DNA of 64,000 bases from Bdellovibrio bacteriovorus (GTDB taxonomy: Bacteria; Bdellovibrionota; Bdellovibrionia; Bdellovibrionales; Bdellovibrionaceae). The DNA lies in assembly GCF_001592745.1 (NCBI RefSeq), contig NZ_LUKD01000001.1, forward strand, positions 1,756,848 to 1,820,847. Reading direction: 5' to 3'. The position numbers and the translations under genes were made by a program. Position 1 is the stretch's first letter. Each line of letters begins with the position of its first letter. Shown in pieces: positions 1 through 64,000 of this stretch. The notes below the pieces were generated by a model. That model saw only the letters and a program-made list of their open reading frames with translations. It was not told the DNA's origin and searched no databases.

Positions 1-46
1 CTCCAACCTAACTTAAGAATTCGAAGAATATTCCGATAAATATGTC

Positions 47-1585
47 ATGAATTTCGGAGCGTTTCTTGTGTTCATAGCTCTGTCTTATTTTGGGACAGAA
101 GCGAACGGAGCGCCTACGACACTCACGTACCAAGGGCGTATCCTTCGATCTGATGGAACTCCATTAGAGCATTCCAACGTTAGCTTTATTTTTCAAATAA
201 CAAATCCCTCTGGTCAGTGCACTATCTATCAAGAGCAAGTCACTGGAATTAATATGACGAACTCCAAAGGCGTCTTTGATGTTCCTATCGGTGCGGGTCT
301 CATCAATTTTCCATTGAGTGGCGGCTTCACTGTTCTGGATGCCTTCAACAACTCTACCAGTTATACTTGTGGCGCGTGCGTTGGCTATAACTGCGTCAAC
401 GGCACGAGCACATACACACCTCTCGGTTCGGACAGTCGTGTTTTGCGCGTGCAATTTCATGACGGCAGTGGCTGGCGAACTATTGCGCCGGATAATCTTA
501 TCCGCTCAGTGCCGTTCTCTGGTTATGCTCTTTCCGCACAGAAGCTCGGAACGAATGTCGCTTCTGATTTTTTGTTGAAAGCGGGCTTACCCACTTGTAC
601 AAGCAATCAGTATCTATCTTGGAATGGCACCACTCTGATATGCGCGACTTCTTCTGCCGCCAGTAGTTCTTCAACGGGTTTACTAAGTTCTACGGACTGG
701 AATGCTTTCAACAACAAGCTGGACAGTTCTTCTTCTATTTCTACTTCGCAACTTCCAACGGTTCCCGTTTCTAAAGGAGGAACCGGGGTCACGTCACTGA
801 TTCCGAATCGTCTGTTGGCCAGCGATGCAAGTGGCTCAGCGGTGACGGCTTTTAATTGCGGCGCCGGTCAGCTAGTCAGCTTTGATGCATTAGGTGTCAT
901 GGGTTGCATCAATATTTCGTCTTTAGCAATGTTTGCTAACGGAGGAAACAGTTTTTCAGCGAACGCCGTTTTAGGAACTAGCGACAATTTTTCAGTGAGT
1001 TTCGCGACGAATGGAATCCGTCGAATGACGGTGACTGCAGATGGTAAAGTAGGAATTCTTACCACGACGCCGAACTCCGCTTTGACCGTCGGCGGACAGG
1101 TGGAATCAACGACAGGAGGTTTCAAATTTCCCGACGGCTCCGTGCAAACGACGGCGGCTTCTGCAAGTGTCCTTCCCAAAGTCATTACGTTTAGCAGTGT
1201 TTCCGGTATTACGACATCATCAGCACCTAGTTACGTCACGATGTCGACCCGGAGTTGGACGGCTCCAGCGACGGGGATGGTCTTAATGACATATTACAAA
1301 ATAGCTCCTTACATATTCTCCTGCACATCCGGGAATCTTGGGTTTCGATTTACCGTGGATGGAGCGGCAGGTTTTATAGGTAATCACGCATTTATAACCG
1401 GGGTGCACCGCTATCAAAACGGAGAAGTGGTCTTTCCTCCCATGGTGGATACTTTTAATGTCACGGAAGGCACTACTTACACCATCGCCACTCAGTATTT
1501 CACACAATCTTTTAGCTCATGCCTTTTCAATAGCCACGGCAACTCTTCAGGCCAAGACACAATCGTCATCCAATATGTTCAATAG
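47..1585 (+). CDS. secreted fibre/adhesin-like surface protein
   Basis: The 512-residue product starts with a probable signal peptide (residues 1-21, cleavage near ANGA). An N-terminal domain of about 160 residues follows (motif TYQGRILRSDGTPL, several Cys). Next come low-complexity Ser/Thr linkers with phage-fibre-like motifs (SSTDWNAFNNK near 225, GGTGVTS near 246) and the repeat-type segment FPDGSVQTTAA near 362. The last ~135 residues look like a compact beta-sandwich, possibly C1q/TNF-like. This order (anchor, shaft, tip) resembles the trimeric fibre proteins of Bdellovibrio used in prey recognition. Trimerisation and prey binding are inferred. There is no obvious Shine-Dalgarno (SD) site before the ATG; an ATG-TCA-TGA triplet overlaps just upstream. 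The gene converges on the next one with no clear terminator between them. Confidence 0.7.
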   Translation: MNFGAFLVFIALSYFGTEANGAPTTLTYQGRILRSDGTPLEHSNVSFIFQITNPSGQCTIYQEQVTGINMTNSKGVFDVPIGAGLINFPLSGGFTVLDAFNNSTSYTCGACVGYNCVNGTSTYTPLGSDSRVLRVQFHDGSGWRTIAPDNLIRSVPFSGYALSAQKLGTNVASDFLLKAGLPTCTSNQYLSWNGTTLICATSSAASSSSTGLLSSTDWNAFNNKLDSSSSISTSQLPTVPVSKGGTGVTSLIPNRLLASDASGSAVTAFNCGAGQLVSFDALGVMGCINISSLAMFANGGNSFSANAVLGTSDNFSVSFATNGIRRMTVTADGKVGILTTTPNSALTVGGQVESTTGGFKFPDGSVQTTAASASVLPKVITFSSVSGITTSSAPSYVTMSTRSWTAPATGMVLMTYYKIAPYIFSCTSGNLGFRFTVDGAAGFIGNHAFITGVHRYQNGEVVFPPMVDTFNVTEGTTYTIATQYFTQSFSSCLFNSHGNSSGQDTIVIQYVQ

Positions 1586-1605
1586 AGTTGGCTTAAATAG
1601 TAGAA

Positions 1606-2082
1606 TTACCGTGTTCCGGTTTCTCTTGTGATCGGTGCAGGACCCGGTCTTTGAATTTCTGGCAGACGCGTGCACTTGCCTGTTAAAAGACCTGTGCACA
1701 CCATGCCTATATGAATAGTTTTTACTAACATAGAAGGACCCGCGACTTTTTTGTACGCCGTCATCTTGCGAATTTTTTCTGCAAGATCATCATTAGAAAT
1801 ACGACGCGGGTCGAATTCCATTTTTAAGAGGCCTTTTTCTTTAAGCTTCGCTAGTTCTCTGCGGATATTTCGGAAAATAGGCTCCATGTCAGAGCGGTAC
1901 TTTTGGTCGGCCTTAATAAATTCATTGAGTGCTTCAATAAGAGCTTCAAGCTCTTTTTCGTCAATTTCTTGCACCGATGACTCAGATTGTATTTCGTATT
2001 TAGTGATTGCAGGATTGCCTGCGGTGGCAAAGGTGCCGGAAGAGAATAATCCAATAAGGCTGAAGAGAAGGACTGAACGCAT
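1606..2082 (-). CDS. small exported protein, helical, unknown function
   Basis: The 158-residue product has a good signal peptide (MRSVLLFSLIGLFSSGTFA). The mature part is charged and Lys/Glu-rich with likely coiled-coil helices (about 35-120). Near the C-terminus are two Cys (VCTGLLTGKC) that may form a disulfide, then a Pro/Arg tail. I do not recognise a family. An AAGAGG sequence about 12 nt before the ATG may serve as ribosome-binding site. It is transcribed alone, leftward. An imperfectly spaced inverted repeat (AAACCTCTTT/AAAGAGGTTT) lies in its leader at about 2090-2145. Confidence 0.6.
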   Translation of the reverse strand: MRSVLLFSLIGLFSSGTFATAGNPAITKYEIQSESSVQEIDEKELEALIEALNEFIKADQKYRSDMEPIFRNIRRELAKLKEKGLLKMEFDPRRISNDDLAEKIRKMTAYKKVAGPSMLVKTIHIGMVCTGLLTGKCTRLPEIQRPGPAPITRETGTR

Positions 2083-2241
2083 GCGCTAGTAAACCTCTTT
2101 ATGATTTTAGCGCAATCGCTTTCTTAAAGAAAAGAGGTTTTAGAAGCGGTGGCACCGATTTGTTTAATGCATCTGATTTTTTTGTCTCAAATTGATCACT
2201 TCCCGTAAAGAATCTCGATGTCTGAGATTAACATTGCCAAA

Positions 2242-2269
2242 TTGCCATATAGAGAAACGAACCTAATAT
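2242..2269 (+). promoter_or_regulatory. possible antisense promoter
   Basis: TTGCCA and TAATAT lie 16 nt apart on the + strand in the gap between two leftward genes. If active it would transcribe antisense into the exported SRPBCC gene, because no rightward gene follows. This is a pattern match only and could be chance. Confidence 0.2.
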
Positions 2270-2300
2270 AAAAGTGCCGTCTTGAGGTGAAGCTTAACTG

Positions 2301-2795
2301 CTACTTTTCTAAAATCGATTTTAGTTTCTTAAGGTCTTTAGTGACCAACTCAGCGTCTTTGGCAAACATCTCTTCTGTCATGTTGGGTCTACGGAAAAGA
2401 GTGAAGATCACTTCGCTGCCGGATGCATTTTTTATCACTCGAAGTGGATTGTTAACGACTTCCCCTGACGGCAGCTCAACATCGTGATCGATGACGCCAT
2501 ACGGGTTTTTATCGACGAACTTAACTTTAACTTGTCCCATAGGTGAATTAGTAATCCACTCATTGCCTGACTTCCTTAAAGTAGCATCCGCCAATCCCGC
2601 CGCCCATTGCGGGAGATTTTCAGGATTAGAAGCGAATTGATAAACTTCGTCACTCGGACGATTGATAGTGATGCTGATATGCTTAGCAGGAAGCGTGGTC
2701 GTCATTTTATCCTTTGCGCTTTTGGTGCTTTTGCCGAAAGCTGACACGCAGAATGTCGTAAGTAGAATGGTGATGGCCGTTTTAAACAGTCTCAT
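2301..2795 (-). CDS. exported SRPBCC/polyketide-cyclase-fold protein
   Basis: The 164-residue product has an N-terminal signal peptide (MRLFKTAITILLTTFCVSAFG). The rest is a START/SRPBCC-like domain: the start of the fold reads ISITINRPSDEVYQFASNPE, followed by NLPQWAAGL, a typical ligand-pocket arrangement. Such proteins bind or cyclise hydrophobic ligands and usually lack a signal peptide. A later Met (residue 31) would give a cytoplasmic form. The first ATG overlaps the stop of the upstream gene (ATGA), which favours the exported form through translational coupling. The ligand is unknown. It is cotranscribed with the exported protein upstream. Confidence 0.7.
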   Translation of the reverse strand: MRLFKTAITILLTTFCVSAFGKSTKSAKDKMTTTLPAKHISITINRPSDEVYQFASNPENLPQWAAGLADATLRKSGNEWITNSPMGQVKVKFVDKNPYGVIDHDVELPSGEVVNNPLRVIKNASGSEVIFTLFRRPNMTEEMFAKDAELVTKDLKKLKSILEK

Positions 2796-3268
2796 TTTAC
2801 AATTTTCTCTACTTCTGTTGGAGCAATAACTGAAATTTTGACGCCGCTTCCGTTCATACCTGAGGAGGTAATTTCGATGCCGCGTTTTTCGCAGTAAAGA
2901 AGTTGCCCGCCGGAACCTTGGTATTCTTCACAACCTTTGAAGAAATTTTTGAACGAATTAATGTTGTCGCTAGCGGGTAGAGCTTTTCCGTTCAGACTGA
3001 GTTCACCCAAGTTTTTACCTTCAAACCAAATCTGCACGGCTTTATCGTTTTGCAGTCGGACTAATAAGTCTTTCTTTTTCATGTATGTAGTCGTAGAAGG
3101 CGATTGTCGAGAGTCATCAGTGATGAAGCCCTTCTTTTTAAGCTTAGAAGCAGAATCTCCAATGGAGACTTCGCTCAACCGTTTACCTGGGATGATCGTC
3201 AGAAGGTTTTTCCCATTAGCACTGAATGCTAACGTAATTAAAGCGAGCGCTCGTGAAATCATTTTCAT
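2792..3268 (-). CDS. exported protein of unknown function
   Basis: The start is set at the ATG giving MKMISRALALITLAFSANG, a short signal peptide; an earlier in-frame start at 3304 would add 12 hydrophilic residues and spoil it. The mature protein of about 140 residues contains the segment GKRLSEVSIGDSASKLKKKGF, two Cys that may pair (GCEEY and LYCEKRG), and a basic C-terminus. I do not recognise a family. The stop overlaps the start of the SRPBCC gene by ATGA, so the two are probably made together and may act on the same envelope ligand. Confidence 0.6.
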   Translation of the reverse strand: MKMISRALALITLAFSANGKNLLTIIPGKRLSEVSIGDSASKLKKKGFITDDSRQSPSTTTYMKKKDLLVRLQNDKAVQIWFEGKNLGELSLNGKALPASDNINSFKNFFKGCEEYQGSGGQLLYCEKRGIEITSSGMNGSGVKISVIAPTEVEKIVK

Positions 3269-3348
3269 AGAACAAATTTTATTTCTGCCTTCAGTGGTGG
3301 TCAATAGAGCTGCCGCTGAATTTTAAGAGAAGGTCTTAATTAAAAACA

Positions 3349-3378
3349 AAACCCTGAGCGGGATGCGGCTCAGGGTTT
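3349..3378 (-). terminator. rho-independent terminator after the exported protein at 3414-3845
   Basis: A perfect 11-bp stem (AAACCCTGAGC/GCTCAGGGTTT) with an 8-nt loop. Read on the minus strand it is followed by a T-rich tail (TTGTTTTTAATT), as expected for a terminator of the leftward gene to its right. Confidence 0.85.
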
Positions 3379-3413
3379 CACTCTTGCGGGGATTTTGATT
3401 TTATTTACATATT

Positions 3414-3845
3414 CTACTCCTCATTAAATTCTGGGTACGCGCCACCCAGTGGGTTGTACCCATCGTGAATATCCATTTCTGTAGAATCACCTTTTCTGTA
3501 CATCGTTGCATCAATGCCATACCACCCAGTCATTCTTCCTGCCTTCGTAATGTCGTCGAAAGTGCGGCCACCGCAATCTAAGTTCTCTTTCACCTCGCCG
3601 CGAACCTGGTAAAAGAAAGGTGGGTAGTAGCCTGTGAAGAAAGTGGATTCACCCGGCTGCAAACAGGCGTTATCACTAATGCGGCTGATAGAGTTATAGA
3701 TAGTTACCCAGACTGCGCGATCCATGTGATTGTTGAAAACTATCTGAGTTGGGATCGGTAAGTAGTTTGCTTCCGCATTTTGAAAGTCGTCAGCTTTTGC
3801 AGTGAATGAAGCTAGGACGATAAGTGTTGCAATAAGTGTTTTCAT
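3414..3845 (-). CDS. small exported protein, unknown function
   Basis: The start is the ATG at 3845, because AAGGAG lies 7 nt upstream on the minus strand; an earlier in-frame codon would only add six residues. The product (143 residues) has a signal peptide (MKTLIATLIVLASFTAKA). The mature domain is rich in Tyr, Gly and Asp and has two Cys (NACLQPGE, NLDCGG) likely to be paired in the periplasm. The composition suggests a small beta-rich domain. No family is recognised. It is monocistronic with its own terminator. Confidence 0.65.
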   Translation of the reverse strand: MKTLIATLIVLASFTAKADDFQNAEANYLPIPTQIVFNNHMDRAVWVTIYNSISRISDNACLQPGESTFFTGYYPPFFYQVRGEVKENLDCGGRTFDDITKAGRMTGWYGIDATMYRKGDSTEMDIHDGYNPLGGAYPEFNEE

Positions 3846-4256
3846 TTTAAATCTCCTTGTCATTTGTTTGCGTTACACAAAGAGGTATTGCACTGGCGAT
3901 GCCAGCGAATAGATCGTGTGATTTCAATAGCTTAGACTGCAACCGGCCTGCGGGAATTTCGGCAGATGCTGGGATTTCGGGAAGGACCTGCCGGGGCCTC
4001 GGCAGAGTCTTTGTTTGAGACTTTGGATTGATCCTTTTGTCAAATACAGGTAGATTCAGTCTTGAGCTTTGGCGAAGCTCCAGTTGCTGTATCAGCATCC
4101 AAAAAAACTAAATGCTCCTTTAGAGAAGGCATTCTCTATATTTCCCCATTTTGGGAAAAGGAGTATTTATGTAAGTCCGATAGCAAGAAATAAATCAAAA
4201 ATAAAAACTCATACTAACGTGCCTAACGGGCGCCTATTTCATTTCTCGGAGAGAAA
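3846..4256. other. intergenic region with a start-stop element
   Basis: About 410 bp between divergent genes. I see no convincing gene here; a leftward frame at 3847-4098 has no signal peptide, no family features and no good ribosome site. At 4141-4174 there is a small hairpin (TTTCCC/GGGAAA), then AAGGAG, a 5-nt spacer and ATG directly followed by TAA. Promoters for both flanking genes should also lie here, but none stands out. Confidence 0.4.
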
Positions 4257-4949
4257 ATGGATTTCAAAAAATTTGATCAAAGAAATTATCCCACTGTTTC
4301 TGCTAAAGAAGGTTACGGCGAATGGGCAGAGACTTATGAAAACTCAGTACCTGATCTTTTAGATCTTCAGACATTACATCAAATAGAGTCAGTGTCTTGG
4401 CGTGATTCGAAAGCTTGTCTGGATCTTGCTTGCGGAACGGGGCGAATCGGAGCCTGGCTTAAAAGCAAGGATGTAAACACCATCGATGGTTTGGATTTAA
4501 CACCGGAGATGCTTGAAAAAGCCAAAGCCAAAAACATTTATCAGGAACTGAAATTGGGGAGTGTTGAATTCACCGGACTTTCAGAAAATCACTATGATCT
4601 TCTCATCATGAGTTTAGTTGATGAGCATCTTAAAACTTTAAAGCCCGTCTATGCAGAGGCTTATCGACTTGCTCAGCCTGGAGCAAAGTTCGTCGTTGTG
4701 GGAATGCATCCTTTCTTTTTTATGACTGGAATGCCAACCCATTTCAAAGACAAAGAGGGAAACTCGAAAGCCATCGAAACAAACCTGCATCTTATCAGCG
4801 ACCATGTTCGAGCCGCACTGGCTGCGGGCTGGAGACTTGAAGAAATGCACGAAGGTTTAATCAATGATGACTGGGTCCGAGTCAAACCGAAGTGGGAAAA
4901 GTTCAGAGACTATCCTGTGAGCTACGGCTACGTTTGGAGTCGATCCTAG
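4257..4949 (+). CDS. class I SAM-dependent methyltransferase
   Basis: The 230-residue product has the Rossmann methyltransferase motifs: motif I as LDLACGTGRIGAWL (about 60-73), an acidic residue ending strand 2 (DGLDLTPEML, the ribose-binding position), and motif IV region YDLLIMSLVDEHL. The C-terminal half has MHPFFFMTGMP and an aromatic end. The type resembles small-molecule methyltransferases related to UbiE/BioC-like enzymes. The substrate cannot be told. A GGAGAG sequence precedes the ATG. It stands alone and converges on the next leftward pair. Confidence 0.8.
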   Translation: MDFKKFDQRNYPTVSAKEGYGEWAETYENSVPDLLDLQTLHQIESVSWRDSKACLDLACGTGRIGAWLKSKDVNTIDGLDLTPEMLEKAKAKNIYQELKLGSVEFTGLSENHYDLLIMSLVDEHLKTLKPVYAEAYRLAQPGAKFVVVGMHPFFFMTGMPTHFKDKEGNSKAIETNLHLISDHVRAALAAGWRLEEMHEGLINDDWVRVKPKWEKFRDYPVSYGYVWSRS

Positions 4950-4984
4950 AAAAAAGACTCAGGACTGCTATCACTCGTGCTGGT

Positions 4985-5521
4985 CTAAGACGGTTTAATT
5001 CGATACAAAACGTGACGTTTTAAGGGATGGCCATCGGCAACTTTTGGATGATCAAAATCATCTGCCGAATTGTAGGTCATCCCGATTTTTTCCATCACTC
5101 GTCGAGACTTCCAGTTTTCAACAGCCGTCATTGCAACGACCTCTGATACCTTTAAACTTTGAAAAGCATAATCGACTACGGCACGGGATGCTTCAGGAGC
5201 AAAACCGTGTCCCCAATGCTTCTTAGCTAAACGCCATCCCACTTCCACGCAAGGACTGAAATGAGTGGGATGAGTGAAATAAGATAGTCCAACAAACCCG
5301 ACAAACTCGCCTGTGTCTTTGCGTTCGCAGGCCATAAAGCTATAGCCGTCTTTCTTTTGGTTTGCTTTGAGTCTTTCAATGAAAGCGATGGTTTCTTCTT
5401 TGCTGAGTGTTGAAGGAAAGTACTCCATGACTTCGGGATCCGAGCAAAGAGCGTGGAAAGGGTCTATGTCTTCAGGCTTCCAAAGGCGAAGAATCAATCT
5501 AGGTGTTTCAAGGTATTCCAT
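4985..5521 (-). CDS. GNAT N-acetyltransferase, RimJ/RimL type
   Basis: The 178-residue product starts with the typical MEYLETPRLILRLWKPEDI. It carries the acetyl-CoA loop region (WRLAKKHWGHGFAPEASRA, about 92-110) and the closing segment AVENWKSRRVMEKIGMTY of the Acetyltransf_3 class. This class acetylates protein N-termini or small amines; the substrate is unknown. It lies 6 bp downstream of the DUF1801 gene on the same strand, so the two probably form an operon. Confidence 0.85.
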   Translation of the reverse strand: MEYLETPRLILRLWKPEDIDPFHALCSDPEVMEYFPSTLSKEETIAFIERLKANQKKDGYSFMACERKDTGEFVGFVGLSYFTHPTHFSPCVEVGWRLAKKHWGHGFAPEASRAVVDYAFQSLKVSEVVAMTAVENWKSRRVMEKIGMTYNSADDFDHPKVADGHPLKRHVLYRIKPS

Positions 5522-5527
5522 AGCAAG

Positions 5528-5938
5528 CTACTTTGTTTTCTTTTTTAGTTTGGATTTGTTCAATGCTGCAGCTTCCTTAATTAAAGCCTTGAGCGCGCGT
5601 TTATTGATTTTTTCACCCTCGCGGAAATCAATAGCGCGACGAACATTCCCTTCAAGACTTGAGTTGAAAAGTCCTGTGGGGTCTTTCAACTTTGCGCCGT
5701 TGGCAAAAGTCATTTTTACGACAGCTTTATACGTTTCACCTGTACAAATCATACCGTCAGAATACCAAACCGGAACGCCACGCCACTTCCATTCTTCAGT
5801 AACATGAGGAAGGGCTTCTTGAATGACTTCGCGAATCTGCTGGAGTGTTTGGCCTCGCCAGTCGCTCAGTTCTTTAATTCGGGCGTCGATCATTTGCGAT
5901 GGTGATTTTGCTTTTAAGACTTTTTTCTTTACAGCCAT
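5528..5938 (-). CDS. DUF1801 (YdhG-like) domain protein
   Basis: The 136-residue product begins with a basic segment (MAVKKKVLKAKSPSQ) and continues with a DUF1801 core: IKELSDWRGQTLQQIREVI, then EEWKWRGVPVWYSDGMIC and VKMTFANGAKLKDP. The C-terminus is Lys-rich. Members are small cytoplasmic alpha/beta proteins; their biochemical role is not established. First gene of a two-gene unit with the GNAT protein. Confidence 0.8.
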   Translation of the reverse strand: MAVKKKVLKAKSPSQMIDARIKELSDWRGQTLQQIREVIQEALPHVTEEWKWRGVPVWYSDGMICTGETYKAVVKMTFANGAKLKDPTGLFNSSLEGNVRRAIDFREGEKINKRALKALIKEAAALNKSKLKKKTK

Positions 5939-5998
5939 AGGGTCTCCACACGGGGATTGTCGGGGATATACTAAACATAAGAAGCCCGGGCCGCAAGC

Positions 5999-6520
5999 CT
6001 AGAGCGCGTGAGGTGTCGGATAGAAGACTTTTTCTGAACCTTTCACTTTAGCTCCTTGGGTGAGCTTTGCGGTTTCCACGCGATCACGCCCCATGAGGTG
6101 AAATACGGTTTCTCCATGAGCGAGCAGATAATCCGCAATGATCCGTCGATGGCAGCGCCACCACACGGCTTCAGAGCACATAATGGCGCAACGTTTTTTT
6201 CTGCCTAGCTGAATTAATTTCGCTAATCCATGAACGAACTCGTCAGAGAGGGCATAGTCCGCATAGTTGTGAAAGCTTTGGTTCTGCCAGAATCCATTTT
6301 CAGCTAAGGGAATTGTTTTACGTTTGCTACGCAGACCTCCTAGCTCCGCAATGTGGCGATAATCGATATGAAACGGCTTTAAATTCTTGGGTAAAATGTC
6401 TTTGTTATATTGTGGATTGGTGCGCGATCTTGGCACTGTTCGCACGTCGACGACAACCTGGACTTCGGCGACTTTTAAAAGTTCGACAAACTCTTCGATG
6501 CTTCTTGTAGAGTGGCCCAC
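5999..6520 (-). CDS. DUF488 family protein
   Basis: The product carries the family marks GHSTRSIEEFVELL at the start and IMCSEAVWWRCHRRIIADYLL near residue 120 (the conserved Cys-Glu-x-x-Cys-His-Arg region). Function of the family is unknown. The start is uncertain. The only conventional start codon in frame is a GTG inside the usual first strand (FFTVGHSTR). The frame is open further upstream to a stop near 6628, through KALSLPFF, without ATG, GTG or TTG. A short well-translated frame lies just upstream in a different phase (6538-6630). A frameshift or unusual start is therefore possible. Confidence 0.75.
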   Translation of the reverse strand: MGHSTRSIEEFVELLKVAEVQVVVDVRTVPRSRTNPQYNKDILPKNLKPFHIDYRHIAELGGLRSKRKTIPLAENGFWQNQSFHNYADYALSDEFVHGLAKLIQLGRKKRCAIMCSEAVWWRCHRRIIADYLLAHGETVFHLMGRDRVETAKLTQGAKVKGSEKVFYPTPHAL

Positions 6521-6537
6521 CGTAAAAAACGGCAGGC

Positions 6538-6630
6538 TTAATGCTTTCCCGAACTTTTCACCTTGCGCAAAGCAGAGCCCTTGTGGGACGCGATATGATC
6601 GGTTTTGTCGCTTTTGAATTTGTTAGGCAT
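6538..6630 (-). CDS. 30-residue frame with strong ribosome site before the DUF488 gene
   Basis: On the minus strand AGGAGG precedes an ATG (spacing about 6) opening a 30-codon frame, MPNKFKSDKTDHIASHKG and so on, ending SSGKH-stop. It ends 17 nt before the GTG of the DUF488 frame. It is basic and hydrophilic. It may be the true N-terminus of the DUF488 protein separated by a frameshift, or a leader whose translation feeds the gene downstream. No family. Confidence 0.4.
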   Translation of the reverse strand: MPNKFKSDKTDHIASHKGSALRKVKSSGKH

Positions 6631-6705
6631 CTCAACCTCCTGATTCAGCATTTATTATAAGACGTTTGCGCAAAGATTCAGATTTTTCAGAGATAAATGA
6701 AGGCG

Positions 6706-6820
6706 TTGATCTGACGATGGACGGGCACTTTATGTTAGATCTCAATGAATAAATACAAAGAAGGTTGCGGGGAGGTCATGAATGCCTCAGCATAGAATTC
6801 AGGAGAAGTTATGGCCATGA
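6706..6820 (+). promoter_or_regulatory. promoter and short leader frame before the AAA ATPase
   Basis: TTGATC (6706-6711) and TTATGT (6730-6735) are 18 nt apart and make a possible sigma-70 promoter. GGGGAGG at about 6769-6775 then precedes an ATG at 6782 that opens a 12-codon frame ending at TGA 6818-6820, overlapping the start of the next gene by 10 nt. Whether the small frame is translated is unknown. Confidence 0.3.
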
Positions 6821-7401
6821 ATCGAAAGCCGCTGAAAATTGTGCTAACGGGAGCGCCCTCTTCAGGAAAAAGCAGCACGATGCGTGAGCTTCAACGCGTC
6901 TTTGGGGATCAAGTCGCGTTAGTCCCTGAAAGTGCGGTCGTGCTTCTGTCGGGAGGTTTTCCGGCTCCGCAACACGGTGATGTTGAGCAGATCCGCGCTT
7001 TCCAAAAGGCGATTCTTCAAGTGCAAGCAGGTCTAGAGCAAATCATTCCACGACAGCATCCGCTGGCGAAAGTTTACATTTTCGACCGAGGGTCTTTAGA
7101 TGGCGCGGGCTTTTGGCCTTTAGGCGCCGAAGATTTTTTGAAGCAATTTGGTCTGACCAGAGAAAATGAGTTTGCAAAATTTGATCACGTGCTTTTTATG
7201 GAACTGCCTTCACCGGAAGCCTTCGGCGGAGTGAATCAGCTGCGTTTTCATGATTATCAACAAAGCAAACAAAGCGAAGAACAGTTGCGAGAAACCTGGG
7301 GGTCTCATCCGGGGTTTAAAGAGATCAAAGCCCAAGCGACACTGGAAGAAAAAACATCCCTTGTCGTGGGCCTTGTAAGGTCACTTTTAAATAAAGCTTA
7401 A
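6811..7401 (+). CDS. small AAA ATPase/kinase-like protein (AAA_28)
   Basis: The 196-residue product has a clear P-loop, LTGAPSSGKSSTMREL (about 12-27), and a Walker-B-like strand near VYIFDRGSLDGAGFW (residue 90), where the Asp-Arg pair recalls NadR or deoxynucleoside-kinase-type enzymes. The length fits a single-domain nucleotide kinase-like ATPase. The phosphoryl acceptor is unknown. AGGAG lies 5 nt before the chosen ATG; a second ATG follows two codons later. It converges with the GFA-like gene, overlapping by 4 bp. Confidence 0.75.
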   Translation: MAMNRKPLKIVLTGAPSSGKSSTMRELQRVFGDQVALVPESAVVLLSGGFPAPQHGDVEQIRAFQKAILQVQAGLEQIIPRQHPLAKVYIFDRGSLDGAGFWPLGAEDFLKQFGLTRENEFAKFDHVLFMELPSPEAFGGVNQLRFHDYQQSKQSEEQLRETWGSHPGFKEIKAQATLEEKTSLVVGLVRSLLNKA

Positions 7402-7832
7402 AGATGCCGAGTTTCTTTCGGCGGATTTAACTGATTATCGTTAATACCATCTTCATAGATGACCGGCGCGAAGATGATTTCTTCCGGTGTGACATCGTCG
7501 ATGGTCGCAAGGTTCACGGCATAAAACCAACCATTGAAAATATCATGTTCAGGCATTTCTAAATAACCTTTGGAATAAACCTGCACGCCACAGTTTTTAC
7601 AGAAGTAGTGGTGAATGTGACCTTCAGGCCAGCCTGAAGGCGAGGCGTGATAATTCGTTAAAGAGTCTTCACCGGTTTTTAATGTGAGTTGGTCGGCTTT
7701 CGTGAAGACTTTCTGATACTTCGTTTTCACGCAATAAGTGCAATTGCATTTATGAATCCCTCGAGAGACATCTAAGTTCACGTCAAATTGAACTTTCTTG
7801 CAGTGACAACTTCCATGGTAGGCTTTAAGCAT
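7398..7832 (-). CDS. GFA/CENP-V-type zinc protein
   Basis: Start chosen at the ATG at 7832, because GGAGG lies 4 nt upstream; an earlier start at 7883 (overlapping the previous stop as TAATG) would add 17 residues. The 144-residue product shows the Cys pattern of the Gfa-like fold: GSCHCKKVQFDV, HKCNCTYC, and FCKNCGVQVYSKG. Such proteins bind structural and catalytic zinc; a few act on S-hydroxymethyl-glutathione, most have no known reaction. It is last in a leftward operon after the polyketide synthase and the membrane protein. Confidence 0.85.
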   Translation of the reverse strand: MLKAYHGSCHCKKVQFDVNLDVSRGIHKCNCTYCVKTKYQKVFTKADQLTLKTGEDSLTNYHASPSGWPEGHIHHYFCKNCGVQVYSKGYLEMPEHDIFNGWFYAVNLATIDDVTPEEIIFAPVIYEDGINDNQLNPPKETRHL

Positions 7833-7882
7833 AGAACCTCCGGTTCCCAAAGCCTCCCATGGTGAAAAAATAAAATCCACCA

Positions 7883-8380
7883 TTAAGATGGAGCCGGTCC
7901 TTCATTTTCTTGCTGCACTTTGCGATAAGAAGCCTCAACGCGGGCTTTTCTGATTCTTTCGGCAAGAAATCCCCAATAAACCACTTGATAGACTAGGAAC
8001 ACAAAGACACCACCGGCCACTGCGACAAAGGCGGCTCGACTGTCTTCCCATTCGTACATTGCTACGAATAACGACAATGGATGCATCATAAATAAAACGG
8101 CGTGAAGCCACATCTCTTCCGCTGAGCAGAACTTTCTGTGCACCCATTCGTCTTTAGTTACACAGATGCATGAAATCGTCGCCATCACGTAATAAATGAT
8201 TTCAGTCGTCGGCGTTCTTTCCATAAAAGCCAGGAAAAGTAAACATGCAATGACCGTCATCGTATCAATGGGATGCCCGATGACTTCCCACTTGGGAAGG
8301 CCGCGTTTGCGATGAAAGAAAAATTCATCAAATAAAATGGCGGCTCCCTGCACGGCGGAAACGATCAAAAACGCGCTCAT
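7883..8380 (-). CDS. His-rich four-helix membrane protein in polyketide operon
   Basis: The 165-residue product has about four membrane segments. Conserved-looking polar residues lie at membrane edges: FDEFFFHRKRG, VIGHPIDT, KDEWVHRKF, EEMWLHAVLFMMHP. The His/Glu/Asp spacing (EWxH, ExWLH, HP) recalls membrane di-iron hydroxylases or desaturases, although it is smaller than those and the match is by eye only. Its start overlaps the stop of the type III polyketide synthase by 4 bp (ATGA), so it probably acts on that enzyme's lipid product. It could also be a plain membrane protein. Confidence 0.55.
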   Translation of the reverse strand: MSAFLIVSAVQGAAILFDEFFFHRKRGLPKWEVIGHPIDTMTVIACLLFLAFMERTPTTEIIYYVMATISCICVTKDEWVHRKFCSAEEMWLHAVLFMMHPLSLFVAMYEWEDSRAAFVAVAGGVFVFLVYQVVYWGFLAERIRKARVEASYRKVQQENEGPAPS

Positions 8381-9486
8381 ACTTTCTCCATAAGTCCTGC
8401 ACAGATTGTTAATCCTGGGCCGAAGGCATAACTGATTATCGGTGTGCCGGATGGAATGCTGTCGTCATCCAGAATCTTTTCCCAAAGATGCGGTAAAGTC
8501 GCCGAAGACATATTGCCCCGCTCTTTTAGAAGGGCCCGACTGGCTTGCACTTGTTGATCTTTAAGATCCATCTGCTTTACGACTTGATCAATGATTTTTG
8601 GTCCACCCGGATGAACAGCAAAAAGAGCTTTCTTAGAAATTTCAGCCGGATCTAGTCCTCGGGCATTCAACCAGCGATGTGTGAAATCGCAAATTTTTTG
8701 TCCAACCATTGAGGGAACATCTTTTGATAAAGTCATTTTCATTCCCCAGTCGGAAACCATCCACTCCATCGCGCCTGAGGTTTCAGGAACCAGCTCTTCA
8801 TATAAGGAATGAACTTTGAAACCTTTCGAAGGTTTATCTGGTGTCATAGAGTAGGCAATCACACCATCGGCAAAAAGACTTTGAATCACCATCTGCTCCA
8901 GCGTCGGATCTTGAGGGTTTAAATGCAGACTGCAAAGTTCGGTGTGAACGAGGTCTACAGCTTTCTTCTTCCCCAAGACTTCCTGATTCGCTAAGAAGCC
9001 CGAAGCCATACGCAAGGCAGGAAAGGCGCCATAACAGCCCATGTGATAGGAGTGAGTGACCGTCACGGGTTTCGGTGCTCGCACCGCCACCATCTGAGCC
9101 GCACTTGGTGAAACATATCCGGTGCAACTGACGTGAATGATGTCATCGGGAAATCCACGAGCGTCGTAAAGCTTATTAAAAAGATCGACCACTGTTTTGT
9201 GATAAAACTCGTGGCGATGGTGCATGCTGACGCCGCGAGGAGATTGAGTCACCGGATAGATTTGATTCTTATCCCACTCGGTGTGCTGCGAATCGGGAAG
9301 AAAAAATCTTCGCGTCGCAATCTGCGTTTCTGAACAAGCCACACGAGAAAGAAGTTTTGAGTATTCTTCTTCCGTATAGGCTTGATCTTTTTGAGCCGCT
9401 TTGTAAATGGCGGCCAGCCACTTAAGACCGTCGCCTTGGTTTTTCGGATAGGGTGGTTGTATGGAGTGAAAGTTTTGTAAGTACAT
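8377..9486 (-). CDS. type III polyketide synthase (chalcone/alkylresorcinol synthase family)
   Basis: The catalytic triad is visible: Cys in SYHMGCYGAFPALRMA (residue ~151), His in FAVHPGGPKIIDQV (~292) and Asn in ERGNMSSATLPHLW (~325). Length (369 residues from the ATG chosen) fits the family. These homodimeric enzymes extend acyl-CoA starters with malonyl-CoA to make pyrones, resorcinols or quinone precursors. The start could also be a GTG at 9507, which adds seven residues; a perfect hairpin lies at that place. It follows NDH-2 by about 30-50 bp and overlaps the membrane protein gene. A phenolic or quinone lipid is the likely product (inference). Confidence 0.9.
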   Translation of the reverse strand: MYLQNFHSIQPPYPKNQGDGLKWLAAIYKAAQKDQAYTEEEYSKLLSRVACSETQIATRRFFLPDSQHTEWDKNQIYPVTQSPRGVSMHHRHEFYHKTVVDLFNKLYDARGFPDDIIHVSCTGYVSPSAAQMVAVRAPKPVTVTHSYHMGCYGAFPALRMASGFLANQEVLGKKKAVDLVHTELCSLHLNPQDPTLEQMVIQSLFADGVIAYSMTPDKPSKGFKVHSLYEELVPETSGAMEWMVSDWGMKMTLSKDVPSMVGQKICDFTHRWLNARGLDPAEISKKALFAVHPGGPKIIDQVVKQMDLKDQQVQASRALLKERGNMSSATLPHLWEKILDDDSIPSGTPIISYAFGPGLTICAGLMEKV

Positions 9487-9494
9487 ACCGAAAT

Positions 9495-9514
9495 GCTTCA
9501 GGAACACCTGAAGC
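9495..9514 (-). promoter_or_regulatory. 8-bp inverted repeat at the polyketide synthase start
   Basis: GCTTCAGG, 4-nt loop, CCTGAAGC: a perfect 8-bp palindrome 8 nt before the ATG at 9486. It could be an RNA hairpin limiting translation or an operator. No T-run follows, so it is not a standard terminator. Confidence 0.45.
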
Positions 9515-9537
9515 TTCGGTAGATCCAGTGTTATGAA

Positions 9538-10806
9538 TCACGGGCTCTTCGGTTGTGATCTCCACTCTTTATCAACAATCAATCGAGCTCCGCGTTTGAA
9601 TGTAAAGTACGCATAAGCCCACTGCCAGATGACGAAGACTTTATTTTTAAAACCAATTAAATAGTATACGTGAATGAATAACCAAAGAAGCCAGGCAAAA
9701 AATCCGCTGAACTTCAGGCGATTGATTTGTGCAATGGCTTTTCTCCGGCCGATTGTGGCCATTTGGCCTTTATCGCGATATTTAAATTCGCTCCGTGGCT
9801 TTCCGTTGATCTCTTGTAAAATCTCACGAGCGGCATGTTCACCCTGTTGCATAGCTACAGAAGCTAAACCGGGTAAAGCTTTTCCATCGTCTCCCATATA
9901 GCAGGCTTGATCGCCAAGAACGAAAACCTCGCGATGATCCTTCAGGCTTAAATCTTTTTCAATGATCACGCGACCGCTACGATCGAGTGGAACGCCTAAA
10001 GATTTATTTAAGCTTGAAGGTTGAACGCCTGCCGCCCAAAGGATAGTCGAAGCTTTAACGATTTCATCCCCTAAGACGACGGACGTTGGCTTTACATCTG
10101 TCACGCGTGTGTTCGTCCAGATTTGCACGCCCAGATCTTCCAAGTCCCGGGCAGCCTGACGAGAGAGTGATTCATCGAAGGCTGCAAGGATTCTTTTGCC
10201 AGCTTCGATCAAAAGCACGCGTGTGCGTGAAGGATCAATGTGCCTGAAATCTTCGGTCAGTGTATGCCGACTGATTTCAGCAATGGCGCCGGCAAGTTCA
10301 ACACCTGTGGGGCCTCCGCCGACAATCACAAATGTAAGATGCTGTTTTTGTTTTTCAGGATCTTCTTCTTTTTCTGCGAGTTCAAAGGCGATCAAAAGAC
10401 GACGGCGAATTTCTGTAGCTTGTTCCAAGGTTTTCAACCCAGGCGCATTTTCTTCCCACTCTGGATGAGCGAAGTAGCTGTGTTTAGCTCCGCAAGCCAA
10501 GATCAAATAGTCGTAATCCACAGTGCGGTCACTGACTTCTAATTTTCGATTTTGTAAGTCCACGCTTTTGACATTGTCTAAGAAAACAGAAACGTTTTGA
10601 TATTTTGAGAGGAGTCCACGGATGGGGCCTGAAATTTCTGCGGGAGATAACCCCGCCGTTGCGACCTGATAAAGAAGAGGTTGAAAAAGATGATAGTTAC
10701 GACGATCAATCAGTGTCACAGACACTTCATCTTTGTTACCTAATGCGCGAGCTGCTTTTAAGCCCGCAAATCCACCACCGACAATGACGACTTTTTTGGC
10801 TGACAT
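9538..10806 (-). CDS. ndh: type II NADH:quinone oxidoreductase (NDH-2)
   Basis: The 422-residue product has the FAD-binding start VVIVGGGFAGLKAARAL, the NAD(H)-binding second fold LTFVIVGGGPTGVELAGAIAE (around 160), and the C-terminal FAD motif VFVLGDQACY. The C-terminus has aromatic helices (FFAWLLWLFIHVYYLIGF) that attach the enzyme to the membrane. It passes electrons from NADH to quinone without pumping protons. It heads the operon with the polyketide synthase, which may suggest a role in quinone or lipid oxidation rather than respiration only. Its ribosome site lies inside a small hairpin. Confidence 0.9.
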   Translation of the reverse strand: MSAKKVVIVGGGFAGLKAARALGNKDEVSVTLIDRRNYHLFQPLLYQVATAGLSPAEISGPIRGLLSKYQNVSVFLDNVKSVDLQNRKLEVSDRTVDYDYLILACGAKHSYFAHPEWEENAPGLKTLEQATEIRRRLLIAFELAEKEEDPEKQKQHLTFVIVGGGPTGVELAGAIAEISRHTLTEDFRHIDPSRTRVLLIEAGKRILAAFDESLSRQAARDLEDLGVQIWTNTRVTDVKPTSVVLGDEIVKASTILWAAGVQPSSLNKSLGVPLDRSGRVIIEKDLSLKDHREVFVLGDQACYMGDDGKALPGLASVAMQQGEHAAREILQEINGKPRSEFKYRDKGQMATIGRRKAIAQINRLKFSGFFAWLLWLFIHVYYLIGFKNKVFVIWQWAYAYFTFKRGARLIVDKEWRSQPKSP

Positions 10807-10810
10807 AGAA

Positions 10811-10828
10811 ACCTCGATTGCACGAGGT
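10811..10828 (-). promoter_or_regulatory. hairpin covering the ndh ribosome-binding site
   Basis: ACCTCG and CGAGGT pair across a 6-nt loop. On the minus strand the second arm holds the GAGGT Shine-Dalgarno sequence, 6 nt before the ndh ATG. Folding would hide it from the ribosome. The stem is short, so an effect is uncertain. Confidence 0.4.
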
Positions 10829-10839
10829 CATTCTAACAC

Positions 10840-10883
10840 TCGCCGCAACGGAAGGAATCATTATCTTCCTGAATGTGCGGCGA
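10840..10883 (-). terminator. long stem-loop between ampG and ndh
   Basis: TCGCCGCA pairs with TGCGGCGA and, inside, GGAAG pairs with CTTCC. It lies 30 nt downstream of the ampG stop on the minus strand. The tail is not T-rich, so termination is uncertain; it might instead stabilise the mRNA end. Confidence 0.45.
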
Positions 10884-10912
10884 TGACAGAATACTGAAAA
10901 AAAGTTTTGTTG

Positions 10913-12241
10913 TTATTTAGCGACCCTGTTGCTTCGAACCAACAAAATGCAAAGCAGCAGCGCGGGGATACCTACAAGGGCTGTGCTGACAAAGAAAAGT
11001 GCATAGCCCTCCATAAGGGATTTTCCCTCCGAGAAAGTCTGCACCATCACTCCCGAGAAGCCCTTTAATACCTTTCCAAGCAAAGCGTAGAAAGAACTTA
11101 AAAGAGCGTATTGAGTTGCAGTGTAACCAAATGTTGTGAGACTTGACATGTATCCCACCAAAGCCGTGCCCGCAAAACCAGAAGCGAAATTGTCTATGAT
11201 CATTGCTGCTGTGAAGACATCGTTTCTGGCGCCCATCAAAGCTAAAAGAGCGAATCCTAAATTAGAAGCGGGTCCGATGACCGCTCCTACTAAAAGCGTT
11301 GATACAAATCCAAATCGCACAGCCGCAAGACCACCAGCCGCGACACCGACAACTGAAGCAATCAAGCCGACAGAACCGCGAACAGCTCCAACAGTTTCTT
11401 TGGTGATTCCGATATCAGCATAAAATGGATTTGCCATAGGGCCCATCATGAAATCAGAAAGGCGATACAAGCTGACTGCGGCAAGAATAAGTAAAGCCTT
11501 ATTTCCATGCTGTTTAAAAAATGCAATGAAGGGACCACAGACCGCATCGAAAATTCCACGTGCCGTCCATATCGTGCCCGTCTGTTGTTGCGTCAGATTT
11601 CTTCCCGGTTCTACCGCAAGCAATGTTGCGACAAGGCCGACGGCCATCAAGGCACCCATAATCGAATAAGAAACGGCCCAGCCGACAGAAGCCGCAACGA
11701 TCAGAATAAGCGCATCTGTGAGTAACAAAGAAGCGCGGTATCCCAGCTGATATGCGGATGAAAGCAGCGCCATGTCTTCGCTGGCGTCAGAAACTTCAAT
11801 CCTCCAAGCATCCACCACAATGTCCTGAGTGGCCGAGGCAAAAGCAGCTAACGCTGCAAGCCCCGTAAAAAGCATCAATCCGCCTTCAGGCTTTATGACT
11901 GACATTCCAAAAAGTGCTGCGCCGATGAGGATCTGCGATAACACCATCCATCCACGGCGACGACCTAAAAGTTTGCCGATGATCGGTGCGTTGGCTTTAT
12001 CGATCAGCGGCGCCCACAAAAATTTTAAAGAATAGGCGAGCCCCACCCACGACAGAAAACCAATTGTCGCAAGGGTGATTCCTGATTCGCGCAACCAGAA
12101 ACCCAAAGTATTTCCGACCAGCATAAAAGGAAGGCCTGAAGAAAAACCCAAAGCCAGCATAATAGCTACTTTGGGTCGAGTTACGGCGCGAAGAGTTTGA
12201 GTCCACGAAGGCTTCGTCGATTTTTTCGTTGTTGCGGTCAC
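10913..12241 (-). CDS. ampG: AmpG-type muropeptide permease (MFS)
   Basis: The product has 12 predicted membrane helices. The AmpG signature is clear at the start: MLALGFSSGLPFMLVGNTLGFWL, here split by position about 27-48, then LSWVGLAYSLKFLWAPLID and RRRGWMVLSQ. AmpG imports GlcNAc-anhydroMurNAc peptides released from peptidoglycan. In a predator this would recover wall material. I chose GTG at 12241, which overlaps the upstream stop (TAGTG); a TTG at 12277 would add 12 charged residues without a ribosome site. Coupled to the deaminase-like gene, so both are probably salvage functions. Confidence 0.85.
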   Translation of the reverse strand: MTATTKKSTKPSWTQTLRAVTRPKVAIMLALGFSSGLPFMLVGNTLGFWLRESGITLATIGFLSWVGLAYSLKFLWAPLIDKANAPIIGKLLGRRRGWMVLSQILIGAALFGMSVIKPEGGLMLFTGLAALAAFASATQDIVVDAWRIEVSDASEDMALLSSAYQLGYRASLLLTDALILIVAASVGWAVSYSIMGALMAVGLVATLLAVEPGRNLTQQQTGTIWTARGIFDAVCGPFIAFFKQHGNKALLILAAVSLYRLSDFMMGPMANPFYADIGITKETVGAVRGSVGLIASVVGVAAGGLAAVRFGFVSTLLVGAVIGPASNLGFALLALMGARNDVFTAAMIIDNFASGFAGTALVGYMSSLTTFGYTATQYALLSSFYALLGKVLKGFSGVMVQTFSEGKSLMEGYALFFVSTALVGIPALLLCILLVRSNRVAK

Positions 12242-13878
12242 TAGCTGTTCTTTCTTAGTTTTTTTCTCATCTTCCAAAGAAGGTGACTGATGTAAGGACG
12301 ACGAGTTTCACCTGTCGTCACCATAAGTAATTTAGTAATCTTTAGGTTTACGGCATCCGTGTAAAGAAGAATCAACATCTCAGAGATGAAATTCGTATTC
12401 AGTGTCACATAGTTGTCGGTGCCGACACCTAATTGAACGCCTTTTTTCTCCCACCATGAAAAAGGATGGTCCTTATAATCTTCAAATTTCCCTGTCAGTT
12501 TATTATTTGAAGAAGGCAGTGACACCAATGTCACACCTTTTTGAATCATACGGTTCAAAACATCGTGCTGATAATGTTCAACCTCGCGAGCTGTGTGAAA
12601 CTTTGCTTTGACGAAAAGGATGTCTTCTTCGTTGGTAAGAACAGTTCCCTTTAAAAGCTTTTCAAGAACAGCTCGGTTGAAGCCCCAATCCAGTTCAACA
12701 AGTTCTCGATACAATGGATCTTTTTCACCAATCGGCTGGCCTTTTTTATTCTTGGCTTTGATGTCTTGATAGATATGGTGGAAATATTTGTTGGGGTTAA
12801 TTCCCAAGCTGATTCCGTGCTCTAGAGTGTCGATGTGCCAGATATTCATGGCGTTATCGACTGCTTGAATACCTTTTTTAAGTGTGTGCCAAGTTTCACC
12901 GTGATGCGAGCGGATTTTAAATCCACGGTACTGAAGTTTTCGGAAGCCCGCCTGCATTTCGTTGAAATGCTCCTTGCGGTAAAGCTCTCTTTCATCTCCG
13001 ACAGTGTCGACGTCTTTCAAGTAGCGCACCAAGAAAGGATATTTATCTAACATGGCCACCAGATCGTTCACTTGATCCATAAAATGGTCTTGGCGCGTTT
13101 TGTATTTATCTGCATCAAACTGATTGGCTTCTTTTCTGAATGAAGGAGATAGAATGAAATCAAAATCAGGATGCTTTTCCTGGAATTTCTTGAACCCATC
13201 ATGCAAACCCAGCACGACATCTTCCGACGTCACATCATCAATCCCAGGGATTTGTTCTGAAGAGCTTGAACTTGCGCGAGACAAAGAAAACTTCAAACGA
13301 ATGCGACCGACATTGTGTTTGTTATAAAGTTCTTCAGCCATATGGAAGGCCGCATCTTTGTGCGCTTCACGAGAAGTAAAAATCAATTTTGGAAGATACA
13401 AGATTTTTAGATAGCGGGAAAAGCCTTCGTTCTCTTGCAGGCTGATAAGTTTTTCCACATCTTGTACGGATCGGATGGGAAATGCGCTATCACCGTAAAC
13501 TTCTTTAATCTTTTTTTCGTAAATGTCTTTGTTCGGGCCCTCTAAAAGTTTCATCAAACGCGGATAAATGTATTCGGCAGTGATGGCACCTGTTAAGTGG
13601 ATATGTTCTTCATTGTACTTTAAGGGAAAGTTTTTGAAGAATTCGGCGAGGGCCGCAGAAACAGGATGCTTTAACAAAGCGCTGATCGACACTTGGTTGA
13701 TTTGAAATCGATTTAACAGTTCTCTAAATTCAGAGACTTGTTTGAAAGCTTCTGGATGCTGAGTTTGCAAATCGGAAGTGATCAAAAGATCAATGGTGTC
13801 AGAAAGCGAGATGCCATTGGTCTCGCTAATGATAGTGGTGAGTGCTGAGGTTAGCTGATTGTGAACGTCCGTATTCAC
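12241..13878 (-). CDS. adenosine-deaminase superfamily protein
   Basis: The 545-residue product is longer than bacterial Add (about 330-350). Metal and catalytic motifs of the superfamily are recognisable in order: EEHIHLTGA (near 118), RSHHGETWHTL (near 347), DTLEHGISLG (near 373), LVSLPSSNNKL (near 478) and GVGTDNY (near 508). An extra N-terminal domain of about 115 residues and a mid-protein insertion account for the length. It may deaminate adenosine or a related purine from digested prey nucleic acid; the exact substrate is not evident. Its stop overlaps the ampG start. Confidence 0.75.
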   Translation of the reverse strand: MNTDVHNQLTSALTTIISETNGISLSDTIDLLITSDLQTQHPEAFKQVSEFRELLNRFQINQVSISALLKHPVSAALAEFFKNFPLKYNEEHIHLTGAITAEYIYPRLMKLLEGPNKDIYEKKIKEVYGDSAFPIRSVQDVEKLISLQENEGFSRYLKILYLPKLIFTSREAHKDAAFHMAEELYNKHNVGRIRLKFSLSRASSSSSEQIPGIDDVTSEDVVLGLHDGFKKFQEKHPDFDFILSPSFRKEANQFDADKYKTRQDHFMDQVNDLVAMLDKYPFLVRYLKDVDTVGDERELYRKEHFNEMQAGFRKLQYRGFKIRSHHGETWHTLKKGIQAVDNAMNIWHIDTLEHGISLGINPNKYFHHIYQDIKAKNKKGQPIGEKDPLYRELVELDWGFNRAVLEKLLKGTVLTNEEDILFVKAKFHTAREVEHYQHDVLNRMIQKGVTLVSLPSSNNKLTGKFEDYKDHPFSWWEKKGVQLGVGTDNYVTLNTNFISEMLILLYTDAVNLKITKLLMVTTGETRRPYISHLLWKMRKKLRKNS

Positions 13879-13899
13879 TCGATTCCTCCTCTGAAGAGG

Positions 13900-14349
13900 T
13901 TAACGAGGAATCAAACTCTTGTACATGACTTTATGGGGCCCGATGTCTTTGATATCAAACAGAGGTCCGTAGTAGGCAAAGCCCAGTCTTTCATAAAACG
14001 GAAAGGCTTTGATGCGAGCATTGAACCAAAGAAAATCACAACCACGACCTCGCAAAAAATTTTCTCCATAAGTCAGAAGTTTTCCTCCCAACCCCTGGCC
14101 TTGATGAGCGTCGTCCGTGGCCATTCCTCGTAAGCGATACGAAAGTTTTGCGGGAAAGTTTGGATGTGCTTCTTGCACGAACGTCGCGATAGAGGCGAGT
14201 TTTCCGTCAGTATAAAGACCAAAATGGAATGTGGAATGAAGGTAGTCTCCATCCACTTCGCATTCCTCAACACGCAAAAATGGCTTTAAAACTTTTTGCC
14301 TCAACGGCAAAAGTTCTTGGGTGGTTATTTGTCTGATTTCGTAGTTCAC
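13900..14349 (-). CDS. GNAT family N-acetyltransferase
   Basis: The start is placed at GTG 14349 (VNYEIRQITTQEL), which has AGGA a few bases upstream and does not overlap the HNH gene; an earlier in-frame start at 14385 would. The ~149-residue protein has the acetyl-CoA-binding motif A, GMATDDAHQGQGLGGKLL, and the closing FNARIKAFPFYERLGFAYYG typical of ElaA/YjcF-like GNATs. Substrate unknown. It sits 2 bp after the HNH gene and probably shares its transcript. Confidence 0.85.
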   Translation of the reverse strand: MNYEIRQITTQELLPLRQKVLKPFLRVEECEVDGDYLHSTFHFGLYTDGKLASIATFVQEAHPNFPAKLSYRLRGMATDDAHQGQGLGGKLLTYGENFLRGRGCDFLWFNARIKAFPFYERLGFAYYGPLFDIKDIGPHKVMYKSLIPR

Positions 14350-14351
14350 TT

Positions 14352-14885
14352 CTATCCTGTACTCAGCCTTAGGTAGGGCGCCCAATCAGGTGGGACATGA
14401 TCCTCACTGATTTCTAGCTGCAATGTTGGCAACCAGTTTGGTGCGCGAGGCTCTGTGAGTAAAGGCATATTTGCTGTGCGTGGTGTGCGGTTGGCTTTTC
14501 TTTGATTGCACTCCCGACAAGCCGAAACGACATTCGTCCAGTTTTTAGGGCCATTTTGAGAAGCGGGAACAACGTGATCTAAAGTGAGCTGTTTGGCGGG
14601 AAGTTTGGTAGCGCAGTACTGACAGGTATAATTATCGCGGATATAAACATTTTCACGGCAGAACCGCACGGCACCGGCGGTTCGAGGTCTTACGTAACTT
14701 TTCAGCCGCAAGACACTGGGAAGTTGAAACCTCCGTTGAACAGACCGAGCAAACTCAGAGTGATATTCGAGAATCTCGACTTTACCCTGAAACCACAATA
14801 CCAAGGCCTTTTGCCAACTTACAACCCTCATAGGTTCGTAACTGGAGTTGAGCAATAAAGACCTCAGTGAGGACATGTGCATCAT
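14352..14885 (-). CDS. HNH endonuclease domain protein
   Basis: The 177-residue product has an N-terminal region (SLLLNSSYEPMRVVSWQKAL) and a C-terminal HNH domain: CQYC zinc knuckle half (~108), LTLDHVVPASQNGPKNW with the catalytic His, and ACRECNQRKANR. This stand-alone architecture is widespread in bacterial chromosomes and cyanobacteria. The reaction is metal-dependent DNA cleavage, but the biological role is not known. GAGGGGGG precedes the first ATG. No restriction or toxin partner is next to it. Confidence 0.85.
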   Translation of the reverse strand: MMHMSSLRSLLLNSSYEPMRVVSWQKALVLWFQGKVEILEYHSEFARSVQRRFQLPSVLRLKSYVRPRTAGAVRFCRENVYIRDNYTCQYCATKLPAKQLTLDHVVPASQNGPKNWTNVVSACRECNQRKANRTPRTANMPLLTEPRAPNWLPTLQLEISEDHVPPDWAPYLRLSTG

Positions 14886-15044
14886 GCGTTCCCCCCTCAG
14901 GCGATCCTATCTTAAATTATATCGAAGTCGGACAGCAGATTTCAAGCCCCTCTCTTAAATAATCAAAAGAACTGGGTGTTATAGGTTGAAAAAGGCCAGT
15001 ATCAATGAGATACCGCGAACTTAAAGCCACAAGGAGGCATCAAA
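14886..15044. other. divergent promoter region hnh/slyD
   Basis: A 159-bp gap between diverging genes. TTGAAA at about 14983 with GATACC 17 nt downstream is a weak promoter match for slyD, and AAGGAGG lies 6-7 nt before the slyD ATG. No other structure seen. Confidence 0.3.
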
Positions 15045-15518
15045 ATGAGAAGAGTTTTGGCATTCAATTACGTTTTAAAAGGACCTGATGGCAACGTATT
15101 AGATGCTTCTGAGAAGGGACAACCACTTCCGTTCCTAGAAGGCTCTGGTCAAATCATTCCTAAATTGGAAGAAGAAATCAAAGACCTTAAAGAAGGCGAT
15201 AAAAAAACTGTGAAGTTGGCAGCCAAAGACGCTTACGGTGAAGTGAAAGATAACATGTTCATGGATGTGCCTAAGCAAGAACTTGCACACCTTCCGCAAT
15301 TGGAAGTTGGCGCGCACCTTCGTTTGGAATTGGGTCACGGCGCTCACATCGTACGTGTTTCAAAAATCACAGACGACTCTGTTACGCTTGATGGAAATCA
15401 TCCTCTAGCGGGACAAGATCTAGAATTTGCCATTGAAATGGTTTTGATCCGTGAAGCAACGACTGAAGAAGTTTTGCATGGGCATCCACACGGCCTCCAC
15501 GGTAATTCAGGACACTAG
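15045..15518 (+). CDS. slyD: FKBP-type peptidyl-prolyl isomerase, SlyD-like
   Basis: The 157-residue protein begins VLAFNYVLKGPDGNVLDAS and has PLPFLEGSGQIIPKLEEEI and LKEGDKKTVKLAAKDAYGEV, the FKBP core split by an insert-in-flap domain (about 70-125) as in SlyD. The last residues (HGHPHGLHGNSGH) are His-rich and may bind nickel, but much shorter than in E. coli SlyD. It is a cytoplasmic prolyl isomerase and chaperone. It lies 11 bp before yajQ, and the two are likely cotranscribed. Confidence 0.9.
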   Translation: MRRVLAFNYVLKGPDGNVLDASEKGQPLPFLEGSGQIIPKLEEEIKDLKEGDKKTVKLAAKDAYGEVKDNMFMDVPKQELAHLPQLEVGAHLRLELGHGAHIVRVSKITDDSVTLDGNHPLAGQDLEFAIEMVLIREATTEEVLHGHPHGLHGNSGH

Positions 15519-15529
15519 GACGAGAGTTT

Positions 15530-16015
15530 ATGCCGTCGTTTGATATTGTTTCGGAAGTTGATGTTCAAGAAGTTGATAATGCTATCAACCAGGCTCGTAA
15601 AGAGGTGGAAGGGCGTTACGACTTTAAAGGAAGTAAAGCTGAGATCCAGTGGGATAAAAAAGAAATCACTTTGCTGGCTGAAGACGATTATAAAGTTGAG
15701 GCCATGGGAAGTATCCTGCAGACGAAACTTCATCGACGCGGCATAGATATTAAGGCAATTAAGTTTGAGAAGATGGAAGAAGCCGGCGGACGCATGTTGC
15801 GCCAAAAGGTCACTTTGGTACAAGGGATTGACCGCGAAGTTGCTAAAGACATCATAAAATTGATTAAAGACTCAAAACTGAAAGTCCAACCACAAATCGC
15901 GGACGATAAACTGAAGATCACATCTAAAAGCATTGATGAGCTTCAAGAGTGCATCAAACTTGTACGGGGCGGTAACTTCCCCGTTCCCTTACAATATAAT
16001 AATATGAGAGCGTAA
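15530..16015 (+). CDS. yajQ: YajQ family nucleotide-binding protein
   Basis: The 161-residue product is a typical YajQ: MPSFDIVSEVDVQEVDNAIN at the start, RYDFKGSKAEIQWDKKEI near 27, then LVQGIDREVAKDIIKLIKDSK and a C-terminal RGGNFPVPLQYNN. Members have two ferredoxin-like domains; in Xanthomonas the homologue binds cyclic di-GMP and controls virulence genes, and others bind RNA or ATP. Ligand here is not shown. Follows slyD by 11 bp. Starts at an ATG with weak ribosome site (GACGAGAG). Confidence 0.95.
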   Translation: MPSFDIVSEVDVQEVDNAINQARKEVEGRYDFKGSKAEIQWDKKEITLLAEDDYKVEAMGSILQTKLHRRGIDIKAIKFEKMEEAGGRMLRQKVTLVQGIDREVAKDIIKLIKDSKLKVQPQIADDKLKITSKSIDELQECIKLVRGGNFPVPLQYNNMRA

Positions 16016-16031
16016 AATTGGGCTTGCACAG

Positions 16032-16056
16032 AATTTAGGCTATGCTAGCCTAAATT
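16032..16056. promoter_or_regulatory. perfect 11-bp palindrome before the RRM gene
   Basis: AATTTAGGCTA, 3-nt loop, TAGCCTAAATT, lying 14 nt after the yajQ stop and 87 nt before the RRM protein start. A further TTTAGG half site follows at about 16060. TTGCAC lies just upstream. There is no T-run, so it is more likely an operator or an RNA element in the leader than a terminator. Confidence 0.5.
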
Positions 16057-16142
16057 AAGTTTAGGTTCCCGTGTGAGTGTTCTCGATTTTATATGGTTCG
16101 AAGGCTTCCTCGGGTTTTTTTTGGAATCCACAGGAGGTCTTT

Positions 16143-16490
16143 GTGGCTAAGAAATTATACGTAGGCAACTTGCCTTATTCAGTAGATGATGAAGCTCTTC
16201 ATCAGCACTTCGCACAATTCGGTGCGGTTGATTCAGCAAAAGTAATCATGGACAGAGAAACAGGCCGTTCAAAAGGTTTCGGCTTCGTTGAAATGGCTGA
16301 TGATAACGCAGCTGACACTGCTATCGAAAAAGCTAACGGCATTGAACTTTCAGGCCGTGCTATCAACGTTTCTGAGGCTCGTCCTCAAGCTCCTCGCGAG
16401 GGTGGTCCTCGTCGTGGTGGCTTCGGTGGCGGTCGCGGTGGCGGCGGTGGTGGTCGTGGTTTCGGTGGCCCTCGCGGTCCTCGTAACTAA
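16143..16490 (+). CDS. RRM-domain RNA-binding protein with Gly-rich tail
   Basis: The GTG at 16143 has GGAGG 7 nt upstream and gives VAKKLYVGNLPYSVDDEAL, the normal beginning of this family; an upstream ATG at 16077 would add 22 unrelated residues. The 115-residue protein has RNP2 (LYVGNL) and RNP1 (KGFGFVEM), then a tail rich in Gly and Arg (RGG-like) from about residue 80. Similar small RRM proteins in cyanobacteria and proteobacteria act in cold response or mRNA handling. A long structured leader precedes it and a strong terminator follows. Confidence 0.9.
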   Translation: MAKKLYVGNLPYSVDDEALHQHFAQFGAVDSAKVIMDRETGRSKGFGFVEMADDNAADTAIEKANGIELSGRAINVSEARPQAPREGGPRRGGFGGGRGGGGGGRGFGGPRGPRN

Positions 16491-16534
16491 GACGCCCGAA
16501 GTTTGACTTAGTCAGACTTGTCATAGTGTCTAAC

Positions 16535-16569
16535 AAAAGGTCTCATAGTTCTTCTATGAGACCTTTTTT
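16535..16569 (+). terminator. terminator of the RRM gene, overlapping the tesA start
   Basis: AAAAGGTCTCATAG pairs with CTATGAGACCTTTT over a 5-nt loop, followed by a T-run. The ATG proposed for the next gene (16556) lies in the second arm of the stem. Confidence 0.85.
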
Positions 16570-17179
16570 ATTTTCACGTCGAAGTATTTTAGTTTTCTCT
16601 CTTTTTCTATTCACAAGTTCCTTTTCTTACGCGCAAAAAAAACTGATCGTCTTGGGGGATTCACTCACCGAAGGTTATGGCGTGGCGAAGGATGCAGCTT
16701 ATCCCGCGCTTCTTGAAAAAAAATTGCACGAGTCCGGAAAGAAAGAATGGACCGTGGTGAATTCCGGAGTCAGTGGTTCAACAACGGCGTCCGGTATTTC
16801 CCGCATGAAGTGGCTTTTTAAATCCAAGCCCGAAGCCGTGTTGCTTGTACTGGGCGCGAATGATGGCCTTCGTGGATTGAAAATCGAAGACAGCCAAAAA
16901 AATCTTTCTGAAGCAATAGAGTACGCAAATTCTCAAAAGGTGCGCGTGATTTTAGGCGGGCTTTATATGCCACCTAACTATGGTGTCGCCTACACCGACA
17001 AATTTAAAAAAATGTACGAGTCATTGGCAAAGAAGTACAAAGTTACTTTTATTCCTTTTGTCTTAGACAAGGTTGCCGGAAATCCAAAATACAATTTAGC
17101 AGACGGCATTCATCCCAATGAAGAAGGCCATAAGATTATCGCTGAAAATATCTTCCAAGTTCTGAAGGGGGAGCTGTGA
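16556..17179 (+). CDS. tesA: SGNH/GDSL arylesterase-lysophospholipase, TesA-like
   Basis: The protein has a signal peptide (MRPFLFSRRSILVFSLFLF then SSFSYA) and the SGNH blocks: block I VLGDSLTEGYG (catalytic Ser), block III LGANDGLRG (Asn), and block V DGIHPNEEGH (Asp-His). TesA is a periplasmic thioesterase/lysophospholipase/arylesterase. The start is uncertain: ATG 16556 lies in a terminator stem and lacks a clear ribosome site; GTG 16526 adds ten residues. It overlaps the ABC ATPase gene by 4 bp, the same tesA-ybbA-ybbP association known in E. coli, though there tesA is divergent. Confidence 0.88.
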   Translation: MRPFLFSRRSILVFSLFLFTSSFSYAQKKLIVLGDSLTEGYGVAKDAAYPALLEKKLHESGKKEWTVVNSGVSGSTTASGISRMKWLFKSKPEAVLLVLGANDGLRGLKIEDSQKNLSEAIEYANSQKVRVILGGLYMPPNYGVAYTDKFKKMYESLAKKYKVTFIPFVLDKVAGNPKYNLADGIHPNEEGHKIIAENIFQVLKGEL

Positions 17180-17841
17180 GCTTAGTTCTTAATGATGTCC
17201 GTAAAAGTTTCCGCCAAGGTGAAACTGAAATTCAAGTTCTTAAGGGTTTGGATGTTTCTATTGAGCCAGGCCAAGTCGTCTCTATCGTCGGACAATCGGG
17301 GAGTGGTAAGTCGACGTTGCTTTCAATCCTGGCGGGGCTAGAAAGAGCTGACGGCGGTGAAATCCTTGTCGATAAAGTGAACCTGACGCCTTTAAGTGAG
17401 CAAGAAATCACTCTTTTCCGTGCGCAAAATATTGCCATCGTTTTTCAGCAATATCATTTGATCGCCCACTTAACGGCTTTAGAAAACGTCATGCTGGCTT
17501 TAGAAATTTTAAAGATTGAGGGCCCTCGCGAAAAAGCCAAAGAAGCCTTGGAAGAATTAGGTTTAGGCCATCGTTTGAATCACTTCCCGAGTCAATTGAG
17601 TGGCGGTGAGTGCCAGCGTGTCGCCATCGCCAGGGCGTTGGTGGTAAAGCCGAAAATCCTTTTGGCTGACGAACCAAGCGGAAATTTAGATACGCATACA
17701 GGTGATAAAGTGATGGATGTCTTCTTTGATATCGTTCGCAAACATAAGATCACTACAATCCTTGTCACTCACAGTGAAGCTTTGGCAAAAAAATGTGAAA
17801 GGACTCTTCGTCTTGAAGAGGGCCGCTTGAGGGAAGTCTAA
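17176..17841 (+). CDS. ybbA: ABC transporter ATPase, YbbA/LolD type
   Basis: The 221-residue ATPase has Walker A (GQSGSGKST), Q-loop (VFQQYHL), signature (LSGGECQRVAIARAL), Walker B (ILLADEPSGNLD) and H-loop (VTHS). The insert PSGNLD is typical of the MacB/LolD/YbbA branch that drives periplasmic or outer-membrane lipid and peptide handling rather than cytoplasmic import. Starts at GTG overlapping the tesA stop, ends overlapping the permease start by 1 bp, so the three are coupled. Confidence 0.93.
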   Translation: MSLVLNDVRKSFRQGETEIQVLKGLDVSIEPGQVVSIVGQSGSGKSTLLSILAGLERADGGEILVDKVNLTPLSEQEITLFRAQNIAIVFQQYHLIAHLTALENVMLALEILKIEGPREKAKEALEELGLGHRLNHFPSQLSGGECQRVAIARALVVKPKILLADEPSGNLDTHTGDKVMDVFFDIVRKHKITTILVTHSEALAKKCERTLRLEEGRLREV

Positions 17842-20387
17842 TGTTAATCAGACTGGCAGTCCGTGAACTTCTGCGCAGCTGGCGCTTCGGTTTGTTTTTT
17901 ATTTTTAATTTAAGCTTAGGCCTTACTGGTTTTGTTTCTTTGCAAGCTTTCAACACGGCTTTAGAAAAAGAGATCACCGCCAACGCGAAATCCATCTTAT
18001 CTGCGGATCTGGCTGTATCTGCTCGTCGTGAGTTGACGGACGAGGAAGTACAGAAGATGCGTGGCGTGTATCCTAGGGGGACAGAAGAATCTAAAGTCTA
18101 TGAATTCTTTGCGATGATCAATTCCGCAAAAGGATCTCGTCTGGTTTTAGTGAAGGCGATCGATTCTGCTTATCCGTTTTATGGAGAGCTCGAGCTTGAA
18201 TCCGGCAATGTCATTAAGAATGACACTGAGAAATCCATCATGCAGTCCGAGACGACCTGGATCTACCCCGAGCTGAAGTCTCAATTAGGCCTTGATACGG
18301 GTGATGAAATTACACTGGGTAATTTAAAGCTCAAGATCACTGATTTAGTAAAAAAAGACGCGACTCAAACTTTCCGCGCGGCCAATCTCGCCCCGCGTAT
18401 CTTTATCAATCGCGAACTTTTGCCAAAGTCAGGTCTTCTTCAATTCGGCAGTACTTTTACTTTGGCGTACCTTCTAAAACTTCCGGTGCCGACGGATGAA
18501 TTGGTTTTACGTGAAAGCATGTATCAGGCTTTGTCTGATCCTGCTGTGAATGTGGATACTCCCTCTTCCGCAGGTGAGGACTCTGGTAGGCAGTTGGGTT
18601 ATCTGTCCGACTATTTGGGACTTGTTTCCATCGTAGCCCTTTTCATGTCTGCTTTAGGGGCCGCCTATATTTATCGCTTGTTTCTTTCGACTCGAATGAA
18701 AGAGATTGCGATCTTAAGAACCTTGGGTTTGCAAAGCTGGCAGGCAGTCAGTGTTTATATCTTGCAGGCTTCTTTGCTGGGGTTGATCGCCACTATCCCG
18801 ACGCTCATTTTAAGCCACTTGATCTTACCAGTCTTAAGTGGGCTTCTTTCAAGCTTTACACCCTTTGATTTACAGCCGCACGTAAATGTTGAAGCGATGC
18901 TGGTTTGTCTTTTCATGGCGATCTTTGGAAGTTTCATTGTGAGCTTGCCATTCTTGGTTAAAATCTTTGATCTTCGAGCTAATAAACTTTTCAGTGAAGA
19001 AAAATTCGCGGTGGGAGAGGGCACAAGAAGATATTGGACGTTCTTGCCAAGTTTGATTCTTTTTTACTTCTTAAGCGTTTATCAGGCTCATTCTTGGAAA
19101 ACCGGCAGTGCTTTTGTCGGCGCGATGATCGCGGTAATCGTACTTCTGCTGATTATCGGTTACGCAACTGTGAAGCTTGCGGGAATGCTAAAACACTTCC
19201 GCCGTTGGTTTTTAAAGTTCAGTTTCTTAAGTCTTTCTCGCCGAGCGGGAGCAAGCCTTGCGATCTTTGTTGCGTTAGGTCTTGGAGCTTTGCTGATCAA
19301 TATTCTGCCTCAACTAAAAAACTCGCTCCAGGCGGAATTCCAATTTGAAGGACGTGGAAAAGTTCCTTCTCTTTTCATGTTTGATATTCAAGATGAACAA
19401 CTTCCTGGGGTTCAGCAGGTTTTGGATAAAGACCAAGTTCAGGCTTTGGGACTTTCGCCGTTGGTGCGTGCACGCATCTTGAAAGTGAACGGCCAAGACT
19501 ACGAAAGAAAAATTGAAGAACAAGGCTTTAAGACCCGTGAAGAAGAACGGGAAGCTCGCTTCCGCAATCGCGGGGTGAATCTTTCTTACCGTCACGATCT
19601 TTCCGCATCGGAATACATTGTTGAAGGACGTCCTTTTTCGGGAAACTTTAATCCAGACACTCAAACCAAAGCCGAACTTTCAGTGGAAGTGCGTTTTGCT
19701 GATCGCATGGGTTTTCATGTGGGCGACACTTTGGTTTTTGACGTTCAAGGGGTTGAGGTCGAAGGGCAGATCATAAATCTGCGCAAAGTAAAATGGACAA
19801 GCTTTCAGCCGAATTTCTTTATCTTGGTGCAAAACGGTGTCCTTAATGAGGCACCGAAAACCTGGATTGCAGCGATTCCTTTCTTACCAGAAGAAAAGCG
19901 TGCACAGTTGCAAAACGAAATCGCGGCGACGTTTTCAAATGTCTCGGTGATCGATGTGGTCCGTGCTGTGGATGATGTTTTGAAAACGGCGGAAAAAATG
20001 AGTTGGTCACTGGAGCTGATGGCCGCTTTAGCACTAATAACCGGATATATCGTTCTTTTCTCGATTGTTCGCAGTCAGATCAAGCTGCGTCGTTGGGAAC
20101 TCAATATGCTTAAAATTCTGGGGGCTTCTGGAGGGGAAGTTGCAAGCTTCATTCTTGTGGAATTTGCCTTCTTGTCTTTCCTTTCGGCGTTAACCGGCGC
20201 TCTTTTAAGCATTGTCGTGAGTTTTTCTTTGAACACCTTCATTTTTGAAGGCGACTTTAAGCTTTCTTGGGCACAGCCGTTGATCTCGGTTTTGATTATC
20301 ACGGCATTAAGCTTATTGATTTCTTTCCTTGCAAGCCTAGATATTGTAAAAGAGAGTGCTCTGGGTATCTTGCGCGAGGAAAAGTAA
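17841..20387 (+). CDS. ybbP: ABC transporter permease, YbbP/FtsX superfamily
   Basis: The 848-residue product has one N-terminal membrane helix, a large periplasmic domain (about 45-250), then membrane groups near 265-370 and 410-510, a second periplasmic domain (about 520-725) and a final three-helix FtsX domain. This matches YbbP. With YbbA it probably moves or extracts lipids or small hydrophobic molecules across the envelope, with TesA as a hydrolase partner; the cargo is unknown. It starts with ATG overlapping the ATPase stop and is followed 4 bp later by tsaC. Confidence 0.9.
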   Translation: MLIRLAVRELLRSWRFGLFFIFNLSLGLTGFVSLQAFNTALEKEITANAKSILSADLAVSARRELTDEEVQKMRGVYPRGTEESKVYEFFAMINSAKGSRLVLVKAIDSAYPFYGELELESGNVIKNDTEKSIMQSETTWIYPELKSQLGLDTGDEITLGNLKLKITDLVKKDATQTFRAANLAPRIFINRELLPKSGLLQFGSTFTLAYLLKLPVPTDELVLRESMYQALSDPAVNVDTPSSAGEDSGRQLGYLSDYLGLVSIVALFMSALGAAYIYRLFLSTRMKEIAILRTLGLQSWQAVSVYILQASLLGLIATIPTLILSHLILPVLSGLLSSFTPFDLQPHVNVEAMLVCLFMAIFGSFIVSLPFLVKIFDLRANKLFSEEKFAVGEGTRRYWTFLPSLILFYFLSVYQAHSWKTGSAFVGAMIAVIVLLLIIGYATVKLAGMLKHFRRWFLKFSFLSLSRRAGASLAIFVALGLGALLINILPQLKNSLQAEFQFEGRGKVPSLFMFDIQDEQLPGVQQVLDKDQVQALGLSPLVRARILKVNGQDYERKIEEQGFKTREEEREARFRNRGVNLSYRHDLSASEYIVEGRPFSGNFNPDTQTKAELSVEVRFADRMGFHVGDTLVFDVQGVEVEGQIINLRKVKWTSFQPNFFILVQNGVLNEAPKTWIAAIPFLPEEKRAQLQNEIAATFSNVSVIDVVRAVDDVLKTAEKMSWSLELMAALALITGYIVLFSIVRSQIKLRRWELNMLKILGASGGEVASFILVEFAFLSFLSALTGALLSIVVSFSLNTFIFEGDFKLSWAQPLISVLIITALSLLISFLASLDIVKESALGILREEK

Positions 20388-20390
20388 TCA

Positions 20391-21407
20391 ATGATGACGC
20401 CGAACGAGGCATTAGCAAAAGCGAAAACAATCTTGGATGAGGGGGGAGTTATTGGACTTCCCACCGAGACTGTTTACGGTTTAGCCGCTCGTATTGACAT
20501 CCCTTCGGCGATCGAAAAGATCTTTACCACGAAAGAACGTCCTTTTTTTGATCCCTTGATCGTTCACGTCGCCTCTATTGAACAAGCAAAAAAAGTGACG
20601 GCCTATTGGGGGCCCGCAAGTCAGGCATTGGCCGAAGTTTTCTGGCCGGGACCCTTGACAATGATTTTGCCGCGAGATCCTTCCGTAAATCTGATGATCA
20701 CGTCGGGCTTAGACTCTGTCGGATTGCGCATGCCGAATCACCCCTTGGCTTTAGAGCTTCTTCAGCAAGTGGGAGTTCCGTTGGCGGCGCCGAGTGCGAA
20801 TAAGTTTGGTCGGACCTCTCCGACTTCGGCAAGCCACGTGCGTGTGGAGTTTAAAAACGAAAACGTTTTCGTTGTAGATGGCGGAGATTGCCAAATTGGT
20901 ATTGAGTCGACCGTTTTATTAGTTCGTCACCGTCCCGACAAAGTAGAGCTTTCCATTTTAAGACGCGGGCATATTTTAAAGTCGGATATCGCGAAAGTTC
21001 TTAGCGATAAGGGTTTTACTTTTGAATTTATTGAGCAAGTGGATAAGCGCGAGTCGCCGGGGCACATGAAGCATCATTACATGCCTCCAGTCCCTCTTAT
21101 TGTCTGCCTTGATCCTCAACGAGACGCCGCCGATGTTCTTAAAGAAGTGAATCAAAAGATCAACCAGCTTCCCGATGAGATCGAAAGCATTAAGATCATA
21201 AAACCCAAAGGTGGAATCGCGACACATGCGGTTTTGCGTTTGTCCGAGGACCCCTTGCTAGCGACGCGCGAATTTTACGGAAAACTTCGCGAAGTGGCAG
21301 CCCAAGGTCCAGACTGCATTCTATTCTATCGCGAAGCCCATCAGGCGGGTGAAAGATGGGAATCCCTGTTTGATCGTCTGAATAAAGCCGCTTCACTGAT
21401 TCTGTAG
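20391..21407 (+). CDS. tsaC: L-threonylcarbamoyladenylate synthase (Sua5 type)
   Basis: The 338-residue product has the YrdC fold (GGVIGLPTETVYGLAARID at the start; PSANKFGRTSPTSASHV near 136; VVDGGDCQIGIESTVL near 160) and a C-terminal Sua5 domain of about 110 residues with the linker ESPGHMKHHYMPPVPL. It makes threonylcarbamoyl-AMP from Thr, bicarbonate and ATP for t6A37 in tRNA. The longer Sua5 form is normal in many bacteria. It sits 4 bp after ybbP, likely cotranscribed without functional link. Two adjacent ATGs can both start. Confidence 0.93.
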   Translation: MMTPNEALAKAKTILDEGGVIGLPTETVYGLAARIDIPSAIEKIFTTKERPFFDPLIVHVASIEQAKKVTAYWGPASQALAEVFWPGPLTMILPRDPSVNLMITSGLDSVGLRMPNHPLALELLQQVGVPLAAPSANKFGRTSPTSASHVRVEFKNENVFVVDGGDCQIGIESTVLLVRHRPDKVELSILRRGHILKSDIAKVLSDKGFTFEFIEQVDKRESPGHMKHHYMPPVPLIVCLDPQRDAADVLKEVNQKINQLPDEIESIKIIKPKGGIATHAVLRLSEDPLLATREFYGKLREVAAQGPDCILFYREAHQAGERWESLFDRLNKAASLIL

Positions 21408-21506
21408 GAACTTTGTTAGTGTCTAACAACAGAATCCTAAAAGACTTCTGACAATTTTGCATTTTAAAGATCGCTACACTGAAGTTGATTAAAAGGGAGG
21501 GGCCTT

Positions 21507-22382
21507 ATGATCAACTCGCTAGCGTACACCAGCCTTGAGCGTGTTTCCTTGAATCTGCAGTCGTTCTATCAACTGCGCCTAAACCGTATCCACAAATTCA
21601 AACCTAAAGTTGAAATTCGCAGCGAGGTAGGCCCTTTCGAAATCAAGACCGTCACCAATGTTGACGAGCTGAAGGAAGCTCTGGCTTTACGCTATGAAGT
21701 GTTCCATCGCGAAATGCTGGGTAAAAAAGCCCTGCACGGCGTGGATGTGGATGAGTTCGACTTTGACTGTGATCATTTAATTATTAAAGAAAAGCGTTCG
21801 GACAAGATTGTGGGCACTTACCGATTGAATTGCTCTTTGTTCACTCAGAACTTTTATTCCTCTAAAGAGTTCATGATGAGCAATATTATGCAGCAACCGG
21901 GAGTGAAGCTTGAATTGGGGCGCGCGTGCATCCACAAGGATCATCGCCGTGGAATTTTGATCTCTCTTCTTTGGAAGGGGATCGCGGAATACATGGCAGC
22001 CACCGAAGCGAAGCTTCTTTTCGGTTGTGCGACGGTGAAAACCGATGATCCGCGTGATGCCGCTTTGTTAACTCGTTATTTTGAAGAAGAAGGACGCGTG
22101 TTTTCAAACTTCCGCACTCGTCCGACTTTAGCTTTCACGATGCCTATGCTTAGCTATTTCTTGGACGAAGTTCGAGGCCCTCTCACGGAGACTCAGAGAG
22201 CTCAGGCCGAAGAACTTCTTCCACCTCTTTGTCGCGCTTATTTAAAGATTGGCGCTTCTTTAGGTGGAGAGCCGGCATGGGATCGCGAATTTCAGTGCAT
22301 CGATTTCTTGACGATTCTTCAGCGCGAGGATCTCAACAGAACTTTGTGGAAAAAGTTCAAGCTGGATGAGACTCAAGTATAG
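21507..22382 (+). CDS. OlsB-like N-acyltransferase (ornithine lipid type)
   Basis: The 291-residue protein has a GNAT-like core of the hemolysin/OlsB family: FEIKTVTNVDELKEALALRY, EVFHREMLGK, DHLIIKE, GTYRLN and LELGRACIHKDHRRG, the last being the acyl donor site. OlsB transfers 3-hydroxyacyl groups from ACP to ornithine in the first step of ornithine lipid synthesis. No OlsA-type partner is adjacent, but a PlsC-like acyltransferase lies at 28.9 kb. An N-terminal extension of about 35 residues is unusual. GGGAGGGG precedes the start. Confidence 0.75.
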   Translation: MINSLAYTSLERVSLNLQSFYQLRLNRIHKFKPKVEIRSEVGPFEIKTVTNVDELKEALALRYEVFHREMLGKKALHGVDVDEFDFDCDHLIIKEKRSDKIVGTYRLNCSLFTQNFYSSKEFMMSNIMQQPGVKLELGRACIHKDHRRGILISLLWKGIAEYMAATEAKLLFGCATVKTDDPRDAALLTRYFEEEGRVFSNFRTRPTLAFTMPMLSYFLDEVRGPLTETQRAQAEELLPPLCRAYLKIGASLGGEPAWDREFQCIDFLTILQREDLNRTLWKKFKLDETQV

Positions 22383-22404
22383 TTTTTGATTTGCCACATT
22401 AAGG

Positions 22405-22433
22405 GGCCTGTGAGTTTTATCACAGGCCTTTTC
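22405..22433 (+). terminator. terminator after the OlsB-like gene
   Basis: GGCCTGTGA and TCACAGGCC pair over a 6-nt loop and are followed by TTTTCTT. It separates the acyltransferase from the ku gene. Confidence 0.85.
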
Positions 22434-22487
22434 TTCGTTTTGTGTCCTTCCCTGATCCCGACTACTTTTATAGAGATAGGAGGGAGT

Positions 22488-23348
22488 ATGCGTTCAAATA
22501 TTTGGAAGGGCAGTATCAGCTTTGGTCTTTTGAATATTCCCGTTTCACTGCAAAGTGCCCAGCAGGACAGAGACATCCACTTCTCACTTCTAGATGGAAA
22601 AGATCTTTCCCATATTCAGTATCGAAAGATCAACGCTAAAACCGGTCGTGAAGTTCCCTATGACCGTATTGTCAAAGGCTTTGAATACAAATCAGGCCAA
22701 TACGTTGTCATGAACGACACGGATTTTGATAGAGCCAATCCCAAAGCAACAAAGACCATCGATATTGAGGATTTTGTTTTGCTTGATGAGATTGATACGA
22801 TGCTTTTTGAAAAGCCCTACTACTTGGCTCCACAAAAAGGCGCCGAGAAAGGCTACTTCCTTTTAAAAGAAGCTTTAGAGCACACAAAAAAAGTCGCTGT
22901 CGCTAAAATTGTTATTCGTACAAAGCAACATCTTTGCGCCATCATGGCACGTGGAGATTATCTTGTCTTAGAGCTTTTGCGTTTTGCACACGCCGTGAAG
23001 GACATTAAAGAAGTCGATTACATGAAAGAAGTGAACAAAAAAGTGAACTTCAGTGATCGAGAGCTCAAGATGGCCGAAGACTTGATCAAGGGCATGACAT
23101 CGAAATGGAAGCCTGAAAAATACAAAGACACCTATTACGAAGACTTGATGAAGCGTATCCAAGCCAAAGTAAAACAAGGCAAAGGAAAGTTTGTCGAAGA
23201 AGCTCCCAAAGAAGAACGCGTGGAAGAATCTACGAATGTCGTCGATCTCTTGCCACTTTTAAGAAAAAGTATCGAAGCCAAAAACAAGAAGGAAAGAACT
23301 TCTTCCCGTGCGCCGACGAAGCGTGCGGCTAACTCCAGTCGGAGGTAA
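22488..23348 (+). CDS. ku: Ku protein for non-homologous end joining
   Basis: AGGAGG lies right before the ATG at 22488, giving MRSNIWKGSISFGLLNIPVS, the standard bacterial Ku start; an earlier ATG would add 34 residues through the terminator. The 286-residue protein has the Ku core (DIHFSLLDGKDLSHIQYRKI, VPYDRIVKGFEY, KPYYLAPQKG) and a basic Lys/Arg-rich C-terminus that binds DNA and LigD. It forms a homodimer ring on double-strand ends. The ligD gene follows after 2 bp. Confidence 0.95.
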   Translation: MRSNIWKGSISFGLLNIPVSLQSAQQDRDIHFSLLDGKDLSHIQYRKINAKTGREVPYDRIVKGFEYKSGQYVVMNDTDFDRANPKATKTIDIEDFVLLDEIDTMLFEKPYYLAPQKGAEKGYFLLKEALEHTKKVAVAKIVIRTKQHLCAIMARGDYLVLELLRFAHAVKDIKEVDYMKEVNKKVNFSDRELKMAEDLIKGMTSKWKPEKYKDTYYEDLMKRIQAKVKQGKGKFVEEAPKEERVEESTNVVDLLPLLRKSIEAKNKKERTSSRAPTKRAANSSRR

Positions 23349-23350
23349 GC

Positions 23351-25882
23351 ATGCCTCTTCGTGAGTACGTTAAAAAACGCGATTTTAAAATTACGTCCGA
23401 ACCAAAATCCACGCCTCGTCGAAACAAGAAGGCCAAAGATGACACCCTGATGTTCGTGGTGCAAGAGCATCATGCGTCGCATTTGCATTATGATTTTCGC
23501 CTAGAATTTAACGGCGTTTTAAAAAGCTGGGCCGTTCCGAAGGGTCCGTCTCATGATCCAAAGATCAAACGGTTAGCGGTAGAAGTCGAAGATCATCCTG
23601 TATCGTACGGTTCTTTCGAAGGGGTGATTCCGGAAAAGCAATATGGAGCAGGTCGCGTTTACATCTGGGATACCGGTACCTGGGAACCAATCGGCAGCGT
23701 GCGTGAAGGGCTGAAGAAAGGGCATCTGGAGTTTAAGCTTAAAGGTAAAAAGCTGCATGGCCAGTGGATGCTTTTAAGAACGGGTCGTCCTGCCAGCGGC
23801 AGTAAGTCGCAGTGGCTTTTGGTTAAAAGAACTGATGAATATGTGATTCCAAATGATGAGGTCGTTCCGATTGAAGATGAAAAGGGGAATGTTCGTCGTT
23901 CAGCACGAGCGACTTCATCACCTTCAAAAAAAAAGTCGGCAAGCCCCGCCAAAAGAGCAGTCAAAGAAAAGAGAAAAGTAAAAGCGCTGCCTGAATTTAT
24001 TAAGCCCATGCTCGCGGAATTAGTCACAGATGTTCCCGAAGGCACAAAGTGGATTCATGAAACAAAATTCGATGGCTATCGCACCCAAGCTCACTTTGAA
24101 AAAGGAAAGCTCAAGCTTTTCACGCGAAGCGGTTTGGATTGGACAGAGAAATACCCCGGTATTGAAAAAAGTCTTAAGCAGCTGTCGGTGGCAAACGCCA
24201 TCTTAGATGGTGAAATCGTAGTTTTAGATAAAGAAGGACGCAGCGATTTTCAGAAGCTTCAAAATTCTTTGAAAGCTCACGACGTGAATAACCTTGTTTA
24301 TTATGTTTTCGATTTGTTGTTCTTAGATGGTGAGGACTTAAGAGAGCGTCCTTTGATCGATCGCAAAGAACTTTTACAAGAAGTTATCACGGATCTCAAC
24401 GAACCGCTGATTCGATATAGCGATCACATGGCCGGTTTCGGCAAAGATCTGTTCAAAGAGGCTTGTGATTATCAGCTCGAAGGTATCATTTCCAAAGATC
24501 AAGATAGCACTTATCAATCTCGTCGGGGCAGTTCGTGGGTTAAAGTGAAGTGCAAACTTCATCAGGAGTTCGTCATCGGCGGGTACACCGAAGGCACGGG
24601 AGCTCGTTCCTCATTTGGTGCTTTGCTTTTAGGTGTCTATGAAGGTGATCAGCTTCGTTACGTGGGAAAAGTGGGAACAGGGTTCACTGAAAAATCAATC
24701 GAAGACATTTTAAAGAAGCTATCGCGAAGGGAACAAAAGACATCTCCCTTTGATATTAAATCCCCCCGCGAAAGAGGAACTCATTGGTTAAAACCGGGCT
24801 TGGTGGCTGAAGTGACTTTTGGAAATTGGACTTCGGATAAAATTTTAAGAACGGCCGTCTTTCATGGATTGCGGGAAGATAAAGCTGCTAAAGAGATCCA
24901 TATCGAAAAAGCCAAGCCGCTTGAAGAGGTTTTAGAAGAATCGCCTTCATCTAAGAAAAAAACCTCTAAGAGAGCTAAGTCTTCAAAAAAGCAAGAGGTC
25001 ACAGAAGAATACTTGCGGGGTGAAATTTCTAATCCCGATAAGATTCTTTACGCGAAGGAAAAGATAACTAAACTTCAGGTCGCAAAATTTTATCAAGATC
25101 ACGCGGATCTTATTCTTCCGCATGTGAAAGACCGTCCACTGAATCTTTTGCGTTGTCCAGAGGGGACATCTAAACAATGCTTCTTTCAAAAACACATCGC
25201 CGGAACGGTGCCAGAATCTATCACGCCTGTGAGTATTAAAGAAAAAAGTGGCACGAAGGCTTATCTGACTTTGGATTCACCAGAAGGTCTTCTGGCGCTT
25301 TCCCAGATGGGGGCGTTTGAAATCCATGTGTGGGGATCGCGTCGAGAGACTGTCGAACATCCAGATCTTATAGTGATGGATTTCGATCCGGGACCGGGAA
25401 TCTCTTGGAAGCAGGTCGTTCAGTCCGCAGAAGATTTGAAGCAGATACTGGACGATTTAGGATTAAAAAGTTTTCTCAAAGTTTCCGGGGGCAAAGGACT
25501 GCATGTGCACATTCCCGTAGCTCCCATCTATAGCTGGGATCAAATCAAATCCTTCTCGCAAACCTTGGCGCAGGAAATGGCCCACCGAAATCCTGATATG
25601 TACACAACGACTATTTCTAAGAAAGCTCGGGATAAAAAAATATTCGTGGATTATTTGCGGAACGGACGAGGCGCGACGGCGGTGATGCCGTATTCACTTC
25701 GTGCCCGAGATAAAAGTGCCGTGGCGATGCCGATTGCTTGGAAGGACTTAAGAAAAATCAAGGCGCCTGATCAATTCACTTTAGAAAAAGCTATTGAACA
25801 CCTTAAACATCGTAAGGTCGACCCGTGGAAGGACTACTTTAAGTACAATCAAAAAATCTCGATCTTAAAGCCGGTCCTATGA
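23351..25882 (+). CDS. ligD: multifunctional DNA ligase D
   Basis: The 843-residue product has all three modules in the Pseudomonas-like order. A 3-prime phosphoesterase comes first (about 30-170; FVVQEHHASHLHYDFRLEF). A Lys/Ser-rich linker leads to the ATP-dependent ligase (about 215-520; nucleotidyl Lys-239 in ETKFDGYR). The Prim-Pol domain is last (about 555-835; VMDFDPGP with the metal-binding Asp pair). It fills gaps and seals breaks held by Ku. The stop overlaps the ppc start as ATGA, so repair and ppc are translated together. Confidence 0.96.
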   Translation: MPLREYVKKRDFKITSEPKSTPRRNKKAKDDTLMFVVQEHHASHLHYDFRLEFNGVLKSWAVPKGPSHDPKIKRLAVEVEDHPVSYGSFEGVIPEKQYGAGRVYIWDTGTWEPIGSVREGLKKGHLEFKLKGKKLHGQWMLLRTGRPASGSKSQWLLVKRTDEYVIPNDEVVPIEDEKGNVRRSARATSSPSKKKSASPAKRAVKEKRKVKALPEFIKPMLAELVTDVPEGTKWIHETKFDGYRTQAHFEKGKLKLFTRSGLDWTEKYPGIEKSLKQLSVANAILDGEIVVLDKEGRSDFQKLQNSLKAHDVNNLVYYVFDLLFLDGEDLRERPLIDRKELLQEVITDLNEPLIRYSDHMAGFGKDLFKEACDYQLEGIISKDQDSTYQSRRGSSWVKVKCKLHQEFVIGGYTEGTGARSSFGALLLGVYEGDQLRYVGKVGTGFTEKSIEDILKKLSRREQKTSPFDIKSPRERGTHWLKPGLVAEVTFGNWTSDKILRTAVFHGLREDKAAKEIHIEKAKPLEEVLEESPSSKKKTSKRAKSSKKQEVTEEYLRGEISNPDKILYAKEKITKLQVAKFYQDHADLILPHVKDRPLNLLRCPEGTSKQCFFQKHIAGTVPESITPVSIKEKSGTKAYLTLDSPEGLLALSQMGAFEIHVWGSRRETVEHPDLIVMDFDPGPGISWKQVVQSAEDLKQILDDLGLKSFLKVSGGKGLHVHIPVAPIYSWDQIKSFSQTLAQEMAHRNPDMYTTTISKKARDKKIFVDYLRNGRGATAVMPYSLRARDKSAVAMPIAWKDLRKIKAPDQFTLEKAIEHLKHRKVDPWKDYFKYNQKISILKPVL

Positions 25883-28227
25883 ATCCGGAACAGTTACCAA
25901 AAGAACTCACAAATCTTGTGAACTGGTCCGTCACTGAATTAGGTAAGGTGATTCAGTCCGAACTTGGAGAAAAGGGATTTGATCGTATCGAATCTTTGCG
26001 TCAATACGTGAAAACGGAGGAGGGGGAGAAGCTACACGGTCTTCTAAAAATTAAAAGTGATCTGAGTCAGCTTTCAAGACAAGACCAGTATGCTATCGCT
26101 CATTCGTTTGCTTTAATGCTGGAGCTGATCAACTCTTGCGAGTCGGCTTATCGGACTCATCGTCTTCGTGAAGACACGAAGATCATGACCGAAGAAGGGC
26201 ATAGCTTCGGTCATATCATTCATGTTTTAACGGCGCACCCCACAGAATCACGCAATCCCGATATTATTTATTACTTCAAAAAGATTCAGAAACTTTTAGA
26301 AAAACACCTGGTAAACGAAGAGGAAAAGGATACGACAGAACTTTTCGCTCTACTGAAAATCACTTGGCGCATTCCCATGTCAAAACAGCGAAAACCGACT
26401 GTGATGGATGAAGCTGAATATATTTATTCTCTGGCATTGCACGAAGATGTCATGCGGGTGTTTATTGATCAAACCGCGCAGAAGCTTCCGTTTTATATTC
26501 GCTCTTGGGTTGGCGGGGATAAAGACGGGCATCCCGGCGTGAATGAAAAGACGTTACTCGGAAGCTTGCAGATGGCGCGGCAATTTCTTTTGCGGTGGAT
26601 ACAAGATAAGTTTTCATCCTTTATGAAGGATCTTGAGCCTTTAGCGCACACTTTCGGTAAACACCAAAGCGAGATGGAACATTTGCTAAGCTTGGCGGCA
26701 TCTATTCGCAAACTGCTGACGCAATTAAAGAAAATAAGAGCTGGTGATTCCAAAAAGGTAAAAGCATTGCAAAAAAATTTAGATCAGTTGTTGGCGGACT
26801 ACCAAAGATTTTTAGGTATTGAGTCTTCGGTTTTATACGAAGTTCGACTTCTGTTAAAGATCTTCCCGGGCCTCGTAGTTCCGTTAGAACTGCGCGAAGA
26901 GGCAAGTCTTGTGCATGAAGCTCTTCAATCGCCCCTGCGAAAATCGGCCATATCACGGATGCTTCAGCTGTTAGGAAAGATCGCTTCAGAAAATGACCCG
27001 CGTTTTTACGTACGTGGTTTTGTTCTAAGCCAGACGGAAAGTGCCAAGGACCTTATCGCGGGTGTTCAGCTTGTGGAAAAGTATCTGGGAAAAGCGCGGC
27101 TCCCGGTAATTCCCCTTTTTGAAAGTGCGCATTCTTTGAGCTCGAGTGTCAGTATTGTCGAAGAATTTTTAAAAAATTCTGTTCGGCGCAAGTATATCGA
27201 AAATCTATGGTCTAAAAAATTTGAAGTGATGCTGGGATATTCAGATTCGGCAAAAGAAAACGGGTCTTTTCCATCTCGTTTTTTAATTTATTCAGCGATT
27301 CGTGAACTTGAAAAAGTAATTAAGACTCATGGTTTTGAACCTGTGTTCTTTCACGGTTCAGGTGGCAGCGTTGAGCGCGGCGGAGGAAGTATTCAAGAGC
27401 AGACCGAATGGTGGCCGCATTCTGCTTTAAATACCGTCAAGATGACCGTGCAAGGAGAGATGATTTATCGCAATTACAGCTCACCTGAAATTCTTCGCAG
27501 TCAGTTGGATCGTTTAGAGTCCGCCCGAGATCTCAGTCAAAAAAAAGAAGATCGCTTTGAAAGTCCTCGTGCTAGAAAGGATCTGCTAACGCTTTCGCAA
27601 TTTGTTCAACAATCCTATCAGGAACTTTTGAAAGAGCCTGCGTTCTTGCAGCTTATTGAAACGGCGACACCGTACATTTTTTTGAAAGATTTGAAGTTAG
27701 GTTCGCGTCCGGCGAAACGACAAGGAAGTGTTGATATCAAACATCTTCGCGCCATCCCGTGGGTTCTTTGCTGGACCCAAACAAGGATTCTTTTTCCAAG
27801 CTGGTGGGGGATCGGCAGTTTTTGGAGGAATTTAAATGAAGAAGGAAAGATCCACTACATTCGGGCGTTTGTGGAGTCTTCACTTTTTCGCTCTTATATA
27901 AAACTTTTGGGCTTCACCTTAGAAAAGGTGGAACTAGAAATCTTCGCGATGTACCTGCACTCCTCGGAGCTTCCTAAAGAAGTCGCTGAACAAATGGTTC
28001 AGCGTTTCACCGAAGAATACGAGCAATGTCGACTGGCGGTACGCGAAATCACCGGTGAAGAAAGTCTTTTGTGGTATCGACCTTGGCTGGAAACCAGCAT
28101 CGCGCTGCGCTCGCCGCTCATTCACCCTTTAAATATTCTTCAGCTCATTGCTTTGAAAGAAAAAGATGTCACTTTGCTTCGAGAAACTGTCACCGGTGTT
28201 GCCAGTGGCATGTTGACCACGGGATAA
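25879..28227 (+). CDS. ppc: phosphoenolpyruvate carboxylase
   Basis: The 782-residue enzyme shows the catalytic His-120 in VLTAHPTESRNP, the glycine loop FHGSGGSVERGGGS near 493, and the conserved C-terminal GVASGMLTTG, close to the usual xxNTG end. It adds bicarbonate to PEP to refill oxaloacetate. It is about 100 residues shorter than E. coli Ppc, mostly in the N-terminal and central helices. Coupling with ku-ligD by ATGA is unexpected and probably a matter of transcription only. Confidence 0.95.
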   Translation: MNPEQLPKELTNLVNWSVTELGKVIQSELGEKGFDRIESLRQYVKTEEGEKLHGLLKIKSDLSQLSRQDQYAIAHSFALMLELINSCESAYRTHRLREDTKIMTEEGHSFGHIIHVLTAHPTESRNPDIIYYFKKIQKLLEKHLVNEEEKDTTELFALLKITWRIPMSKQRKPTVMDEAEYIYSLALHEDVMRVFIDQTAQKLPFYIRSWVGGDKDGHPGVNEKTLLGSLQMARQFLLRWIQDKFSSFMKDLEPLAHTFGKHQSEMEHLLSLAASIRKLLTQLKKIRAGDSKKVKALQKNLDQLLADYQRFLGIESSVLYEVRLLLKIFPGLVVPLELREEASLVHEALQSPLRKSAISRMLQLLGKIASENDPRFYVRGFVLSQTESAKDLIAGVQLVEKYLGKARLPVIPLFESAHSLSSSVSIVEEFLKNSVRRKYIENLWSKKFEVMLGYSDSAKENGSFPSRFLIYSAIRELEKVIKTHGFEPVFFHGSGGSVERGGGSIQEQTEWWPHSALNTVKMTVQGEMIYRNYSSPEILRSQLDRLESARDLSQKKEDRFESPRARKDLLTLSQFVQQSYQELLKEPAFLQLIETATPYIFLKDLKLGSRPAKRQGSVDIKHLRAIPWVLCWTQTRILFPSWWGIGSFWRNLNEEGKIHYIRAFVESSLFRSYIKLLGFTLEKVELEIFAMYLHSSELPKEVAEQMVQRFTEEYEQCRLAVREITGEESLLWYRPWLETSIALRSPLIHPLNILQLIALKEKDVTLLRETVTGVASGMLTTG

Positions 28228-28237
28228 AAAAGTATCC

Positions 28238-28253
28238 TGGCACTTTCTTTGAA
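28238..28253 (+). promoter_or_regulatory. possible degenerate sigma-54 promoter
   Basis: TGGCAC, 5 nt, TTGAA resembles the -24/-12 RpoN promoter, but the invariant GC of the -12 box is GA. It lies about 60 nt before the ATG of the exported protein at 28313. Confidence 0.3.
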
Positions 28254-28312
28254 TGACGCTTTACTAGGGGTTGTACTGGTGGCAAAAAGCTCCAGACATT
28301 AAAGGGGGATTT

Positions 28313-28876
28313 ATGGGTAAAGGCGTTATTTTAGCAGCAGCAACAAGTCTCTGTGTGATGCAGGCGCAGGCATTAACTCTGGATTCCGCCGAGATCGCCG
28401 GAAATGCCTGTGAAGCTGCAGTGGGGACTCACGAAATCCGTGAAATCGCGGCCCATCGCTTTTTAGTTCCGACGGGTCTTTATATTCGCAAAGATGAAGA
28501 CAAGCGAGTGGCCCGCGGCACTTGCACTTTCGCTCTAAATCTTAAAGCCTCGGCCGGCAAAAAAATCGTCGTGTCGGACTCTCATCAAACAACAAGTCTT
28601 CGTGCATATCCTACAAACACGCGCGCTCGTGTAGATTTGGAAATCTTTAAAGCGGGAGAACAATCTGTAAAACAAACCCTCGAAGTCGAAGCTTTAGAGC
28701 AAACCTCAAAACTTGAAAAATCTTTGGGCCAACAAGGAGCCGTTGTTGAAACAAGTTGTGGTGGTTCCGCCATCCTGCGTGGAAACCTGGCGGGCACCGT
28801 GATGGGAGAGGGCCGAGGTCGTGTTTTCACCCGCGATTTGATTCTGTCTATAGAAGAGGTCGACTGCGCGAATTGA
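28313..28876 (+). CDS. exported DUF4360-like protein
   Basis: ATG 28313 follows AAAGGGGGAT and gives the signal peptide MGKGVILAAATSLCVMQAQA; an upstream start would add 14 residues. The mature ~167 residues contain four Cys, including ARGTCTFALNLKAS and ETSCGGSAILRGNLAG. This pairing (a Cys before a hydrophobic strand and a CGG near the end) resembles the DUF4360 secreted family. Function unknown. Located between ppc and the acyltransferase. Confidence 0.65.
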   Translation: MGKGVILAAATSLCVMQAQALTLDSAEIAGNACEAAVGTHEIREIAAHRFLVPTGLYIRKDEDKRVARGTCTFALNLKASAGKKIVVSDSHQTTSLRAYPTNTRARVDLEIFKAGEQSVKQTLEVEALEQTSKLEKSLGQQGAVVETSCGGSAILRGNLAGTVMGEGRGRVFTRDLILSIEEVDCAN

Positions 28877-28908
28877 TTTCTTGACCATTTTTGCCGCACA
28901 GGTTTTAA

Positions 28909-29754
28909 ATGGGGCCTGTGGAAAATATTGTTACGGGCGTACGCGGCGTCGTTAAAATTTTAGTCTTTATCATTATCATTCTGACGTTTTTGATTTGGTC
29001 ATTTGTATGCCACTTCGCTTTGCGTTCTCCGGAAAAACGTTTGAAGACGTTTTCTGCGAACGCCAAGTTCTTCAGCGGCTTGATTATCAAAGCCATGGGC
29101 TTAAAACTGCTCGTAAAAAACAAGCCTGCCGATAGCGAAAAATTTCTTCTTATCAGTAATCACATGGGCTTTATCGACATCATGATGTTAGCGTCTTGTA
29201 CGCCCATGGTGTTTGTGACTTCTAATGAAATGCGTGAAACTCCATTCTTGGGTCTTCTGACTGAAATGGGCGGTTGTATCTATGTTGAACGTCGCAGTCG
29301 CACGCGCATTTTAGAAGAAATGAAAACGATCGTAGACACTCTAAAAAAAGGTTTCCGAGTCGTTCTTTATCCCGAGGCGACGTCTACTAACGGCGAAAAA
29401 GTTTTGCCATTTAAGAAAACATTGATGATGGCCGCTGCTCACGCCGGTGTGCCTATTCAACCTGTCGTCATCAACTTCCGTAAAATCAACGGCGAAGATT
29501 TCACCTTGAAATGGCGTGACCATGTTTGTTGGTATGGGGATATTCCCTTTGCTACGGCGATGTGGAGAGCCGCGACTTTAAAGTCTGTGATCGGTGAAAT
29601 TGAATTCCTAGAACAAATTCATTCGACCCCCGAAGATGATCGCGGCGTGATTGCTGAAAAAGCACATGCCCTGATAGCGTCTAAGTTCGTGCCGGTAAAA
29701 GGTGTTCCTGTCGAGGAGCAGCCTCCCGCAGAAATGCAGGCAGATCCCACTTGA
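28909..29754 (+). CDS. 1-acyl-glycerol-3-phosphate acyltransferase family (PlsC-like)
   Basis: The 281-residue product has an N-terminal membrane helix (about 14-38) and the acyltransferase blocks: block I SNHMGFIDI (HxxxxD), block II GGCIYVERRSRTR, block III LYPEATSTNGEKVLPFKK (the usual PEGT is PEAT here) and block IV-like VPIQPVVINF. It probably transfers acyl groups to lysophosphatidate or a related lipid; it could pair with the OlsB-like protein as OlsA does. It starts 32 bp after the exported protein gene. Confidence 0.85.
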   Translation: MGPVENIVTGVRGVVKILVFIIIILTFLIWSFVCHFALRSPEKRLKTFSANAKFFSGLIIKAMGLKLLVKNKPADSEKFLLISNHMGFIDIMMLASCTPMVFVTSNEMRETPFLGLLTEMGGCIYVERRSRTRILEEMKTIVDTLKKGFRVVLYPEATSTNGEKVLPFKKTLMMAAAHAGVPIQPVVINFRKINGEDFTLKWRDHVCWYGDIPFATAMWRAATLKSVIGEIEFLEQIHSTPEDDRGVIAEKAHALIASKFVPVKGVPVEEQPPAEMQADPT

Positions 29755-29786
29755 TTTCTTAAAACACATATGTAAATAATGTGTAA

Positions 29787-30857
29787 ATGAGGAAGATCAT
29801 TCACATTGATATGGATTGCTTTTACGCTGCGGTGGAAGTGAAGTTTCGCCCGGAGCTTAAAGGAAAAGCCTTAGGTATTGGCGGTCCACCTAACACTCGC
29901 AGCGTCTTAACGACGGCGAGCTATGAGGCACGCAAATATGGCGTGCGCTCTGCCATGCCCTCCTCTCAAGCGGTTCGCTTGTGCCCGCACTTGATTTTGA
30001 TTCCTCCTCATTTCGACTTATATAAAAACGAAAGTCGAAAAGTTCGCGAAATTCTTGAAAGATTCACGAACAAGATTGAACCGCTTTCCCTAGATGAAGC
30101 CTATTTAGATGTCACGGACTGCCAGCTTTTCGGTGGCAGTGCGACCTTGATTGCGCAGGAAATCCGTCGCCTTATTTATACGGAGCTAAATTTGACCGCG
30201 TCGGCTGGCGTTGCTCCGAATAAATTTTTAGCGAAAATCGCCAGCGACTGGAAAAAACCGAATGGGCAGTTTGTTATTCGTCCTCAAGATGTAGCGTCGT
30301 TTGTAAAAGACCTTCCGGTTGAAAAGATTTTCGGCGTGGGGAAGGTGACGGCGCAGAAGATGCACGATTTGGGTTTGCATACTTGCGGGGATATCCAGAA
30401 ATACACCGTATTAGAGCTTCACAACTGGTTTGGATCGCGTGCTCAAGAGCTTTATGATTTTGCCCGTGGCGAAGACAATCGCGCTGTCATCACCGAGTGG
30501 GAACGAAAGTCTCTGACAGTTGAGGAAACTTTCAACCGGGATCTGCAAAGTCTTGAAGAGTGCCGCAGAGCCATTCCGACACTTTATGAAGATTTCTTGC
30601 GCCGCCTTGAAAGAGGACAATACGAAGACCGCATTCGTGGCATTGTGGTGAAATTGAAGTTCTATGACTTTAAACAAACTACGCATGAAGAAGTCGCAAG
30701 GTCTGTACCTACAAAAGAGGACTTTGAGCGTCTTTTAGAAAAAGCCTGGCTTCGCCGAAGTGTTCCTGTTCGCTTAGTGGGCCTTGGCGTGCGTTTGGGA
30801 TCACAGAAGAAAACCTCGGAAGGTGGCGACTCGCCGCAACTCAAGTTCGCGATTTAA
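29787..30857 (+). CDS. dinB: DNA polymerase IV (Y-family)
   Basis: The 356-residue enzyme has the palm metal site (IIHIDMDCFYAAVEV, and LSLDEAYLDVT near 103), the fingers motif SYEARKYGVRSAMPSSQA, the thumb helix-hairpin region (VEKIFGVGKVTAQKMHDLG) and the little-finger domain. It is full length for bacterial DinB without a clear clamp-binding extension, although the end (SPQLKFAI) may serve as the beta-clamp peptide. It performs error-prone lesion bypass. An ATG at 29787 with no strong ribosome site. Confidence 0.95.
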   Translation: MRKIIHIDMDCFYAAVEVKFRPELKGKALGIGGPPNTRSVLTTASYEARKYGVRSAMPSSQAVRLCPHLILIPPHFDLYKNESRKVREILERFTNKIEPLSLDEAYLDVTDCQLFGGSATLIAQEIRRLIYTELNLTASAGVAPNKFLAKIASDWKKPNGQFVIRPQDVASFVKDLPVEKIFGVGKVTAQKMHDLGLHTCGDIQKYTVLELHNWFGSRAQELYDFARGEDNRAVITEWERKSLTVEETFNRDLQSLEECRRAIPTLYEDFLRRLERGQYEDRIRGIVVKLKFYDFKQTTHEEVARSVPTKEDFERLLEKAWLRRSVPVRLVGLGVRLGSQKKTSEGGDSPQLKFAI

Positions 30858-30890
30858 TTTATAATACTTACCAACTGGTGACACTTTTTT

Positions 30891-30906
30891 TGGCACTCTC
30901 GTTGCT
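30891..30906 (+). promoter_or_regulatory. sigma-54 (RpoN) promoter
   Basis: TGGCAC-N5-TTGCT matches the -24/-12 consensus TGGCAC-N5-TTGCW at every defined position. It lies about 60 nt before the lipoprotein gene at 30967 and just after dinB, at the right distance for a short leader. An upstream enhancer-binding protein site was not identified. Confidence 0.75.
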
Positions 30907-30966
30907 CTATTGGTCCACGGCTTAAAGCCGGTGTCATTGAGACATCGGAAAAAAGAAAGGACCACT

Positions 30967-31590
30967 ATGAAGAAGATTATTTTATCAGGGCTTCTTATCA
31001 CCACTCTATTTTGTAATACAGGCTGTGACTCTTCGGATATTGCAGCGGGAGCTATCGGCGTTGCCATCGGCATTGGCATTGGCTCCAGCCATGATGGCCA
31101 TCATCACCATCATGATCGTCGTCCTCCACGTTATCGTCAATGCGGACGACATCGTTGTTGGAGCGCCGAAGTTCCAGGCTTGGTTGAAGCAAATCCAGAT
31201 GTGGTTGCATTCGCTCAGCGACATCAGATCAAACTCGAAACTGCGGAACAAATTAAAGCGGCTTTTGACAAAGTTCCAACTCAAGGATTAGCGGCGTTTG
31301 AAGCTATTGGTCTGAATGAAAAAGCGATCAAGTCTATTTCAAATCGCAGCCTTCCAAAAACAGAAACAATCAAAGCCGTGGCTTTGAAATTGGATATGTC
31401 AGAGGCGCAAGCACGTGACTTGATGAAAGAAGTTGTGGCGGATTTTGATGCCGAAGCTTCTGATGTGCAAAGCGCTTACTGGCAATCTTGCATGGCTAAA
31501 GGTAAATGGAAAACGCCACAAAACATGTACTGCAAGAAAACGTTCTGGAATGGTTGCAGCCCTGAAACAGGCGCCACTCTTTGTATGTAA
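30967..31590 (+). CDS. putative lipoprotein with His-rich and Gly-rich N-terminus
   Basis: Start at ATG 30967 (GAAAGGACCACT upstream). The 207-residue product has a signal sequence ending TLFCNTGC (a weak lipobox), a Gly/Ile stretch that may be membrane-inserted (about 30-45), then a His cluster (DGHHHHHD) followed by RRPPRYRQCGRHRCW. The rest is mainly helical with Cys near the end (SCMAKGKW, YCKKTF, NGCSPETGATLC). A metal-binding envelope role is possible. No family recognised. The upstream sigma-54 site suggests regulated expression. Confidence 0.6.
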   Translation: MKKIILSGLLITTLFCNTGCDSSDIAAGAIGVAIGIGIGSSHDGHHHHHDRRPPRYRQCGRHRCWSAEVPGLVEANPDVVAFAQRHQIKLETAEQIKAAFDKVPTQGLAAFEAIGLNEKAIKSISNRSLPKTETIKAVALKLDMSEAQARDLMKEVVADFDAEASDVQSAYWQSCMAKGKWKTPQNMYCKKTFWNGCSPETGATLCM

Positions 31591-31598
31591 AATGCGAT

Positions 31599-31632
31599 TT
31601 CAGGAAGGGCATTTACGTCCGCCCTTCCTGAA
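31599..31632 (+). terminator. strong stem-loop after the lipoprotein gene
   Basis: A perfect 12-bp stem, TTCAGGAAGGGC/GCCCTTCCTGAA, over a 10-nt loop, 8 nt after the stop. No T-run follows, so it may protect the mRNA end or be a terminator that needs help. Confidence 0.6.
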
Positions 31633-31682
31633 GTGTCGAAAGCCAAGTTTACCTTCACGGTAAGGTCTTCTATAAAAGTTCC

Positions 31683-32051
31683 ATGAGTGTTTTACTGTTG
31701 GGACAATCTCTTTTTTATTTAATTACGGGGCTTTGGCCCATTCTTCACTATCCTAGTTTTGCGAAAGTGACAGGTCCTAAGACAGATGTTTGGCTTCTTT
31801 GTATTGTGGGTTGGTTTATCACAATCATCGGCGTTGTCTTGCTAGCGGCGTATTTCCTCAACGAAGTTTCAACAAGTCTTTTTATATTGGGAGCTGGCGC
31901 ACCACTGATGTTGGCTGGTGCTGACATCTACTACGTCTCTAAAAAAGTGATATCGAAAGTTTATCTTTATGATGCCTTTGTCGAGATTGTGATTGTTGCC
32001 GCTTGGCTCGTCATGTGGTTTGCGGGGAAGATGACTTCCCCGTTTCATTAA
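31683..32051 (+). CDS. four-helix membrane protein, unknown function
   Basis: The 122-residue protein has four hydrophobic segments (about 3-20, 35-58, 64-82, 96-114). Motifs include LYLITGLWPI-like turns and a central Gly/Ala run. It resembles small integral membrane proteins such as DoxX-like or DUF4345-like types but I cannot assign it. Its stop overlaps the end of the convergent mscS gene by 4 bp. No clear ribosome site. Confidence 0.55.
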   Translation: MSVLLLGQSLFYLITGLWPILHYPSFAKVTGPKTDVWLLCIVGWFITIIGVVLLAAYFLNEVSTSLFILGAGAPLMLAGADIYYVSKKVISKVYLYDAFVEIVIVAAWLVMWFAGKMTSPFH

Positions 32052-33208
32052 TGATCCAGAGCAGGCCCGCTCGGAATTTTCTTCTGATTCGATGGATTAT
32101 TTTCCGCATAAGTCTTTTCCACGGCTTCAGGAAGCGATTCAACGTAAAGAGATTGTCCGGGCAATGCCAAGCGCACATTTTGGGACTGTAGTTTTTCCTG
32201 AATACCCCACAGAATATTTTGCTTTATATCCATGTGCGCATTGAAGTCGGGATTTTGCACCCAGTAAACGAATTCAAACTCGACTGAAGAAGTTCCAAGA
32301 GCATCAAGATGACTTCTTTCCAGTTCAATATCCTTTTGTTGCTTTACGATTTCGGTGATCCACCCGGGAATTTGCCGAACGATCGGAAGCGGAGTCGTGT
32401 GCGGTACGCTGAAGCGTAAAGGCACACGTCTTTTCCACATGCGTTTAAAGTTTTGAATACGGCTGTCTAAAAGATCTCGGTTAGAAAAAACCAGTTCTTC
32501 TCCAGAAAGGCTGCGCACGCGCGTAGTTTTAATTCCAATATTTTCCACGGTGCCCATCTGAGGACCCACGGTGATGAAGTCGCCGACTTCAAATGGTTTA
32601 TCCAGTACTATAGACAGGGAGGCAAACATGTCTCCTAAAATATTCTGCGCAGCCAGCGCGACAGCGATACCACCCACACCCAAACCGGCAAGCAACGCAC
32701 CGATGTTCACTCCCAAATTGCTTAAGCTGATAAGTAAGAGAGCTACAATCAATGTGCCTTGCAACACCGTCGTGATAATTCCCATCGCTGAAACAGTGCT
32801 TGGATTAGTGCCTGTTTTTTTCTTTAAATAATTTTCTTTCCAACGATGGATGGCAAACAATCCCCAAATCGCGATTTGAAAAGCGGTGGCAAAAACGAGC
32901 ACGGCTTTTCCAAACGAAAGCACTCGATCATCAGCGCCCATGGCGTGCAAAATAGGAATGAAAATCCAGATAAAGATAACCCACGATTTGGTTTTCATCA
33001 GACACGTCGCCAGAATATCATCTAACTGGCGAGTGGTTTTAGACGTGATATAGGTGAGGCGAGGTGAAAGCGCTTTTAAGATGGCTTTGATAACCAGCGT
33101 TCCTAAGATGGCTCCAATAAATGCAAAGACCCAAGGCCACGGGCCTCCCGCAGCGGCCACCACTTGCAAGTCGTGCATCATCTTTGAGTTCTGAAAATCC
33201 TCCAACAT
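32048..33208 (-). CDS. small-conductance mechanosensitive channel (MscS family)
   Basis: The 386-residue protein has several N-terminal helices, then the pore helix region LLAGLGVGGIAVALAAQNIL (about 173-192) and the MscS beta domain start DKPFEVGDFITVGPQMGTVENI, with TRVRSLSGEELVFSNRDLL. The C-terminal cytoplasmic domain follows. This is a multi-helix MscS subtype. It releases solutes on osmotic downshock, relevant to a cell that moves between prey and open water. Monocistronic, leftward. Confidence 0.92.
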   Translation of the reverse strand: MLEDFQNSKMMHDLQVVAAAGGPWPWVFAFIGAILGTLVIKAILKALSPRLTYITSKTTRQLDDILATCLMKTKSWVIFIWIFIPILHAMGADDRVLSFGKAVLVFATAFQIAIWGLFAIHRWKENYLKKKTGTNPSTVSAMGIITTVLQGTLIVALLLISLSNLGVNIGALLAGLGVGGIAVALAAQNILGDMFASLSIVLDKPFEVGDFITVGPQMGTVENIGIKTTRVRSLSGEELVFSNRDLLDSRIQNFKRMWKRRVPLRFSVPHTTPLPIVRQIPGWITEIVKQQKDIELERSHLDALGTSSVEFEFVYWVQNPDFNAHMDIKQNILWGIQEKLQSQNVRLALPGQSLYVESLPEAVEKTYAENNPSNQKKIPSGPALDH

Positions 33209-33409
33209 TCAAATTCCTTTCACGTCACAAGACCTGTTTATTGCAAATCAGATCTGGAATTTGTTCAATTCTGCCGAGGCTAATGTGGGGAAAGTCAGGA
33301 CAAAACTACAAAATCGCCGCGACCTCATTGTTTGCTGACAGTGTGGGGTCGAAATTCACTTTTCGCTGTGGCAATCTGTCTTTGTAACGACCGAAGGAAG
33401 AAGGTAATT
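33209..33409. other. gap between mscS and small membrane protein
   Basis: A 200-bp divergent region that should hold promoters of both genes. A long frame (33332 start) continues into the next gene, but the true start is at 33410. No structural element recognised. Confidence 0.3.
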
Positions 33410-33544
33410 ATGGTCAGCTTAACCGTCGTGATATTATTTTTTGCAATGGTTTTCGCAGGCATATACTTCGTCTATAAAATGAATAGAACTGAAGCATTAC
33501 ACCATCGACCTCACAGTCGTAGACCGCCAAAAACTCAAAGATGA
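33410..33544 (+). CDS. 44-residue single-pass membrane protein
   Basis: GAAGGTAATT precedes the ATG. The product MVSLTVVILFFAMVFAGIYF and so on has one hydrophobic helix (about 3-22) and a basic His/Arg/Pro-rich tail (HHRPHSRRPP). A strong bidirectional terminator lies 69 bp downstream. The helix-plus-basic-tail layout is seen in many small membrane proteins, including regulators of larger complexes, but no family is identified. Confidence 0.5.
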   Translation: MVSLTVVILFFAMVFAGIYFVYKMNRTEALHHRPHSRRPPKTQR

Positions 33545-33612
33545 TTTTACCTGAATCAATGAGCGAAGCAGATTTCTTGGAATAAGTATTTAGGAAAAGA
33601 AATTTCGGCGGC

Positions 33613-33648
33613 AAAAAGAGGAGCTTGAAACGCTCCTCTTTTTTTTAT
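33613..33648. terminator. bidirectional terminator
   Basis: AAAAAGAGGAGC and GCTCCTCTTTTT pair over a 7-nt loop, with T-runs in both directions. It serves the small membrane protein on one side and the ArsC/Spx gene on the other. Confidence 0.9.
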
Positions 33649-33654
33649 TTGAAC

Positions 33655-34014
33655 TTAGAATACTTTTTTCCACTCATCTTCTTTGAAACCCACAAGATGA
33701 GTGTCGTTAGAAATAACAAACGGTCTTTTTACAAGCTTTCCATTTTCAGAAAGAAGTTTGATCGCCTCAGCTTCCGTCATATCAGAAAGCTTTTCGCTCA
33801 ACTTCATCTCTTTGTACATAACACCTGAAGTGTTAAAAAGATTGCGGAGACTGCCACCACGTTCTTTCAAAGCAGCAAGCATTTCCTTAAGCTCTTTTTG
33901 CGAAGGAGCTTTATCGACAATCGGAAGCTTTTCGTATTTTACTTTTTTCGCGTCTAAAAACTTAAGTGCCTTCACGCAAGTTGAGCACTTCGCGTATTCG
34001 TAAACCTTAAGCAT
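33655..34014 (-). CDS. ArsC/Spx-family thioredoxin-fold protein
   Basis: The 119-residue product has VYEYAKCSTCVKALKFL at the start, i.e. CxxC where YffB/ArsC have a CxxC or single Cys, then KLPIVDKAPSQKELKEML and a C-terminal KRPFVISNDTHLVGF (family Arg near 97). Members are arsenate reductases, YffB-like reductases or Spx-type regulators; which one cannot be decided. The start overlaps the speB end by 8 bp, so it is translated with it. Confidence 0.85.
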   Translation of the reverse strand: MLKVYEYAKCSTCVKALKFLDAKKVKYEKLPIVDKAPSQKELKEMLAALKERGGSLRNLFNTSGVMYKEMKLSEKLSDMTEAEAIKLLSENGKLVKRPFVISNDTHLVGFKEDEWKKVF

Positions 34015-35062
34015 TGCTTTTCACCAACCAACCGCACATTTTATAAAGAATGCGGGCCCCGACGTTGCCGTCCCACTCCACTTCGTGCTCTGCCAAACCG
34101 CCCGTGGAAACTTCATTTAAGTCAAAAGCGATGATCTTGCGACCGGAAGCGTGTACTTCGCGGAACAAAAAGAATACTTGGTCGACACTCAAGCCACCTG
34201 GAACCGGAGTGCCCGTGTGAGGGCAGAAGGCTGGATCCAAGCCGTCGATATCGAAAGAGATATAAACGTTTTGCGGAAGTTCTTTGATGATGTCTTTGCA
34301 AACCTGTTCCCAAGTTTCGCCTTTAAGCAGGCGGCGTTTTAGTTCCAAGTCATAGAATGTTTTAATGTCTTCGCGTGAATTGCTGAAGTCGTATTCTTCT
34401 TCGCAGAAATCACGGATGCCGACTTGAACCAATTTCTTTGGTTTCTTCGCGTCTGTCATCACGTTGTACATGATCGAAGCGTGGGATTGGTTAAAGCCTT
34501 GATAACCTTTTCTAAGGTCCGCGTGCGCATCAATGTGCAAAACACCAAAGTCGCCTTTGAACTTATCGCTCACAGCACGGATCGCTCCAAGGGGCGTGGA
34601 GTGGTCGCCTCCCACGAGGCCTAAGAGCTTTCCCTTTTTCAAAACGTCAGAACATTGATCATAAACCCATTGCGACATCTCTTCGCAGGCCTCGTTCACC
34701 TGGGCTGCCAGAGAGTTCATTTTCTTTTCGTCGTCGCTCAAGTTTGTGCGCATTTCGATAAGTTCTTGGGCCACGGCTTTGAATTTGTCGTTCATCGCGC
34801 AAAGATCTTCCGGGAAGTCGCGCATGTGGTAACCGACCTCATAAGCTTTGCCGACTTCGATATCGAAAAGGTCGATCTGTTCGCTGGCTTGACGGATGAT
34901 TTGAGGTCCGCGAGAAGCGCCCTCACCGTAAGAAGTTGTGACCTCCCAGGGAACCGGAACTAGAACGACTTTGGACTCTTCTTCTGTCATGGGAATACCG
35001 AAGATTCCGAACTCTGCAGAAATGGTTGTGGTAGGATCGAATTTCACCGTCTTATCAGACAT
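34007..35062 (-). CDS. speB: agmatinase/arginase-family ureohydrolase
   Basis: The 351-residue protein has the metal-binding motifs VGGDHSTPLGAI, LHIDAHADLRKGY and SFDIDGLDPAFCPHTGTP, the last with the double Asp. These bind two Mn ions that activate water for guanidino hydrolysis. A helical insert (about 95-140) is extra compared with E. coli SpeB. Because a speA-type decarboxylase gene is nearby (39.8 kb), agmatine is the likely substrate, giving putrescine and urea; arginase or formimidoglutamase activity is possible. AAGGAG precedes the ATG. Confidence 0.85.
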   Translation of the reverse strand: MSDKTVKFDPTTTISAEFGIFGIPMTEEESKVVLVPVPWEVTTSYGEGASRGPQIIRQASEQIDLFDIEVGKAYEVGYHMRDFPEDLCAMNDKFKAVAQELIEMRTNLSDDEKKMNSLAAQVNEACEEMSQWVYDQCSDVLKKGKLLGLVGGDHSTPLGAIRAVSDKFKGDFGVLHIDAHADLRKGYQGFNQSHASIMYNVMTDAKKPKKLVQVGIRDFCEEEYDFSNSREDIKTFYDLELKRRLLKGETWEQVCKDIIKELPQNVYISFDIDGLDPAFCPHTGTPVPGGLSVDQVFFLFREVHASGRKIIAFDLNEVSTGGLAEHEVEWDGNVGARILYKMCGWLVKSNA

Positions 35063-35210
35063 TTATTTACTCCTTGAGAATGGACAGCTTTATAGCATTT
35101 AAGCATAGCGTCAATCGAGCAATAACTTGATTATTTTTCTCGCATAACCGATTTTAACCGCACTTTGGGAAGTACGTAAATTCCCTACGAAATTCTTTGG
35201 AGGAATCACA

Positions 35211-36833
35211 ATGAATATGAAGGGTCTCCTAGCTCTTATTTTGAGTTCAGCTTTGACAGCACCCGCTTTTGCAGCAGCACCCAATGCTAACGCACCAAAA
35301 GGCGGAAATTTCGTTTTTAACCTTGGCGGCGAGCCTCCAACGGTTCACCCGATCACAGCTACTGACGCTTACTCACGTTACGTACAAAACTACGTGTGTG
35401 ATGGTATGGCGACTCGTGACTCTGAGACATACGACTGGAAACCTCGTTTGGCTGAGAAGTGGGAAATCTCCAAAGACAATAAAGTTTTCACTTTCCACCT
35501 TCGCAAAGACGCTGTTTTCCACGACGGCACGCCAGTAACTGCTGAAGACGTGAAGTTCTCTTTCGATGCTATCTTTGAACCAAAATACGAAGCGGCTCAC
35601 TTGCGCCCTTACTATGAAGGTTTGACGAAAGCGGAGGTTCTCGACGCTCACACAATCCGTTTCACGGCACGTGACCTTTACTTCAACAACTTCGAATCTG
35701 CTGCGACTTTGACTGTCATCCCTAAGAAGATCTACAGCGATATTGAAAAGTCTAAGAAAATGAACCGCCAACTTATCTGCGCGGGCCCTTACGTACTTTC
35801 TAAGTTTGACCGTGGCCAAGTTATCACTTTGAAAAAATTTGATAAATGGTATGGCAATAAAGATGCAGCTTATGCTGGCATGTACAACTTCGACACAATC
35901 ACTATGCGCTTCTACAAAGACGAAAACGTAGAACTTGAGCGCGCGAAAAAAGGTGAATTGGATTACCTTGATCTACGTGTTGAAGCCTTCATGAAAAAAA
36001 CAGAAGGTGCTCCTTGGGGCAAAACAATCATCAAGCACAAAGTTGAAAATAGTGCTCCTAAATCTTACGGCTTCATTGGCTGGAACTTCCGCAAAGAATT
36101 GTTCCAAGACAGAAACGTACGTGTGGCTTTGGCTCACTTGTTGAACCGTGAAGAGATGAATAAAAAGTTCCGTTACGGAATGTCTGATCTTGCTAACGGC
36201 GCGATCTACTTGCGTTCTGAATACAACCCAGGCAACAAAGCTCTTGAGTTCAATCCGAAGAAAGCTCAGGAACTTTTGGCTAAAGCTGGTTGGACTGACA
36301 AAGACAAAAACGGTGTTCTAGAAAAAGAAGTGAACGGCAAACGTTCTGAATTCAAATTCACTTTGATCTACCCATCAAAAGACACTGAAAAATACTACAC
36401 TATGTATCGTGAAGACTTGAAAAAAGCCGGTATCGATATGGAATTGAAGTATCTTGAGTGGAACTCTTTCTTGAAGCTTGTTGACGAAGGTAACTTCGAC
36501 GCTGTGACAATGGCGTGGGGTGGCGGTTCCGTAGATCCAGATCCAAAACAAATCTGGCACTCTGCGAGCTCTGTAGCTGGTGGATCTAACTTCATCGCTT
36601 ACAAAAACCCAGAAGTAGACAAATTGATCGACGAAGCTCGTGTTGAGCCTAACAAGGCTAAACGTGTGGCGGCTTTGAAAAAGGTTTACGCTAAGATCGC
36701 TGAAGACGCTCCATACGCGTTCTTATTCAACGACAAATACGCTTTCTACGCTAACTCATCTCGCATGGGTATGCCTGCAGAGACGTTCAAATATGAGATC
36801 GGTAGAGATTACTGGTGGTTGAAGGCTCAATAG
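35211..36833 (+). CDS. dipeptide/oligopeptide-binding protein of ABC transporter
   Basis: The 540-residue protein has a signal peptide (MNMKGLLALILSSALTAPAFA) and the SBP family 5 body: GGEPPTVHPITATDAYSR, YVCDGMATRD, LRKDAVFHDGTPVTAEDVKF. It binds peptides in the periplasm. Strong GGAGG before the ATG. A terminator between it and the permease genes suggests it is made in excess over the membrane components, as usual for such systems. Prey peptides would be its natural cargo (inference). Confidence 0.92.
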   Translation: MNMKGLLALILSSALTAPAFAAAPNANAPKGGNFVFNLGGEPPTVHPITATDAYSRYVQNYVCDGMATRDSETYDWKPRLAEKWEISKDNKVFTFHLRKDAVFHDGTPVTAEDVKFSFDAIFEPKYEAAHLRPYYEGLTKAEVLDAHTIRFTARDLYFNNFESAATLTVIPKKIYSDIEKSKKMNRQLICAGPYVLSKFDRGQVITLKKFDKWYGNKDAAYAGMYNFDTITMRFYKDENVELERAKKGELDYLDLRVEAFMKKTEGAPWGKTIIKHKVENSAPKSYGFIGWNFRKELFQDRNVRVALAHLLNREEMNKKFRYGMSDLANGAIYLRSEYNPGNKALEFNPKKAQELLAKAGWTDKDKNGVLEKEVNGKRSEFKFTLIYPSKDTEKYYTMYREDLKKAGIDMELKYLEWNSFLKLVDEGNFDAVTMAWGGGSVDPDPKQIWHSASSVAGGSNFIAYKNPEVDKLIDEARVEPNKAKRVAALKKVYAKIAEDAPYAFLFNDKYAFYANSSRMGMPAETFKYEIGRDYWWLKAQ

Positions 36834-36869
36834 TCTTCACCCAGGCGCCGACATATTAATTTTTTTTCC

Positions 36870-36897
36870 AGAAGGCGTACAATGTACGCCTTCTTTC
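36870..36897 (+). terminator. attenuating terminator after the binding-protein gene
   Basis: AGAAGGCGTAC and GTACGCCTTCT pair across a 3-nt loop, followed by TTCTTG. Its place between the binding protein and permease genes fits partial read-through. Confidence 0.8.
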
Positions 36898-36970
36898 TTG
36901 CGCCTCACTAAAAATAGTATTACAGCGTAACTATCTTTTCTCATCATAAAAGTATTGTGGGAGTAGGGCT

Positions 36971-38005
36971 TTGATCGTTTACCTGATTCGCCGATTGTTA
37001 TTGATGATTCCGACGTTTTTCGGGATTACCGTAGTCACCTTTGTGTTGATTAACTTAGCTCCTGGAAGTCCCATCGAGCAGAAGCTTCAAGCTATCCGTT
37101 TCGGCGCTGCCGGCGGTGGTGGAGGCGGCGGCGGGGGTAGCATCAATACCCGCGGCGACACCTCCGTAAACGAAGAAGTTATCGAGGCTCTAAAAAAGCA
37201 ATATGGCTTTGATAAGCCCCTTCATGTTCGTTACTTCATCTGGCTAAAAAACCTCACTCGTCTTGATTTCGGTGAAAGTTTTACTTACCAAGAACCCGTT
37301 ATCGACGTTATTAAAAGTAAATTTCCAGTTTCCCTGCAGTTCGGTATTGCCTCCCTTATTTTAACTTATCTGGTCTGTATTCCTTTAGGGGTGCGGAAAG
37401 CCATTAAAGCAGGCGCCTCTTTTGACCGAGTGACGACGATCCTGCTGAATCTGACGTACTCGATTCCTCCGCTGGTGTTGGGTATCTTCTTGATCGTTGT
37501 GTTCGCAGGTAAACTGAATATGTTCCCAATCGGTGGTATTCAGTCTGACGACTATGAGTCCTTAACAACCATGGGTAAATTGTGGGACCGTGTTCACCAC
37601 TTCGTTCTTCCTTTGATCTGTTACATGATCGGTGGTTTCACGGAGCTTTCAGTTCTTATGCGTAACTCGATGTTGGACATCATCAAGTCTGACTTCGTTC
37701 GTACGGCGCGCGCGAAAGGTCTTTCTGAAAACATCGTTATCTTTAAACATGCTCTTCGTAATGCCTTGATCCCTATCGCGACAGGTTTGGGTGGTTTCTT
37801 CGGAGCCTTCCTTGCTGGTTCGTTGATCATTGAGCAGATGTTTAACTTGGACGGTATCGGTCTTCTTGGATATCAATCTGTTCTTTCGCGTGATTATAAC
37901 GTGATCATGGGATTGACGTTCATTTCATCGTTACTTTTGATGTTTGGCCGCGTATTCAGCGACATCATCTATGTTCTTATCGACCCAAGGATTGACTTCA
38001 AATGA
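36971..38005 (+). CDS. ABC transporter permease, DppB/OppB type
   Basis: The 344-residue permease starts at TTG (GGGAG upstream) with LIRRLLLMIPTFFGITVVTF, and has six helices with the EAA-type loop LRNALIPIATGLGGFF. A nine-glycine run (residues 48-56, nt 37112-37138) lies in the first periplasmic loop, which in relatives is much less extreme. It forms the membrane channel with the next gene, whose start overlaps by 4 bp. Confidence 0.92.
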   Translation: MIVYLIRRLLLMIPTFFGITVVTFVLINLAPGSPIEQKLQAIRFGAAGGGGGGGGGSINTRGDTSVNEEVIEALKKQYGFDKPLHVRYFIWLKNLTRLDFGESFTYQEPVIDVIKSKFPVSLQFGIASLILTYLVCIPLGVRKAIKAGASFDRVTTILLNLTYSIPPLVLGIFLIVVFAGKLNMFPIGGIQSDDYESLTTMGKLWDRVHHFVLPLICYMIGGFTELSVLMRNSMLDIIKSDFVRTARAKGLSENIVIFKHALRNALIPIATGLGGFFGAFLAGSLIIEQMFNLDGIGLLGYQSVLSRDYNVIMGLTFISSLLLMFGRVFSDIIYVLIDPRIDFK

Positions 38006-39030
38006 TGGATCCAATTCAGAAATATCTTATTAAGAATGAACTTACGCTTAAACGCTACAAGCGATTTAAGCGCGATCGCACTGCTGTGATCTCTGTTTGG
38101 ATTCTATTGACGATGTTCTTCTTCAGCTTCACGGCAGAGCTTTGGGCAAACAACCGTCCTCATATCGTTAGTTATCACGGTAAACTTTATTTCCCACTTT
38201 TCGTAGACTACCATCCGACTGATTTTGGTCGCGATGATATCTACGTGATGGATTATCGCCAGCTTGAGATGAAAGAGGGCGACTGGTCTGTATGGCCCAT
38301 TATTCAGTGGGATCCGTACGAAAGTAACAAAACAGTTGATACGTATCCTTCTCCTCCAACTTCAGTGAACTGGATTGGGACGGATGAAAGTGGTCGTGAC
38401 GTGATGACACGTCTTCTTTACGGTTTCCGTTACACAATGCTTTTTGCTATCGGAAGCTGGATTGCCACTTACGCGATTGGTATCACGTTGGGTTCTTTGA
38501 TGGGTTACCTTGGTGGTAAAACGGACTTAGTTGGTCAACGTATCGTAGAAATCGTTGAAAGTACGCCGATCCTTTTCGTTTTGATCACGATCATTTCGAT
38601 CTTCACACCAAGTTTGCCATTGTTGATCATCTTCTTTGCGTTGTTCAGTTGGACAGGAATTTCTGCTTACATGCGTGCGCAATTCCTTTCATTAAGAAAG
38701 CGTGAGTACGTAGAAGCCGCTAAAGCTATCGGCGCAGATCACAAACGTATTATCGGTAAACACATTCTTCCGAATGGTTTAACACCGATCGTAACCTTCG
38801 CTCCGTTCTTCATCGCCGGTGGCGTAAATACTTTGTCTTTCCTAGATTACTTGGGATTGGGACTGGTTCCTCCAACACCAAGCTGGGGTGAGTTGATGGC
38901 CCAAGCACAAAAATGGTTCACCATTGCCGAGTGGCTAGTATGGGGACCGATGGTTGCGATCGTTCTCACATTGACGGTCCTAATCAACATCGGCCTCGCA
39001 GTCCGCGACGCCTTCGACTCGAAAATGTAA
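38002..39030 (+). CDS. ABC transporter permease, DppC/OppC type
   Basis: The 342-residue permease has an N-terminal helix (OppC_N type; KRYKRFKRDRTAVISVWIL), a periplasmic segment of about 85 residues longer than in E. coli DppC, then WIGTDESGRDVMTRLLYGFR and the EAA loop KAIGADHKRIIGKHILPNG. ATG start overlaps dppB as ATGA. No ATPase follows; the likely ATPases are at 55.6-57.5 kb. Directly behind the stop is the repeat of the RAYT unit. Confidence 0.92.
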   Translation: MMDPIQKYLIKNELTLKRYKRFKRDRTAVISVWILLTMFFFSFTAELWANNRPHIVSYHGKLYFPLFVDYHPTDFGRDDIYVMDYRQLEMKEGDWSVWPIIQWDPYESNKTVDTYPSPPTSVNWIGTDESGRDVMTRLLYGFRYTMLFAIGSWIATYAIGITLGSLMGYLGGKTDLVGQRIVEIVESTPILFVLITIISIFTPSLPLLIIFFALFSWTGISAYMRAQFLSLRKREYVEAAKAIGADHKRIIGKHILPNGLTPIVTFAPFFIAGGVNTLSFLDYLGLGLVPPTPSWGELMAQAQKWFTIAEWLVWGPMVAIVLTLTVLINIGLAVRDAFDSKM

Positions 39031-39070
39031 AGGTACCTGCTTCCCTTTGTATCGAAAAGGAACCAGGTTT
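39031..39070 (+). repeat. REP-like repeat, left copy of RAYT unit
   Basis: The 40-nt sequence begins AGGTACCTGCTTCCCTTTGT directly after the dppC stop TAA. It can fold on itself (ACCTG..TTCC..TTT with AAA..GGAA..CAGGT, two mismatched positions). It matches the reverse complement of 39802-39841 at 36 of 40 positions. Confidence 0.85.
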
Positions 39071-39099
39071 CGGAAGCGCTAAAATCTGAAACCAAATTA

Positions 39100-39128
39100 A
39101 AGAGACTTCCTGATGGAAGTCTCTTTTG
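39100..39128 (+). terminator. terminator for the dpp permease transcript
   Basis: AAGAGACTTCC and GGAAGTCTCTT pair over TGAT, followed by TTGCTTTC. Confidence 0.8.
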
Positions 39129-39143
39129 CTTTCTAGGTCTAGC

Positions 39144-39785
39144 ATGCCTAGAAAAAAGCAAATTTTTACCTCTGAATATCCATATCATTTGTCTGCAAGA
39201 TGCCATAACAAAGAGTGGTTCGATCTGCCGATGTGGCAGGTGTGGGCTGTGATGTCTAAGTATCTTTCTTATATTTCTGGAACCTACAAAATGGAAATCC
39301 ATTCGTTCGTTTTGATGAACAATCACTTCCATTTGATTGCCCGATTTCCGGAAAACAATATGGCTGAAGCGATGAACTACTTCATGAGAGAAACTTCCAG
39401 GGTGATTTCCCGAAAGGCGGATAGGATCAATCAAACTTACGGTGGGCGTTATTTTCGTTCCGTGATTACGAAGAACAACTATTTAGATCACGTTTACAAA
39501 TATGTGTATCGGAATCCCGTTGAAGCTGGTGTGGTAGAGAATGTGCAAGACTATCAGTTCAGTACCCTCTATTTGAAACTTAATGGCGTTAGTTGTGATT
39601 TTCCAATAGTCGATGATCCTCGTCTTTCGGCAATGCAATTGAATTCAACTTTGCTTTGGCTGAATACAGTCCCAAACGCGAATGACAAAGAAGAGGTGAG
39701 GAAGGCATTAAAAAAGCCCGAGTTCAGTTTGACGTCTCGGGCTTCTGGTTTCTTTGTGCATCATTTGGAGGTCGATCCTTTTTAG
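39144..39785 (+). CDS. REP-associated tyrosine transposase (Y1_Tnp, RAYT)
   Basis: Start at ATG 39144 giving MPRKKQIFTSEYPYHLSARC; a TTG at 39126 lies in the preceding terminator. The HUH metal motif is HSFVLMNNHFHLIARFP (HFH), and the catalytic Tyr is probably in the following helix near KNNYLDHVYKYVYRNPVEAG, a hallmark of RAYTs. The ~213-residue length fits. It cuts single-stranded hairpin DNA at REP sequences. Its own flanking repeats are described separately. A hairpin (AAGCCCGAG/CTCGGGCTT) lies within the last part of the gene. Confidence 0.9.
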   Translation: MPRKKQIFTSEYPYHLSARCHNKEWFDLPMWQVWAVMSKYLSYISGTYKMEIHSFVLMNNHFHLIARFPENNMAEAMNYFMRETSRVISRKADRINQTYGGRYFRSVITKNNYLDHVYKYVYRNPVEAGVVENVQDYQFSTLYLKLNGVSCDFPIVDDPRLSAMQLNSTLLWLNTVPNANDKEEVRKALKKPEFSLTSRASGFFVHHLEVDPF

Positions 39786-39798
39786 ATCGACCTTTTTT
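39770..39798 (+). terminator. terminator of the transposase gene
   Basis: GGTCGATC and GATCGACC pair over a 7-nt loop that includes the stop codon TAG, followed by six T. Confidence 0.85.
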
Positions 39799-39801
39799 AA
39801 A

Positions 39802-39841
39802 GAACCTGGTTCCTTTTTAACACAAAGGGAAGCAGGTACCT
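39802..39841 (-). repeat. REP-like repeat, right copy of RAYT unit
   Basis: Reverse complement begins AGGTACCTGCTTCCCTTTGT and differs from the left copy at four positions in a row-broken block (positions 21, 23, 24, 40). On the minus strand it starts at the speA stop, whose TAG shares its last two bases with the repeat. Confidence 0.85.
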
Positions 39842-41744
39842 ATTCGGCTTCTTCTAGGTAGGTGTAACCGGAGAGTCCTTCTTCGTAGTGCTTGATCAGA
39901 AGTTTGGCTTCTTGTTTTGTGATTGAGCCTTTTTGAATACTTTCTTCAGTAGCTTGACGAACATTGTCCACCATTTCAGAGCGGCCGTACTGAACGTAAG
40001 AAAGAACTTCCGTTACCGTGTCGCCTGGTACGTAGTGATCAATTGTGTAGCCGACACCGTTCAAAGAAATATGAACTGCATCGGTGTCGCCGAACAAGTT
40101 ATGAAGATCGCCCAGGATCTCTTGATAAGCGCCCGTTAGGAATACGCCCAAGTAGTATTGTTGGCCGTCTGTGAATTGGTGCAGACGAACGGTGTCCTTC
40201 GGGGTTCCTGATTCTGTGTCGATGAATTTTTCAATCACCCCGTCAGAGTCACAAGTCAAATCCGCAAGAGTTGTTTCACGAGAAGGCTCTTCGCCCAAAC
40301 GGTGAATAGGGATCACTGGGAACAACTGACCTACTGCCCAAGAATCTGGAACCGATTGGAACACAGAGAAGTTCGAGAAGTAAGTGTCGCAAAGTTCTTT
40401 AGAAAGAGCCGCGATAATGTCTTCGGTATCTGAAACCGTTTTTGCAAGCTTCACCATCTTAGTGGCGATAGCGAAGTACATGCTTTCACACCAAGCACGT
40501 TGTTCTAAAGACAAGACGCCGTAAGTGAAGAGCTGCAAAGTTTCTTGCTTAGCTTGTTCTAAGTCATTGAAGCATTCGTTGATATTGTCCTTGTTCACCT
40601 TTTCAAAGATGTACTGCATGTCTTGCATGATCGAAGGATCTGCTTTTGTCGCCGGACGAGGCGGTTCGTGGCGGTGAAGATCGTTCACGCCCAAAACGTT
40701 GAAAACTAGAACCGAGTGATGGGCCACCAAGAAGCGACCAGACTCTGTCACGATGTTTGGATGTGGGATGCCTTTTTCATCACAAAGAGTTTGCAGAACG
40801 GACACGATGTCATTCGCGTACTCTTGTTCAGAATAGTTCACAGAGCTGTCAGAGTGGCCAGAGCCGTCGTAGTCGATACCAAGACCGCCACCGACGTCGA
40901 TGTATTTAAGGCCCGCGCCCATTTTATAAAGCTCAGTATAGAAACGTGCGCCCTCTTTCAAAGAGGACTTGATAGATTGGATCGCTGGAACTTGAGAACC
41001 GATGTGGTAGTGAAGAAGCTCAAGGCAATCAAGCATGCCTTCGTTTTTCAAGTACTCAACGCCTTCAACGATTTCAACTGCCGTCAAACCGAACTTAGAA
41101 CGAGCGCCTGAAGAATCAACCCATTTACCCGCACCTTGCGTGTTCAATTTTGCGCGGAAGCCGATTTTTGGACGAGCGTTGAACTTCTTCGCTGTGTCCA
41201 CGATCATTTTCAATTCTTCTTTACGGTCGACGACGATGATCGTGTTGCGACCTAATTTTTGAGAAAGAATTGCGGTTTCGATGTATTCGAAGTCCTTAAA
41301 GCCGTTGCAGATGATCAACGCGTTTTCCGTGTTCATCAAAGCAAGAACGACAAGAAGCTCTGGCTTAGAGCCGCACTCAAGACCCATAGAAAAGCCACGG
41401 CCGTATTTCACCAGCTCTTGCACCAAGTGACGTTGTTGGTTCACCTTGATCGGGTAAACGCCACGGTATTGGCCTTTGTAACCATGATCGGCAAAAGCTT
41501 TTTGGAAACAACCGTTCAAAAGCTCTACGCGAGATTTAATAATTTCTGGAAAACGGATCATGATAGGAACGCGGATACCACGGTCCAAAAGATCCTGAGT
41601 AAGTTCGAACAAGTCTACAGAAGGTCCACTTGCTCCCATTGGAGTAACAGAGACATTGCCTGCTCCGTTAATTCTGAAATAACCGTTGCCCCAGTTGTTA
41701 ATCCCATAAAGCTCAGCACTTTTTTCAGGACTCCAATTTGACAT
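39840..41744 (-). CDS. speA: biosynthetic arginine decarboxylase
   Basis: The 634-residue enzyme fits the fold-III PLP decarboxylases. Visible are YPIKVNQQRHLVQELVKYG (PLP Lys in PIKVN, about 98), GLECGSKPELLVVLALM, LELLHYHIGSQVPAIQSIK, and YIDVGGGLGIDYDGS. It makes agmatine from arginine. Stop TAG meets the right RAYT repeat. Together with SpeB it forms a complete arginine to putrescine route, separated here by the peptide transporter and the RAYT unit. Confidence 0.95.
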   Translation of the reverse strand: MSNWSPEKSAELYGINNWGNGYFRINGAGNVSVTPMGASGPSVDLFELTQDLLDRGIRVPIMIRFPEIIKSRVELLNGCFQKAFADHGYKGQYRGVYPIKVNQQRHLVQELVKYGRGFSMGLECGSKPELLVVLALMNTENALIICNGFKDFEYIETAILSQKLGRNTIIVVDRKEELKMIVDTAKKFNARPKIGFRAKLNTQGAGKWVDSSGARSKFGLTAVEIVEGVEYLKNEGMLDCLELLHYHIGSQVPAIQSIKSSLKEGARFYTELYKMGAGLKYIDVGGGLGIDYDGSGHSDSSVNYSEQEYANDIVSVLQTLCDEKGIPHPNIVTESGRFLVAHHSVLVFNVLGVNDLHRHEPPRPATKADPSIMQDMQYIFEKVNKDNINECFNDLEQAKQETLQLFTYGVLSLEQRAWCESMYFAIATKMVKLAKTVSDTEDIIAALSKELCDTYFSNFSVFQSVPDSWAVGQLFPVIPIHRLGEEPSRETTLADLTCDSDGVIEKFIDTESGTPKDTVRLHQFTDGQQYYLGVFLTGAYQEILGDLHNLFGDTDAVHISLNGVGYTIDHYVPGDTVTEVLSYVQYGRSEMVDNVRQATEESIQKGSITKQEAKLLIKHYEEGLSGYTYLEEAE

Positions 41745-41849
41745 CTCTTTTGGCCCTCACTCTTCTTTCTTTTACGAAAGAGGTTATATTTTCTAGCGGG
41801 GCCGTAAAGATTTTTTTTGAAAATCTGGTCCTTTTCGGGCGCCCGCGAG

Positions 41850-41867
41850 GCACCCGCGAAGGTGCCA
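41850..41867 (-). terminator. hairpin after leuS
   Basis: GGCACC and GGTGCC pair over a 6-nt loop just after the leuS stop on the minus strand. GC-rich sequence continues (CGCGGGCGCCCG) without a T-run, so it may be a weak terminator. Confidence 0.4.
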
Positions 41868-41869
41868 GT

Positions 41870-44263
41870 TTATTTCACGATCAAATTTAAAATTCTGCCG
41901 GCTTTATAAATCACTTTGTCAGGATTTTTTCCAGCTAAAACTGCAGACACTCCGGCTACGGCTTTCGCCGCCGCTAAAGCTTCGTCTTCTGAAGCCGTCG
42001 GGCTTACTTCGATCGTGCCGCGCATTTTTCCATTCACTTGCACGCCGATAGTCACAGTGTCGTCAGCGACGAGGGTACTATCATATTTTGGCCATGGAGC
42101 CAAAGAGCAAAGTCCTTCTCCGCCCATTTTTTCCCACAATTCTTCGGCCAAATGTGGAGCAAAAGGAGCCAAGATTTGCACCAGCGGTTTTAGAGCCTCT
42201 TCTGAGCGGCACTCGGCCTTATAAAGCTCGTTCACCAAGATCATCATCGCGCTGATCGCCGTGTTAAAGCTCATGCTTTCGATGTCTTCTGTGACTTTCT
42301 TGATCGTTTTATGAACTAATTTCTTAATGTCATCTGGAGCCGCGCCTTTTGTAGCCACATATTGGCCTTCGTCGCTGACCACCAAGCGGCTGATGCGATC
42401 CAAGAAACGCTTCACGCCGTCAATACCTGTTGGCGCCCACGGTTTATCCTTGTCGACAGGTCCCATGAAGCTGATAAATGTTCTCATTGCGTCGGCGCCG
42501 TGGCTTTTTGCAATGGTGTCAGGAGAAATCACGTTTCCACGAGATTTCGACATTTTTTCGCCATCAGGTCCCAAGATCATTCCTTGGTGAAGAAGCTTTT
42601 GGAAAGGCTCATCATGAGTGACAAGACCGCAGTCAAAAAGAACCTTCATCCAGAAGCGCGAGTAAAGAAGATGGCCGACCGTATGCTCGGGTCCACCGAC
42701 GTAAAGATCCACTGGCATCCAGTATTTCTCGGCTTCCGCACTGAAAGGCGCTTGATCATTTTTTGGGTCGATGTAACGCAAGAAATACCAAGAAGAACCC
42801 GCCGCACCTGGCATAGTGTCGGTTTCGCGTCTTCCTTCTTTACCATCACGAGAATAATGAACCCATTCGGCATTGCGAGCTAGAGGGGCCTCGCCCGTGT
42901 CAGCAGGTTCGTAATCTGCCACCTCTGGAAGAATCACTGGAAGTTCGTTCACAGGAACTCCGCGAGAACCATCGGCAAAGTGAACAATTGGGAACGGTTC
43001 GCCCCAGTAGCGTTGACGACTGAAAAGCCAGTCACGCAATTTATATTGCACTTCGCGCACGCCCAGTTTTTTACTTTCAAGATGCGAAAGCATTTTCTTG
43101 ATAGCGTCTGCTTTTGAGAGGCCATTTAGGAAGTCTGAATTCACCAAAGTGCCATCGCCTTCAAATGGCAATGTTTCGCCACCCTCAAGAACGCGCTTTA
43201 CTGGTAAATTAAATTTTGTCGCGAATTCAAAATCGCGAGCATCATGACCTGGAACCGCCATAATAGCGCCGGTGCCGTAGTCTAAAAGAACGTAGTCCGC
43301 AATCCACACCGGAATCTTTTCACCCGTAATTGGATGAAGAGCATAAGCGCCGGTGAAAACTCCCGTCTTATCTGTTGTAGCTTTACGTTCCACTTCCGAC
43401 TTGCGCGAAGTCGCTTCAACATAAGCTTCTACAGATGATTTTTCCGCAGCGGTCGTGATTTTTTTTACGAGCTCATGTTCTGGAGCCATGACCATGAAGC
43501 TGACACCGAACAATGTATCCGGGCGAGTCGTGAAAACCTCAAAAGATTCTGACGTGCCGTCTACTTTGAAAGTAATGCGTGCGCCTTCGCTTTTGCCGAT
43601 CCAGTTGCGTTGCGCCTCTTTGGTTCTTTCTGGCCAGTCTACTTTGTCTAAATCGTTCAAAAGACGTTCAGCGTAGTCCGTGATTTTAAGCATCCACTGT
43701 TTCATCGGAACGCGGATAACGGGATGTCCACCACGTTCGGACTTGCCATCGATGACTTCGTCGTTCGCCAAAACTGTTTTCAAAGCCGGGCACCAGTTCA
43801 CAGGAACTTCTTTTTGGTAAGCTAGGCCGCGTTCGTAAAGTTTTAAGAAAATAAATTGAGTCCACTTGTAGTAGCTTGGTTCGCACGTGGAGATCTCGCG
43901 GCTCCAATCAAAGCTAAATCCGTAAGACTGAAGTGTGTTGCGGAAGCTTTCAATCGCTTTTTGAGTTGTGATGGCCGGATGGATTCCAGTTTGGATGGCA
44001 TACTGCTCTGCCGGTAATCCGAAGGCATCGTAGCCCATGGGATGAAGAACGTTAAAACCGTTCACACGTTTGTAGCGTGAAACGATATCACCGGGGGTGT
44101 AAGAAGCCATATGACCGATGTGCAATCCCGAGCCTGATGGGTAGGGGAACATGTCCAGAGCATAGTATTTAGGTTTCTTGCTATTTGACTCAGCTTGAAA
44201 CGCTTTTTGCTCGGCCCATTTTTTTTGCCATTTCGATTCAATTTCAGAGAAGTTCAAACTCAT
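41870..44263 (-). CDS. leuS: leucyl-tRNA synthetase
   Basis: Class I synthetase with MFPYPSGSGLHIGHMASY (HIGH motif, about 37-54) and the KMSKS motif in LGPDGEKMSKSRGNVI (about 570). The editing domain between them has the TRPDTLFG and AVPGHDARDFEFA signatures. I place the start at the ATG 44263 (AAGGA 8-9 nt upstream); another ATG three codons earlier is possible. About 797 residues; complete. It is followed by a GC-rich hairpin. Confidence 0.97.
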   Translation of the reverse strand: MSLNFSEIESKWQKKWAEQKAFQAESNSKKPKYYALDMFPYPSGSGLHIGHMASYTPGDIVSRYKRVNGFNVLHPMGYDAFGLPAEQYAIQTGIHPAITTQKAIESFRNTLQSYGFSFDWSREISTCEPSYYKWTQFIFLKLYERGLAYQKEVPVNWCPALKTVLANDEVIDGKSERGGHPVIRVPMKQWMLKITDYAERLLNDLDKVDWPERTKEAQRNWIGKSEGARITFKVDGTSESFEVFTTRPDTLFGVSFMVMAPEHELVKKITTAAEKSSVEAYVEATSRKSEVERKATTDKTGVFTGAYALHPITGEKIPVWIADYVLLDYGTGAIMAVPGHDARDFEFATKFNLPVKRVLEGGETLPFEGDGTLVNSDFLNGLSKADAIKKMLSHLESKKLGVREVQYKLRDWLFSRQRYWGEPFPIVHFADGSRGVPVNELPVILPEVADYEPADTGEAPLARNAEWVHYSRDGKEGRRETDTMPGAAGSSWYFLRYIDPKNDQAPFSAEAEKYWMPVDLYVGGPEHTVGHLLYSRFWMKVLFDCGLVTHDEPFQKLLHQGMILGPDGEKMSKSRGNVISPDTIAKSHGADAMRTFISFMGPVDKDKPWAPTGIDGVKRFLDRISRLVVSDEGQYVATKGAAPDDIKKLVHKTIKKVTEDIESMSFNTAISAMMILVNELYKAECRSEEALKPLVQILAPFAPHLAEELWEKMGGEGLCSLAPWPKYDSTLVADDTVTIGVQVNGKMRGTIEVSPTASEDEALAAAKAVAGVSAVLAGKNPDKVIYKAGRILNLIVK

Positions 44264-44488
44264 AACGGACATCCTTACAAACGTTTAAGTACTCCGTTTA
44301 GTCCTATACAAAAACACCCTCAAATTCAACGTATATGCAGTCGCAAACAAGTCTGTTTTGCAAAACGCCGTTCCGCAATCTGGCCCAAGATTTAGGTCCA
44401 GCCCAGACCTCGTCGATGGATCAGAATTTTCCTTAATCAAATCTCGAAATTAACCGATGAGTGAGGCAGACGTTACACTGGTATGTAG
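44264..44488. other. gap between leuS and the diguanylate cyclase gene
   Basis: A 225-bp divergent region, A/T-rich in part. Promoters must lie here but no clear pair or hairpin was seen. No small gene found. Confidence 0.3.
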
Positions 44489-45487
44489 ATGAGTTTTGAA
44501 AACAGCTCCAAACAACCTAAAAGTCGCCGCATTCTAGTAATCGACGACGATAAAGACAGCTTAGAGATTCTTTTAGAACCTCTGAGATGGGAAGGCTATG
44601 ACGCTCGTGGTGTCACCACTGAAAAAGAAGCGCACAACCTTATCGAGACTTGGATTCCTCAGGTTGTCATCCTGGACTGGATGGCTCCGTCCATGGCGGG
44701 CTTAAGAGTTCTAAAAACCATACGTGAAAGACTGAATCACGTTTCTTGTGTGTTCGTTTCTGAAAATTCCAGCACTGAAGCGATTATTGAAGCCCTGGAT
44801 TCAGGTGCCGACGATTACATTGTAAAACCTTTTGTTCCTCTTGAATTATTAGCTCGCATCCGTACGCAATTGCGTATTCGTGACTTGCATGAGCAACTTC
44901 TTTACGCCAACGAAAAACTGAAAGAGCTTGTTGATACCGACGACTTAACGGGTCTGTACAATATGCGTTCGCTTTATCAGCGTTTGGATTTCGAGATGGA
45001 GCGTGGTCGCCGTTTCCACCGTGACGTCTGTGTTGTCATGATGGATATGGATTATTTCAAAACTGTGAATGATGGACACGATCACTTGTTCGGAAGTTAC
45101 GTTCTTTCCGAAGTGGGTAAAATCATTCGCGCCAACACTCGCAATATCGACATCCCGGCTCGTTACGGTGGAGACGAATTCCTGGTTGTTTTGACGGAAA
45201 CCAATCACGAAGGCGCTATGTACTTCTGTGAACGTTTGCGTGAGAACATTCAGAAGACGACTTTCCGTAATGGAGAGGACTCAATCAAATTAACGGCTTC
45301 TGTGGGTTTTGCCATCACCATCCCTGGTGAAAATATCAGTGCCCGCGAGCTGGTTCGCCGTGCCGACCATGCGCTTTATGATGCGAAACGTGGCGGTCGC
45401 AATATGGTTTGTTATTACAAGCCAGAACAGGCTCCTGTGGTGGAACTCAAGTCTGCCGCGCAAAAACGCCGAAAAGCAGCAGGTTAG
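44489..45487 (+). CDS. response regulator with GGDEF diguanylate cyclase domain
   Basis: The 332-residue protein has a receiver domain (acidic patch VIDDDKDS, phosphoacceptor Asp-63 in VILDWMAP, Lys-113 in YIVKPF) and a GGDEF domain (ARYGGDEFLVVL at 225-235). An inhibitory-site motif, RNID at 218-221, lies five residues before GGDEF, so product inhibition is expected. It should make cyclic di-GMP when phosphorylated. The layout matches the REC-GGDEF cyclases that govern stages of the Bdellovibrio predatory cycle; which orthologue it is cannot be told. No adjacent kinase. Confidence 0.92.
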   Translation: MSFENSSKQPKSRRILVIDDDKDSLEILLEPLRWEGYDARGVTTEKEAHNLIETWIPQVVILDWMAPSMAGLRVLKTIRERLNHVSCVFVSENSSTEAIIEALDSGADDYIVKPFVPLELLARIRTQLRIRDLHEQLLYANEKLKELVDTDDLTGLYNMRSLYQRLDFEMERGRRFHRDVCVVMMDMDYFKTVNDGHDHLFGSYVLSEVGKIIRANTRNIDIPARYGGDEFLVVLTETNHEGAMYFCERLRENIQKTTFRNGEDSIKLTASVGFAITIPGENISARELVRRADHALYDAKRGGRNMVCYYKPEQAPVVELKSAAQKRRKAAG

Positions 45488-45526
45488 TCATTGACGAACT
45501 AAGAGGGATCAACGAAAACCCTCTAT

Positions 45527-46561
45527 ATGGCGTCAGACATTCTTTCAGACTCAGCAAATAAAATTAGAAATCGAGCCGCATGGATTTCCGCCATCGCAAG
45601 TTTTTTGATATTTGCCTTAAAGATGGGCGCTTATCGTATTACCGGCTCGACCGCCGTTTTATCCGATGCTCTTGAAAGTATTGTGAACGTCGTGGCCTCT
45701 TTAGTAGCTTTGTATGTCGTTCGTTTTGCCGCTCAACCTGCCGATCATGAACATCCTTATGGACATGGTAAAGCAGAGTCTTTTAGTTCGGCCTTTGAAG
45801 GTGGTCTGATCTTCTTTGCGGCCTTGATGATTATTTACGAGAGTATCAAGGCCCTGATCTATCACGAGCCGACTCAACAACTCGAGATCGGTTTGTTAGT
45901 GGTCGCGGTTGCAGCTTTGTTAAATTTGGGTCTTGGGCTTTATTTAAAACACATCGGTAAAACTCATCATTCTGACGCTCTTAAAGCCAGTGGTGCTCAT
46001 GTCATTTCGGATGTGCTTACGACTGCAGGCGTGATGGTGGGGCTGGGTTTGGTTCTGCTGACGGATCTTCAGTGGATAGATCCTGTTGTCGCTATCTTGG
46101 TCGGATTGCAGCTGGCATATTCCGGATACAAAATTGTACGTGAATCCCTAGGTATTTTGATGGACGAGCAGGATGAGGAAATCTTAGAGGATCTCACAGA
46201 TGTTTTGGCGAAATGTCGCGAGCCCGGCGTGATTGATATTCATCATTTACGCATCATTCGTTCGGGACGTTTTCATCACGTTGATGCTCACATGGTCATT
46301 CCTGAATATTGGGATATCGTGAAAGCACATGATCTGATTCATCGCTATGAATCTTGTGTGGTGGCGGCTTATAAGTTTGATGGAGAGCTCGCTTTTCACT
46401 TAGACCCATGTAAAAAATCCTACTGCCGCGCTTGCGATGTCTTGACGTGCCCTATTCGACAGCAGCCCTATGAGAGTTTGCGTCCGTTCACAGTGAAAAG
46501 CTTGACCGACGGCCCTCGTCCGACTAATCAAGGGGCCTATGACAATCCCGGTTCCACGTAG
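45527..46561 (+). CDS. cation diffusion facilitator transporter with Cys-rich tail
   Basis: The 344-residue protein has six helices and CDF motifs: STAVLSDALESIVNVVASL (TM2 metal site), EHPYGHGKAESFSS after TM3, and HSDALKASGAHVISDVLTT (TM5 site, His-x3-Asp). A C-terminal cytoplasmic domain ends with four Cys in CKKSYCRACDVLTC, which may be a metal cluster sensing site. CDFs export Zn, Fe, Mn or Co. It overlaps the trmB gene by 23 bp. Metal specificity unknown. Confidence 0.88.
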   Translation: MASDILSDSANKIRNRAAWISAIASFLIFALKMGAYRITGSTAVLSDALESIVNVVASLVALYVVRFAAQPADHEHPYGHGKAESFSSAFEGGLIFFAALMIIYESIKALIYHEPTQQLEIGLLVVAVAALLNLGLGLYLKHIGKTHHSDALKASGAHVISDVLTTAGVMVGLGLVLLTDLQWIDPVVAILVGLQLAYSGYKIVRESLGILMDEQDEEILEDLTDVLAKCREPGVIDIHHLRIIRSGRFHHVDAHMVIPEYWDIVKAHDLIHRYESCVVAAYKFDGELAFHLDPCKKSYCRACDVLTCPIRQQPYESLRPFTVKSLTDGPRPTNQGAYDNPGST

Positions 46562-47237
46562 ACGAATCAATATCACTAAAGATTTACCAAACCAAAACGC
46601 CTATACCTTGGCGTTGAACGGTGAGTATGCTCACGTTGCCTTTGACGAGCTTCGTGCTCCTCTGAATAAAGGCAAATGGCGTTCGGATGTTTTTAAAGCC
46701 GATGCGGCTTTGCCAATGGACGTGGAAGTCGGAACGGGGAACGGAACTTACTTCGCTCATCATGCGAAGACTCACTCACAACGTCTGCTGGTGGGATTAG
46801 AGCTTAAGTATAAGCCTTTGATCCAAACTATTCGTCGCGCGGTGACCGATGGCTGCAAAAACGCGGCGATCGCTCGCTATCACGCCTTCAATATCGAAGA
46901 GCTTTTCACTGAAGGTGAGATTGACAATGTTTACATCCACTTTCCAGATCCTTGGACTTCGCCTAAGAAACCCAAGAATCGTTTTGTTTGTAAGCAAAAC
47001 TTGGATATTCTGTATCGCTTGCAGAAGCCGGGTTCCTTCATCAATTTCAAAACAGACTCTTTGGTTTATTTCTTGTGGGCGATGGATGAAATCCGTCAGT
47101 CTTCTTACAAGATTATTTTTGAAACTCAGGATTTGCATAATTCTGAAATGAAAGACCAAAATTTCGAAACTGCATTCGAAAAGATCTTCTTGCGTGAAGG
47201 TATTAAAATTAATTTCGTGCGCCTGCAAAAAGTTTAA
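46539..47237 (+). CDS. trmB: tRNA (guanine-N7)-methyltransferase
   Basis: The 232-residue protein has the TrmB SAM motif VEVGTGNGTYFAHHAK, the substrate-binding VYIHFPDPWTSPKKPKNR and the following KTDS segment. It makes m7G46 in tRNA. The start overlaps the CDF gene by 23 bp; an internal Met is not near, so the overlap is accepted. Converges end-to-end with the DUF155-like gene. Confidence 0.95.
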   Translation: MTIPVPRRRINITKDLPNQNAYTLALNGEYAHVAFDELRAPLNKGKWRSDVFKADAALPMDVEVGTGNGTYFAHHAKTHSQRLLVGLELKYKPLIQTIRRAVTDGCKNAAIARYHAFNIEELFTEGEIDNVYIHFPDPWTSPKKPKNRFVCKQNLDILYRLQKPGSFINFKTDSLVYFLWAMDEIRQSSYKIIFETQDLHNSEMKDQNFETAFEKIFLREGIKINFVRLQKV

Positions 47238-48311
47238 TTACTTAAAGAATAGCGGAACCACTTCGATCGCGATCAGCACAATGATGATGATCTCTAAAAG
47301 TTGGTTCCGTTTTTCGTTAGCCTCACCCACGAACAGCCGGGACACTTGCGCCAGGTTTGAAAGTTTTTGGTCGACACTGTCTTTCCAGTCCTTAAAGCGC
47401 AGTCTTTGCGAGGCGGCGCGGAAGATCTTTGCCAAATAGAAATCCCCGACCACTTTCATGGTGTTCTCAACGCTTTCAACGGTGTCTGAGATGTCGAGAT
47501 AAATTTGGGCTGCTTCTCTTGATAAACGCGAATAGTGATTCTGAAAAATACTGAAACGTTTTTTCTCTAAAGAAGAATACAAGTAAGTCAGTCTTTCATC
47601 CAAAAGATCGTCGTAATAGCGCATTTCCAGCAACTGACAAAGAGAGAACTCGATGACGTCAATGATGTCCGTCGATCCAGAAGGTTCAATAATTAAAGCC
47701 GAATTCCAGTCGATAACCGCCAGATCATCTTGGCTGTATTGAAATGTGCTGTCCAAAATCGTCTTTTTAATTTGTTCAGACAGAGTTTCGTTATTTTCGG
47801 ACAGAATCAAACGAAAGACATCGTAACGATTAAAGACTTCCATCGCGTTTTTTTCGCAGCCTTCAAGGCTTTGAAAGAAATAGCACGCGTAGTCTTCATA
47901 AGTTTCCCAGTTCACCGTGGAAACCGGACGACCTAATCCTGTAACGATCTGCTCTACACGTTTTTTCGCTAAGTCATGAAGGTTTGAATCATTTTCTAGG
48001 AAGTTACCCAATGCAATTAGGCGCTCCCAAGTCAGTCCTTTAGGAAGAATGAAGGACATCGTTAAAGAGACTGCACCGAAATGCCAAATCTTGGCTGTCA
48101 CTTCTAAATCCAGTGGGTGACCTAAAGCACTGTACTTTGAGTTTTCAATCACCAGTGAAAGAGGAGGCTGATTGATGATCATCGCTTTGGATGAGCGGTT
48201 TAAACGGAAACGTTGGGCAGACGACGACATCTCGAAGTGGCGTTGCACACCTTCAAGGTTCACGTCTTTTCCGATATCAAATACGCGATAAATATGAATA
48301 CGTCCGTTCAT
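47238..48311 (-). CDS. RMD1/DUF155-like membrane-anchored protein
   Basis: The 357-residue product has a soluble alpha/beta part (about 1-270) and a C-terminal membrane helix (LLEIIIIVLIAIEVVPLFF). Charged helices before it (RLTYLYSSLEKKRFSIFQNHYSRLSREA) and the VESVENTMKVVGDFYLAKIF region fit the DUF155/YagE family, related to yeast RMD1, known mostly in mitochondria. Function unclear. Only its match by eye supports the family name. Confidence 0.6.
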   Translation of the reverse strand: MNGRIHIYRVFDIGKDVNLEGVQRHFEMSSSAQRFRLNRSSKAMIINQPPLSLVIENSKYSALGHPLDLEVTAKIWHFGAVSLTMSFILPKGLTWERLIALGNFLENDSNLHDLAKKRVEQIVTGLGRPVSTVNWETYEDYACYFFQSLEGCEKNAMEVFNRYDVFRLILSENNETLSEQIKKTILDSTFQYSQDDLAVIDWNSALIIEPSGSTDIIDVIEFSLCQLLEMRYYDDLLDERLTYLYSSLEKKRFSIFQNHYSRLSREAAQIYLDISDTVESVENTMKVVGDFYLAKIFRAASQRLRFKDWKDSVDQKLSNLAQVSRLFVGEANEKRNQLLEIIIIVLIAIEVVPLFFK

Positions 48312-48413
48312 ATAAATAGGCTATCGCGGCCAAGAAGACGTGTCAGTTGTTCAATTTGTAACTCAAGGTCCTGCGTCAAACAGCAGTTTGATCATGTTGG
48401 GCAAAAATCCGTT

Positions 48414-48419
48414 TATAAT
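48414..48419 (+). promoter_or_regulatory. -10 box for the small secreted protein
   Basis: A perfect TATAAT 24 nt before the ATG, in an AT-rich run; the -35 is unclear (TTGATC is 20 nt upstream, a long spacer). GGAGG follows near the start. Confidence 0.4.
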
Positions 48420-48442
48420 ATTTTATAACGACGGAGGTAGAT

Positions 48443-48751
48443 ATGAAGCTCCTACTAGGGCTGATCCTTTCGGCACTTGTGTTAACGGCCGTAGTTGACA
48501 CCGTTTTCGCTGCGATTCCTCCCGAACGTGATTCTGCGCAATTCATCGCCCCAAGTGAATCAATGACAGTCCTTCGAGGGAATGTGTCCTTGTGTAATTC
48601 CGAACGACCTCATGGGGGAAAGAAAGGATTGTCTTATATCCAGCTTGGTAAGGGCCCGTGTGCGGCCCAAGTCGCTACACCAATTGGATGGGATCGACCT
48701 GAAGAAGAAGCGACTTCTCCTGGAATTCCATTTGAAGGAAAAGGTCTATAA
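48443..48751 (+). CDS. small exported protein, unknown function
   Basis: GGAGGTAGAT precedes the ATG. The 102-residue product has a signal peptide (MKLLLGLILSALVLTAVVDTVFA), then a Pro/Ser/Gly-rich mature part with two Cys (SLCNSERP and GPCAAQV) likely joined by a disulfide. No family recognised. Single gene in rightward orientation. Confidence 0.6.
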   Translation: MKLLLGLILSALVLTAVVDTVFAAIPPERDSAQFIAPSESMTVLRGNVSLCNSERPHGGKKGLSYIQLGKGPCAAQVATPIGWDRPEEEATSPGIPFEGKGL

Positions 48752-48802
48752 GTTTCGTTACCTTTATCGAGAGCCGCTTCTGCACCCCAAATAAATCTGT
48801 TT

Positions 48803-49090
48803 TTACCAGTACGTTGCATCGACGGTGACGTCGCCAATCACTTGAGTTTGGCAGCTAATGCGAACATCTTTTGGCAGATCTTTAGACTCCCTTAAGAAGG
48901 CCTCGGTTTCGTTTTCCGGGGTCAAATTCTCTTTGCCTTCCACAATGGTGATCTTGCACTTGGCGCAAACACCATCACCATCGCAACTTGAAGCGACGGG
49001 GAGGCCGGCTTCAAGAAGAGATTTCATCAGGTTTGCCCCCGAAGGAACCTCGAAAGCGGGACGATTTTTTTTAAACGAAATCAAAGGCAT
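48803..49090 (-). CDS. plant-type [2Fe-2S] ferredoxin
   Basis: The 95-residue protein has the cluster Cys pattern CDGDGVCAKC then a distant ISCQTQV, i.e. C-x5-C-x2-C and a fourth Cys, as in fdx/plant-type ferredoxins. The ATG region reads LISFKKNRPAFEVPSGANL. It carries electrons for an unidentified reductase or oxygenase. It diverges from trxB with a 105-bp gap. Confidence 0.9.
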   Translation of the reverse strand: MPLISFKKNRPAFEVPSGANLMKSLLEAGLPVASSCDGDGVCAKCKITIVEGKENLTPENETEAFLRESKDLPKDVRISCQTQVIGDVTVDATYW

Positions 49091-49196
49091 GGCTCATTGT
49101 AGCTGACGCAGTCCAAAACGTGCAAAGAAGTAATGAAAACAAGCCTGTTTGTGGTAGCCTAGGGGCGTAAATTGGTCCCTATTTTGTGAGGTTTCT

Positions 49197-50141
49197 ATGA
49201 CTCAAGATACTAAAGTTGAAAACGTGATTATTATCGGCTCAGGCCCTGCAGGTTTGACAGCGGCTGTTTACACATCTCGCGCGAATTTAGAACCATTGAT
49301 GATCGAGGGCGAAGAAGCCGGTGGTCAATTGATGACGACAACAGAAGTGGAAAACTTCCCTGGCTTTGAGCATGGAATCACGGGACCTGATCTTATCACA
49401 GTGATGAGAAAACAAGCCGAAAGATTTGGAACTCGCTTTATCACTCGCAACGTGACGAAAGTGGATTTCTCGCAACGTCCATTCAAAGTTTGGATTGGTG
49501 ACAAACTTCATTTAGCAAAATCAATCATCATTTCAACAGGCGCCAGTGCGAAGTACTTGGGTCTTCCTTCAGAAAGACAGTATTCAAACCGTGGGGTATC
49601 CGCGTGTGCAACTTGTGACGGGGCTTTCTTCCGCAACCAAGAAATTGGTGTTGTCGGTGGTGGTGACACAGCGATGGAAGAGGCCACTTTCCTAACTCGT
49701 TTTGCTTCTAAAGTTTATGTGATCCATAGACGCGATCATTTCCGCGCTTCCAAAATCATGGCTGAACGTGTGATGAAAAATCCAAAGATCGAAGTTCTTT
49801 GGAACACGGAAGTCACCGAAGTTATGGGCGATGGCAAAAGCATGACAAGCGCTAAGATCAGAGACGTCAACACGGGTGAGGTGAAAGATCTTGGTATTAC
49901 GGGTCTATTCCTAGCCATTGGCCATAAGCCAAATACAGACCTTTTCAAAGGTATGTTGGATATGAATGAGACAGGGTATTTGATTACACAGCCAAACACG
50001 ACCTATACTAATATTCCAGGTGTCTTTGCGGCCGGAGACGTGCAAGATCACGTATACCGCCAAGCCATCACGGCAGCCGGTACAGGCTGTATGGCAGCTA
50101 TTGATGCTGAAAGATGGTTAGAAGCTCAAGGTTCTCACTAA
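49197..50141 (+). CDS. trxB: thioredoxin reductase
   Basis: The 314-residue flavoprotein has IIIGSGPAGLTAAVYTSRA, redox Cys-137/Cys-140 in SACATCDGAFF, NADPH motif VGGGDTAMEEA, and GVFAAGDVQDHVYRQAITAAG at the C-terminal FAD site. It reduces thioredoxin using NADPH. GTGAGG lies before the ATG. The response regulator gene starts 7 bp downstream. Confidence 0.96.
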   Translation: MTQDTKVENVIIIGSGPAGLTAAVYTSRANLEPLMIEGEEAGGQLMTTTEVENFPGFEHGITGPDLITVMRKQAERFGTRFITRNVTKVDFSQRPFKVWIGDKLHLAKSIIISTGASAKYLGLPSERQYSNRGVSACATCDGAFFRNQEIGVVGGGDTAMEEATFLTRFASKVYVIHRRDHFRASKIMAERVMKNPKIEVLWNTEVTEVMGDGKSMTSAKIRDVNTGEVKDLGITGLFLAIGHKPNTDLFKGMLDMNETGYLITQPNTTYTNIPGVFAAGDVQDHVYRQAITAAGTGCMAAIDAERWLEAQGSH

Positions 50142-50148
50142 GGAATGT

Positions 50149-50646
50149 ATGAAGGATAAAAGAATCAACACGAAGGATTTAGTCGATAAAATCGAGAAGA
50201 TGACGAAGGCGCGCATCGCAAGCCAAGACGTTGTCTCTTTAGATCAATTTCGTGAGGCGAAGAAGAAACTTGATCCCAAAGTGATCTTGGTCATCGAAGA
50301 TGACGAGACCATGCGTTTGGCGATGAAGAGAATTCTAGAAACTGAAGGTTATGTGACAAAGCTTGCCGCTGACGCCACGGAACTTTCTACGGCCTTGGAT
50401 GACCATCCGGTTGATTTGATTCTGATGGATGTAGGTCTTCCGTGGGTGAACGGTTTTGAACTGGCTCAGCTTCTGAAAGACCACCGTGATCTTAAAAAGA
50501 TTCCGTTGGTTTTCGTTTCTGGCAAAGCCACCGAAGACGACATGAAAAAAGCTTTCGAAATCGGCGCTGATGACTATATCAAAAAGCCTTTCGACGTCGA
50601 AAAGCTTAAGAAAACTGTTCAGACACTTCTTAAATTGAACGAGTAG
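50149..50646 (+). CDS. single-domain response regulator
   Basis: The 165-residue protein has a 40-residue hydrophilic lead and one receiver domain: acidic patch VIEDDETM, phosphoacceptor Asp in LILMDVGLP, and Lys in DDYIKKPF. No output domain, so it probably acts by protein-protein contact, as CheY or Spo0F do. Cotranscribed with trxB. Confidence 0.9.
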   Translation: MKDKRINTKDLVDKIEKMTKARIASQDVVSLDQFREAKKKLDPKVILVIEDDETMRLAMKRILETEGYVTKLAADATELSTALDDHPVDLILMDVGLPWVNGFELAQLLKDHRDLKKIPLVFVSGKATEDDMKKAFEIGADDYIKKPFDVEKLKKTVQTLLKLNE

Positions 50647-50652
50647 TTCAAG

Positions 50653-50695
50653 GGCCTTAGACGAAGGTACTGTCTCAGTCCGAGACCCTAAGGCC
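50653..50695 (+). other. nested stem-loop after the response regulator
   Basis: GGCCTTAG pairs with CTAAGGCC and inside it GTCTC pairs with GAGAC. It starts 7 nt after the gene's stop. There is no T-run; the role may be mRNA stabilisation or a terminator. Confidence 0.5.
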
Positions 50696-50771
50696 AGCTC
50701 CACAATTTCTCAATAGTCCTAGCGGAAAATAATGAGCATCCTGTTAGTAAACAAGCTAAAATAGGAAGCTC

Positions 50772-51509
50772 ATGGCACGTCGGTTATCCATAGTCATTTT
50801 ATTGATCGTATTAGGGGGAGCGGCTCTTTATTTTTGGAATAAAGGGGCTTCTTCGTCAGTAATGACTGCAAACACTGATGCTTCTTCCATCTCATCATCA
50901 ACAAAGGACAATGAGTCCACTTCTACTGCCACCGTGGCAGTGGAATCTGCTGAGAAAACTCAAACCACTGAAATTGCTTCGAACCAAGAGCCAGCGCAGA
51001 TGGTGCCGCGCAAGTTAAGACTTCCGAAATCCGAGAGTGGAAAAGTTAAGTTGAATCTTCAGAATGCGGAATTTGTTGATTCACGCATATTTGAAGAAAC
51101 GGACTGGAAAATTTGGAAAAATGTTAGAGCAATTCCCAAAGTTGCCGGAGAACCTCCTCAAGAGATTGTAGGAGACACATCTGCTTATTATCTCGTGAAA
51201 GATGAGGGCGCAGATCCAAATGCATTTGTGGCTGCAAACCCTGTGGTCGTCTATGATCCGCGGCTAGGAATTCCGGGGATAGTCACGGGACGATTCTCTG
51301 TAGTTTTAAAAAGCGGAATTTCTACAGATCTCTTAACTCAAAACTTGGGGTTAAAAATCCTAAGCGGCTTTCCAGATATACGAACATACTTTGTGACCTC
51401 GCCAACGGAACCATTCGATTTAAAAGAACTACAAGACGTTTTGAATAGTGACCCCGGTATTGAGAGTGTCGAAATGGAAATTTTAAGAAAACGATATGAA
51501 AAGAATTAG
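50772..51509 (+). CDS. stand-alone subtilase propeptide-like protein
   Basis: The 245-residue protein starts with a hydrophobic signal/anchor (ARRLSIVILLIVLGGAALYF), a Ser/Thr-rich linker, and a C-terminal domain of about 100 residues: GIPGIVTGRFSVVLKSGI, LLTQNLGLKIL, FDLKELQDVLNSDPGIESVE. This matches the I9/proprotein-convertase pro-domain normally fused at the front of a subtilase. Here it ends 14 bp into the protease gene in another frame. It probably folds and inhibits the protease in trans. The split from the protease is notable. Confidence 0.65.
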   Translation: MARRLSIVILLIVLGGAALYFWNKGASSSVMTANTDASSISSSTKDNESTSTATVAVESAEKTQTTEIASNQEPAQMVPRKLRLPKSESGKVKLNLQNAEFVDSRIFEETDWKIWKNVRAIPKVAGEPPQEIVGDTSAYYLVKDEGADPNAFVAANPVVVYDPRLGIPGIVTGRFSVVLKSGISTDLLTQNLGLKILSGFPDIRTYFVTSPTEPFDLKELQDVLNSDPGIESVEMEILRKRYEKN

Positions 51510-53202
51510 CCATAAAACACGCATTCTTATATCGCTTATATTGGCAGGTTCCGTCACCGCGCTCTTTTTTACGAATTGTGCAGAGAGTACCTTTTCTGCT
51601 GCCGAGCCAGATAAAACAGGCGCCGATCCTCTTTTGGAGCTTGCATGGCATATCAATAACACTGCTCAAAAAGTTTTTTCATCAAAGTCTGGCGAGCCTG
51701 GGAATGATCTTAATCTTCTTCAAACTTGGCAAAGCGGATATTCGGGAAAAGGAATTAAAATTCTTGTCTCTGATGATGGAGTTGAAGATACGCACGAAGA
51801 TTTGAAAAAAAATTTCCTTAGCGGCGTGTCTCTTGACTTCACAGGTGCTTATCCGTGGGTCTCAGCGACCGCGTCTCCAAAGCATGCTGAAGATAATCAT
51901 GGTACGTCGGTTGCTGGTTTGATCGCAGCCACTGCTTCCAATGGAGTAGGAACCAAAGGAGTGGCATATCAGGCCTCAATTGCGTCTGCTAATTACATCG
52001 CGTATGGGCAAGATCAAGATGATGATAAAACTATTGCGCAGGCTGCCGGGGATTTCGATATTTATAATATGAGTTGGGGTTTTGACCAAAATATACTTCA
52101 CGTTCCTTTATCGTCTTTTCTAGCTCAAATGAAATTTAAGGTAATGAACGGACGCTCAGGTAGAGGTTCGGTTTATGTTAAAGCTGCAGGGAACTCGTTC
52201 TTTATTTTGTGTCGTGGCTCCGAAGAGGAATATTGTGTAGGCAACTCAGGCTTCGACTCTGACAACAGTACGCCGTACACTTTGATCGTAGCAGCCTTAA
52301 ATGCTCAAGGGTACGCCGCAAGCTATTCATCTCCGGGTTCAAACATTTGGATCTCCTCTTTTGGTGGGGAATTCGGGGACGATTCTCCAGCAATGATAAC
52401 GACTGATCGTATGGGGTGTTCGAAGGGATTTTCGGTTTCAAACATCAATAGTAAGGTTGCTTTTGAGCGTGGCGCGAACGGGAATTCGGCCTGTAACTAT
52501 ACAGCTACTTTTAATGGAACGTCCTCCGCGGCACCAATTCTTGCTGGTGTTGTCGCTTTGTTAATGGAAGCTAACCCAAATCTTTCATGGCGTGATATAA
52601 AATATATTCTCGCAAAGACAGCCGTTCCGGTGAACTACGTTACTTCGGGTGTAATATCACATCCTTTGGAAGTTACGCCTACGGGGTATGCTTGGGAGCA
52701 GCCATGGATTGTGAATGGTGCGGGTTTTAAATTTCACAATTGGTACGGCTTTGGAAAAGTGGATGTCGACGCTGCAGTGAAAATGGCGAAGCAATACGTT
52801 TCTCAGCTGGGAACCTATACCGAAACTGATTGGGCTCATACTTCGGGAAGTATTTCTGCGAGTATACCCGACAATAATGCCGCAGGTACAAGCAGTCTTA
52901 TAGTTGTAAATGACGTCATCAAAATCGAATCCGTTCAAATTAAAGTGTCGGTCACACATCCCGACGTCTCGGAACTGGCTTTGGAATTGATATCTCCTTC
53001 TGGTAAAAAGAGCATTCTTGTGAATATGCGAAATTCCTTGTCAGGCCTAGCCAACTTTACCGAATCCAGTGCCGTTTTTCTGACAAATGCATTCTATCAA
53101 GAGAGTAGTCAAGGCGCGTGGACCTTGAAAGTAGTTGACGGTAAAAGCGGTAACACAGGAACGTTAACTCAATGGAAAATCAATTTCACGGGTGGTAGAT
53201 AG
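51496..53202 (+). CDS. kexin-like subtilase with P domain
   Basis: The 568-residue protein has a hydrophobic N-terminus ending FFTNC (possible atypical lipobox, Cys-28) and no propeptide. The catalytic triad is Asp-93 (VSDDGVEDTHEDL), His-135 (EDNHGTSVAGLIAA) and Ser-343 (FNGTSSAAP), with oxyanion Asn-233 (KAAGNS). A P domain of about 120 residues closes the protein (VKVSVTHPDVSEL-like strands, GAWTLKVVDGKSGNTGTL). It is probably an exported serine protease cleaving at basic or other sites. The upstream frame overlaps by 14 bp and supplies the missing propeptide. Confidence 0.9.
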   Translation: MKRISHKTRILISLILAGSVTALFFTNCAESTFSAAEPDKTGADPLLELAWHINNTAQKVFSSKSGEPGNDLNLLQTWQSGYSGKGIKILVSDDGVEDTHEDLKKNFLSGVSLDFTGAYPWVSATASPKHAEDNHGTSVAGLIAATASNGVGTKGVAYQASIASANYIAYGQDQDDDKTIAQAAGDFDIYNMSWGFDQNILHVPLSSFLAQMKFKVMNGRSGRGSVYVKAAGNSFFILCRGSEEEYCVGNSGFDSDNSTPYTLIVAALNAQGYAASYSSPGSNIWISSFGGEFGDDSPAMITTDRMGCSKGFSVSNINSKVAFERGANGNSACNYTATFNGTSSAAPILAGVVALLMEANPNLSWRDIKYILAKTAVPVNYVTSGVISHPLEVTPTGYAWEQPWIVNGAGFKFHNWYGFGKVDVDAAVKMAKQYVSQLGTYTETDWAHTSGSISASIPDNNAAGTSSLIVVNDVIKIESVQIKVSVTHPDVSELALELISPSGKKSILVNMRNSLSGLANFTESSAVFLTNAFYQESSQGAWTLKVVDGKSGNTGTLTQWKINFTGGR

Positions 53203-53227
53203 AAGGCACCTTCCGGTGCCTTTTTTA
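53203..53227 (+). terminator. terminator of the subtilase unit
   Basis: AAGGCACC and GGTGCCTT pair over TTCC and are followed by TTTT. It starts one base after the protease stop and reaches the end of the convergent gene. Confidence 0.85.
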
Positions 53228-54295
53228 ATTCCCTACAAACATCGAACTTATACAATTCGTTTGCAGACTTGTCCCGGTGAAGGGCACGGTCCCAACGCGA
53301 GTCAGAGTCTTCGTCGTTGAATCATAAGTGAATTTTTCAATCACGTTCGCTAAAGATGTGGATCCATTCGCTACATATACAAAACCTGTTTCAGCATCAT
53401 AGGTCATCGCTGAAGGGCCGTAAATCACACTGGTGTTGTTGTAGGCGACAGTCGGCGATCCAATCGTGACGGTCGAGGCGGTTTCGGTTATGGGATAGGA
53501 AATTATCATATTCGAAGCCGCAGTCGTACTTCCCGTTGCGATCAAAACATCATTCGACGAAGGAATGTAAACCATGGCTGTCGGCAAAGCCGTTGTCGGA
53601 GTGATCGATGTGCTTGCTAAACAATCTGCCGCTGAAACATAGCCCGTGCTTTTTATCGCGTTTAACTTGTTATTAGGAGCAGCGGCGGCATGGGTATAAA
53701 GGATGTGTCCATACGTCGGAGTCACGGCCACACTTGAAATCAAGGTTGTCGTTGTCGCACAAGCTCCACCCGGTGCGTTCACATAGGCCGCGGTCCCCAC
53801 GCGACTTTTCGCTGCGAACTTTTCAATCGAGCTTGATTTGCTGATGAGAAGAGCCCCATCAGAGGCAACAATCATACTTCTCATCACCGCATTCAGAGCC
53901 GTCGAGTTCGTAAAATAGGTCTGATATTGATTTCCATTTGAAGACTTCGTCACTCGATCCACACGACGCCCACTGGTGTTCTCGACCAAAGAAAGAACGG
54001 TGTTGTCATCGTGATTGATAACGGTGATAGGCGCATCGCCCGGCGAAGCCGCGTTGTAGTCAACGATGATGTCATGGATATTTCCGGTCGCTAGATTCAC
54101 ACGGGAGATCGTGCGCGAAGGGGATGTCGGCGTAGGTCCCCCGGCATAACAACTTCCGCTAGCAATATAAAGAAAGCGTGTTGGATTTGTGGCTTGATCG
54201 TTTTCGCTCGAACCATCATCTTCAACCTGTTGCTCGCAAGCCGTTGCTAACATCAGAGTCACTACTAAGAGAACCAAGTACTTCACTGTACTCAT
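53225..54295 (-). CDS. propeller-like lipoprotein
   Basis: The 356-residue product has a lipoprotein signal (LMLATACEQQV; lipobox LATAC). The rest shows repeating Tyr/Asn/Gly-rich strands (FLYIASGSCYAGG, HILYTHAAAAP, FVYVANGSTSLANV), with the look of a YncE-like beta-propeller. Such proteins often bind ligands or partners at the outer membrane. Function not recognised. ATG follows GGAGACA. Confidence 0.65.
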   Translation of the reverse strand: MSTVKYLVLLVVTLMLATACEQQVEDDGSSENDQATNPTRFLYIASGSCYAGGPTPTSPSRTISRVNLATGNIHDIIVDYNAASPGDAPITVINHDDNTVLSLVENTSGRRVDRVTKSSNGNQYQTYFTNSTALNAVMRSMIVASDGALLISKSSSIEKFAAKSRVGTAAYVNAPGGACATTTTLISSVAVTPTYGHILYTHAAAAPNNKLNAIKSTGYVSAADCLASTSITPTTALPTAMVYIPSSNDVLIATGSTTAASNMIISYPITETASTVTIGSPTVAYNNTSVIYGPSAMTYDAETGFVYVANGSTSLANVIEKFTYDSTTKTLTRVGTVPFTGTSLQTNCISSMFVGN

Positions 54296-54543
54296 ATTGT
54301 TGTCTCCTTTACGTCCTACCTAAAAAATATCGGCGCGATGTTAAGGAGCCTTGACTAAAACACTCGCTTTCTAGACCAAAAATGTTTCATTGCGAGATGT
54401 TCATGTAACCGAATTTTTATTCAAGGAAAAACTATGCCGAGGTCTCGTTCATAATTGTGAAGAGAAGCCGATGAGTATTTTGAATTATATAAATAACTTT
54501 GCAGCCACCTTTGCACGTTTCGACAATCTGCAAATATTTTCCT

Positions 54544-54580
54544 AAATGGGTAGAAGAGAAATCTTCTACCCATTTTTTTT
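54544..54580 (+). terminator. strong terminator without an evident gene
   Basis: A perfect 13-bp stem (AAATGGGTAGAAG/CTTCTACCCATTT) over 6 nt, then a T-run. It is preceded on the + strand by about 250 bp of non-coding sequence, so a small RNA is a possible product. Confidence 0.8.
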
Positions 54581-54584
54581 GAAA

Positions 54585-54654
54585 GTGCCTGCTTACTTTT
54601 TGGGTCTACGGCGCAGCAATTGATGCGCCGTAGACCCAAAAAAGAAGCAGGCAC
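54585..54654. repeat. 70-nt palindromic REP-like repeat
   Basis: Arms of 31 nt (start GTGCCTGCTT, end GGGTCTACGGCGCA) pair at 29 of 31 positions over an 8-nt loop. The outer 10-13 bases match the head of the RAYT-flanking repeats (RCCTGCTTC). The right end, read on the minus strand, lies just after the pilZ stop codon (TAAAAGGTGCC). Confidence 0.85.
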
Positions 54655-54657
54655 CTT

Positions 54658-55500
54658 TTAGCCGGCGCTTCGGCGGACTTGGTCTTGGTAGATGACGTAG
54701 GCTTTAAGAAGAGCGTCCAGACGCAAGGTCATGGCGACGTCTTGTTCGATGAACATCAAGCGGCGTGGGTCTGTCATGTCTCCGACGATTTTTGCGCGGA
54801 AAAGCAGACGGGCTTTTGATGGATCGGGTTCAAATGGATTTACGATAATAAGATCGAAGGGTTTATTCAAAAAGTCTCGCGGGATCTCATCTTCCAACAT
54901 CGTACCGCTTAAAGAAATATTCTTTGAGTAAGTGCGGAATGAACGAATCTTAGAAACCAGAACGACTTCGATTTTAAAGTTATGACGAGGATCGCGACGA
55001 CGATCGGCTCCACTTGGTTCTGCTTTTGGAGCTGGTGCTGGATCCGCTTTTTTCTTTGTGGATTCAGGTTTAATTTTCGCGATCTTTTTCAGATCTAACT
55101 CATCACCATTGAAGTCTTGATGATGATAGCCACCGAACTCTTGTTGCTTCAAGGGCGCTTCTCCTACAACCACTTGTGTGTAAGGGCTGTCAGACGAAGA
55201 TTGTGTCGGCGGAGCGTTGTGAGTAGCCGTTAAAGTGTCATCAGGAACAGAGCCAGGTGATGTGAAAGCAGGTTCTGCCGGACGAGGAGGTTGCGCCATG
55301 ACGAAGTATTTTTGATCCGACGTTAAGAACTCCTTAACGCTGATCCATTCTTCCCAACCGGGTGTCCAAAGAAAGTATTTATGATGTGATGTAGAGTCTA
55401 AAGACAGCAAAGTGACCTGCGCTTGAACAACAGACATCGGTTTTGTCTGTTTCTTAGTTTCAGCGTCGTAGATGATCCAAACTTTGCCTTGCGTTTTCAT
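54658..55500 (-). CDS. PilZ-domain protein with N-terminal GYF-like domain
   Basis: The 280-residue protein has an N-terminal segment resembling a GYF_2 domain (KVWIIYDAETKKQ, FLWTPGWEEWISVKEFL), a Pro/Ser/Lys-rich linker (about 85-165), and a C-terminal PilZ domain with ADRRRDPRHNF (RxxxR-type c-di-GMP contact) and SKNISLSGTML (the usual D/NxSxxG). It should be a c-di-GMP effector. SD GGGGAG is inside a stem-loop (55503-55530), 5 nt before the ATG. It lies 55 bp after dppF on the same strand. Confidence 0.8.
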   Translation of the reverse strand: MKTQGKVWIIYDAETKKQTKPMSVVQAQVTLLSLDSTSHHKYFLWTPGWEEWISVKEFLTSDQKYFVMAQPPRPAEPAFTSPGSVPDDTLTATHNAPPTQSSSDSPYTQVVVGEAPLKQQEFGGYHHQDFNGDELDLKKIAKIKPESTKKKADPAPAPKAEPSGADRRRDPRHNFKIEVVLVSKIRSFRTYSKNISLSGTMLEDEIPRDFLNKPFDLIIVNPFEPDPSKARLLFRAKIVGDMTDPRRLMFIEQDVAMTLRLDALLKAYVIYQDQVRRSAG

Positions 55501-55502
55501 AG

Positions 55503-55530
55503 ACTCCCCAGGTTACGCAACCTAGGGAGT
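55503..55530 (-). promoter_or_regulatory. stem-loop covering the pilZ ribosome-binding site
   Basis: ACTCCC..AGGTT pairs with AACCT..GGGAGT (12-nt arms, one mismatch) over a 4-nt loop. Read on the minus strand the second arm holds GGGGAGT, which is the pilZ Shine-Dalgarno. This could restrict translation, or act as a terminator after dppF although no T-run is present. Confidence 0.5.
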
Positions 55531-55555
55531 TTATCGGAAAAAATAGGTAACTTCT

Positions 55556-56524
55556 TTATACGCGAATGCAGGCCGCGATATGATCCGGAGATTTTAGCTC
55601 CAAAGGCGGGACTATGGTCTTGCAATCCTCGATAGCCATAGGGCAGCGAGGGTGGAAATGACAGCCTGTAGGAGGGCTGATTGGCGACGGCACGTCCCCA
55701 GTCAAAATGATACGCTCGTCACGACGGCGAGGATCTGGAACTGGGATTGCTGACATCAGGGCTTTCGTATAGGGATGTTTCGGATTGCGGTAAAGCTCTT
55801 CAGCCTCTGCCATTTCAACGATTTTTCCCAAGTACATAACAGCCACACGTGTTGAAACGTGTTCAACCACCTTCAAGTCATGCGCAATAAAGATGTATGT
55901 AAGACCGAGCTTTTGTTGAAGCTCCATCAAAAGATTGATCACTTGTGCTTGGATCGAAACGTCCAAGGCTGAAACCGGCTCGTCACACACGATCAATTCA
56001 GGGTTCACCGCCAAAGCACGGGCAATACCCACACGCTGACGTTGACCGCCCGAGAATTCATGCGGGTAACGGTTCAAATGCTCACGACGAAGACCCACAA
56101 GGTCGATCAATTCGTGAATACGGTCCTGACGATCTTTCACCGAGCCATAAAGGTTGTGAATGATCAACGGCTCCTCAAGGATCGAACCGATCGTCATGCG
56201 CGGATTCAAAGAAGCAAACGGGTCTTGGAAGATGATTTGCATTTTTTTACGCATGTCACGCAACTCTTCACCTTGAATGTGCGTGATATCTTTACCGTTG
56301 TAAGAAATTTTTCCAGAAGTCGTGTCATGAAGACGAATCAAGCAACGACCCAAAGTAGATTTACCGCAACCGGATTCACCCACCAGGCCTAGCGTTTCGC
56401 CTTTTTTAAGTTCAAAGGAAATACCTTGAACCGCTTTTACCGAAGCCACTTCACGGCTGAAAAGTCCGCCATAGATCGGAAAGCTTTTAGTGACATTTTC
56501 AACTTTCAAAAGAGGAGTGCTCAT
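55556..56524 (-). CDS. peptide ABC transporter ATPase, DppF/OppF type
   Basis: The 322-residue ATPase has Walker A ([17 protein letters not shown]), signature FSGGQRQRVGIARAL, Walker B LIVCDEPVSALDVS and the oligopeptide C-terminal segment with GCHFHPRCPMA and conserved Cys that in relatives bind an iron-sulfur cluster. It pairs with the next gene to drive the transporter. No permease or binding protein gene is near; these are at 35-39 kb in the same window. Confidence 0.93.
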   Translation of the reverse strand: MSTPLLKVENVTKSFPIYGGLFSREVASVKAVQGISFELKKGETLGLVGESGCGKSTLGRCLIRLHDTTSGKISYNGKDITHIQGEELRDMRKKMQIIFQDPFASLNPRMTIGSILEEPLIIHNLYGSVKDRQDRIHELIDLVGLRREHLNRYPHEFSGGQRQRVGIARALAVNPELIVCDEPVSALDVSIQAQVINLLMELQQKLGLTYIFIAHDLKVVEHVSTRVAVMYLGKIVEMAEAEELYRNPKHPYTKALMSAIPVPDPRRRDERIILTGDVPSPISPPTGCHFHPRCPMAIEDCKTIVPPLELKSPDHIAACIRV

Positions 56525-56526
56525 TC

Positions 56527-57516
56527 TTATTTTACCTCTTCAGTCAAAGGGTGGTAGCAAGCCACTTTATGAATACCGCGAAGGTTTTCAAGTGACGGAT
56601 AAGACTCGCGGCAATCGGCCTGAGCGTAAGGACAACGATCCGCAAAACGACAACCCTTAGGAAGATTGTACAAGCTAGGAACCATGCCTTTGATAGTTTT
56701 CAAGTGTTCAAGTTTGTGACCCGTTTCAAAGTGCGGGATGGAATCCAAAAGACCTTTTGTGTAAGGATGTTTTGGACGATAGAAAATATCTTCCACTGTT
56801 CCGAACTCAACCACGCGACCCGCGTACATCACGGCAACTTCTTGGCACATCTCTGCAACAACACCCAAGTCATGCGTGATAAGAATCATGCCGGCGTTAA
56901 AGTCTTTTTGAAGTTTGCGCATAAGATCCAAGATCTGAGCTTGGATCGTTACGTCCAATGCTGTCGTTGGTTCGTCGGCAATCAAAAGTTCGGGGTTGCA
57001 GCTGATCGCCATCGCGATCATCACACGTTGTCTCATACCGCCCGAAAGCTGGTGCGGAAATTCATGGAAACGTTTTTCAGGAGCTGGGATACCCACGATG
57101 CGAAGCATGTCGATCGCGCGCTCACGAGCTTGCTGTTTGTTCAGATCTTTTTGGTGCAGAAGAATGGCTTCTTCGATTTGATCACCGATTGTGTAGACCG
57201 GGTTCAAAGAAGTCATAGGCTCTTGGAAAATCATCGCGATTTCGTTACCACGAATCTCGCGCATTTTAGAGTCGGTCACGTCCAAAAGGTTCTTGCCTTT
57301 GAACATAATTTTTCCGGATTCAATCTGACCTGGCTTTTGAATCAAGCGCATGATTGAAAGAGATGTAACAGATTTGCCGCAGCCAGATTCCCCAACGATT
57401 CCAAGAGTTTGGCCCTTTTTCACATGAAAGCTGACATCGTCAACGGCGAAAAAAGAACCATCGTCGGTTTTAAAGCGCGTCTTAAGATTTTGAACCTCTA
57501 AAAGAATATCACTCAC
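56527..57516 (-). CDS. peptide ABC transporter ATPase, DppD/OppD type
   Basis: The 329-residue ATPase has [17 protein letters not shown] (Walker A), [15 protein letters not shown] and [13 protein letters not shown], and a C-terminal [15 protein letters not shown] segment. It starts at GTG and ends 2 bp before dppF. The pair forms the usual heterodimer of DppD and DppF. Its promoter should lie in the 99 bp before it. Confidence 0.93.
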
Positions 57517-57615
57517 CGGAGATGACCCCCATTTAAGGTTTCATCTTATATAGGCCTGGGGGCTCCGACGCAAGCCTACAAAGGCCCTCTGGTCCTTTTT
57601 TCTAGCGAATATGCG

Positions 57616-58278
57616 TCATGCTCTGACAGAGAGCTTTTCGAGGAGGGAATGAAGGTCCTGATAATGCCCCAAAACTCCCATCGGCTCATATTTTTCCAAG
57701 AGAGAAATTGAGGTGTACCCAAATCCAATCGCGATGGAGGGAACGCCCGCGCGCAAAGCCGAAAGAACATCGGGGATGCCATCGCCAATCATAAAAGTGT
57801 CTTGGGGAGTTCGGCTCGCAAGCTTCATCATGGTCTGAAGGGGGAGAGGGCTCGGTTTGCGTTCTTCCAAAGTATCGGCTCCAAACACATTCACCCAAGG
57901 ATAGCGGTCTAAGCCAAGGTGGCTCAGAATAGCCTTCGCGGGTTTTTCGTTCTTGTTTGTGATGATGGCCACGGGGCCTTGATAAGAAGAAAGAAAATTT
58001 TCTACGCCCGGAAAGATAGTGGTTCTATTAAACATCTCCTCTTCATAGATGCGTAAAAATTCCATTTCGAGTTCCACGATTTGTGAAGGCTCTAAATTGT
58101 CTTCAAGAAAAAGATCTGCGATCAGCTTTTTAAGACCTTCACCGATGTGAGAAATAATGACTTCATCAGAAAGCATGATTTTGCCGTGGTTTTTCAAAGT
58201 GCGATTTACGGCAACCACGATATCGGGAGCAGAATCAATCAAAGTACCATCAAGGTCGAAAGCAAGAAGTGGGTTCAT
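57616..58278 (-). CDS. gph: phosphoglycolate phosphatase-like HAD hydrolase
   Basis: The ~220-residue protein has HAD motif I LLAFDLDGTLIDS, motif II VAIITNKNEK and motif III/IV in KPSPLPLQTMM and FMIGDGIPDVLSALRAG. It fits Gph, which removes phosphate from 2-phosphoglycolate produced by DNA repair. I chose ATG 58278; GTG 58284 is also possible. HAD specificity is not certain. Confidence 0.8.
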   Translation of the reverse strand: MNPLLAFDLDGTLIDSAPDIVVAVNRTLKNHGKIMLSDEVIISHIGEGLKKLIADLFLEDNLEPSQIVELEMEFLRIYEEEMFNRTTIFPGVENFLSSYQGPVAIITNKNEKPAKAILSHLGLDRYPWVNVFGADTLEERKPSPLPLQTMMKLASRTPQDTFMIGDGIPDVLSALRAGVPSIAIGFGYTSISLLEKYEPMGVLGHYQDLHSLLEKLSVRA

Positions 58279-58302
58279 GCCCACATCTTGCCGTTTTTCA
58301 TT

Positions 58303-58833
58303 TTATTCCACAATCTCAAAATCCACGCGACGATCGCGCGCTTGTTGGGATTCGCTACCCATCATGTCCGATTGTACGGCGCCCATACCAATGGCTTCGA
58401 TTTTTTCTTCAGGGATTCCTTTTTTTACTAAGTAATCCTGAACGGCCAGCGCTCTTTGTTCAGAGATATCCTGATTTTCACTGCTGTCACCGACAGCATC
58501 AGAAAAGCCGGTTACGCGAACGGTTTCAAAAGTGTTCAAAGATTTTTTCATTTCATCGGCAATGCCGTCCAAGGCGCGACGATTGGAAGCAGAAAGTGTG
58601 GCGCTCTTTGGTTCAAAACGAATGTTTTGTGAAAGTGCCGTGAACTTTGTACTGCGACTTAGATTTTCATCACCGGTTTTACCCAAGGCAGCTGCTGAAG
58701 ACTTCGGAGCATTTGCGGACTGCGAGTTGGTCGCCGGGCGATAGTATTCTCTTGGAGGTTCTTCTTTAGTGGCGCAGGCGCTCAGGGTCCATACTGCCAA
58801 AACTGCGAGGGAGTTAACTTTTAAACGTGTCAT
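58303..58833 (-). CDS. OmpA-domain lipoprotein
   Basis: GGAGG precedes ATG 58833. The 176-residue product has a lipoprotein signal (AVLAVWTLSACATKEE), a Pro/Ala/Ser linker and a C-terminal OmpA-like domain: IRFEPKSATLSASNRRALD, VTGFSDAVGDSSENQDISEQRALAVQDYL, and ARDRRVDFEIV. It anchors the outer membrane to peptidoglycan. It resembles Pal but has an unusual first half. The gph gene lies 24 bp downstream on the same strand, so they may be cotranscribed. Confidence 0.9.
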   Translation of the reverse strand: MTRLKVNSLAVLAVWTLSACATKEEPPREYYRPATNSQSANAPKSSAAALGKTGDENLSRSTKFTALSQNIRFEPKSATLSASNRRALDGIADEMKKSLNTFETVRVTGFSDAVGDSSENQDISEQRALAVQDYLVKKGIPEEKIEAIGMGAVQSDMMGSESQQARDRRVDFEIVE

Positions 58834-58948
58834 ATATTCCTCCTTGCTTGGAACTTTCGTCTGCAAAAACCTATTATTTCGAGATAAAGAAACGCCCGCA
58901 AATTAACTTCCTGTTAACTTCATCGGAAATCTGTGAGAAGATCCCCGC

Positions 58949-59608
58949 ATGCGTGAGACGGTGTTAACTAGCAAAGAAAACTACATGAATTCCCTTCTGT
59001 TTGAAGAGAATGAGAATAAAAAATTATCGCGTCAGTATGCCGAAGAACTGGGCTTGGCGCGCATTAGTATTTCTCCTGCTGAAGCACAGCTTGTAAAAAC
59101 TTTGGTGCGTCTTCACGGCACAAAAAAGTTCGTCGAGATTGGGACCCTAACAGGTCTATCCGCGCAGTATATTTTTGAAGCCTTGCCTGACGGAGGCGAG
59201 CTTTGGACCCTAGAAAAAGATCCCAAGCATGGCGAAAAATCTGCGGATGTTTTTGCAAGACTAGATCAGAGCAAAAAGAAAATTCATTTAGTGATGGGGG
59301 ACGCCCGCGCAGAACTGGAAAAGATTTCTGTGTCAGGTCCTTTCGACGGTGTTTTCATCGACGGAAACAAAGCGGCTTACTTCGATTATCTTATGTGGGC
59401 CGAAAAGAATTTGCGTTCAGGTGGTTTGATCCTCGGGGACAATATTTTTCTGAGCGGTTCTGTTTGGGGTGATGCCACCACTCAAAAGTTTTCCGAAAAA
59501 CAAATCAAGGTCATGCAAGATTTCAACAAGCGCCTTGCAGACCCAGCGCTCTATGAATCCGCGATCGTTCCATCCTACGAAGGCCTTTTTGTCGCCATCA
59601 AGAAATAG
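58949..59608 (+). CDS. class I O-methyltransferase
   Basis: The 219-residue protein has the SAM motif FVEIGTLTGLSAQYI and the metal-binding catechol-OMT-like region FDGVFIDGNKAAYFDYLMWAEKNL and LILGDNIFLSG. Members (COMT/CCoAOMT-like) methylate hydroxyls on small molecules, and could use a polyketide product of the cluster at 7-10 kb, though this is not shown. The stop TAG is part of a repeat (59600-59709). Confidence 0.85.
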   Translation: MRETVLTSKENYMNSLLFEENENKKLSRQYAEELGLARISISPAEAQLVKTLVRLHGTKKFVEIGTLTGLSAQYIFEALPDGGELWTLEKDPKHGEKSADVFARLDQSKKKIHLVMGDARAELEKISVSGPFDGVFIDGNKAAYFDYLMWAEKNLRSGGLILGDNIFLSGSVWGDATTQKFSEKQIKVMQDFNKRLADPALYESAIVPSYEGLFVAIKK

Positions 59609-59709
59609 GTGCCTGCTTCTTTTTTGGGTCTACGCCGCAGCATTTTTGTAGGGCTTTTGCATTTCCGAAGAAATAGGTGCCTGCTTCTTTTTTGGGTCTA
59701 CACCGCGGC
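59600..59709 (+). repeat. two tandem REP-like copies at the O-methyltransferase stop
   Basis: Copies at 59600 and 59668 (68 nt apart) share AAGAAATAGGTGCCTGCTTC and continue TTTTTTGGGTCTAC, then diverge slightly (GCCGCAG or ACCGCGG). The first includes the gene's last codons and stop codon. Same head as the RAYT and 54.6-kb repeats. Confidence 0.85.
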
Positions 59710-59743
59710 ATAGTTGTGGGTGTTATGTGCGAGAAATAAGATT

Positions 59744-60550
59744 TTACGATGGCTCAACAGATTTATAGGCTTCGATCTTCATTTCAATGGAATAGTCTTT
59801 CGATGCTTCCTTCAATGGCGCCAGCAACCAGCTCCACTCCTTCACTTTTTCGTATCCAGAAAAATTAACAGGATAGTGGCCTTTGTAAATCTCGTCGCCT
59901 TTGGGGTCGCGATAAGTGACTTCGCGGTCGGCATAGATAAGTTTTGTGCCTTTGCAGGCGCTTAAATTTTTAAGATGGATTTCCGCAAAGCCCGTACAAA
60001 GCACGTCTTTTTCTTCCAGAGTCAATGCGCGTTTGATTTTCTTTTCAATGGCTTCAATCGGAAGAAGGGCCAACTGTGAAAGAAGATTCCCTGACACAAT
60101 GAGGTCGGCGTCGAAATTAAAAAGTGTTTCTTGAGCCAGTTTGTCTTTCAGCTCGTAAAGATCTTCAAGGCTTTGCAGGTTCTCTAAACTTGCTAAACTG
60201 CCAGATAGATCTTGTGTGATGAGCTTCACTCGTGAAGTTCTTTTAGCCAACAAATGATGACGGATCGGGTGAATCACATCCACCAAAGTGATCGATTCAA
60301 AGTTCTTTTCTAAAAGATGCATGGGGATTTCGTGTAGGTGGGCGCTTCCCAAAATCACGACGGACTTTTTTCTAGGCAAGGCCTTAACCGTAGCTAAAAA
60401 CAAATCCTGACAATTCTTAAGATGCGGAAGCCAGGCTTTTTTGCAGCGGTGATAACGGGCTTGCAAAGCGATGGATTGATAAAGAAAGCCATATTTTTTG
60501 GCGATGGCAGACGTGGGTGTAAAAAGAAAAATAAAGGCTTCGCGAATCAT
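59744..60550 (-). CDS. Rossmann-like protein, possible methyltransferase
   Basis: The 268-residue protein has a start with hydrophobic helix MIREAFIFLFTPTSAIAKKY, then a beta-strand/loop reminiscent of SAM motif I (VVILGSAHLHEIPMHLL) and FESITLVDVIHPIRHH with an acidic end of strand 2. Later VYTFNFDADLIVSGNLLSQLALLP-like sequence may be motif IV. No typical GxGxG. I cannot assign a function. The end converges on the repeat region. Confidence 0.5.
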   Translation of the reverse strand: MIREAFIFLFTPTSAIAKKYGFLYQSIALQARYHRCKKAWLPHLKNCQDLFLATVKALPRKKSVVILGSAHLHEIPMHLLEKNFESITLVDVIHPIRHHLLAKRTSRVKLITQDLSGSLASLENLQSLEDLYELKDKLAQETLFNFDADLIVSGNLLSQLALLPIEAIEKKIKRALTLEEKDVLCTGFAEIHLKNLSACKGTKLIYADREVTYRDPKGDEIYKGHYPVNFSGYEKVKEWSWLLAPLKEASKDYSIEMKIEAYKSVEPS

Positions 60551-60717
60551 TCTTAGGGGATACCAAAGATCTTCGGCAGGGTCATGGGTTTTTAGGCCCT
60601 GAATTTGCTCAATACCTCTTTATACGACATGAGTCTCAATTTAAGAGACTTTAGCCCACTATCTTTTAGACAGAGGGGCGCCATTTTTGCGCTCGTGGGG
60701 TTATGAGGAGTTTTTTC

Positions 60718-61584
60718 GTGTTGAAGTGGATGCAAACAGTGATTTTAGCTATGTCGATGGTTATGGGGTCTATGGCCCAAGCCTACCAATTGACGTGCAA
60801 CTGGGTGTTTTCCGAAGAAGTGGAGATCTTTCTTAATCCCGATTCGCCACAAAGAATTCTAAAAGCTATCGAGCAGTATAAAGCGATCATGGGGCTGACA
60901 GAATTTAACCATAAGCCAGGCTCCTTGGATCAAGCAAAAATAAATCTACAACATCTTTCACCGGAAAAGAAAGCGGAGCTGCATAAGCTCATTTCTGAGT
61001 ACTACAATGAAGTGAAGGCTTTAAAGTATAACAACGACGGTCCTTTTAAAACTTTCAAGCGTCATATTGATCTAGTTGTTGCTCGTGAAATCAATGCGGC
61101 GGAATTCTTCAAAGAGGCTATTTACAATAAAGGCCGTTCGCTGGAAGAAACATTAAGTGCTTATTACGAGCGCGTTCAGAAAATCACAAAGGTCCCTGTC
61201 GTACTTAAAGGAGAAGATGTTCTTTTAACGGCCATTCGCCTGCAAGATCGCTTCTTATCCGAGAGAGATAATACGATTGTTTTGTATGGCAGTTTTGTGA
61301 ATGGAAAAGCCTATTCTAAATCAAGCGACCTGGATTTCGCCGTCATGAACCCAAGACTCGAAACGCAGATGCGTGAGACCGAGCTTCTTGGTTTATTAAA
61401 AGAGTTCCCTTTATCGGAAGCCCAGGCTCATACAATCACTCCTGCGCAAGTGCATGGACTCGGCTCGATGAACCCTTTAGTTCTTATTGTGCGCAAGAAC
61501 TACATCGTCTTGCGTGTTTATGAAAACGGTCTGCATAAGGATTTCCAGAATAAAAATGTGAAGTTTCATGAGTTCTATTTCTAG
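60718..61584 (+). CDS. exported nucleotidyltransferase-fold protein
   Basis: The start is set at GTG 60718 because GAGGAG lies 7 nt upstream; an ATG at 60703 would contain that site in its codons. The first residues MLKWMQTVILAMSMVMGSMA and QA form a signal peptide. The mature protein has a helical part (about 30-160) and the nucleotidyltransferase core VLYGSFVNGKAYSKSSDLDF (GS-x-G-SSDLD, near 190), with paired Asp for metal; a third carboxylate is not clear. This fold is found in minimal nucleotidyltransferase toxins and aminoglycoside transferases but is normally cytoplasmic. A secreted one is unusual. Confidence 0.7.
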   Translation: MLKWMQTVILAMSMVMGSMAQAYQLTCNWVFSEEVEIFLNPDSPQRILKAIEQYKAIMGLTEFNHKPGSLDQAKINLQHLSPEKKAELHKLISEYYNEVKALKYNNDGPFKTFKRHIDLVVAREINAAEFFKEAIYNKGRSLEETLSAYYERVQKITKVPVVLKGEDVLLTAIRLQDRFLSERDNTIVLYGSFVNGKAYSKSSDLDFAVMNPRLETQMRETELLGLLKEFPLSEAQAHTITPAQVHGLGSMNPLVLIVRKNYIVLRVYENGLHKDFQNKNVKFHEFYF

Positions 61585-61607
61585 CTCTGTGGCGATCTTG
61601 CTGAAAA

Positions 61608-64000
61608 TTACTGAAGCGGCAACACCCGGGCGGCGCGAATATTAATCAATTCTCCGACTTTTTCGATTTGGCCATGAATTTCTAAAAGTGATCTTCCATA
61701 AATAGCTAAGCGATCTTTCTGATAAACATCCGGGTGAATCACGATATTCATAAAACCAAATTCATCTTCTAAGGTGATAAAGCACATGCCTTTCGCCGTT
61801 GGTGGTTTCTGCGTGACCGAAACCAATCCCGCCAAGCGCACTTTGGTTTTATTTTTCATGCGGGCAAGATCATCCGAAGAAAAATAGGGAACAAAACGTT
61901 TTGACACGAGTTCATTGTTTTTTTCTTTCAAGTAAGAACGCAGAACCGAAAGGGGATGAGAGTTCACTGAATACCCCTTCGTATCGTATTCGCGTCGCAA
62001 GCGATCCCAGTTCGACTCAAAAGGAATATTTTCTGTGTCGTCGTCATCTTCCTCGTCAACTTCGAATTGTTCTTTGGGAAGACCCCACAAAAAACTTTCT
62101 TGATCTAGGCTGAGACTTTCTAAGTGCCAAATCAGATCGCGCACATTTCCATTAAAGCACTCAAAAGCTCCGGCTGCGGCAAGCTTAAGTAAAGCACTGC
62201 GTGGAAGTTCGGTGCGGCGAATGAAGTCGGGAAGATCTTTGAAAGGGCCGTAAGCCTTGCGGGACTCTTCTACGCGACGAAGTAAAGCTTCAGGAAATCC
62301 AAAGATAGATCGCAGTCCCACACGCATGGGATGCAGTCCCGGTCCCATGCCCTCTAAAGTGTAATCATAGTTAGATCTTTGCACGCACAATGGAACAACC
62401 TGAACGCCATTTCTTTGCGCTTCGGCCACTAAAGTGCGGGGAGCATAAAATCCCATGGGCTGACTGTTTAAAAGCCCACACACGAAAACATCGGGGTGGT
62501 GTTTTTTAATGTAACAGCTTGCATAGGTTAAAAGAGCAAAGCTAGCCGCATGACTTTCAGGAAAACCATAGTTCGCAAAACCTTCAATAGTTTTATAAAT
62601 CTGTTCTCCGTATTCTTGACTGATTCCATGAGCGGCAAAACCATCCAAAATTCTTTTACGAATGCTTTCCATGGTTGAACGCTTCCGCCAAGCTGAAGAC
62701 ATAATACGACGAAGCTCATCGGCCTCACCCGGAGTAAATCCAGCCGTTGCGATCACGATCTTCATCACTTGTTCTTGAAAAATGGGAACTCCGTGAGTCT
62801 TTTCCAAAATAGGGATCAGATCATCATGAGCATAAGTGACTTTTTCTAAACCCTGACGGCGTTTTAAAAATGGATGAACCATGCCCCCTTGCAAAGGACC
62901 AGGACGAACCAGCGCCACTTCAATGACCAAATCGTAAAATGTCTTAGGCTTCATGCGAGGTAACGTCTGCATTTGGGCTCGAGACTCGATCTGAAAAACA
63001 CCGACGGTGTCGGCTTTGCCAATCATTTCATAAGTCGGGGCATCGTCTTCTTGAGAAAAAGAAGCTAAATTGAAATGCAGATTTTTATGATGTTTTAAAA
63101 GCTCAAAGCATTTACGTAAACATGTCAGCATGCCCAGACTTAGAACGTCGATTTTCATCAGCTTCAAGGTGGCGACATCGTCTTTATTCCACTGGATGAC
63201 GTAACGTCCATCCATCGTCGCTTTTTCGACGGGCACCATTTCTGTGATGGGATCTTGAGTGATCAGAAAACCACCCGTATGAATTCCCAAGTGACGGGGA
63301 AAGCCACGCAGTTGTTGTGAAAGATGTAAAAACATTTTCCAGTGATTAGGATCCGTCACACCGAAGCGAGCGGCGGATTCAGGTTCTAACAAACGACTGA
63401 TCCCGTCTCGACCCATAAATTTGGCCATCGCATTGACTTTATCTAAAGGAATACCAAAAACTTTCGCCGTTTCTCGAATCGCCATGCGAGAGCGATAACG
63501 AACGACAGTGCAGACCATAGCAGCATGGCGTTCATTGTACTTTTCATAGATATGCTGAATCACTTCTTCACGGCGACTGTGCTCAAAGTCGATATCAATA
63601 TCCGGCGGTTCGCGACGTTCACGAGAAATAAATCGTTCAAAGAGCAAAGAGATTTTTATCGGGTCCACTGAAGTAAGACCGATGCAATAACAAACCACCG
63701 AGTTCGCTGCAGATCCGCGACCTTGATATAAAATCCCCCGGCTTTTTGCGAAGTCGCAGATTTCTTTCAAAGTCAGAAAATAGTCTTCGTATTCAAGCTC
63801 TTTAATCAGCGCGAGTTCATACTCGATCTGACTGATGATTTTCTGGGAGACTCCTTCAGGATAACGTTCCTTTGCGCCCAGCAAAGCCAGATTGCGCAAG
63901 TGTTCTGAAGGCGTGGTGTTTTCGGGCAAATTCGAATGCGGATAGCGATAGCGAATTTCGTCCAAAGAAAAATTCACACGTCCGGCGATCTCCACAGTTT
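61608..64000 (-). CDS. dnaE2: error-prone DNA polymerase DnaE2-type (5-prime partial)
   Basis: Only the C-terminal ~797 residues are present; the N-terminus (PHP domain) is beyond the window edge. The polymerase Asp motif is PPDIDIDFEHSRREE, and conserved are ILYQGRGSAANSVVCYCIGLT, QGRGSAANSVVC-type sequence, and a C-terminal OB-like region (KVRLAGLVSVTQKPPTAKGMCFITLEDEFGFMNI, shown in pieces). The length and OB end fit DnaE2/ImuC used in damage-induced mutagenesis. A typical ImuA/ImuB partner might lie outside the window. Confidence 0.85.
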   Translation of the reverse strand, partial: TVEIAGRVNFSLDEIRYRYPHSNLPENTTPSEHLRNLALLGAKERYPEGVSQKIISQIEYELALIKELEYEDYFLTLKEICDFAKSRGILYQGRGSAANSVVCYCIGLTSVDPIKISLLFERFISRERREPPDIDIDFEHSRREEVIQHIYEKYNERHAAMVCTVVRYRSRMAIRETAKVFGIPLDKVNAMAKFMGRDGISRLLEPESAARFGVTDPNHWKMFLHLSQQLRGFPRHLGIHTGGFLITQDPITEMVPVEKATMDGRYVIQWNKDDVATLKLMKIDVLSLGMLTCLRKCFELLKHHKNLHFNLASFSQEDDAPTYEMIGKADTVGVFQIESRAQMQTLPRMKPKTFYDLVIEVALVRPGPLQGGMVHPFLKRRQGLEKVTYAHDDLIPILEKTHGVPIFQEQVMKIVIATAGFTPGEADELRRIMSSAWRKRSTMESIRKRILDGFAAHGISQEYGEQIYKTIEGFANYGFPESHAASFALLTYASCYIKKHHPDVFVCGLLNSQPMGFYAPRTLVAEAQRNGVQVVPLCVQRSNYDYTLEGMGPGLHPMRVGLRSIFGFPEALLRRVEESRKAYGPFKDLPDFIRRTELPRSALLKLAAAGAFECFNGNVRDLIWHLESLSLDQESFLWGLPKEQFEVDEEDDDDTENIPFESNWDRLRREYDTKGYSVNSHPLSVLRSYLKEKNNELVSKRFVPYFSSDDLARMKNKTKVRLAGLVSVTQKPPTAKGMCFITLEDEFGFMNIVIHPDVYQKDRLAIYGRSLLEIHGQIEKVGELINIRAARVLPLQ

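Follow-up and report, generated by a model that had tools for sequence, protein, structure and literature searches.

The window, the whole stretch of Bdellovibrio bacteriovorus DNA analysed here (64,000 nucleotides), carries two overlapping genes, ORF1 and window ORF2, which very probably form a protease/dedicated-chaperone pair of the kind known as ASP/ORF2 in Aeromonas sobria, the propeptide being supplied in trans as both steric chaperone and inhibitor. The pair is a real and conserved variant of this kind, with reversed gene order, an apparently tethered chaperone and a predicted lipoprotein as protease. From homology and gene layout we infer that ORF1 assists folding, that it inhibits the protease and that translation of the two genes is coupled. 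The features of the locus are as follows.

50772..51509, + strand: ORF1, propeptide-like chaperone of 245 aa, ORF_2_N-related, a separate gene
50778..50837, + strand: hydrophobic N-terminal helix of ORF1, residues 3-22, a probable uncleaved inner-membrane signal anchor (model; hydropathy 2.6; no A-x-A site by eye)
50838..51053, + strand: linker of ORF1, residues 23-94, low confidence and probably flexible (pLDDT mostly <60)
51054..51479, + strand: folded chaperone domain of ORF1, residues 95-236, N-terminal extension plus propeptide-fold core (model, fold matches)
51480..51506, + strand: C-terminal tail of ORF1, ILRKRYEKN, nine residues after the conserved Glu236, expected in the protease active site (ASP/ORF2 precedent, PMC5638518)
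51496..51509, + strand: 14-nt overlap between the 3' end of ORF1 and the start of window ORF2, in different frames; probable translational coupling
51496..53202, + strand: window ORF2, S8B (kexin-type) subtilase plus P-domain, 568 aa, without a propeptide of its own
51496..51579, + strand: predicted lipoprotein signal peptide of window ORF2, lipobox-like FFTN-Cys28 (Cys28 invariant in the alignment)
51745..52713, + strand: Peptidase_S8 domain of window ORF2, residues 84-406 (Pfam)
51772, 51898 and 52522, + strand: catalytic triad of window ORF2, Asp93, His135 and Ser343, with the oxyanion Asn233 at 52192
52924..53187, + strand: P_proprotein domain of window ORF2, residues 477-564 (Pfam)
53203..53226, + strand: possible terminator, an 8-bp stem AAGGCACC/GGTGCCTT followed by TTTT, seen by eye and absent from the terminator scan output

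Promoter and terminator scans at the locus returned nothing beyond chance level. The first-pass annotation had described separate, overlapping genes and a protease that begins close to its catalytic domain, and both points hold: the two ORFs occupy the positions given above, share 14 nt in different frames, and the catalytic domain of the protease is preceded by a signal of 27 residues, Cys28 and about 15 more residues. Both the Peptidase_S8 domain (PF00082, E 5.5e-40) and the P-domain (PF01483, E 7e-19) are present in window ORF2, the triad is intact, and Cys28 is invariant among 20 aligned relatives. Its closest solved relative is ASP (3hjr/3wqb, E 1.7e-78), in an alignment that ends at ASP residue 558, so that the stretch with the occluding Arg566 of ASP lies beyond the aligned part. 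A cis propeptide is absent from window ORF2, and the chaperone gene is adjacent. The same genome holds about 15 other subtilase matches. Several have a propeptide in cis, of a Fervidolysin_NPro-like type in L032 and L036, and two of these paralogues give weak hits to the chaperone profile; the split therefore belongs to the window pair and not to the subtilases of this organism generally. One of the paralogues, L036 (G000:C1:109637-110437, - strand), has the unusual combination of a C-terminal PilZ domain (E 3.3e-17) and a Fervidolysin-type prodomain.

ORF1 had been annotated as an I9-like pro-domain that acts in trans as chaperone and inhibitor. Support for the trans-acting role is good and comes from ASP/ORF2 homology, the fold, near-universal pairing and one naturally fused protein. 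The I9 label is apt for the fold. By sequence it fails: inhibitor I9 (PF05922) had no match in the whole genome at E 0.001 and none for ORF1 in the Pfam search, and the match is instead to PF18492 (ORF_2_N), which is named after the Aeromonas sobria protease chaperone ORF2. ORF1 itself scores 26.0 bits (E 1.2e-5), about 3 bits short of the Pfam gathering cut-off of 29.2 bits that served as the threshold for membership, and orthologues pass it (for example 38.9 bits in G023, 36.8 in G011 and 37.1 in G003). Two 531-aa frames with weak PF18492 matches (L077, L078) were dropped, as the family profile did not confirm them.

In the structural model, ORF1 comprises the hydrophobic helix (residues 3-22), a low-confidence linker and, from about residue 95, a well-predicted folded domain of about 145 residues. 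Subtilase propeptides and the chaperone of the ASP/ORF2 complex lead both the Foldseek and the VIA lists for this model. The top VIA match is 3wqb_B, the ORF2 of ASP (Z 8.2, 99/99 residues aligned, rmsd 3.1; model residues 102-245 superposed on 12-130 of the chain), which Foldseek places at rank 2 with a probability of 1.00; next come the furin-bound PC1/3 prodomain (VIA Z 8.2) and subtilisin propeptides (Z 6-8). Taken alone, a VIA Z of 8.2 is modest. A search of PDB sequences with the ORF1 family profile did not find the ORF2 chain and gave nothing meaningful; since ORF1 is also below the Pfam cut-off, the link to Aeromonas ORF2 rests on the Pfam profile, the fold and the context.

Like the window pair, ASP/ORF2 (PDB 3hjr, 3wqb; PF18492) combines an S8B subtilase that has a P-domain but no propeptide with a neighbouring gene whose product is a propeptide-fold chaperone, extended at its N-terminus and ending in a C-terminal tail (PMC5638518). 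Active ASP was obtained only with its ORF2, and the same authors noted homologous operons in four further genera (PMC5638518). In a subtilase survey of 2022, ASP is given as the exception to the rule of N-terminal propeptides (PMC9549277). The two systems differ in several respects. The chaperone gene is downstream in Aeromonas, whereas it is upstream with a 14-nt overlap in the window and upstream in 30/30 family loci, although gene order varies over the wider family and was not counted as defining the ASP-like class. Unlike ASP/ORF2, the window chaperone has an apparent membrane anchor and a long linker; ASP is secreted, whereas the window protease is a predicted lipoprotein; and the tail ends in KN (Asn after Lys) in ORF1 but in PK in Aeromonas ORF2. 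The cis propeptides of kexin, furin and subtilisin have the same fold as ORF1, but ORF1 is a separate protein with a stop codon in place of the autoprocessing site. VvsA/VvsB of Vibrio vulnificus was also considered; it is described as chymotrypsin-like and is an analogue at most.

The wider family was sampled by running the protease alignment against 84,980 species genomes, a scan that left 80 loci in several phyla. Together with the loci of the phylum and an iterated chaperone profile for partner genes, these gave a tree of 107 proteases, a sample picked by similarity to the Bdellovibrio protease and not representative of subtilases at large. The chaperone gene was upstream of 59 proteases, downstream of 40, on the opposite strand for 2 and fused for 1; the 5 for which none was seen (L112, L114, L143, L152, L180) all lie at contig ends, and 102/102 proteases away from contig ends have an adjacent or fused chaperone. 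To account for the well-supported branches, gene order must have changed at least five times, a count that is approximate given a long branch (L088), weak deep support and the lack of an outgroup root. Carriers belong to at least Bdellovibrionota, Myxococcota, Thermodesulfobacteriota, Pseudomonadota and Acidobacteriota. The ASP/ORF2 kind of arrangement is thus far more widespread than we found described, and both gene order and membrane anchoring vary within it: a broad multi-phylum lineage has a separate propeptide gene, repeated switches of order and one fused member. In hunts for proteases that lack a propeptide, neighbouring genes are worth inspecting.

Some loci have arrangements of their own. 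In two genomes of the phylum (L081, L092) the chaperone gene and the protease gene converge tail to tail; one Bdellovibrio genome has a second, diverged pair (L091; G006:C1, 677500-683500), and one deltaproteobacterial MAG has two tandem protease-chaperone pairs side by side (L150).

A single fused protein, which the first-pass annotation had named as a finding that would speak against the split, occurs in one member of the sample, a distant relative, and all close relatives are split. In this fusion (L178, from a gammaproteobacterial MAG) the signal peptide is followed, all in one frame, by a chaperone-like domain, a linker and the protease. The chaperone-like N-domain shares 41-49% identity with the separate chaperones of the nearest relatives (L176, L181, L182; E down to 5e-45), and at the point where chaperones encoded alone terminate in VPQ, LPQ or VPL, the fused protein reads on as VPQ|RIP. 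The fusion ties the separate chaperone protein to a propeptide role, and it looks secondary because it is nested among split relatives. Both domains are well folded in the fused model (blocks mostly at pLDDT 80-97) with a disordered linker; in comparisons with proenzymes, none superposed over the pro- and catalytic domains together.

The C-terminus of the chaperones is nearly invariant in length. Among 109 non-redundant chaperones, 103 stop exactly nine residues past an acidic residue that is 95% conserved, as do 58 of 64 representatives below 40% identity; an alignment-free check found D/E at position -10 in 90%. The nine-residue tail is present whichever the gene order (57/62 upstream chaperones, 38/39 downstream), and the N-terminal part ahead of the domain ranges from 22 to 189 residues, counted as open-frame residues. 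The gene overlap of Bdellovibrio could itself constrain the tail, but the -KN ending is kept where the genes do not overlap, in L029, where they abut, and in L102/L105, where a gap separates them. In Aeromonas, the C-terminal Lys of ORF2 lies at the catalytic site of ASP, which ORF2 inhibits with an IC50 of 84 nM (PMC5638518). If the chaperone gene ends where autoprocessing would otherwise take place, a fixed C-terminus is what one would predict, and insertion into the active site is its simplest reading. The exact nine-residue tail makes a sharp, testable prediction about how a propeptide acting in trans reaches the active site.

Most Bdellovibrionota chaperones have an N-terminal hydrophobic segment with no A-x-A site obvious by eye, then a linker; several outside the phylum have apparently cleavable signals, again by eye (for example ...ALAQ). 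ORF1 is apparently anchored at the inner membrane by its N-terminal helix. Of the 99 proteases with an upstream or downstream chaperone, 80 have a lipobox-like motif, as scored with a simple and approximate pattern, and that of window ORF2 suggests that the protease stays membrane-bound. ORF1 would be a subtilase propeptide made as its own protein: once exported, its N-terminal helix would hold it in the inner membrane, and the propeptide-like domain would sit in the periplasm on a linker of about 70 residues. The unfolded lipoprotein protease would be exported, dock on ORF1 and fold there, after which the C-terminal tail of ORF1 would occupy the active site, a product-like inhibitor that would last until it was displaced or digested. 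With a stop codon already terminating the tail, propeptide and enzyme would have no need to part by autoproteolysis. The two proteins are probably made together, their translation being coupled by the 14-nt overlap. Active-site insertion, membrane localisation and the mode of release are points that we infer.

The lipase-specific foldase Lif has an N-terminal membrane anchor, a linker and a periplasmic folding domain. As a membrane-anchored steric foldase it would work like ORF1 in outline, the layout of ORF1 being taken from the model; in a search of ORF1 for the Lif domain (NCBIfam), only the hydrophobic N-terminus was alike (E 0.061 over residues 3-56, far below the cut-off). We tentatively propose, as somewhat short of an even chance, that in Bdellovibrionota the membrane-tethered propeptide is itself a foldase, which stays in the inner membrane and folds and holds the lipoprotein protease, that protease activity depends on handing over or removing the tethered chaperone and not on autoproteolysis, and that the chaperone stop codon replaces the processing site across several phyla.

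ORF1 might also be an inhibitor only, protecting the cell against a periplasmic protease that folds without it. Pure inhibitors do exist among propeptide-fold proteins, and one of them, POIA1 in complex with subtilisin (1v5i_B), is among the fold matches of ORF1; the fixed tail, moreover, suits inhibition as much as folding. Nevertheless, we find this unlikely: the protease lacks the propeptide that paralogues in this genome carry, pairing with a chaperone is near-universal, and Aeromonas ORF2 is required for active ASP (PMC5638518).

A chaperone that both folds and inhibits the enzyme thus remains our preferred reading, and the first-pass annotation had added that it might keep the protease silent until release inside prey. 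Such a lock would agree with the occurrence of ORF1 in 24/24 genomes of the window's genus and with the rise at prey exit of other Bdellovibrio subtilase-family proteases such as Bd2269 (PMC12546842). It is nonetheless rather improbable, more so than an inhibitor-only role, and the suggestion is left unsupported: the pair is widespread outside predatory lineages, being found also in Desulfobacteraceae, Gallionellales, Anaeromyxobacter, Acidobacteriota and other lineages not known as predators, and the lipobox suggests a membrane-bound protease. In the predation literature, we found no published link between the window protease gene and a named Bdellovibrio protease.

Conservation among close relatives bears on the reality of the split. 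A homologue of ORF1 is present in 31 of 66 family genomes, including all 24 of the genus. In every one of the 30 family loci retrieved, the window included, the chaperone comes first and both genes are free of internal stops; the identical 14-nt overlap recurs in 27 (26 of 29 relatives plus the window), and both genes are retained in the three exceptions (L026, L029, L030). Each of the two proteins has its own export signal, and a dN/dS of about 0.19 against the nearest relative (dN 0.207, dS 1.119) indicates that ORF1 is under purifying selection. An assembly or sequencing frameshift that cut one ordinary proprotease in two would likewise leave overlapping genes in different frames, but it has practically no chance against a split common to all 30 family loci, a shared overlap, a protease with its own signal peptide and invariant lipobox Cys, and other lineages with reversed or convergent genes; the check for the same split in relatives, advised earlier, thus favours two genuine genes. 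The surroundings are also conserved in Bdellovibrio loci (for example L107, L108, L116), with trxB and a response regulator upstream and beta-propeller-like and PilZ-like genes downstream, though not each neighbour was found at every locus. On the opposite strand, at 53225-54295 of the window, lies a gene for a lipoprotein-like, repeat-rich and possibly beta-propeller protein, which adjoins the pair in several Bdellovibrio loci at only 34-38% identity.
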